A stretch of 24,283 bases of DNA from the IMG/VR virus record IMGVR_UViG_3300036790_000151, positions 1-24,283 of that record. One strand, written 5' to 3'. Shown here in pieces: positions 1 to 24,283 of the stretch (position 1 is its first letter; the number at the start of each line of letters is the position of its first letter). Below the pieces are notes generated by a model. The model worked only from the letters and a program-made list of their open reading frames with translations, was not told the origin of the DNA and made no database searches. A program made the translations under genes and the position numbers. This DNA comes from a virus.

Positions 1-848
1 GCCCAATTCGGGTTATACGAGGACCAGCTATTCGCATTCGAGGAATCAGACACATGGGCGCCTACGATGTTGGCGCTTTGTCCGATAAAGACGAGAAGGT
101 TTCCCGCCGTGACGGCAAGCGTTCCAATGCCCGCAGCACCCGTTGAGGTGATGGAGTTCGATCCCGAGACCACGGAATAGTCGAGCTGGTTGACGCCGTT
201 GTAGGTCGCGCCGGCCGCCTTAAAGACCAAATAGCTCCAGGCGTTATGGACAGACCCAGAAGGGGTCGCGTTAAGTGAATTGGCGCCAGAGGATGCGAGA
301 GTGTCCGAGAACACAAACCCGCCGCTCACCCCATCGAAGTAATCTTGCGTCCAGCCGTTATTTTGCGTGAATGTCGCGCCGCCCGAAGTCAAATCCGCGA
401 CGATGGCAAAATCGTTTGCTGCCGTTGTCGTCATGTTGACGACGAGCGCGCTTCCGCTAAAGGCTTGAGTACCTGAATTCGTCGTATCGACCGCAGTCAC
501 GCCCGTGACTTCATAGCAGCAACCAGCAATCGTGATATTGCCGGATGAAGTACTTGCCGCCGTGATGGTGATGACCTTGGCACCATTCGTGATATTCAAG
601 CAGTGCGCGACCACCTGATTACCACCGGAGAAAGCATCGAGCCCCGGATTTTGATCGGTGGTGTAAGTGTTACCCTTGTCATCATTGATGGAGGTCAAGG
701 AGGCCGTACCGGCCGAGGCTAGATAGAAAAACCCAAGTCCCACCGCATTGCCCGAGGTAACAGCGCTCGCAAGCGTCAAGGTCAACGTACTCGTTGTAAC
801 GCCGACCCCGGTCGAGGTATTAGTGATCTTCTGGACGGGATTGGTCAT
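1..848 (-). CDS. Secreted/virion-type repeat protein, partial (3' end outside window)
   Basis: The frame starts at ATG 848 and stays open for 282 codons to the window edge, so the C-terminus is missing. The protein is rich in Ser, Thr, Gly, Ala and Asn, has no membrane segment, and looks all-beta. Two segments resemble each other: the N-terminal stretch with TSGNAVGLGFFYLA and DDKGNTYT, and a later stretch with TAGNLLVFIGQSAN and DSSNANSWSS. Each has a T-[SA]-G-N turn, a hydrophobic strand, and an Asp-plus-Asn/Ser loop ending in an aromatic residue. Such duplicated beta-sandwich units are common in large extracellular and phage fibre proteins; the function here is unknown. Its start overlaps the stop of the beta-helix gene by one base (TAATG), so translation is probably coupled. 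The reading frame is well supported; the role is inferred from position. Confidence 0.8.
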   Translation of the reverse strand, partial: MTNPVQKITNTSTGVGVTTSTLTLTLASAVTSGNAVGLGFFYLASAGTASLTSINDDKGNTYTTDQNPGLDAFSGGNQVVAHCLNITNGAKVITITAASTSSGNITIAGCCYEVTGVTAVDTTNSGTQAFSGSALVVNMTTTAANDFAIVADLTSGGATFTQNNGWTQDYFDGVSGGFVFSDTLASSGANSLNATPSGSVHNAWSYLVFKAAGATYNGVNQLDYSVVSGSNSITSTGAAGIGTLAVTAGNLLVFIGQSANIVGAHVSDSSNANSWSSYNPNW

Positions 849-2839
849 TAGTGATGCACCGCGCCCAAATCCCAAGTCGGCAACCAATTGACGCCTAGGG
901 CATCGGTCTGATTCGGGACGCTCGTACCGCCTGAGTAATTCGCGGTGGGCTTGAAATCCGTCATCAGGTTAAAGCCGCCTGAGCCGTTCTTAAAGCCGGG
1001 GCTCGATGTGTTGCTCGCGTTCGCAGTGTTGTTCGTGACTGTGTTGCCAGTCCCGGTATTGGTCGTCGTGCTGTAGCCGCTTCCCGTCGCGACATACATC
1101 ATGTTGTTTTGAATTATGCTGTTCTGTGCAGGAGTCCAACCACCGGTGGTATCGTTGGCGACGCAGGTATCGAGAGGGTGTCCGGTCGGGGCATAACAGG
1201 TGTTGTTGTAGTACTCCTGCCCGGTGGGCAAGAATCCAGGAACGCTCTCGGTTCCGGTCTGCGCACAATTCGTAGCAGAACCAGAATTATTGCAAGTGCC
1301 TGTCAGAGTGCAGGCTGCACGAGCTCCGGGCTGATACCCCAACTGTACATAGTTACTACCAGAGGTCGCCATGACCATGATGTTGTTGCGGACGGTTATA
1401 TTTTGCCCGCTCGTGAATGAGCCTCTATTGCCGCCAGAACCCGTAGCAGTCAAGCTGATATTGCGTTCCATGATGATGTCGAGATGACGCTCATCTACCC
1501 CTGGATTCTGCGGGGCAACTTCCATCCCTTGAGCAACCGTACCGAAATTGTTATCGCTTAATTCCGCGTACTGGGTGGCTTGTCCCAACCAATTGCCACA
1601 ACTCCCCACCGTGTTAGCTGAGCCGTATTTCAGATTAGAGGCGAGCGATATCGCATCATCGAGGTAATTATTGGTGATTGTGCAATAGCGACAGGTGCCG
1701 ATTCTCACGCCTTCGATATTTCCACCCGTCCCACCGGTCCCCGTCACTTTGTTACCAATGAGAGCGAGATAATTGATATTGATGAAGTTGGGAGTTCCGC
1801 CACAGTTGTAGGCGCTCGAGAAGTTCACACAGTTGTTAGCCTCCGAGTTCAAGAACATGGCGATATTTCCGCCACCGAGCCTTTCGACATATGACCCGTT
1901 GATGATCCCGGTCTGGTTTGCTTGTCCAATCAATACCGTCGATGCGTGCCCATTGGTATTGATGTTGTTAAGCGTCATCTGCGATGAAGGTGTGGGGATT
2001 GACAGCACGTAGGTAAACTGCTGAATCGCGCCTCCCACATTGCCCTCGAAATCAATATCGGTGATGCGGATATTCGTGAGCACCGATGCGGTATTAATGG
2101 TGTAGGTACTGCCGCCAATTGTGTCCGAGAAAACCGGCCGGTTGGTCTTGGTCTCCGCACAGCTTCCCGATTGACCCAAGGGCGGGAATGCTCCAATCGT
2201 CCACCCCGATCCAGAGGGCGCCTCGCTATCGCCCGTGAAGGTCTCACCGCAGCGATACAAGAGGCGCTTATTGGTCAAGTTCCCGTTGACGGCGGCAATC
2301 GTCCCAACGGTCACATGATTCGCACCCGTGGGGCAGCCGGTGAAGGTGCCTGAGCTTGAGTAACAGGTGGTGTTAGCGGCGGTGAATCCATTCGCCCCGA
2401 TGGGGTCGTAAGCCGTGATGGCTACTCCGCAGCTGGCGGTATTCGTGCCGTCGTTCGCCGTGACGACAGCCACCGTGCTCATATTCCCCGCGCCGTCCGC
2501 TACGTCATAAAGATGAGCTTGAACGATACCGGTACCGAGATTCTTGCTCTGATAGGCACTCCCAGAGCCATAGAGCCAATTGCCCTTCCCCGTCACTCCA
2601 GGATCGGAGAAGTTCCAAAGGTACTGAATGTCTTGCGTGACCGTCCCCGCCCCGCCCAATGGATTGGTATCGGTGGTCGTGGTGCAGTCGAAGTTAACGA
2701 GGAGCGGCGCGATACCCGTGGATCGGGGCGTCGAGCAATTGAGGTGAAGGCCGCCAGACACTACGGGGCAGAGCGTCACAGTCGCATGGGCGAAACCCGC
2801 AAAGAGCACCAACAGAATCGCGATTAGCTGACGGTACAT
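848..2839 (-). CDS. Exported PKD-like plus right-handed beta-helix protein
   Basis: A 663-residue protein. Residues 1-19 form a clear Sec signal peptide: a basic start (MYRQ), the hydrophobic core LIAILLVLFAG and an AHA cleavage site. Residues about 35-150 resemble a PKD/Ig-like domain (strand YLWNFSDPG, close to the PKD YxWDFGDG motif). From about residue 230 to the end there are repeated Asn-rich turns (ITNNYLDD, ITVRNNIMV, IIQNNMMY, NTVTNNTAN) and a terminal WDLGAVHH, typical of pectate-lyase-like parallel beta-helices that bind or cleave polysaccharide. No catalytic residues can be assigned. It overlaps the preceding gene by 16 bases and the following gene by one. A cleavable signal peptide on a gene in a virion operon is odd, because virion parts normally stay in the cytoplasm; the protein may instead be displayed or secreted by the host. 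Confidence 0.85.
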   Translation of the reverse strand: MYRQLIAILLVLFAGFAHATVTLCPVVSGGLHLNCSTPRSTGIAPLLVNFDCTTTTDTNPLGGAGTVTQDIQYLWNFSDPGVTGKGNWLYGSGSAYQSKNLGTGIVQAHLYDVADGAGNMSTVAVVTANDGTNTASCGVAITAYDPIGANGFTAANTTCYSSSGTFTGCPTGANHVTVGTIAAVNGNLTNKRLLYRCGETFTGDSEAPSGSGWTIGAFPPLGQSGSCAETKTNRPVFSDTIGGSTYTINTASVLTNIRITDIDFEGNVGGAIQQFTYVLSIPTPSSQMTLNNINTNGHASTVLIGQANQTGIINGSYVERLGGGNIAMFLNSEANNCVNFSSAYNCGGTPNFININYLALIGNKVTGTGGTGGNIEGVRIGTCRYCTITNNYLDDAISLASNLKYGSANTVGSCGNWLGQATQYAELSDNNFGTVAQGMEVAPQNPGVDERHLDIIMERNISLTATGSGGNRGSFTSGQNITVRNNIMVMATSGSNYVQLGYQPGARAACTLTGTCNNSGSATNCAQTGTESVPGFLPTGQEYYNNTCYAPTGHPLDTCVANDTTGGWTPAQNSIIQNNMMYVATGSGYSTTTNTGTGNTVTNNTANASNTSSPGFKNGSGGFNLMTDFKPTANYSGGTSVPNQTDALGVNWLPTWDLGAVHH

Positions 2840-4761
2840 GTGAAAATCTCATTGCCGAAATTGGACCCCGAATCGTTCACCGTGATATTCGGGCTGTAGT
2901 TGCCCGCTGTCGTGGGCGTGCCCGCAAAGAGCCCCGTCCCATCGCTTTGAACGGTCAAGGTGATACCGGGCGGTAAGTTGGTGCCGCTCCAGCTCGTATA
3001 CGTCCCCGTCCCGCCAATCGCCGAGAGTGAGAACTGGACGGGTGTTCCGACACTCATGGCGGGCATCGCTTGGGGGAAGAGGATCGTTAAAGTGCCGGGG
3101 CTTGTCGGCGGCACGAAGGCTGCGATGTAATACACATTCATCGAATACGGGGTTTTCGCTCCATGACTTTGCATTGACCAGAGCGCATACATGTGCTGGG
3201 TGTTCAACCACGCCAAGGAGGTGGCATTACACTGTCCACCGAACCCCCCATTCGATGCGGCGAGAATGCTGTAACTACCAGTCATGAGGTTATCGACGTA
3301 AAAAGTCGATGTTCCATTCGGATTCCAACTCGCCCCGTATACATGCGGGATGGTCTGTACCGGATTCGTAAAATGCGGGATGGTGTAATTCGATCCCGCC
3401 TGGGTTCCGGTGACCCCGTTGTGATAGACCATGGCGCCCTGGTATCCCGTCGCGGGCCCCAAAGAGCCTGCCTCCCAGATATCGACCTCGAGATACTGTT
3501 TAAGGTAGGAGGGCTGCGCCGGATTGATCGCTTGACTCGGCGAGACGAGATTGAACTCCGTGGACTGAAGCCACACGGCGCCAAAACAGTCCGATGTCCA
3601 ACTCGTGTAGTCGATGCCAAAATCCACATACCAGCCATTCGCATTGGCTAGATAGGGAAGAAATCCTGCTACAGGCGGGGGTCCCGTCCCAGAACCGGTG
3701 GCGTTCTGGGTTCCCATATTCGTCTCACCAAACCCGGTAGTGGTGTTGTAGGCAATCTGCAGTACGCCATTCACCATCGAGTAATTGGCGAAGTTCGAAT
3801 ACGAGGTTCCCGAAAAGCCAAAATAGCCGTTGAAGAAATCATTCGGCGTCGTTGACCCGTACGGCCCGGGATTGATATTGGAGAGATTCGGGTTGAGGAC
3901 GAGCCACTGAAGCTGCGTATACCCCAACGCCAAGGCGCCTGCGGGTACCACATAGTTCACCGGCACCGTGAAGGTGGCAGTTGCGGTATTCGATGCCGAA
4001 TCGATCACCTGCAGCATCAACGTATCGGAGAGCGGGATGTTGGGCGTTCCCGTTAAGTTCTGGCCGGCAATCGTGTAGGTGTTGATACCGCCCGATACAT
4101 AGCTGAAAAAGTAAGGCGCCACGCCGCCTGCGACGTGCGAGGCCAAGCTTTGCGAATAGACGCCATACTGAGTGGCGGCTGGAAGTGTCGCCCCGGTAAA
4201 GACGAGTCCTGAGCTAATGGTGTAGGCGGCCGTCGCGACAGAGCTCGTCGTGTAGCCCGTCAAGACCGAGAGGGCCTTCAATGTTCCCGTCGCTGAGACT
4301 GTGACAGGTCCCGAATAGCTTTGAGTCGTTCCCGTGATGGGAAATGTCGGCGTTGTGCCATCGGTCGTGTAATAGATCGAGGCGCCCGAAGTCGATGAGG
4401 CAATCGTGACGATCTGTGCCGCCCCATAGCTTCCCGCGGTAGGGCTAAAGGTCGGGGCTTGGGCTTGAAAAGCATAACTCGCTGAGCCGATGAGACTCGG
4501 CAGATAGTTCGGCGCGACCGCTAAGGCATTTAAGGTTTGCGCCGCATTGATGCTGATCGGGCCCGAATAGAGTTGAGTGGAGCCGGCCGGTGGATAGCTC
4601 GGCAGTGTTCCATCGCTCGTGTAGTAAATACTCGCAGTAGCGACGGCATCTAAAATGGAAACTAGTTGCGCGCTTAAATACGTTCCGGGTGAGGGCGAGA
4701 ACACCGGGGTATTGACCTGGAAGGTCGTATAGATCGGACGGCTTTCGAAGAGGAGGGGCAC
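2824..4761 (-). CDS. GH16-like glycoside hydrolase with chitobiase-C and Ig-like (He_PIG) domains
   Basis: I place the start at GTG 4761 (645 residues). An AAGGA Shine-Dalgarno sits 8 bases upstream, right after the previous stop. A longer GTG start at 4893 would overlap the upstream gene by about 120 bases and has no ribosome site. Domains in order: two chitobiase/beta-hexosaminidase C-terminal-type repeats with YYTSDGTLP (about residues 46-54) and YYTTDGTTP (130-138); an Ig-like He_PIG domain (about 185-268); a concanavalin-like jelly roll (about 275-555); and a second He_PIG domain (about 560-645). The jelly roll carries EVDIWE (E425, D427, E430), which matches the GH16 ExDxxE catalytic signature, with FGAVWLQS before it and PHVYGASWNPNG after it, as in laminarinase and agarase families. 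It is probably a virion-attached or secreted beta-glucan/galactan depolymerase. Substrate unknown. No signal peptide is visible. Confidence 0.85.
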   Translation of the reverse strand: MPLLFESRPIYTTFQVNTPVFSPSPGTYLSAQLVSILDAVATASIYYTSDGTLPSYPPAGSTQLYSGPISINAAQTLNALAVAPNYLPSLIGSASYAFQAQAPTFSPTAGSYGAAQIVTIASSTSGASIYYTTDGTTPTFPITGTTQSYSGPVTVSATGTLKALSVLTGYTTSSVATAAYTISSGLVFTGATLPAATQYGVYSQSLASHVAGGVAPYFFSYVSGGINTYTIAGQNLTGTPNIPLSDTLMLQVIDSASNTATATFTVPVNYVVPAGALALGYTQLQWLVLNPNLSNINPGPYGSTTPNDFFNGYFGFSGTSYSNFANYSMVNGVLQIAYNTTTGFGETNMGTQNATGSGTGPPPVAGFLPYLANANGWYVDFGIDYTSWTSDCFGAVWLQSTEFNLVSPSQAINPAQPSYLKQYLEVDIWEAGSLGPATGYQGAMVYHNGVTGTQAGSNYTIPHFTNPVQTIPHVYGASWNPNGTSTFYVDNLMTGSYSILAASNGGFGGQCNATSLAWLNTQHMYALWSMQSHGAKTPYSMNVYYIAAFVPPTSPGTLTILFPQAMPAMSVGTPVQFSLSAIGGTGTYTSWSGTNLPPGITLTVQSDGTGLFAGTPTTAGNYSPNITVNDSGSNFGNEIFTCTVS

Positions 4762-4772
4762 ACACTTGATCC

Positions 4773-5342
4773 TTAGAACGGAATCTCTGCCCACATCAAA
4801 CCAATCTTTCCCACCATCGATGTAGCGGTCGCTGCGGCTGATACCGCAATCCAACCGCCCGGCTGCACGATGAAAAGTCCATCCAAGGGACACCAGATGG
4901 CATCCGAGGGAGTGCCGGCCGTCGATACCGAATGGGTGGGGAAGAAGAAATTTCCCGCATTGGTCACCGTGCCGACACGATAGACATTGCAGGTCGGTGT
5001 ATCGCTGCCGGAGAAGCCGACGATGTTGTTGCTCACCGTGTCGATCGCCGTGGTGGAGGTGGGTGCGGAGCTCTGCCCGGTATTGCCGGTCAACCCTATC
5101 ACCCCACTCGCGCTAGGCGCCGTGGTCCATCCGCAGGAGACGCCCAAGATGACCGCCATGACCCGGGAGTTATTACCCGCCCCAGGCCCTGTGTTATTCC
5201 AGAGAAGCGGCCCCCCGGTCGCTGCGGCGGTCGAATAGATCACCGGAGCGGTGACTGAGGCAAAGGCCGTATAGATGCGGCCTTGGCGCGCGAGATCGTA
5301 AAAACTCGAGCTCGCGCCACCCCCAAATGACATGTTCGCCAT
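4773..5342 (-). CDS. Small virion-associated protein, unknown
   Basis: A 189-residue protein starting at ATG 5342, three bases after the preceding stop. It is rich in Gly, Ser, Thr and Ala with scattered aromatics and shows no signal peptide, membrane segment or coiled coil. The N-terminus (MANMSFGGGASSSFYDLARQ) is followed by alternating hydrophobic stretches and Ser/Thr/Asn loops (WNNTGPGAGNNSRVMAVILG, DAIWCPLDGLFIVQPGGWIA), suggesting a beta-sandwich or jelly roll. It is the second gene after the coat protein, so a decoration, head-fibre or tail-adaptor role is possible. I recognise no family. The gene is well supported by tight packing and by the ribosome site that its 3' end carries for the GH16 gene. 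Confidence 0.85.
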   Translation of the reverse strand: MANMSFGGGASSSFYDLARQGRIYTAFASVTAPVIYSTAAATGGPLLWNNTGPGAGNNSRVMAVILGVSCGWTTAPSASGVIGLTGNTGQSSAPTSTTAIDTVSNNIVGFSGSDTPTCNVYRVGTVTNAGNFFFPTHSVSTAGTPSDAIWCPLDGLFIVQPGGWIAVSAAATATSMVGKIGLMWAEIPF

Positions 5343-5345
5343 TGA

Positions 5346-5753
5346 TTACCAGTCGAACTGATTACCCGATGCAGGCGCCGTCCAGTTCGGTTGCACGCGG
5401 AACACCGTCACCAAGTAGGTTCCGGCCGGCGGCGTCAAAGAGCCCGCGGTCGGATTCACGAACTGAATCGCGAGCGTATCGGCCGCACTCACATAGGTCG
5501 CTCCCTGCGCAACTCCTGCCGTAGTCGAAGGAGGGGTCACGACCACCGCATCGGTGGTCAGAAGGCCAATGCCCGTCGCTGAAAAGGTCTGGACCGGGGC
5601 GGTAATGGTGCTGACCGAACTCGGGGTGATGGATATCGCGAAGGTCCCCACCTTCCAGACATTGCCCGTAGGCATCTGGACGGTATCCGGGAGAGAGACG
5701 CTATTCGGTCCCGGGTTTGAGCCATCGACGTTCGTGCTTGCGGGAAATGCCAT
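5346..5753 (-). CDS. Coat-proximal small structural protein, unknown
   Basis: A 135-residue protein starting at ATG 5753. A strong AAGGAG Shine-Dalgarno overlaps the coat-gene stop codon, 6 bases before the ATG, and is the best ribosome site in the structural operon. That suggests high production, as for a decoration or head-stabilising protein. The sequence is Thr, Val and Pro rich with strand-like segments (VWKVGTFAISIT, DTLAIQFVNP, GTYLVTVFRVQPNW) and no charged clusters, Cys or membrane helix. The family is not recognised, and a decoration role is inferred from position and expression only. It is followed after three bases by the 189-residue gene. Confidence 0.85.
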   Translation of the reverse strand: MAFPASTNVDGSNPGPNSVSLPDTVQMPTGNVWKVGTFAISITPSSVSTITAPVQTFSATGIGLLTTDAVVVTPPSTTAGVAQGATYVSAADTLAIQFVNPTAGSLTPPAGTYLVTVFRVQPNWTAPASGNQFDW

Positions 5754-5762
5754 GTGTGCTCC

Positions 5763-7130
5763 TTAACCCGAGATCCTGTACCCCAAAGAGCGGTACAGAC
5801 TTGCAAAGCCATAGGCCACGTCCAAACGGGTCGGCTCGGCATCGTTGTTGATGGTGTACTGCGTCGCGATGCGGATCGAAATGCCCAAGTCCGGATCACT
5901 CGCCCGCGAGGCTTCGACCGCCGTTCGCGGGAGCGGCAGATCCACGAACGCGAGTGCATACGCATCGCGGTGGAAGTAGAGATTCTCCGTCGAGTTCGTC
6001 GCAAGCGAGGGAGATCCCGCCGCGGCATTCAAGGTCACCGTGTACGGGGATACGGGCGCCGCGGAGACGTTTTGGAACTGTCCGCCCGAAATCACGCATT
6101 CCCCGATGGTCACGGTCAGAAGCCCCGAGCCGTTCGCGGTGTAAAGTCCCGTGGTCGCATTGAAAGTGCCGTGACTCAAAGTCGCCGTGGCAAAGGCGGG
6201 GCCACCCGGGGCTGCCACTCCGGTCATCGGGGCATAACCCGCAGGCGGCAGCACCACGAAGTTCTTCAACAAGTTGCCATACCGGCCGCGGCTTTGCGGA
6301 TTGACCGGATAGCACCCGGCAATAGTCACGGTATCGCCGACCTTGCAGGCGGCACTTGAATTGGTAAGGCCCGAAATCTCAAGCGTTCCGGTCTGCGCCC
6401 AGCCATTGGTCAGAAGCGCGGTCCCGCCGGCGGCGGAAGTACCGCCCGCGAGGACCGGAGTACCCAGCAAGCTTCCGACACTGTAGTTCGCGATGTTCGG
6501 ATCTTCGAACCAGTCGGCGCCTGCGGTTTTCGCAGCCACCATACCGGTCTCGTAGATGTCCGAGATCTCGATTTGCGGATTAAAAAGGCCCTTCAAGGCG
6601 TCAGACATGGTGGCGTTCGCTAGGGGATGCAGAACGCACGAGGGCATTACACCTCTCGGCATGCCTTCAGAGACCAGATTCGCCCGGGCCGTAGAAAAGG
6701 GCAGATACGTCGTAGGCGAAGTCCCCGCGGACCCACCGCGGTTCGCGGTCTGCTGGAAGGCGAAGTAGGCGCCATCGGAGTCGATTCGGTTACCCACTGC
6801 CATACAGGCGGGGTGGATGAAGCGCTCCTCGAAATCGTCAATGTCCAACAGCATGTTGATGGTGTTGAACTGGATGTCGACGTGGTACTGATAGAGCACG
6901 GACACGGGAACGTAGTTCTCGGTCGAGGGCTCGACATTGAGGGCCGGCCCAAAGGTGCCCAAGTACCGGGGCGGCAACCGGACGTTACAGGTTGCGCCGA
7001 TTTTCTTGCCTTTCTCGCCGAATTCTTTGTCGTACTGACGGTTGAATTTATCCGTCACCACGCACAAATTGCCAAGAACAGGCAGCGCACGATTCGTGAT
7101 CATGCTGATCGTCAGAAGCTGGTTAGCCAA
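5763..7130 (-). CDS. Major coat protein, P22 gp5-like (HK97 fold)
   Basis: A 455-residue capsid subunit. The N-terminus (MANQLLTISMITNRAL, then DKFNRQYDKEFG, KKIGATCNVRLPPRY) and the C-terminus (TQYTINNDAEPTRLDVAYGFASLYRSLG) match P22-type coats, as does the segment VGDTVTIAG (265-272), which corresponds to the start of the inserted domain of P22 gp5 (GDKISFAG). About 450 residues fits the family (P22 gp5 is 430). The start is TTG 7130: an in-frame TAG lies 21 bases upstream and the next ATG is residue 10, which would cut the conserved MAN...ML-type start. The ribosome site is weak (GGGTG), and a perfect 8-bp hairpin lies just upstream. It follows the scaffold gene in the usual P22 order. Confidence 0.93.
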   Translation of the reverse strand: MANQLLTISMITNRALPVLGNLCVVTDKFNRQYDKEFGEKGKKIGATCNVRLPPRYLGTFGPALNVEPSTENYVPVSVLYQYHVDIQFNTINMLLDIDDFEERFIHPACMAVGNRIDSDGAYFAFQQTANRGGSAGTSPTTYLPFSTARANLVSEGMPRGVMPSCVLHPLANATMSDALKGLFNPQIEISDIYETGMVAAKTAGADWFEDPNIANYSVGSLLGTPVLAGGTSAAGGTALLTNGWAQTGTLEISGLTNSSAACKVGDTVTIAGCYPVNPQSRGRYGNLLKNFVVLPPAGYAPMTGVAAPGGPAFATATLSHGTFNATTGLYTANGSGLLTVTIGECVISGGQFQNVSAAPVSPYTVTLNAAAGSPSLATNSTENLYFHRDAYALAFVDLPLPRTAVEASRASDPDLGISIRIATQYTINNDAEPTRLDVAYGFASLYRSLGYRISG

Positions 7131-7142
7131 AGTCGTACACCC

Positions 7143-7163
7143 ATGGCTCTAAGGGAGAGCCAT
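7143..7163 (-). promoter_or_regulatory. Hairpin in the leader of the coat gene
   Basis: ATGGCTCT and AGAGCCAT form a perfect 8-bp stem with a 5-base loop, in the 58-base gap between scaffold stop and coat start. It ends 12 bases before the TTG start. No T-run follows on either strand, so it is not an ordinary terminator. It could be an RNA-processing or mRNA-stability element, or it could modulate coat translation. The structure is seen directly; the function is inferred. Confidence 0.55.
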
Positions 7164-7188
7164 ACCGAAAGCTTGGTTTTCCCGCTTT

Positions 7189-8283
7189 CTAGTGCCGCTT
7201 ACGGAGCGTTAAGTGTGCGTTGTGCTTCTTCGCCCATTGTCGGATGACTTGCGGAGTTTTCATCTCCGCCTCGTCTTTCTCAACTTGGGCTGCACTACCC
7301 GAACTCAACGGCTTGATAACCGGTGCTGTGATGCGGGGCTTACTCGGGGCTGATCCCGTTTCGGTACTCGGCTTAATGCCGTTAGTGCTCGGCTCTTCGC
7401 CGTTTTCGACTTTCGCTTTGGATGCGAATGGTTGAAGCTTACTCTTAATTTCTCCGATTTCAACTAGCTGCTCATCGGGCGCGAGTGTTTGCAAGTGCTC
7501 CAAGATCTCGGGATTCTTCGCGAGGTGATACCCGAGCTCTGCAAATAAAGGGCTTTTCTGCATGTAACCCGCAACCGCTTTCGGCACTTCCATATCGACA
7601 CTTTCTGTCAATTCTTTGAAGTCGGGCACAATTTCAATCGCACGTTCAATGCGCGCTTTGGCTTGTGCAACCAATTCATTCTGCAATCGCTCCTGCTCGC
7701 GCTTCGCTTGCTCTTGCGCCTGGACCTTCAACTTCTGGTCTACCCGATAGTCGATCAAGGCATCGGCGTACGCTGCATCACTCTCGAAGTCCTTACGATC
7801 AGGAGCTTTTGCCTCAACGGGTGCAGGTTTGGCTTTCGCCCGTAAGTCATTAAGCTCGCGCTCCAAGTCCTCGGCGCGTTGTTCGGCTAACTGGCGCTCG
7901 TTGTATTGGGCGGTTGCGAATTCCTCAGCCTCCTTCTGTGCGCGGTGCTTCTTGCCGATGGTCGAGAGCATGGCCTTCGTATAATCGCGCTTCTGGCGGG
8001 GGGTTAGACCGTCCTCGCCCTCGATATCGTCGTCCGAGTCCACTCCTTGGTTAGCAGATTCAGCTCCTTTAACGCTAGTTTCTGCTGCTTTTTCGTCAGG
8101 CTTTGGCTTGTTATCTTCAACGACTTGAGTGCTTCGTTGATGATCGATTCCACCGTCTTTTCCATTGCGCGCTTCCTTCTTGGCCGCCTGGGCAGCATTG
8201 TCCTCAGCCACACCCTTCGGAACCGGAGTAATGCCGGTGGTGACCGCTTCGACCAAATCCGCTGAGTCCAATACCGTGATCAT
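7189..8283 (-). CDS. Scaffolding protein, P22-like
   Basis: A 364-residue, highly charged protein between portal and coat, exactly where P22-type phages keep the scaffold. Residues about 20-90 are acidic and disordered. A long helical/coiled-coil region (about 105-225) contains KEAEEF, AEQRAEDLERELNDLRAKAK and KREQERLQNELVAQAKARIERA. The C-terminus is basic and helical (VIRQWAKKHNAHLTLRKRH), matching the coat-binding helix-turn-helix tail known for P22 gp8. Length is close to gp8 (303) but longer. ATG 8283 overlaps the portal stop by four bases (ATGA), so translation is coupled. Assignment rests on composition and synteny rather than on a sequence motif. Confidence 0.85.
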   Translation of the reverse strand: MITVLDSADLVEAVTTGITPVPKGVAEDNAAQAAKKEARNGKDGGIDHQRSTQVVEDNKPKPDEKAAETSVKGAESANQGVDSDDDIEGEDGLTPRQKRDYTKAMLSTIGKKHRAQKEAEEFATAQYNERQLAEQRAEDLERELNDLRAKAKPAPVEAKAPDRKDFESDAAYADALIDYRVDQKLKVQAQEQAKREQERLQNELVAQAKARIERAIEIVPDFKELTESVDMEVPKAVAGYMQKSPLFAELGYHLAKNPEILEHLQTLAPDEQLVEIGEIKSKLQPFASKAKVENGEEPSTNGIKPSTETGSAPSKPRITAPVIKPLSSGSAAQVEKDEAEMKTPQVIRQWAKKHNAHLTLRKRH

Positions 8284-10403
8284 GCCGATTCCTTCTCTGA
8301 TTTCTCAGCCTGTTCAATCAACTTATCTGCCTCGCGCTCGTGGTATTTCGCTTCCACATGCGTGTTCATCAAGGAAGCGCCGGCCTTGATTTCCTCAACC
8401 TTGAGGGCGGTATGGGCCTTAACGACCGTATCCAAGCGCTTGGTCTTATTCGATTCATCGACATCGTGCGCTTTGACGGTCTCTTGCAGATGCGTCTTGG
8501 TCAGACCCAACTTCAAGTCCTGGGTCACTTGCTGCAGCTGCTGTTTCAACGAGGCATTCTCATTCGAGAGCGCCTGCACGAGCGAGCGCGCACGAGATGA
8601 GAGGCCCGACATGATCTTCTTCAAGCCTTCCGGCGTATTCGCCATTAAGCGATCCGCCAACTCCTGCATATACGGATGGTCAATCGAGCGAAATACGAGG
8701 TCTGGGCCTGTTTTGGCGATAATCTCGGCCAATGCCTCAATCTGTAGGAGATTGATCAGGTTCTCCGCCCCCTCCTCGCGCTTGGTCTCATACCCTGGGC
8801 CCGTATCCATCACCACGTCATAACGGCCGACCGATAGATCGTTTTTGATCTTAGAAACACCCCCAGGATCTTGGGTCTGCTCGTTGATCTTGACCATTTC
8901 GGGGGTTCCATCCTCCCCAATCACCCGCTGCATGCGCTCTTCACTGAAGTAATGCGGTATCCACTCGAGCATCACGCGCCAGAGCTGCGCAATCATCAGC
9001 GTTAAGTGATCGTAGTATTGAAAGTGCGATTGATCGGATAAGCCCTGGCGCTTTTGGATCGCACGGCCAGATACGACTTGCCCCTGCTCATCCGCCCCGG
9101 GCTCATTCGGCATGCCGGCAACAGCTAAGAGATTCGTCCTCATCCCTTGAACGAACTCGGCAAAGCCTGCCTCGATCTGTGCGGGAGGCTGACGGGACGG
9201 GGGCGGTAGCGGTATCTCCCCCTGCCCCGTATTCACCGTCACGGGCTTATAGATCAGCGCAATCGTTGCGTCCTGATTGGTCGAAGTCCACTCAGGATGC
9301 CCGTCGATCTGCCCCTCAGCGGCAACCCAAGGGGATTGAGGGGCTAATCCTAAGCGCTTGATCTTGGCGGTTTCGCCATAATCGACCATGCGCTGGGGGT
9401 CTTGCATCGACTGCACCATCCCACGGCGCATGACCTTGCCATCCACATCCGCGACATTCCCGGTACAGCGAAAGACCGGAATGTAAGTGCCGGGTAGGAT
9501 CTCCCGCTCAACCACCTTCGTCCCATTCAAGCGAAACCACTCGACCTGGCGGCGGGAGGAATCGCGCTCATCGATAATGGTATCGCCAATCAAGGCTAAG
9601 GCTTCGGGCGAGGGTAACTCTGATTTGAACCGAGTATATTCAGGTCCCTGCGCCCGCTTGATGCGATAGAGCTTCTCCGACTTCTCACGAATCCTGAAGT
9701 ATTCCGCTAAGCGGATTTCCTCCTTGTCCTCCCACTCGGCCCGATCCTCATCCCGTCCCACATCGCTCCACTGCGCATTGTCGGCTTTGGGGTATAGCCG
9801 CTTGTACTCGGTGCGCTTCATCTTGATCGAGATCAAGCACCACATCTGATCCTGCCCCGCAGGCATGATGGCCGAGGGGTCCATGTACACCGTGAAGATG
9901 TTACGAATGGGGAGGATTCGTAAGTCCATGTCGAAGCTATCGGGGGAGACATACTCGGCAATCAGCCGGCAATAGCCCCACCCCGACGTTACCGAAGAAT
10001 CCGCCGCCGTGTCATAGGCAACGGAGGCTTCCGAGCGATACTCGACATGACGGCCAATGCCGTTAATGACCTCGGCGGTCTCAATGTCCGCATCATCCCC
10101 CACCGGGTGGGCTTTACCCCTCGGGCGCTGCTGCTTGATGTTGTTGACCACTCGACGGACCAGGGCATCCGTTAAGTTGATGGTCAGTTGCGGGGTTTCA
10201 GCACTCGCGGTCGTGACATAGTCATCGTCCCAATGCCCCTCACCCTCGCGAAAGAGAATGGCGACCTTGGCCTTGGTACGATCACTCGACTCCGCATCGA
10301 TACAGATCTGGAGGCGGTCGCGAGCTTCCTCGAAAATCTCTTTCTCGGTGATGGCATCGAAGTCAGGATCACGCTCTTTCATGCGGCGCCGTGCAATAGC
10401 CAT
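8280..10403 (-). CDS. Portal protein, P22 gp1-like
   Basis: A 707-residue dodecameric DNA-entry ring subunit (P22 gp1 is 725). P22-portal features include the helical N-terminus (EKEIFEEARDRLQICIDAE), FREGEGHWDDD, the TINLTDALVRRVVNNIKQQRPRGK region, VTSGWGYCRLIAEY, and NIFTVYMDPSA. The C-terminal third is helical and charged, suited to a barrel, with coiled-coil NENASLKQQLQQVTQDLK and a Lys/Glu-rich tail. ATG 10403 overlaps the HAD gene by 25 bases. An alternative ATG at 10382 would make an ATGA overlap and a 700-residue protein; neither has a good ribosome site. It lies directly downstream of the terminase genes. Confidence 0.93.
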   Translation of the reverse strand: MAIARRRMKERDPDFDAITEKEIFEEARDRLQICIDAESSDRTKAKVAILFREGEGHWDDDYVTTASAETPQLTINLTDALVRRVVNNIKQQRPRGKAHPVGDDADIETAEVINGIGRHVEYRSEASVAYDTAADSSVTSGWGYCRLIAEYVSPDSFDMDLRILPIRNIFTVYMDPSAIMPAGQDQMWCLISIKMKRTEYKRLYPKADNAQWSDVGRDEDRAEWEDKEEIRLAEYFRIREKSEKLYRIKRAQGPEYTRFKSELPSPEALALIGDTIIDERDSSRRQVEWFRLNGTKVVEREILPGTYIPVFRCTGNVADVDGKVMRRGMVQSMQDPQRMVDYGETAKIKRLGLAPQSPWVAAEGQIDGHPEWTSTNQDATIALIYKPVTVNTGQGEIPLPPPSRQPPAQIEAGFAEFVQGMRTNLLAVAGMPNEPGADEQGQVVSGRAIQKRQGLSDQSHFQYYDHLTLMIAQLWRVMLEWIPHYFSEERMQRVIGEDGTPEMVKINEQTQDPGGVSKIKNDLSVGRYDVVMDTGPGYETKREEGAENLINLLQIEALAEIIAKTGPDLVFRSIDHPYMQELADRLMANTPEGLKKIMSGLSSRARSLVQALSNENASLKQQLQQVTQDLKLGLTKTHLQETVKAHDVDESNKTKRLDTVVKAHTALKVEEIKAGASLMNTHVEAKYHEREADKLIEQAEKSEKESA

Positions 10404-10624
10404 CGCGGATTATCGTCGATCCAGATATCGGCATTGAAATGGCGCATTTTGGCCTGTCGAGAGGTATAGACAATGGGCAGATTAAGGCCAGTGATGAGCT
10501 CATCTGGATAGCGCATGGTTACGATGGTTACGCTGTGGCCGCGCTCAATAGCCTGCTGTGCGAAACGATCCCAAAACATCGGGTCTAGGGTGAACGTCCC
10601 GTCGTAGTCGAGCGCTATTTTCAT
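10379..10624 (-). CDS. Minimal HAD-superfamily phosphatase-like protein
   Basis: An 81-residue protein from ATG 10624, which overlaps the terminase stop as ATGA (a TTG four codons upstream is also open). All four HAD motifs are present: D6-Y-D8-G-T (motif I nucleophile and acid), T36 in IVTMR (motif II), K59 in SRQAKMRHF (motif III), and D70-D71 in IWIDDNP (motif IV). There is no cap domain, making it one of the smallest HAD folds, likely acting on a macromolecular or phosphopeptide/nucleotide end. Its place between terminase and portal is unusual. It could trim 3'-phosphates at packaged DNA ends or act in nucleotide metabolism; these roles are inferred. The family assignment is firm. Confidence 0.88.
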   Translation of the reverse strand: MKIALDYDGTFTLDPMFWDRFAQQAIERGHSVTIVTMRYPDELITGLNLPIVYTSRQAKMRHFNADIWIDDNPRWLLHGAA

Positions 10625-12027
10625 CGATGCATCCAAGCGTTCCCGCCCGAGCGGCGGATCATCGGCTGAACGACTACCGGCTTCTCATCTGACTTACCCA
10701 CAATCTCGGGGAATAGGTCAGAGATGGCCCAGACCATGGCGTCCGCACGATTTGGTGAGTGTTCCCCCATGAAGCCGTGGGTGGTGAAGGCACAAAGCTC
10801 GTCCTCGAGCTCCCTAAAGATGCCGGCTAGGCGTACCCGTCCACTTTCGAAGAGTGCTGAGACAGGCTCAGCTCGTACAACCTTGCCTCGACTTGCTGTG
10901 ACAGCTCTAAATGGCGTACGAGGGCGTGCGCTGTGTATAACGCTTCGCACCATCGCCCCTCCGAAGTTAACCTCTGCAACAATGCGATCTGCCCGATGGC
11001 GGTCGAATGCAGTTGTTGCAACTCGTCCCCAAGTGCTAGGACCGGCCTTGCAGGTGAGATCTTCGAGGACATACGCATTCCCATCCATTCCTAGGCCACA
11101 GACCACAATCCCAATCTCATCGTTGTCCTGATTGTCCTCATCGTCTGCACCGGAAGGATCAACCGCGACCACAATCCGTAGCATGTCGGGCAACTCACCG
11201 TCGAGTAGCCGCCACTTGTCCATCGTCTCATCGGTGAACAAGGCATTGGGCGCCATGTCCCGAAACTCACCCTCTAAGAATCGCTTCTGTAACCGCGCTG
11301 AAAGCCCCTGGAGCGTCTTCAAGTAATCGGCTGGGAGGTTTGCGAGGTTGTCCCTCGGGTTCAATTGCATGCAGGCGTAATCGTCAGGAACGGGCAGGGA
11401 TTGCTTGGACTCGGGATCGCGCTTCAACTTGAATAGCTGATACGTCCAGTGCCCCTTATCCGGAGGGTTCTCGTCGTAGAACACCTTCAACGGCAATGGA
11501 GCCTGTGGTAGCCCTGAGAGCTTGTAATCGACCTTCTGAGCTAACCGAGTGATTGCAACGTTCCTTGAGGAATACGGGATCTGGCTGCACTCGTTGAAGT
11601 AAATCGTCACGTACTCATTACCCAAGATCTTCTCAACCCGATCTTTGTCATCGAGGCCCCCGAACCAGACCTCTGATCCATTACTGAAGCGGGCGTACAA
11701 GTCTGATTTGTTGATCTCATACTCAATCCCCGGCCAGCAAATCCGCATGACCTTGGGGAAGGTATCCATGACGATGCTTGATTTGATATGCCCCAACCGA
11801 AAGCGAAGGATGCAATGACGGCTCTCGGGGGCGATCTGTGCTCTTGCACACACCTTTCGAACGATTGAAAAGGTCTTACCCGAGCGTGAGCCCCCAAAGA
11901 GCATGATGTGCTGGGCATGGCCGTTGAGAAGCTCATCGGCTTCAATCTGCTTTGGGGTGGGGAGGAATGTCACTGGGGAGCAAGGTGAAAGCGATGGGAG
12001 CGCCCTCATCGCCCTTGATCGTCGCAT
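10621..12027 (-). CDS. Terminase large subunit (packaging ATPase/nuclease)
   Basis: The motor that cuts concatemeric DNA and pumps it through the portal. The longest frame gives 468 residues, with other starts at ATG 12009 and GTG 11973; none has a convincing ribosome site and translation is probably coupled to the small-subunit gene, which it overlaps by 86 bases. The ATPase domain has Walker A GGSRSGKT (45-52), a Walker B-like TIYFNE (141-146, Asn for Asp as in many relatives) and a coupling motif around SSRNVAITRLAQK. The RNase H-like nuclease starts at VVAVDPSGADDEDN, with later acidic residues ending in NRADAMVWAISDLF. Length and order fit P22-like terminases. Confidence 0.95.
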   Translation of the reverse strand: MRRSRAMRALPSLSPCSPVTFLPTPKQIEADELLNGHAQHIMLFGGSRSGKTFSIVRKVCARAQIAPESRHCILRFRLGHIKSSIVMDTFPKVMRICWPGIEYEINKSDLYARFSNGSEVWFGGLDDKDRVEKILGNEYVTIYFNECSQIPYSSRNVAITRLAQKVDYKLSGLPQAPLPLKVFYDENPPDKGHWTYQLFKLKRDPESKQSLPVPDDYACMQLNPRDNLANLPADYLKTLQGLSARLQKRFLEGEFRDMAPNALFTDETMDKWRLLDGELPDMLRIVVAVDPSGADDEDNQDNDEIGIVVCGLGMDGNAYVLEDLTCKAGPSTWGRVATTAFDRHRADRIVAEVNFGGAMVRSVIHSARPRTPFRAVTASRGKVVRAEPVSALFESGRVRLAGIFRELEDELCAFTTHGFMGEHSPNRADAMVWAISDLFPEIVGKSDEKPVVVQPMIRRSGGNAWMHR

Positions 12028-12199
12028 CGATGGAAGATAAGTCGGGCAACGTCTTCTTTAACAATATCTCTATAGCTTTCAATTGCGTGGACGTTAAATC
12101 GAGCTTACCAAGTGCATGATTCTGCAATCTCTTGGCGAGCATGCTGGTTCTGATTCGATCCCTCACCTTCTGGGGGGTCCAGGCGCCTCGCTGAGCCAT
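11942..12199 (-). CDS. Putative terminase small subunit
   Basis: An 85-residue protein starting at ATG 12199, which shares one base with the previous stop (TGATG). The core (AWTPQKVRDRIRTSML, then LTSTQLKAIEILLKKTLPDLSSID) is a short helical module often seen immediately before large terminases in Pseudomonadota phages. The basic N-terminal helix pair could bind DNA; the C-terminus is Pro-rich. The usual role of such a protein is to recognise the packaging site and recruit the large subunit. The role is inferred from position and the familiar core; I see no full-length HTH domain to prove DNA binding. Confidence 0.72.
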   Translation of the reverse strand: MAQRGAWTPQKVRDRIRTSMLAKRLQNHALGKLDLTSTQLKAIEILLKKTLPDLSSIDATIKGDEGAPIAFTLLPSDIPPHPKAD

Positions 12200-12405
12200 C
12201 AGTTGAACCTGTCTCGAAGCTCGGCCGGCGCATACCAAAGCGAGACGAAGGCCTGGGCATCGAAGGTCGATTGGAAGTGAATACCGTTGCCCTTCTCGGG
12301 ATCGTATTCCTCACCTAAGAGCGTCGCTCGACAGGAGCCATCGGTGAAGCGTTTGAGATCTAACAATTGGCCCGGGAGCCAGTGCGAGGGGTATTCAATG
12401 TGCAT
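12199..12405 (-). CDS. Small phage protein, unknown
   Basis: A 68-residue protein from ATG 12405, with GAGAG five bases upstream, overlapping the GroES-like gene by 11 bases and the small terminase gene by one. It is soluble, with several aromatics and acids: HIEYPSHWLPGQLLDLKRF, ATLLGEEYDPEKG, and a helical end AQAFVSLWYAPAELRDRF. Longer upstream starts exist but would lie inside the GroES-like gene. I recognise no family. Its place between co-chaperonin and terminase suggests a head-assembly accessory. Confidence 0.72.
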   Translation of the reverse strand: MHIEYPSHWLPGQLLDLKRFTDGSCRATLLGEEYDPEKGNGIHFQSTFDAQAFVSLWYAPAELRDRFN

Positions 12406-12823
12406 CGGGGCTCTCGATACCGCACACATCCGCTTCCCGACAGTGCAGGTGGATTCTGTCTCCCCACCAAAACTGCTCAAAGGCGTATCCACCCAACTGC
12501 ATGCCGCCCAATTGCACGATATCCCCCACTTTCACATCGCAGGGGCGAAAGACGGTTCCTTCCCACATCTTGGTGCGCTTGTGCTTGTCGGGATAGTCGT
12601 ATTGCTTGGGGTAAACACCCGGGCCTATGGCCTTGACGATCCCGCGTAAGGGCTTGGTCTTGGGCTCGAGGAAAATGTACTTCGAATACACCACATCCAA
12701 GGGCTCCACGATCATTTGATCGCGAAGCGGGCGGATTTTGGCGCTTTCGGGGATGAAGGTGAGGCTATCGGAGGCGAACTGCGCACCTCGATCAATCACG
12801 GAGGGGATGAGTTTAGGCGGCAC
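12395..12823 (-). CDS. GroES-like co-chaperonin (Cpn10 fold)
   Basis: A 142-residue protein starting at GTG 12823. Cpn10 landmarks occur in order: IRPLRDQMIVEP (30-41, like GroES IRPLHDRVIVK), a mobile-loop segment ending YIFL (IFL 50-52, matching the IVL GroEL-binding tripeptide of GroES and IIL of T4 gp31), GIVKAIGPG (61-69, like GEVLAVGNG), DVKVGDIVQLG (96-106) and WGDRIHLHCREADVCGI (120-136, like the GroES C-terminal strand). It has 29 extra N-terminal residues and a longer roof loop (70-93) than GroES (97 residues). It probably caps host GroEL so the coat protein can fold, as T4 gp31 does. It overlaps the glycosyltransferase and the next small gene by 11 bases each. Confidence 0.82.
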   Translation of the reverse strand: MPPKLIPSVIDRGAQFASDSLTFIPESAKIRPLRDQMIVEPLDVVYSKYIFLEPKTKPLRGIVKAIGPGVYPKQYDYPDKHKRTKMWEGTVFRPCDVKVGDIVQLGGMQLGGYAFEQFWWGDRIHLHCREADVCGIESPDAH

Positions 12824-13691
12824 GCGCTTGATCCCGATGAGGCGATGAGATGGCTATGCGCTTTCGAAGCATCTCAGCCTCGGCCATTAAGCCCTTCCGC
12901 GCATAGAGCTTGGAGGCCATATCCATCCGCATGCAGATGAAATGCGAGATCATCTCGTGAATCACATGGCGGGCTTGATAGGCTAGATCAGCGCCGAATA
13001 GATCGTGGGCGAGAACTTCCAACCCTGAGCGGTACTCATCGAAGTACGTTAAGCACTGCTCGTTCCCTAACTGGACTCGCTCACCGACTGGATGCACCAG
13101 AAGATTGCGGTAGAAGGGCTCAGGCGAGAAATGAATCGCACCTTGAGCCAAGATCGCGGGTAGATCTGCAAACGCCCAATAAGCCCTGGTACGAGGTTTT
13201 AAGGGGATTGGGGTTCGATAGATCACATGCTCAGGCCACAGGTGCGATTTAATGATCGAGTTGAACAAATCCCGGCCCCGATCCCGATCCAGTGTGAGCT
13301 CATCGCACCGGTAGGCATTCCAGAAGGGCTTATGGTCACACTCGTTATAGATCTCGCAGGGGGCGATAAAGGCGGCGACCTTGGGATAGGCTTCTAGATA
13401 GGCTATGGCCTTAATGGTGGGGCCGGGTAAAAGATAATCATCGTCCGCACAGTAAACCGCATACGTTCCACGTGAAGCTAAAAGCGCTGCGAGCTGATTC
13501 GGGAACGGACCAATGTCTGAGTCTTGGCGGAGGTAGCGGACGTTGTGATTTAACGCCACCGTTTGGGTGTCATCGGTTGAGGCATTGTCCGACACCACGA
13601 TGTCAGAATCGGGAAAGTCAGCCTTCAGCCGCGTCAGGGTATAATCCAAGTACGGCGCGCGGTTTCGAGTGGGAATGCAAATCGAGAGCAT
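12813..13691 (-). CDS. Family 2 glycosyltransferase
   Basis: A 292-residue GT-A fold enzyme. The N-terminus SICIPTRNRAPYLDYTLTRL and IVVSDNASTDDT (31-42) form the nucleotide-sugar site, and YCADDDYLL (80-88, D83-D85) is the metal-binding DxD-type motif. The C-terminal half is mixed, without membrane helices, so it is cytosolic. ATG 13691 shares a base with the stop of the 41-residue gene (TAATG), and its end overlaps the GroES-like gene by 11 bases. In phages such enzymes modify host surface glycans, virion proteins or DNA bases; which applies here cannot be read from sequence. Confidence 0.9.
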   Translation of the reverse strand: MLSICIPTRNRAPYLDYTLTRLKADFPDSDIVVSDNASTDDTQTVALNHNVRYLRQDSDIGPFPNQLAALLASRGTYAVYCADDDYLLPGPTIKAIAYLEAYPKVAAFIAPCEIYNECDHKPFWNAYRCDELTLDRDRGRDLFNSIIKSHLWPEHVIYRTPIPLKPRTRAYWAFADLPAILAQGAIHFSPEPFYRNLLVHPVGERVQLGNEQCLTYFDEYRSGLEVLAHDLFGADLAYQARHVIHEMISHFICMRMDMASKLYARKGLMAEAEMLRKRIAISSPHRDQARAA

Positions 13692-13816
13692 TACTTCTTA
13701 GCCGCGCGCCGAGCCTCGGCAAATCCAGTCGCTAAACGCTTAGGGGGTTCTTTCCCCTTCGGCTTCATGAACTTTGACATGAGCGCGCTTAACGGCTCGC
13801 CTTTGGCTCGCGACAT
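13691..13816 (-). CDS. 41-residue basic peptide, unknown
   Basis: ATG 13816 to TAA 13691, with the stop overlapping the glycosyltransferase start by one base (TAATG). It is strongly basic (about twelve Lys/Arg), with KFMKPKGKEPPKRLATGF in the middle and EARRAAKK at the end. It opens the operon that runs through terminase and capsid genes, after a 178-base gap. It may be a translational leader for the glycosyltransferase or a small nucleic-acid-binding peptide. No family is recognised; the coupling and composition are the evidence. Confidence 0.62.
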   Translation of the reverse strand: MSRAKGEPLSALMSKFMKPKGKEPPKRLATGFAEARRAAKK

Positions 13817-13883
13817 GTGCGGCGATTATTCACACCCGCATTAAGTGCACAAGGGAAATCCTCGAATTGTTATCGGAATAATA

Positions 13884-13969
13884 TATAATGGACATGCTGG
13901 GTCCTTTGATTTAACGCAGAGACGATTAGAACGCCGCGAGGGGTCGTAGCCTCGCGGCGTTCGCCGTTT
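13884..13969 (+). ncRNA. Candidate small RNA with TATAAT box and terminator hairpin
   Basis: In the 178-base gap between the 41-residue gene and alpA, both on minus, the plus strand has a perfect TATAAT at 13884-13889 with only a weak -35 (TCGAAT at 13862). About 40 bases later comes a perfect 12-bp GC-rich stem (13930-13941 with 13950-13961, 8-base loop) followed by CGCCGTTTT. A transcript from about 13896 to 13969 would be about 75 bases. It has no coding frame of note. The parts are visible; transcription is inferred. Confidence 0.35.
13930..13969 (+). terminator. Strong hairpin, probable terminator
   Basis: AACGCCGCGAGG pairs perfectly with CCTCGCGGCGTT over 12 bp, with loop GGTCGTAG. 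On the plus strand GTTTT follows after a 4-base gap; on the minus strand there is no T-run. It lies just after the alpA gene end and before the 41-residue gene, so it may also separate the regulatory unit from the late genes. Confidence 0.55.
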
Positions 13970-13994
13970 TGGGGGAAGTTCACCATCAGGCCGC

Positions 13995-14240
13995 TTATAT
14001 GTCTGGATTTTTGGCCTGGCGCTTACGGGGTTTTGCGTAAGCCGTGACGCGGTTCTCTGCGATGTGACGGGCGATATAGTCCGAGATTTCCGACTCCACC
14101 CATGCGACTGCTGACAAGCCCAAACGGATTGGACGTGGTACTCGGCCAGCCGCCATTTCCTGATAGAGCCAAGAGATCGACCGACCACCGAGGCGCTCAA
14201 GAACTTGGGCGCGACTCAAAAGATTAGGATGCGAGGACAT
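13995..14240 (-). CDS. AlpA-family DNA-binding regulator / excisionase-like
   Basis: An 81-residue protein with a winged helix-turn-helix of the AlpA/excisionase (MerR-like) type: LLSRAQVLERLGGRSISWLYQEMAAGRVPRPIRLGLSAVAWVESEISDYIA, where SISWLYQEM is the recognition-helix region and RLG..AVAW the wing. The basic C-terminal tail (KPRKRQAK) can contact DNA. AlpA proteins activate prophage genes or direct excision. No integrase is in the window. ATG 14240 lies inside the end of the preceding HTH gene (17-base overlap). It ends the four-gene regulatory unit before the hairpin at 13930. Confidence 0.88.
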   Translation of the reverse strand: MSSHPNLLSRAQVLERLGGRSISWLYQEMAAGRVPRPIRLGLSAVAWVESEISDYIARHIAENRVTAYAKPRKRQAKNPDI

Positions 14241-14364
14241 CTGGTCGGTACTTCTTCACAATTTGGCAGATGCGCGCCGCCGTTAAATGCATCCGCTGAC
14301 CGATTTCCGGGTACTTAATGCCCTGCGCGACGAGATCTAAAATAATTCGGTCGCGCTCGCTCAT
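14224..14364 (-). CDS. 46-residue helix-turn-helix protein
   Basis: ATG 14364 overlaps the preceding stop as ATGA; TAA ends at 14224. The protein is a bare HTH: helix ERDRIILDLVAQGI, then YPEIGQRMHLTAARICQIVKKY, like sigma-70 region 4 and LuxR tails, in which IGQRM and AARICQIVKKY are the two HTH helices. There is no effector or dimerisation domain. With AlpA, which it overlaps by 17 bases, it makes a pair of co-translated DNA-binding proteins. The target is unknown; the palindromes upstream of the operon at 14933-14967 are a candidate. Confidence 0.72.
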   Translation of the reverse strand: MSERDRIILDLVAQGIKYPEIGQRMHLTAARICQIVKKYRPDVLAS

Positions 14365-14492
14365 GTGAAAATCCAGTGACAGAACTTAACGAGCGCCCAA
14401 ATCCCAACGCTCCCGCAAAGCCCTATGATGCATATCCCGAGCATCATCCCCGCTCGGTCGATGGAATCCATGGGTAAGTATTCGCGTTTCAT
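14361..14492 (-). CDS. 43-residue single-helix membrane protein
   Basis: ATG 14492 overlaps the nuclease stop as ATGA, and its own stop overlaps the HTH start as ATGA, so it is locked into the operon. A short charged N-terminus (MKREYLPMDSIDRAG) precedes a membrane helix (about 15-37: MMLGICIIGLCGSVGIWALV) and a short KFCHWIFT end. One helix and no lysis partner are visible, so I do not call it a holin. Function unknown. Confidence 0.68.
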   Translation of the reverse strand: MKREYLPMDSIDRAGMMLGICIIGLCGSVGIWALVKFCHWIFT

Positions 14493-14884
14493 TTTCGGTA
14501 GCGCTCCCTGGTGATGATCTGAACCTTAAATCCGTAGAGTTCCTCAACCTGCTTAATCTTGTTGATCGATACGCGGGTGCGAGCTCCCTTACAGTCCTCC
14601 ACCGTTACGCCCTGCAATCTGTTCCAGACCACGAGAAAATCCGCACGATAGATGACCCCACCAGGCAACCTAAACGGCACCTGGCAGGTAAACCACAAGA
14701 CTTCGCCTATAGCTGCGAGATGCTTCAGTTCCTCGTACCGCTTGACCTCAAGCTTCGAATCGAACTTTCGCCCATCGACCTCCACTCGGATGTTTCGGTA
14801 CTTGCGAACCGGTGCGTGCAGTTGCCTTTTCCATTCCGCAACGCTCAGAGTCTCAGTCACAGGGTTATGCTCCGGCGATAACAT
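14489..14884 (-). CDS. DUF1064 nuclease-like protein (PD-(D/E)XK type)
   Basis: A 131-residue protein matching DUF1064: KYRNIRVEVDGRKFDSKLE (28-46), VPFRLPGGVIYRADFLVVW (69-87) and VTVEDCKGARTRV (93-105), ending in a basic helix. The acid at F41-D-S-K-L-E46, D82 in YRADF, and D97-C-K99 fit a PD-(D/E)XK metal site, so it is a likely structure-specific or recombination endonuclease. ATG 14884 lacks a ribosome site; GTG at residue 9 has GGAG well placed and may be the true start. It leads a four-gene unit with a membrane peptide, an HTH protein and AlpA. Confidence 0.85.
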   Translation of the reverse strand: MLSPEHNPVTETLSVAEWKRQLHAPVRKYRNIRVEVDGRKFDSKLEVKRYEELKHLAAIGEVLWFTCQVPFRLPGGVIYRADFLVVWNRLQGVTVEDCKGARTRVSINKIKQVEELYGFKVQIITRERYRK

Positions 14885-14932
14885 GGCTAATTTCGATATA
14901 AATTGACTGTAGGAAGCGACTGATTGACATAG

Positions 14933-14967
14933 ATCGTTAGATGGCTAACGATTACCCTCCCGAGGGT
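14933..14967. promoter_or_regulatory. Two adjacent perfect palindromes, candidate operator
   Basis: ATCGTTAG-atgg-CTAACGAT (14933-14952) is followed at once by ACCCTC-cc-GAGGGT (14954-14967). They lie about 50 bases upstream of the DUF1064 start, in the 157-base gap before the DUF1064-AlpA unit. TTGAC boxes occur nearby on the plus strand (14903 and 14924). The symmetry is direct; an operator role for one of the downstream HTH proteins is a guess. Confidence 0.4.
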
Positions 14968-15099
14968 TACACCGTTACCGTCACTGGCCCTCAAACAACC
15001 CGCTTGGGCCGGATAGCGCACCGAGCTCAAGCGGGGATCTCTCACTTAGCCTCTCCCTCAGTGCTTGAGATGGGCAAAACGTCGGGATTTCCAGTGTAG
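14941..15099 (+). CDS. Possible 52-residue protein on the opposite strand
   Basis: An ATG-TAG frame filling the gap between two minus-strand operon genes and overlapping the 65-residue gene's 3' end. The peptide begins MANDYPPEGYTVTVTGPQTTRLG, with balanced composition and no membrane segment. A TTGACT box at 14903 with a poor GACATA at 14926 could give an almost leaderless transcript; no Shine-Dalgarno is seen. The ATG sits in the loop of the 14933 palindrome. It may be chance. Confidence 0.22.
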   Translation: MANDYPPEGYTVTVTGPQTTRLGRIAHRAQAGISHLASPSVLEMGKTSGFPV

Positions 15100-15239
15100 C
15101 GTCGGCCGAAAACGCAATCGGCTTGGGGCCCAAACTTCTCGCATGGGCAGTTTTCGCGAGCATCGTTCAGCGGGCAACTGATGATCTGCTCCGGTCTGTA
15201 CCCGGCCGTTACCAGCACAGCTCGCGTAACGTTGCTCAT
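15042..15239 (-). CDS. Small Cys-containing phage protein, unknown
   Basis: A 65-residue protein; ATG 15239 overlaps the preceding stop as ATGA. Four cysteines (C22, C31, C33, C42) around SCPLNDARENCPCEKFG could bind a metal. There is no membrane or coiled-coil segment and no recognised family. It is the last gene of a three-gene unit (60, 115 and 65 residues) tied by ATGA overlaps, followed by a 157-base gap with palindromes. Confidence 0.68.
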   Translation of the reverse strand: MSNVTRAVLVTAGYRPEQIISCPLNDARENCPCEKFGPQADCVFGRRYTGNPDVLPISSTEGEAK

Positions 15240-15583
15240 CCCGCCTTCCTCACCCGCTCCAAATCCGCTATCTCTTCCTTCGTCGGAGGCGCCTTTAAGC
15301 TGATATTCCCCCGTCTATACGCCGCTGCAATCGCTGAGGCCCAGTTCTTGGCATCAGTTCCCGTCGTTAGATTCGTTCGTAACTGCAAGGCTTGACCGTC
15401 TTTCGGGCGAAACCACACCTCGAAGAAATCCCCCGCTCTCGTCCAATACTTGCCGATGAAGAACTGACCGCAGCACTTACACGCAATCGCGTTATCCGAG
15501 ATGCGCTTGAAATCTAGGTGGTAGGGCTCTTTCGGGAAATAGGCCCGGATCTTGGCTTGAACCTCATCCAATGACGCGTTCAC
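15236..15583 (-). CDS. Phage protein with CxxC-like pair, unknown
   Basis: A 115-residue protein; ATG 15583 overlaps the previous stop and its own stop overlaps the next start, both ATGA. The segment AIACKCCGQFFIGKYW (C35, C37, C38) suggests half of a metal site, followed by strand-rich DFFEVWFRPKDGQALQL and a helical C-terminus (KEEIADLERVRKAG). I do not recognise the family. The middle position in a coupled three-gene set makes the gene itself secure. Confidence 0.75.
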   Translation of the reverse strand: MNASLDEVQAKIRAYFPKEPYHLDFKRISDNAIACKCCGQFFIGKYWTRAGDFFEVWFRPKDGQALQLRTNLTTGTDAKNWASAIAAAYRRGNISLKAPPTKEEIADLERVRKAG

Positions 15584-15762
15584 TTCGATTCGCCGTCTTT
15601 CTTAGGCTTTTTCCTCACGAACTTCTTGTTACCGCGGTTAATGGCTTGCTTCGTTCGTCGATCAGGTTTCCAAGACCAATCTGTGTTCACGCTTAAAACT
15701 CCCATAGCTAATCTTTGAGCGGGCATGGACCCCTGTGGGACCATCTGCTCTAACTTCGGCAT
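15580..15762 (-). CDS. 60-residue basic protein, unknown
   Basis: Starts at ATG 15762 after a purine-rich AGCGAG and ends in an ATGA overlap with the next gene. The first half is neutral (MPKLEQMVPQGSMPAQRLAMG); the second is strongly basic and nucleic-acid-binding in character (KPDRRTKQAINRGNKKFVRKKPKK). There is no recognised domain. It heads the small-gene unit downstream of a 286-base gap that holds a terminator and a possible 15-residue leader frame. Confidence 0.65.
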   Translation of the reverse strand: MPKLEQMVPQGSMPAQRLAMGVLSVNTDWSWKPDRRTKQAINRGNKKFVRKKPKKDGESK

Positions 15763-16011
15763 CTCGCTATCGGCTCCACTGCAATCGAGTTCTGTCGCAC
15801 TGCTGATCCATCATTCCTTAACCCCTCAGCCACGGGCCCTTGGTCCATATATGTGCGTGTTATCCCCCGAAGTACCGATCTCTCAGGGTCGCCCCGCTCA
15901 AAGGGCGCTCAATCACAGTTCCTGCATCAGATTTGCCGGACTGATGCCAACCGCGTTACACTTTTGTTTGCTAAGGGCCATGTAACCGGCCCAGGTGGTT
16001 CTCCAAACCAG
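15763..16011. other. Gene-poor gap with a possible leader peptide and hairpins
   Basis: No convincing full gene here. On the minus strand a 15-codon frame (ATG 15814 to TAG 15767) has GAGGGG seven bases upstream and stops just before the next gene's ATG at 15762, so it could be a leader peptide. A 22-codon minus frame lies further upstream (MALSKQKCNAVG...). On plus, just before the terminator, GGGCC-GGCCC (15975-15993) and TGGTT-AACCA (15996-16010) form two short hairpins. I see no clear -10/-35 pair. Confidence 0.3.
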
Positions 16012-16048
16012 AAAGCCCCAGGACACAACGCCTGGGGCTTTTTTCTTT
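16012..16048. terminator. Rho-independent terminator, likely bidirectional
   Basis: AAAGCCCCAGG (16012-16022) pairs perfectly with CCTGGGGCTTT (16031-16041) around loop ACACAACG. On plus it runs into six T then CTTT; on minus it runs into TTTCTGG. It starts right after the stop of the minus-strand HTH_39-like gene, so its main job is probably to end that transcript. Confidence 0.85.
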
Positions 16049-16240
16049 CTACAAGCTGTACTGAGCAACCCTTTTGCTGCTCGACAACGACACCATCTGC
16101 GTCTTGATCTTCACGCCCTGGCGCTTCAAGTCGTGAACCCGAGCTCCTAGGCGTAGACATCCAAAGAGGTTCAGCGCGGATAACGGCGTCAAGGATCGGC
16201 CGCGGCGTAGGTAAGCGAGGATCTGATCCGTTTGATTCAT
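16049..16240 (-). CDS. Helix-turn-helix protein, HTH_39-like
   Basis: A 63-residue protein from ATG 16240 with GGAG eight bases upstream. The sequence MNQTDQILAYLRRGRSLTPLSALNLFGCLRLGARVHDLKRQG followed by a short wing ending RVAQYSL matches the short phage winged-HTH family typified by TPLxALxxFGxxRLxARIxDL. It should bind DNA or stabilise a regulatory complex. It is a single-gene unit on minus, closed by the terminator at 16012 and set off by a 168-base divergent gap from the next plus-strand gene. Confidence 0.85.
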   Translation of the reverse strand: MNQTDQILAYLRRGRSLTPLSALNLFGCLRLGARVHDLKRQGVKIKTQMVSLSSSKRVAQYSL

Positions 16241-16408
16241 GGACTACGCTCCAATGGGTAGAAGTCCGACAGAATTGGCATCGAAGTGCCGAGAAAATGC
16301 TTACTGGAGAAATGCAGCCCAACGGTTGGTGCGCTGCGAGAAAGGTCCGTCTCTCCCTGTGTAAAATCGGTGTTGCTAGACCCCGAATCCACACAGGAAG
16401 GACGGACC

Positions 16409-16642
16409 ATGAACGAATTGGAAATCGATGCGCGCTTGACGATCATAGAATCGCTTCTCGCGGCAGTTCTTCAGCGGTTGATAGAGGCCGCCCTCTTGGA
16501 ACCGACTCTCGTAAGTTCCTTATTACGCGAGCTACCCAACGTTCAGTCGGCTCAATGGGCTGGGATGCCTCACCAAGAGGCGGCAGCGGCTGCGAAAGCA
16601 CGGAGCGATGCGCTACAGAGATTCCTGATACTGCTGCGATAG
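16409..16642 (+). CDS. 77-residue helical protein, unknown
   Basis: ATG 16409 follows a strong GGAAGGA ribosome site. The protein is acidic at the N-terminus (MNELEIDARL) and strongly helical (TIIESLLAAVLQRLIEAALLEPTLVSSLLREL), with an Ala-rich amphipathic tail (QEAAAAAKARSDALQRFLILL). It has no Cys or predicted membrane span. TAAAAT at 16362 could be a -10 box but has no good -35. It precedes the lipoprotein gene in the same direction with a 75-base gap. Function unknown. Confidence 0.72.
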   Translation: MNELEIDARLTIIESLLAAVLQRLIEAALLEPTLVSSLLRELPNVQSAQWAGMPHQEAAAAAKARSDALQRFLILLR

Positions 16643-16717
16643 CCTGAAGCAATGAGCGGCGCTTCACGCGGCACCCAATCGGTTAATATGGCCCCACAAC
16701 AAACAAAGGGGATTGCC

Positions 16718-17059
16718 ATGGATAGCAAGATTCTTGCCCTCGCCTGCCTGCTTGCTGGGTGCGTTGGAACTAGCGATATCGTGCCGGCCGGCAAAGACAG
16801 TTATTTGATCGCGGGACATGCCGGCGGCAGCTTCAACGCGGGGAAAGGCCTTATCGAGGCTACCAAGCAGGCCAACGCGTATTGCGCGAAACAACAACGA
16901 TTCATGGTCATCCGACGTACTCAGGAATCCGGCAATGCCGGCTTCGGCGGTCAATCCGATGAACTGATTTTCAGTTGCGTCACGGCCGACGATCCCGAAT
17001 ATACCCGGCCGAATCTTCGCAAAGATCCCACGACCATTGTCGAGGATGGCCGGCACTGA
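16718..17059 (+). CDS. Small lipoprotein, probable moron
   Basis: A 113-residue precursor starting at ATG 16718, with AAAGGGG seven bases upstream. The signal is MDSKILALACLLAGC with lipobox L12-A-G-C15, so it should be acylated at C15 and anchored facing the periplasm. The mature part has IVPAGKDSYLIAGHAGGSF, a helix with QANAYCAKQQRFMVIRR and ELIFSCV (a possible disulphide between the two Cys). This resembles a family of small lipoproteins found in many phages and bacteria. A weak promoter (TTCACG...TAATAT at 16684) and the terminator at 17086 make it a self-contained unit beside the immunity region, typical of a lysogenic-conversion gene. Confidence 0.85.
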   Translation: MDSKILALACLLAGCVGTSDIVPAGKDSYLIAGHAGGSFNAGKGLIEATKQANAYCAKQQRFMVIRRTQESGNAGFGGQSDELIFSCVTADDPEYTRPNLRKDPTTIVEDGRH

Positions 17060-17085
17060 ATATGTCGTAAGGGATTGATTAAGGT

Positions 17086-17105
17086 AAGCGAAAGCGCTTT
17101 TTTTT
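17086..17105 (+). terminator. Rho-independent terminator of the lipoprotein gene
   Basis: AAGCG (17086-17090) pairs with CGCTT (17095-17099) around loop AAAG, and eight T follow (17098-17105). It lies 26 bases after the lipoprotein stop and just beyond the 3' end of the convergent HNH gene. Confidence 0.8.
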
Positions 17106-17115
17106 AAGCGATTGC

Positions 17116-17658
17116 TCATATTGTGCAACCCGGGTGAAATTCGCGCTTTGCGGCTCGATATGCCTCATGAGCGCTTTCCGCCGATTCGAAGATGCCTAGG
17201 TGCTTTAAGCGCCCATTGATTCGAATGGAGGCCCTGAATTTCCCACTTTTTTCGTGTAGGGAGCACCCAAGAAATCCAGTTCTGTTGGTAGCTTTGGCGC
17301 GCCATTGGTTTTGGATGTTCACTGCGCGCGACACATCACGCAAATTGCATAGGCGGTTGTTATGACGATCGCCATCGATGTGATCAATGTCTCCGCGCGG
17401 CCAATCGCCGTAAGCATGGAGCCATACCAACCGGTGGGCTGCGCGAAGTTTCCCTGCGATAAATATCCTGCGATATCCCTGCTGATCGATTGATCCAGCT
17501 ATACGACCCGCTCGTCTCTTAAGCGGTCCAAGGGCGCGATAGGTCAGGTTGCCGGTGACGGCATCGTAATCGAGGGTCTCACGCAGGATTTTTGGGGTCA
17601 GATTATGTTCGACAAATGCAGTTATTTCTGCATGTTTTGTCGCATTGCACACTGTCAT
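17116..17658 (-). CDS. HNH endonuclease with AP2 DNA-binding domain (homing type)
   Basis: A 180-residue protein from ATG 17658, 20 bases after the Cro-like gene's stop; longer starts would overlap that gene. The N-terminus ILRETLDYDAVTGNLTYRA is typical of HNH_3 phage nucleases. The HNH core is HRLVWLHAYGDWPRGDIDHIDGDRHNNRLCNLRDV, with the catalytic DH pair in DIDHIDGD and N..N..L. It is followed by an AP2 domain (GFLGCSLHEKSGKFRASIRING...HLGIFESAESAHEAY) that binds DNA. Such proteins are free-standing homing endonucleases. It shares the cro promoter and so would be made during lytic growth. It ends facing the lipoprotein terminator. Confidence 0.92.
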   Translation of the reverse strand: MTVCNATKHAEITAFVEHNLTPKILRETLDYDAVTGNLTYRALGPLKRRAGRIAGSIDQQGYRRIFIAGKLRAAHRLVWLHAYGDWPRGDIDHIDGDRHNNRLCNLRDVSRAVNIQNQWRAKATNRTGFLGCSLHEKSGKFRASIRINGRLKHLGIFESAESAHEAYRAAKREFHPGCTI

Positions 17659-17677
17659 CGCAATGACCGTGGCACAG

Positions 17678-17896
17678 TCATGCCGCATCGCAAGGTGGGT
17701 AGATATCGGGACGCAATTCGGATCGAGTAACCGCGCCACCGGTAGCATTTTCGATAGCAAGGACATTCTCAGCGGCAATCCGGCGACGTTGGTTCAGCCA
17801 CTGCCAGACCATCCCCTGTGAAACACCGATACGACGCGCAAATTCGGTCTGTGAAACATCAAATTCGCTCAGGTATTGGTCCAATAGCATAGGCAT
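17678..17896 (-). CDS. Cro-like repressor, YdaS family
   Basis: A 72-residue HTH protein: LLDQYLSEFDVSQTEFARRIGVSQGMVWQWLNQRRRIAAENVLAIENATGGAVTRSELRPDIYP. SQTEFARRIGVSQGMVWQWLNQ (15-36) is the helix-turn-helix, and the TGGAVTRSELRPDI end is characteristic of YdaS/Cro-type prophage proteins. It starts at ATG 17896 (or 17890) and is read divergently from the XRE repressor. Two operator palindromes sit immediately upstream, one over its -10 region and one in its leader. The arrangement is that of a lytic-switch Cro, co-transcribed with the HNH gene. Confidence 0.9.
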   Translation of the reverse strand: MPMLLDQYLSEFDVSQTEFARRIGVSQGMVWQWLNQRRRIAAENVLAIENATGGAVTRSELRPDIYPPCDAA

Positions 17897-17900
17897 TGAT

Positions 17901-17915
17901 ACTAGCGCCGCTAGT
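17901..17915. promoter_or_regulatory. Operator O1
   Basis: ACTAGCGCCGCTAGT, a perfect 7+1+7 palindrome in the leader of the cro transcript (centre near +10). It is the best copy of a four-member set with consensus A(C/A)TAGC-N2/3-GCTA(G/T)T. Confidence 0.8.
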
Positions 17916-17923
17916 CCAAAAAC

Positions 17924-17951
17924 ACAATAGCGCGCTAGTTGCGAGGGTCAA
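17924..17951 (-). promoter_or_regulatory. Promoter for the cro-HNH unit
   Basis: On the minus strand, TTGACC (17951-17946) is followed after 16 bases by TATTGT (17929-17924), giving a start near 17917, about 20 bases before the cro ATG. Operator O2 covers the spacer and half the -10, and O1 lies just downstream, so bound repressor would block it. Confidence 0.65.
17926..17939. promoter_or_regulatory. Operator O2
   Basis: AATAGCGCGCTAGT, the same palindrome with a 2-base rather than 3-base centre. Its centre is about 25 bases from O1. It overlaps the cro promoter -10 and abuts the -35 of the opposing repressor promoter, placing it at about -41.5 from the repressor ATG. Confidence 0.72.
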
Positions 17952-17967
17952 GGTGCCGCTTTACATA
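17939..17967 (+). promoter_or_regulatory. Repressor maintenance promoter (leaderless mRNA)
   Basis: TTGCGA (17939-17944), a 17-base spacer and a poor TACATA (17962-17967) predict a start at or next to the A of the repressor ATG at 17974. No Shine-Dalgarno lies close to that ATG. This would be a leaderless transcript from a weak promoter needing an activator at O2, as with lambda cI from PRM. Confidence 0.45.
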
Positions 17968-17973
17968 TCCAGC

Positions 17974-18372
17974 ATGCCGTTTAAACCATCTATCCTTGAG
18001 CCGTGGCAGGTCGAGGATCACCAACGCCTCAAGGCTCTCTATGACAAGAAATTTCCCAAAGGCGGTAAGGGAATGTCGCAAGCTGAATTTGGACAGCGAT
18101 TCAGTATAGGAAATCAGGGCTCAGTCTGGCAGTATCTAAATGGCAAACGACCCTTAAATACAAGGGTCGCGGCGGCATTTGCCGAAGGACTTGGCGTGGC
18201 CATCGCAGATATCAGCCCAAAACTCGCGGCGCAGCTCGACGCGATGAACTCTAATCCGCGCCTTCGCGATCTACTCGAAGAGTGCGTAACCCTCGATGAA
18301 GAGCAGCTCAAAACTGTAAAACGCCTCGTCATCGCGCTTCGTAACGACAGCCCTCCCCGACCGACCAAGTAA
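17974..18372 (+). CDS. XRE-family phage repressor without S24 peptidase domain
   Basis: A 132-residue protein starting at ATG 17974. After an amphipathic lead-in (QRLKALYDKKFPKG) comes an XRE helix-turn-helix: MSQAEFGQRFSIGNQGSVWQYLNGKRPLNTRVAAAFAEGLGVAIADISPKLA, where SQAEFGQRF and QGSVWQYLNG are the HTH helices and ADISPKLA is typical of CI-type N-domains. The C-terminal 45 residues are helical (RDLLEECVTLDEEQLKTVKRLVIAL), probably for dimerisation. There is no Ser-Lys S24 protease, so RecA-driven self-cleavage is not expected. It diverges from cro and lies upstream of the early promoter; both flanks carry the same operators. Confidence 0.88.
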   Translation: MPFKPSILEPWQVEDHQRLKALYDKKFPKGGKGMSQAEFGQRFSIGNQGSVWQYLNGKRPLNTRVAAAFAEGLGVAIADISPKLAAQLDAMNSNPRLRDLLEECVTLDEEQLKTVKRLVIALRNDSPPRPTK

Positions 18373-18399
18373 CGGCTTCGCTATTAATTTGACCGTCTG

Positions 18400-18414
18400 A
18401 CTAGCCTAGCTATT
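18400..18414. promoter_or_regulatory. Operator O3
   Basis: ACTAGC-CTA-GCTATT, matching both operator half-sites with a 3-base centre. It overlaps the first two bases of the early promoter -35 (centre near -41). Confidence 0.7.
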
Positions 18415-18441
18415 GACAATCCATAATAGCGGCGCTAGTCT
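18413..18441 (+). promoter_or_regulatory. Early promoter for the plus-strand gene run
   Basis: A perfect -35 TTGACA (18413-18418), a 17-base spacer and TAGTCT (18436-18441) give a start near 18448. O3 overlaps the -35 and O4 fills the spacer and the -10, so it should be shut off in the lysogen. It drives the 18476-24283 run of overlapping genes. Confidence 0.7.
18425..18439. promoter_or_regulatory. Operator O4
   Basis: AATAGCG-G-CGCTAGT, 14 of 15 bases identical to a hybrid of O1 and O2, centred 25 bases from O3. This repeats the O1-O2 spacing. Confidence 0.75.
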
Positions 18442-18475
18442 GCTCTCCATGGTCAGCACACATCGGGAGAGCGAG

Positions 18476-18748
18476 ATGAGCCAGCGGATCGAGACTGTTA
18501 CTTGCCCTCACCCCGAGGATGAGTCTGACGCCTACCTCCTTAACGGTATTTGGTATCAAGACATCGAGCCTGAGTTCTACGAATGCACACACCCGTCCTG
18601 TCATGCCGAGTGCGTGAGTCGAGAAGATTATTGCGCGTTCCATCTCGCCGAAGTTGAAGCGGATGAGATCGAGTACGAAAAGGATGTCGAGACGCGCGGG
18701 CCGCTCTTTGCGCTTTGCCATTTCCTAGATCGTGCGTTCCGATCATGA
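18476..18748 (+). CDS. Cys/His-rich small protein, first early gene
   Basis: A 90-residue protein; ATG 18476 follows GGGAGAG. ATG 18449, right at the predicted transcription start, is in frame but lacks a ribosome site. CPHP (near residue 10) and CTHPSCHAECVSREDYCAFH (around 40-60) offer at least six Cys/His metal ligands, followed by an acidic helix (EVEADEIEYEKDVE). A zinc-binding role is likely; the family is not recognised. As the first gene under the repressed promoter it could be a host-takeover or regulatory protein. The stop overlaps the next ATG (ATGA). Confidence 0.78.
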   Translation: MSQRIETVTCPHPEDESDAYLLNGIWYQDIEPEFYECTHPSCHAECVSREDYCAFHLAEVEADEIEYEKDVETRGPLFALCHFLDRAFRS

Positions 18749-18831
18749 AAGCTCTCAAGATCACCTTGATTGTCATCGCCGTGTTGGTGGTGCTGTTTTT
18801 GATCGTGATTGCCGCGAGCGTATCGACATGA
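18745..18831 (+). CDS. 28-residue membrane peptide
   Basis: ATG 18745 overlaps the previous stop (ATGA) and TGA 18831 overlaps the next ATG. The peptide is MKALKITLIV followed by an almost pure hydrophobic helix (IAVLVVLFLIVIAA) and SVST. The basic start and single span predict an inner-membrane anchor with N-in topology. Function unknown; the double overlap supports real translation. Confidence 0.6.
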   Translation: MKALKITLIVIAVLVVLFLIVIAASVST

Positions 18832-18983
18832 GCTGGCAGTTCTGCGCCATTGGCTTCTGTCTCGCCCTTGCCCTCTTGGGTCTCGTTCTATCGCTCAAGG
18901 GTAAGGATGAGGTGATACGACAGAAGCCGCAACCGGATTCGAGACGGGCCGTGTATTCCAATTTTACCAGGGATTTCAAATGA
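18828..18983 (+). CDS. 51-residue single-span membrane protein
   Basis: ATG 18828 and TGA 18983 both lie in ATGA overlaps. The membrane helix spans about residues 5-23 (FCAIGFCLALALLGLVLSL), followed by a charged, Pro-containing cytosolic tail (KGKDEVIRQKPQPDSRR). It directly follows another membrane peptide, so the two may act together. No family recognised. Confidence 0.65.
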   Translation: MSWQFCAIGFCLALALLGLVLSLKGKDEVIRQKPQPDSRRAVYSNFTRDFK

Positions 18984-19198
18984 GCAGTGTTCTCGAAGAA
19001 CAACTACGCGCGAGCGTTGCTGTAGCACAAGCCCGCAAAGAATGCTTTGCCGCCAACATCGCACTCGAACAAGCCATGGACCGCATCACCGATCTGCAGC
19101 ACGAGAACGATCGGCTACGCACACAGCTCTTGGCAAAGGACTTGATGATTGATGTGCTGAAGGCATCGACACCAGCCCTGTTACGGCCGCAAATCTAA
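18980..19198 (+). CDS. 72-residue coiled-coil protein
   Basis: ATG 18980 overlaps the prior stop; TAA 19198 shares a base with the next start (TAATG). Most of the protein is a heptad-patterned helix: LEEQLRASVAVAQARKE, then ALEQAMDRITDLQHENDRLRTQLLAKDLMIDVLK, with leucine-zipper-like spacing. It is probably a dimer or an adaptor for a neighbouring replication protein. Unknown family. Confidence 0.7.
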   Translation: MSSVLEEQLRASVAVAQARKECFAANIALEQAMDRITDLQHENDRLRTQLLAKDLMIDVLKASTPALLRPQI

Positions 19199-19668
19199 TG
19201 TTTGACGAAGAGGACACCATTGGCGCGTGGTGGGCTCAGCAAGAGATGGATGAGCGCTTTATTCGTGAACAACTGGAGAAGTGTATGCCTAAGACGAGTG
19301 AGATGATTCAGAGCAAATTCCTTCGCAAAGAGGATTTGGACGACGATACCCGAGTGACCATCAAGGGCGTTCGATTGGAAGATATGGGCCAGCAAGGCGC
19401 ACAAGAGCAGCGGTGGGTGATCTACTTCAAAGAGTTCCAGAAGGGAATGGTGTTGAACGTCACGACCATCCGCGTGCTCGAAGCGGCCTTTGGAGATGAT
19501 TCCGATGGCTGGGTGGGTAAGCCCGTCATGCTCTATGTGGACCCGAACGTGAGCTTCCAGGGGCGCGTCGTGGGAGGGTTGAGGCTTCGCACACCCCGTA
19601 AAGCTCAGGCATCAGCACCTGCACCAAAGCCCGCGGACGATGAATTCGCGGACGATGTGCCGTTCTGA
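19198..19668 (+). CDS. SSB-like single-stranded DNA-binding protein
   Basis: A 156-residue protein. The core (SEMIQSKFLRKEDL, TRVTIKGVRLEDM, RWVIYFKEFQKGMVLNVTTIRVLEAAFGDD, WVGKPVMLYVDPNVSFQGRVVGGLRLRTPR) reads as a five-strand OB-like domain seen in many phages. It is followed by a Pro/Ala linker and the acidic tip DDEFADDVPF. That tip copies the SSB C-terminal DDIPF that recruits RecG, PriA and other repair proteins. ATG 19198 is coupled as TAATG but has no ribosome site; ATG 19285 has GGAG at good spacing and would give 127 residues, so two forms are possible. Role inferred: coating ssDNA during early replication or recombination. Confidence 0.72.
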   Translation: MFDEEDTIGAWWAQQEMDERFIREQLEKCMPKTSEMIQSKFLRKEDLDDDTRVTIKGVRLEDMGQQGAQEQRWVIYFKEFQKGMVLNVTTIRVLEAAFGDDSDGWVGKPVMLYVDPNVSFQGRVVGGLRLRTPRKAQASAPAPKPADDEFADDVPF

Positions 19669-19669
19669 C

Positions 19670-19933
19670 ATGGCGAAGGTTTCCGACATGATCGGTGACT
19701 ATGCACCCCCGGCTGGAGATTCCGGCCGGGGAGTGGATACCGATGTGGCGATCAACCTCGCATGTCAAATCCGAGCCGTCATGAATGCGGATCGCGATGA
19801 GTTTCTGATCGCCGCCGCCGCCTACTTGTTGAACAGCCAGTGCGATCAGGACGAATTGATTGCGGCGTGGGAACATTTGAATGCGGGCGAGCGGCGGGCG
19901 TGGAGAGAGTTTGTGAGGATGGGGCGATGCTGA
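19670..19933 (+). CDS. 87-residue phage protein, unknown
   Basis: ATG 19670 begins one base after the SSB-like stop. A disordered, Gly/Pro N-terminus is followed by a helical part (DVAINLACQIRAVMNADRDEFLIAAAAYLLN) and AAWEHLNAGERRAWREFVRMG, a helix pair seen at the end of various small phage replication-region proteins. No motif for catalysis. It overlaps the next gene by seven bases. Confidence 0.72.
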   Translation: MAKVSDMIGDYAPPAGDSGRGVDTDVAINLACQIRAVMNADRDEFLIAAAAYLLNSQCDQDELIAAWEHLNAGERRAWREFVRMGRC

Positions 19934-20253
19934 TCGATGATCGAAGGCTAGAAAAGGCCCTGACCCGCATCGCTCAGACCGATGAGCGGGTGGCCGAGCT
20001 CCATGCCGAGGTGGAACGTTCCGAATACCGCGCGAAGGCTGTCAAAGATGCCGTGTTCCTTCGAAGCGAAGGATCAGTAGCCGAGCGAAATGCGATTGCC
20101 GGGACCCATCCTGAGTATCAAGCGGCGATGGAAACCTATTTCACCGCCTTGAAAGATCACGAGGCAATGCGAAATGAGCGGGGCAAGGAGATGCTGATTT
20201 GCGATGTGTGGCGCTCGATGTCATCGGCGCGGACAAAGGGGCTGATCCAGTGA
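19927..20253 (+). CDS. 108-residue helical phage protein, unknown
   Basis: ATG 19927 has a GGGGCG/GAGG purine run just upstream. The N-terminal half is coiled-coil (LEKALTRIAQTDERVAELHAEVERSEYRAK) and the C-terminal part is mixed (AAMETYFTALKDHEAMRNERGKEMLICDVWRSMSSARTKGLI). I recall similar proteins beside YbcO-like genes in phages but know no function. Its stop overlaps the GTG of the next gene (GTGA). Confidence 0.75.
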   Translation: MLIDDRRLEKALTRIAQTDERVAELHAEVERSEYRAKAVKDAVFLRSEGSVAERNAIAGTHPEYQAAMETYFTALKDHEAMRNERGKEMLICDVWRSMSSARTKGLIQ

Positions 20254-20540
20254 GTAAGTTGCGCGATGCCGCCCGGGGTCAAGAATGTTGCGTCAGAATT
20301 CCCGGCATCTGCAATTTCAACAAGGAAACGACGGTCCTCGCCCATTACCGGCTTTCTGGGACCTGCGGCACTGGAATGAAGCCGATTGATTTACTCGGCT
20401 CCTGGGCCTGCTCTGACTGCCACGATGCGATCGATGGACGCGGTAAGAGCTCATTCAGCCGGGAAGTTTTGGACCTCATGCATTTGGAGGGGATGTGCCG
20501 AACGATCCAGGCCCTTCACAAGCAGGGCAAACTGAAGTGA
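20250..20540 (+). CDS. YbcO-like (DUF1364) putative nuclease
   Basis: A 96-residue protein starting at GTG 20250 in a GTGA overlap. It matches DUF1364/YbcO of prophage DLP12 nearly end to end: KLRDAARGQECCVRIPGICNFNKETTVLAHYR, TCGTGMKPIDLLGSWACSDCHDAIDGR, and a helical tail EGMCRTIQALHKQGK. The Cys residues (C13, C20, ACSDCHD) and H31 fit a His-Me-finger/HNH zinc nuclease, thought to act on recombination or replication intermediates. It follows the SSB-like gene by two genes, in keeping with a recombination module. Confidence 0.9.
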   Translation: MSKLRDAARGQECCVRIPGICNFNKETTVLAHYRLSGTCGTGMKPIDLLGSWACSDCHDAIDGRGKSSFSREVLDLMHLEGMCRTIQALHKQGKLK

Positions 20541-20558
20541 CATCTGAGGGAAAAAACT

Positions 20559-20672
20559 GTGAGCATTCTTAGGGTCATCGCGGGGATGGTTCTGCTCCCG
20601 GTGCTGGTAATTGCAGTGACGATTGCCTACTGGCACGACTATTTCGTGATCATGCGGGGGCTTCGCAAGTGA
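20559..20672 (+). CDS. 37-residue membrane peptide
   Basis: GTG 20559 follows GAGGG at eight bases and the stop overlaps the next ATG (TGATG). The hydrophobic helix VIAGMVLLPVLVIAVTIAYW is flanked by Arg at both ends (SILR and MRGLRK). A single-span peptide with no recognised family; the good ribosome site makes it likely real. Confidence 0.62.
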   Translation: MSILRVIAGMVLLPVLVIAVTIAYWHDYFVIMRGLRK

Positions 20673-21274
20673 TGGTCGCAGTCCTGTTCGTTCGCAAAGA
20701 CTCGATCTACAAGTCGATGCCAGGCGTCGATGCCTGGGATCAGCAACGAGACGCGCGTAACTGGCCCGGCGGCGAACCGATTGTCGCCCATCCACCTTGC
20801 GCCCAATGGTCGGCGCTCTCTCACTTTGCCAACGACATTCCCGAACAAAAAGCCCTGGCGCCACTTGCAGTCAAACTGGTGAGGCGCTGGGGAGGGGTTC
20901 TAGAGCATCCGGCCCATAGCAAGCTTTGGCGGCACGAGGGGCTACCAAAGCCCGGAGGAGGCTCAGATGGCCATGGTTGGACAATGCCCGTGGATCAACG
21001 CTGGTGGGGGCACCGAGCCCGTAAGCGGACGTTCCTGTACATCGTGGGATGCTCGCCAAAAGACATTCCGCCAATGCCGTTCGACATGAGCGAACCCGAA
21101 GTGACGGTGACGACCTCTCGCAAGAAAAACGGCATCCGGCGCGAGATGACTGACCACACGGAACGCGAGAAGACGCCGGCGAGTTTCGCTGCATGGCTCG
21201 TGGAGCTCGCTGGCAAATGCTCATCTCATGCAAAGAATTCGAATGCGGTGCCCCAAAAAGGACTCGATCAATGA
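20672..21274 (+). CDS. C5-methyltransferase-like protein with Pro-Pro-Cys loop, unknown activity
   Basis: A 200-residue protein from ATG 20672 (TGATG). AHPPCAQWSALSHF (about 37-50) resembles the catalytic PPC..S loop of cytosine-5 methyltransferases, and VKLVRRWGGVLEHPAHSKLW resembles the ENV/EHP strand that follows it. VDQRWWGHRARKRTFLYIVG recalls the motif around QxRxR. The SAM-binding FxGxGG motif I and a target-recognition domain are absent, and the protein is far shorter than active enzymes. It may be a reduced relative, perhaps for modified nucleotides. It ends AVPQKGLDQ, the first junction repeat, with an ATGA overlap. Confidence 0.7.
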   Translation: MVAVLFVRKDSIYKSMPGVDAWDQQRDARNWPGGEPIVAHPPCAQWSALSHFANDIPEQKALAPLAVKLVRRWGGVLEHPAHSKLWRHEGLPKPGGGSDGHGWTMPVDQRWWGHRARKRTFLYIVGCSPKDIPPMPFDMSEPEVTVTTSRKKNGIRREMTDHTEREKTPASFAAWLVELAGKCSSHAKNSNAVPQKGLDQ

Positions 21275-21471
21275 AGCTGCACTACTCGCGTGTGGAACTC
21301 AACGCTTGGGGCGGCCACACGACCGGCTCGTGGTGTCGCCGCACGAATGCCCGCTGCACAGACGGCATGAATCTTACGAGTGATCCCAAAACGGTAACGT
21401 GTAAGTTCTGCCTGAAAATCATGGCGCCGCGCGGTAAATCGGTGCCTCCAAAGGGAGTCGATCATGAGTGA
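21271..21471 (+). CDS. 66-residue Cys-containing protein, cassette 1
   Basis: ATG 21271 overlaps the prior stop. The gene starts behind junction-repeat copy 1 and ends in copy 2 (SVPPKGVDHE). The body is MKLHYSRVELNAWGGHTTGSWCRR, then C..C and VTCKFCLKIMAPRG, with CxxC at KFC pairing with earlier Cys as a probable zinc site. This pattern recalls small phage proteins of unknown role that begin with H-S/T-R and end with a CxxC. No function assigned. Confidence 0.75.
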   Translation: MKLHYSRVELNAWGGHTTGSWCRRTNARCTDGMNLTSDPKTVTCKFCLKIMAPRGKSVPPKGVDHE

Positions 21472-21766
21472 CCAGGATACGCGGCTCCTTAGCCAATTGG
21501 GACAGGCGACCCTAAATCGTCCGCGCCCCACTGAATGCCAACAGCGCAGTTCCGGCCCCCACTCGTGGGCATGGGACGAAAGTTCAGAGGTATTCCGCTG
21601 CCTGTATTGCGGGCGCAGGGAGGCAAAAGAGACGCCAGTCGAGTGTGACGATCCGGAATCGGTGCCTCAAAAGGGACACCACTCGCGTTGCCACACGGTG
21701 CAGTACGGTTCCAACGAATCACACTGTGATTGCGGCGCAGTGCCTCAAAGAGGAGACGTAGAGTGA
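21464..21766 (+). CDS. 100-residue zinc-type protein with internal junction repeat
   Basis: ATG 21464 lies within junction copy 2. The N-terminal half has CLYCGRRE (CxxC). The middle carries SVPQKGHHSR, an in-frame copy of the junction repeat, and the C-terminal half adds SRCHTVQYG and HCDCGAVPQRGDVE, closing with copy 4. At least six Cys/His ligands. The internal copy suggests two former cassettes fused after loss of a stop/start. It overlaps the next GTG as GTGA. Confidence 0.75.
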   Translation: MSDQDTRLLSQLGQATLNRPRPTECQQRSSGPHSWAWDESSEVFRCLYCGRREAKETPVECDDPESVPQKGHHSRCHTVQYGSNESHCDCGAVPQRGDVE

Positions 21767-21960
21767 ACATTCAAGCTTGGTTGAAACAGAAACTCGATGT
21801 ATTCGAATTGAGGGTCAAGGCCAGTAAATCAAAGCTGGCTGCGTCGGTGGGTCACGATACTTATTGGTGCGCGGGCTATGCTCAAGGCTACATGGCGGCA
21901 CAACGGGATGCGCGCCGCTCCGCCAGATCGGGTCCCCGAAGAGGACCAGTAAATGAGTGA
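21763..21960 (+). CDS. 65-residue basic protein, cassette gene
   Basis: GTG 21763 overlaps the prior stop (GTGA) and has AGAGGAG from junction copy 4 upstream. The protein is helical and basic: QAWLKQKLDVFELRVKASKSKLAAS, then TYWCAGYAQGYMAAQRDARRSARSG, ending GPRRGPVNE (copy 5). GYxQGYxAA is common in small phage proteins of unknown role. It overlaps the next gene by eight bases. Confidence 0.72.
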   Translation: MNIQAWLKQKLDVFELRVKASKSKLAASVGHDTYWCAGYAQGYMAAQRDARRSARSGPRRGPVNE

Positions 21961-22195
21961 CGTTGTTGGGTATTACACGCCAGATCTGCGCGTGGGGACA
22001 GCCTTCGGAGAGAAGGTCGGCTCCGCATTCGTGGTGCTTGCATCGGACTATCAAAAGCTGGAAGCAGCTGCTAAAGCGGCATTGCATGAGATGTGCCACA
22101 CAATCTCGCCGAGAAATTCGTTTACAGACGCGGTAGACCGGTTAGACGCTGCCCTCAATTCTCGTACTTCGAGTCCCCAAAGGGGCTACGTATGA
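21953..22195 (+). CDS. 80-residue protein, cassette gene
   Basis: ATG 21953 has GAGGA from junction copy 5. The body (VVGYYTPDLRVGTAFG, SAFVVLASDYQKLEAAAKAALHEM, DAVDRLDAAL) is mixed alpha/beta with one helix and ends SSPQRGYV (copy 6). No family recognised. It overlaps the next gene by ATGA. Confidence 0.72.
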   Translation: MSDVVGYYTPDLRVGTAFGEKVGSAFVVLASDYQKLEAAAKAALHEMCHTISPRNSFTDAVDRLDAALNSRTSSPQRGYV

Positions 22196-22467
22196 GCAAG
22201 TGGCAGCCGATTGAGACCGCCCCGAAAGGGGGTACCGATATCGTACCGGTGCTGCTGGCGACATTCGGTAACGAAGAGCGATTCGACGGCATAGCTGTCG
22301 GTTACTTCGACCTTTATTACGCCGAAGGGGGTAGCGGGTACAAAGGCGGCAACGGTTGGGTAATTCTGGAGGGGGAGGAGTACCGGCTTCATTATGCTGG
22401 ACCGACGCACTGGCAGCCGCTGCCCCGCCCGCTAGGTTCGACGCCCAAGAGGGGCGAGCATGAATAA
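22192..22467 (+). CDS. DUF551-like protein
   Basis: A 91-residue protein from ATG 22192, with AAAGGGG from junction copy 6 upstream. WQPIETAPKGGTDIVPVLLA at the N-terminus and GPTHWQPLPRPL near the C-terminus are the paired hallmarks of DUF551-type small phage proteins (W-PIETAPKDG ... HWxPLPxPP). Function is unknown even in the family. It ends STPKRGEHE (copy 7) and overlaps the next start by eight bases. Confidence 0.85.
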   Translation: MSKWQPIETAPKGGTDIVPVLLATFGNEERFDGIAVGYFDLYYAEGGSGYKGGNGWVILEGEEYRLHYAGPTHWQPLPRPLGSTPKRGEHE

Positions 22468-22597
22468 GCGCCTCCAACATGTGGTTACCGCCCTCTCGCC
22501 CGAGAAGCCGCGGTTGCGGTGGAACTGGCGAAATCGCGGCTGGTGGCTCGTACTCGACAGACGCTCTTCTCACATCAAGGAAAAAGAACATGGGTAA
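22460..22597 (+). CDS. 45-residue basic, Trp/Arg-rich peptide
   Basis: ATG 22460 lies in junction copy 7 with AGAGGGG upstream; TAA ends at 22597. It contains RLRWNWRNRGWWLVLDRR, unusually rich in Trp and Arg and resembling membrane- or nucleic-acid-active peptides, and ends SSHIKEKEHG. It overlaps the next ATG by eight bases, the same overlap style as its neighbours, which supports it being translated. Confidence 0.6.
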   Translation: MNKRLQHVVTALSPEKPRLRWNWRNRGWWLVLDRRSSHIKEKEHG

Positions 22598-22844
22598 ATG
22601 CGCTCGATACGATGACACCTGCGATTGCCCCGCGTGCGAGGATGATCGAAACAAGCGCATTCTTGAGTGCGACTTTCGGAGCCTCCGCGATCCGACGCGC
22701 CAATGGACGGCAAGGTTCGACCTCGGCGATGTGGCAGCCAACTCGATGGCAGCGGTCAAGGAGGCATGGGATCACGCCGCGCAGATCACCGGCCAGCGTC
22801 TGTACTTCGCATCGCAAAACTCATGTGACGGAGGCGGCAAGTGA
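22590..22844 (+). CDS. 84-residue Cys-rich N-terminus protein, unknown
   Basis: ATG 22590 follows AAGGAAAAAG. The N-terminus CARYDDTCDCPACEDD packs four Cys, likely a metal site; the rest is soluble (RILECDFRSLRDPTRQWTARFDLGDVAANSMAAVKEAWDHAAQITGQ). Family not recognised. Its stop overlaps the next GTG (GTGA). Confidence 0.72.
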   Translation: MGKCARYDDTCDCPACEDDRNKRILECDFRSLRDPTRQWTARFDLGDVAANSMAAVKEAWDHAAQITGQRLYFASQNSCDGGGK

Positions 22845-23209
22845 GCGAGGAAATCACCGTTGAGCAAATGGCGTCGCTGCCTCAGAACGTGGTCGATGGC
22901 TTGATTGCGCTGGAACGAGAGCGAAACGAATGGCGCGGTCTCTATGAGCATGGACTAGAGGATCGCAACGCTCTGCTGGCCCGCATCGTCACGATCGAGG
23001 AGCAGTTCGGACGCGCGAAGAACATCTTGCAGAACATTGCTGACGCTGACCCGGAATGGTCGGTGCCGGTCAAGAACTTCTTGGATCGTGTGACATCTGC
23101 GGAAACGAAAGCCGAGCATGTGCATCGGTGGACCAGCAAGAAACCAGACGCGTTCTGCGAGGACTGTCTTGCGGAACGCTATCCGACCGAAAATCCGCCG
23201 GATGCATAA
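22841..23209 (+). CDS. 122-residue coiled-coil protein with C-terminal CxxC
   Basis: GTG 22841 has GGAGG at good spacing. The first 80 residues are helical with heptads (LERERNEWRGLYEHGLEDRNALLARIVTIEEQFGRAK); the last 30 contain HVHRWTSKKPDAFCEDC, a possible His-His-Cys-Cys zinc knuckle. No known family. It overlaps the previous gene as GTGA. Confidence 0.75.
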   Translation: MSEEITVEQMASLPQNVVDGLIALERERNEWRGLYEHGLEDRNALLARIVTIEEQFGRAKNILQNIADADPEWSVPVKNFLDRVTSAETKAEHVHRWTSKKPDAFCEDCLAERYPTENPPDA

Positions 23210-23233
23210 CTATGAAAACCAAAGGAGATGATC

Positions 23234-23515
23234 ATGGAAAATGACACCGGCGCATCTAGGGAGATGCCGCGTTACAAGTGCCACAAAGAAGTCTGGGCGC
23301 TCAAGATCCAAGGCATCGAGCGGGAGCCGTACGGCAATGCCGGTGTGCGCTATACCCTCGTTCCGCTCGATATTCAATATGCGCCATTTGAGGTGAGCCA
23401 GGAGTTCATGGACAAGCATTCGCCAAGGGTTGGCGGCTATTACGTCGTCTACAAGGATGGCTACAAATCGTTCTCGCCCGCCGATGCGTTCGAGGACGGA
23501 TATAGCCCCGTCTGA
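23234..23515 (+). CDS. Conserved phage protein of unknown function
   Basis: A 93-residue protein. I choose ATG 23234, seven bases after AAAGGAG; ATG 23228 is too close to that ribosome site. MPRYKCHKEVWALKIQGIE, APFEVSQEFMDKHSPRVGGYYVVYKDGYKSFSPADAFEDGYSPV is the common arrangement of a widespread phage family (YxxHKxVxALKI ... GYYVxYxDGYxSxSPxxAFExGY). Function unknown. The ribosome-site region resembles the junction repeat of 21-22.5 kb. Confidence 0.88.
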   Translation: MENDTGASREMPRYKCHKEVWALKIQGIEREPYGNAGVRYTLVPLDIQYAPFEVSQEFMDKHSPRVGGYYVVYKDGYKSFSPADAFEDGYSPV

Positions 23516-23535
23516 TTCGAGCGACATAGGGAAAC

Positions 23536-23700
23536 ATGGATAAGCCCAAGCTGTTTAAGCTGACGAGCCGGGAGGCCGAAGTGATCCTGCGAGAGACCGG
23601 CTTGCCGATGCCGCGCAAAGCCCCAGACGGTAGCTACTGGCTCACCGAGGAAGAGTGGCTGCTGTGCGACTCACATTTTACTTCAGGGGCAGCCACATGA
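23536..23700 (+). CDS. 54-residue protein, unknown
   Basis: ATG 23536 follows TAGGGAA. Helical and mildly charged: LFKLTSREAEVILRETGLPMPRKAPDGSYWLTEEEWLLCD. The TSREAEVILRETG...GSYWLTEEEW layout is like a tiny winged-HTH/AlpA-type fold, but this is a guess. Its stop overlaps the next ATG (ATGA). Confidence 0.62.
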   Translation: MDKPKLFKLTSREAEVILRETGLPMPRKAPDGSYWLTEEEWLLCDSHFTSGAAT

Positions 23701-23840
23701 ACTACGTGGTGCGCATCACCGGCCCCGGAATCGACCACCAAGTGATGGTGTCGAGCGCCGAGGACTTCGAGGCGCTGGAGTTGATCATTGCGAAGATGCG
23801 TAAGTACTTCGAAAATCCATCCAAAGCAGGTGACACATGA
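23697..23840 (+). CDS. 47-residue protein, unknown
   Basis: ATG 23697 in an ATGA overlap, with CAGGGG seven bases upstream, and an ATGA overlap at its end. Beta then alpha: MNYVVRITGPGIDHQVMVSS followed by AEDFEALELIIAKMRKYFENP. No family recognised. Confidence 0.62.
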   Translation: MNYVVRITGPGIDHQVMVSSAEDFEALELIIAKMRKYFENPSKAGDT

Positions 23841-24037
23841 TCGAAGTCGCGGACATCAAGCTCGACGTTCTCAAGCTGGCGATGGGCATCAAGTCACTGG
23901 AGGAGCCGGAACTCTATCGCCGCTTGGAAGACTTTTGGTGTGCAGCCTATAAGCGCGGCGCAGAGGATACGCGCGAGCAATTCGTCACAGGCTTAACTGC
24001 CAAATCCACAGAGAATCCATTGGGGAGGGACCCATGA
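23837..24037 (+). CDS. 66-residue protein, unknown
   Basis: ATG 23837 in an ATGA overlap, ending in an ATGA overlap. Helical: IKLDVLKLAMGIKSLEEPELYRRLEDFWCAAYKRGAEDTREQF. YKRGxxDTREQF is a motif seen in other small phage proteins. The C-terminal GLTAKSTENPLGRDP recurs in altered form at the end of the next gene (GFSAKSAAEPT), hinting at local duplication. Confidence 0.65.
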   Translation: MIEVADIKLDVLKLAMGIKSLEEPELYRRLEDFWCAAYKRGAEDTREQFVTGLTAKSTENPLGRDP

Positions 24038-24106
24038 GCTTGTACATGGTGCGTAGTAACGCACGTGGGGCCTTGATAGCGTTACCTGAGGGCCCCCTCT
24101 CCAATG
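24018..24106. repeat. Inverted repeat around a ribosome site
   Basis: CCATTGGGGAGGG (24018-24030) and CCCTCTCCAATGG (24094-24106) are inverted with one mismatch in 13. The left arm contains the GGGGAGGG ribosome site of the 35-residue gene whose body lies between the arms. Inside there is also GTGCGT-agta-ACGCAC (24049-24064). Confidence 0.5.
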
Positions 24107-24141
24107 GGTTTTCTGCCAAATCCGCCGCGGAGCCGACATGA
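24034..24141 (+). CDS. 35-residue peptide, unknown
   Basis: ATG 24034 overlaps the previous stop and TGA 24141 overlaps the next ATG (both ATGA). GGGGAGGG lies five bases upstream but can pair with a downstream arm, so translation may depend on ribosomes arriving from the previous gene. Sequence MSLYMVRSNARGALIALPEG then a Ser/Ala tail; no recognised family. Confidence 0.5.
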   Translation: MSLYMVRSNARGALIALPEGPLSNGFSAKSAAEPT

Positions 24142-24283
24142 GCGTACTGAACATCGACGCTTGGTCGGTCATAGCGATTCTGCTCATAGCAGATATTTCG
24201 GTGCATCTATGGTCTATCAAGGTATCCCGCGCGGCTCACAAAGCGCTTGAACTAACGCAGTCGGTCGTCGCGTCGATGCAATC
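24138..24283 (+). CDS. Membrane protein, partial (3' end outside window)
   Basis: ATG 24138 overlaps the preceding stop and the frame stays open for 48 codons to the window edge. MSVLNIDAWSVIAILLIADISVHLW forms an N-terminal membrane helix (about 8-25), followed by a basic then helical segment (KVSRAAHKALELTQSVVASMQ). C-terminus unknown. Confidence 0.68.
   Translation, partial: MSVLNIDAWSVIAILLIADISVHLWSIKVSRAAHKALELTQSVVASMQ

Follow-up and report, generated by a model that had tools for sequence, protein, structure and literature searches.

A repeated in-frame sequence at the ends of small early phage genes, a likely joint for the exchange of accessory-gene cassettes

Six consecutive genes in the early region of a phage genome fragment each terminate in one copy of the same degenerate repeat of about 26 bases, and this train is likely to be an array of accessory-gene cassettes in which recombination between copies inserts, deletes or replaces genes. 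The window, i.e., the whole stretch of DNA that was analysed, is a linear IMG/VR virus record of 24,283 bases, which has its structural genes on the minus strand and its early region, containing a YbcO/DUF1364 nuclease gene, on the plus strand. The repeat (consensus AAATCGGTGCCTCAAAAGGGAGTCGATCATG, or (AAA)TCGGTGCCYCAAARRGGA(G/C)TCGAT.ATG when built from 21 copies) reads S-V-P-Q-K/R-G in the frame of the upstream gene and contains the purine-rich Shine-Dalgarno sequence of the next gene, whose start most copies overlap as ATGA or GTGA. All the gene-terminal copies lie on the plus strand, and the upstream gene reads each of them in the same frame (Table 1). The initial annotation had described such a train of six genes, with a shared in-frame VPQKG-like tail joined to the next Shine-Dalgarno sequence and start, and our analysis bore this out at all six gene ends; its inventory of copies has to be corrected, however, since a seventh copy lies inside gene 3 and the last copy is one codon shorter. 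Gene 3 is probably the fusion of a gene with a remnant cassette that lacks a start. In gene 6, the match to PF04448 (E=1.6e-4) pairs positions 38-66 of the 68-position profile with residues 49-80, and the tail occupies residues 81-91.

Table 1. Features of the window and, where a record is named, of other records. Protein ends are given up to the stop codon; aa, amino acids.
Feature	Position	Strand	Remarks
YbcO/DUF1364 nuclease gene	20250-20540	+	early region
Gene train	20669-22467	+	six consecutive genes
Gene 1	20669-21274	+	201 aa; phrog_12600 family (E=4e-68, residues 2-190), distant DNA methyltransferase similarity; appended tail NAVPQKGLDQ from copy 1
Copy 1	21242-21273	+	AATGCGGTGCCCCAAAAAGGACTCGATCAATG; gene 1 frame; ATGA overlap, gene 2 start at 21271
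Gene 2	21271-21471	+	66 aa; orphan, no family match; end KSVPPKGVDHE
Copy 2	21436-21466	+	gene 2 frame; gene 3 ATG at 21464
Gene 3	21464-21766	+	100 aa; one internal copy; end GAVPQRGDVE
Copy 3	21656-21681	+	SVPQKGHH...; within gene 3, no start codon after it; 78 bp (26 codons) before copy 4
Copy 4	21734-21765	+	gene 3 end; gene 4 GTG at 21763, GTGA overlap
Gene 4	21763-21960	+	65 aa; orphan; end RSGPRRGPVNE
Copy 5	21925-21955	+	gene 4 end; gene 5 ATG at 21953
Gene 5	21953-22195	+	80 aa; orphan; end TSSPQRGYV
Copy 6	22166-22194	+	gene 5 end; gene 6 ATG at 22192
Gene 6	22192-22467	+	91 aa; DUF551-like; tail LGSTPKRGEHE after the domain
Copy 7	22435-22462	+	GGTTCGACGCCCAAGAGGGGCGAGCATG; gene 6 end; gene 7 ATG at 22460
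Gene 7	22460-22597	+	45 aa; start given by copy 7; own end without repeat, so that the train stops
Second repeat	23990-24018 and 24106-24134		two copies, 72% identical
Inverted repeat	24018-24103		around a 35-codon ORF
Serine recombinase gene	L013:3619-4515		Resolvase and Recombinase domains
Gene with 18-bp tandem repeats	L013:6815-7420		beside the cassette train
C5-methyltransferase gene	L028:9291-10001		matches profile positions 1-163 of 324
Gene with 15-bp tandem repeats	L028:10840-11577		beside the cassette train
Direct repeat, 112 bp	L056:1-112 = 2688-2799		exact; at a contig end

The copies stand out from the rest of the window. A scoring matrix was made from the copies of other phages only and run over both strands of the whole window, and its six best matches were copies 1 to 6 (36.7, 33.4, 27.4, 16.3, 13.9 and 13.1 bits); in 60 shuffles of the whole window, the best match averaged 10.2 bits and did not rise above 16.3. 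Three sites are far above chance individually, and the weaker ones rest on position, strand and frame; the shorter copy 7 was identified by eye and frame. The genes between the copies are unrelated, as had been stated from the sequence: in an all-against-all BLASTP comparison of 24 cassette-region proteins, similarity was almost confined to the terminal 8-13 residues. Towards the end of the window, a second, unrelated repeat (GCCAAATCC..C.G.GA.CC) lies at the end of each of two consecutive genes, in one and the same frame, giving the tails LTAKSTENP.. and FSAKSAAEPT (the latter up to its stop codon), and it is possibly another boundary-repeat family. An inverted repeat in the same part of the window, CCATTGGGGAGGGACCC ... 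GGGCCCCCTCTCCAATGGG, is followed by TTTT.

Exact pattern scans of IMG/VR revealed the repeat in four further uncultured phage groups, in which the intervening genes differ and most copies encode a VPQKG-like tail on unrelated proteins. There are six copies in L013 (G001), one in L027 (G002), three each in L028, L029 and L030 (G003/G004/G005) and five in L036/L056 (G006). The tails in these groups include SVPQKGVEE, SSPQKGVDDANS, SVPQREPDES, TVPQRGNE, STPQKGVDHE and SVPKGGVDE, each ending at a stop codon, as well as SMPQKGNE...; a YAcAr/SLOG protein carries the terminal tail SVPQKGIEQS, and a C5-methyltransferase the terminal tail SVPQKGVELGGGGTKI. Thus, the recurrence of the tail on unrelated proteins, which the initial annotation had proposed as a check, was found. 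The loci L031, L033, L034, L035 and L037, together with most loci of the first scan, were set aside as chance by score and context. A scan of bacterial genomes for prophages with the repeat gave 18 matches and no train, 10 of the matches being in tRNA genes and the rest apparently due to chance, and a consensus search of cultured phages and plasmids gave no more than a match of 17 bases in Rhodococcus phage Shagrat and some weak ones in plasmids, which were likewise judged to be chance. The search for close relatives of the window found none: gene 1 led to one distant relative, and the gene at 23837 only to G006.

Remnant or empty cassettes are represented by copies 3-4 of the window, by G001b (which is placed in a frame-shifted remnant), by G006a and G006c, and by a tandem half-copy after G006b, and they suggest that the arrays decay. 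The trains of the other groups have further features in their neighbourhood. L028 and L013 each contain, beside the train, a gene with long tandem in-frame repeats (of 15 bp, pentapeptide-like, and of 18 bp, respectively). The C5-methyltransferase of L028 matches only the first half of its Pfam profile and may be truncated or rearranged, and Pfam did not confirm the DUF551-like appearance of the gene that follows the L028 copy. The direct repeat at the end of the G006 contig L056 adjoins the cassette train and is either an assembly branch or a population variant.

The tail is an add-on, since homologues of two tailed proteins end where it begins: those of gene 1 in the Pseudomonas phages Doze and Meltemi, in Xanthomonas phage fSU1 and in L002 stop at the start of the tail, and the C5-methyltransferase homologue in L071 stops where the repeat-coded tail would begin. 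The gene 1 family is also found more widely; for a single accessory gene, phrog_12600 has a very wide range, which takes in Casadabanvirus-type Pseudomonas phages, a small Xanthomonas phage of 10.9 kb and microvirus records. When codons differing by one base were compared between copies, the synonymous share of the differences was 62% in the tail frame, as against 19% and 25% in the two others, and only 2 of 400 column permutations reached the observed synonymous value. This synonymous variation suggests that the tail peptide may itself be under constraint, although, because the copies are related, it is suggestive of selection on the peptide and not proof of it. It should be noted that 4 of about 25 copies supply no tail to the gene before them (G001a and G006c begin at the stop codon of that gene, G006a starts about 36 bases past a stop, and G001b is the one in the remnant), and tail coding is therefore not strictly required. 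A more far-reaching possibility, which we regard as rather doubtful, is that the repeat is a mobile, selected joint whose C-terminal peptide is functional and which is under simultaneous selection as protein, ribosome site and recombination site, defining an integron-like cassette economy common to unrelated phages. Under that proposal, the peptide might label unrelated small phage proteins with a common tag, or might act in the nascent chain as a signal for termination-reinitiation.

In relatives of another phage, gene content changes inside the repeat, as the cassette reading predicts. L070 and L028 are collinear, with 90.8% identity over 2.6 kb and 98.3% over the last 237 bp, save for one extra 394-bp gene unit in L070 that is bounded by the copies CGCACGGTGCCCCAAAGGGGCGTCGA and TCTTCGAGTACCCAAAGGGGCAACGAG. 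The single copy of L028 is a hybrid, its 5' part being that of the first L070 copy and its 3' part that of the second; the changeover falls within CCAAAGGGGC. In the second case, L029 and L028 match except at 3 of the 1500 positions that precede the repeat; starting at its 3' edge, they are unrelated (identity 30/110), so that the downstream gene of L029 is not that of L028/L030. At a distance of 116 bp, the L029 junction is close to the end of its contig, and repeats are places where the assembly of metagenomes can join sequences, so that a chimeric join is possible in that case; for L070, an assembly chimera would need two internal junctions, and the difference is harder to explain in that way. 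The expectation that different genes would be found between intact copies is therefore upheld by L070/L028 and L029/L028, with the restriction that both pairs come from another repeat-bearing phage group and not from relatives of the window. Both features of a boundary sequence were found: a short sequence conserved at the junctions of unrelated genes, and changes of content exactly there between close relatives. The cassette-swap reading of the initial annotation is supported by these observations, as the gene bodies are not duplicates of one another and the gene content changes.

In the model that we propose, a tailed phage carries the train in its nin-like early region, and each cassette would comprise a small accessory gene and the repeat at its 3' end. 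The repeat would serve at once as an appended C-terminal tail, as the Shine-Dalgarno sequence and overlapping ATGA or GTGA start of the next gene, and as a homology block of about 20-26 bp. The Shine-Dalgarno duplexes predicted at the six starts (-5.3 to -9.1 kcal/mol, with a random mean of -3.3) fit the second of these roles, but they are not stronger than those at the other starts of the phage. Copies may recombine, most likely through RecA-independent annealing by phage recombinases, so that whole genes could be inserted, deleted or replaced while frame, stop and ribosome site are all kept. The phase of the repeat relative to the stop of the upstream gene and the start of the next is the same in all copies, so that a crossover at any point within it would give a full gene end and a working start. 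The model presumes exchange by homologous recombination or annealing, a repeat that drives translation, and selection in favour of exchangeability as opposed to mere tolerance of exchange. Phage Rad52-like recombinases are reported to act on short, diverged homologies (PMC3945230), and so is lambda Red (PMC2327257). An ERF annealing protein is encoded in G006, the sole ERF-positive record; the search for RecT was negative in all records, and no ERF was found in the window, G001, G002 or G003/G005, the window and some of the others being fragments.

The conservation of the repeat might alternatively reflect selection for a strong ribosome-site or coupling motif, with recombination being incidental. 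Most copies have a purine-rich Shine-Dalgarno sequence 5-9 nt ahead of the overlapping start, and the central AAARRGG belongs to the best-conserved stretches. However, conservation (TCGGTGCCYC) reaches well upstream of any Shine-Dalgarno sequence, the two relatives alter their gene content exactly inside the repeat, and other starts of the phage have equally good sites without it. We therefore consider a purely translational role unlikely.

The repeat might also be a regulatory site, with a protein binding to its imperfect inverted repeat or with an RNA hairpin that controls the next gene; such a role has been considered for the extended SAS in cluster K (PMC3203893). The arms TCGRNKCC / GGAGTCGA do pair in 72% of cells, against 24-48% when slid, and the mean folding energy is -5.9 kcal/mol versus -2.9 for shuffled sequences, one copy having a perfect 8-bp stem. 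Against the hairpin, there is no covariation (pairing is 72.0%, and 71.9% with shuffled partners), swapping halves between copies leaves folding no weaker, and RNAalifold returned no consensus structure. The imperfect dyad is present, yet without compensatory base-pair changes or a half-swap effect the RNA hairpin was rejected; a dyad that binds a protein as DNA is conceivable, but a regulatory explanation of the repeat as a whole is quite improbable.

An integron cassette is a gene with a 3' recombination site, lying in an array, and the gene-plus-3'-site units arrayed in the window have the same layout, with the difference that the repeat also supplies the start of the next gene. The repeat could by analogy be the site of a dedicated recombinase that moves the cassettes, integron-like or derived as an att site from the 3' end of a tRNA gene. 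The G001 train is followed directly by a serine recombinase gene, the G002 copy is closely preceded by an integrase-like gene that was recognised by eye, and the consensus approximates a tRNA 3' end in reverse complement (TCGANTCC spaced to the CC of CCA). The ten tRNA genes matched exactly in bacterial genomes are all tRNA-Leu or tRNA-Arg genes (L040, L041, L042, L044, L049, L050, L051, L053, L054 and L055). However, no recombinase was identified in common among the records, the copies are too variable for a strict core, and a search for the integron attC boxes GTTRRRY / RYYYAAC (the R-box motif) showed that, of 25 copies, 1 had the motif within 30 bases. Several copies lack the tRNA-conserved positions, the tRNA-like TCGA is missing in several, and neither the window nor the examined parts of G001 contain a tRNA gene; the tRNA/att origin is kept as a lead only, and a dedicated recombinase is very unlikely to account for the trains. 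Tandem duplication of one gene, with diverged bodies and the tail as a relic, would explain direct repeats spaced at gene size but is, as it stands, refuted by bodies without similarity, which belong to families as different as phrog_12600, DUF551, C5-methyltransferase and YAcAr, and by homologues without the tail.

The cassette array favoured here has precedents. Kroger and Hobom reportedly described the lambda ninR region in 1982 as a "chain of interlinked genes" (cited in PMC7166090). The lambda nin genes have short shared -(E/R)AA-like tails (GDRAA, FGREAA, SRSEAA and QGEGA, each before the stop codon) that contain the next ribosome site, and the window resembles them in its small early-region accessory genes, its ATGA overlaps and its ribosome sites inside the end of the upstream gene; the YbcO/DUF1364 family is likewise present in lambdoid phages. 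In lambda, by contrast, the shared stretch is about 10-15 bp and extends barely past the ribosome site, whereas that of the window covers 20-26 bp and at least 6 codons, is found at six consecutive genes, is common to unrelated phages and has gene gain or loss at its copies. Boundary sequences of lambdoid phages were proposed as sites of homologous recombination (Clark 2001; Susskind and Botstein 1978; both cited in PMC3029335), an old idea that has seldom been seen at actual junctions.

The SAS and ESAS of cluster K mycobacteriophages (PMC3203893) and cluster EF Microbacterium phages (PMC7302621) are also conserved repeats at the ribosome sites of many unrelated early genes, with an imperfect inverted repeat that does not covary. 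Unlike the window repeat, the nearly invariant SAS (consensus GGGATAGGAGCCC) is intergenic or only overlaps a stop, and encodes no shared tail; the sequence in the window differs, and its copies are in the upstream frame. This contrast, which the initial annotation had drawn, holds: 0 of the 16 Adephagia SAS lie inside the upstream coding frame. The T4-type PeSL mobile regulatory cassettes (Arbiol 2010; Comeau 2014; both cited in PMC4503421) are repeated short boundary elements that are said to shuffle small genes and are described as an early promoter with a stem-loop, not as an in-frame ribosome site; at the repeat junctions studied here, no covarying hairpin was observed. The claim that no example had been described was consequently too strong, as the lambda nin tails and the old boundary-sequence proposal came before. 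The principle is already known in weaker form from lambda nin, lambdoid boundary sequences, T4 PeSL and mycobacteriophage SAS; what is new is the conserved in-frame coding tail, its spread over unrelated phages and the visible gain and loss of cassettes.

How phages gain single small genes without broken expression is an old open question, for which homology at gene boundaries has been proposed and has rarely been visible. Here, the joint is a defined sequence present in unrelated phages, and the pairs of relatives with and without a cassette allow its use in recombination to be tested directly. The same add-on tail on many unrelated proteins bears on the annotation of small phage proteins, and provides a handle for searching for accessory genes.
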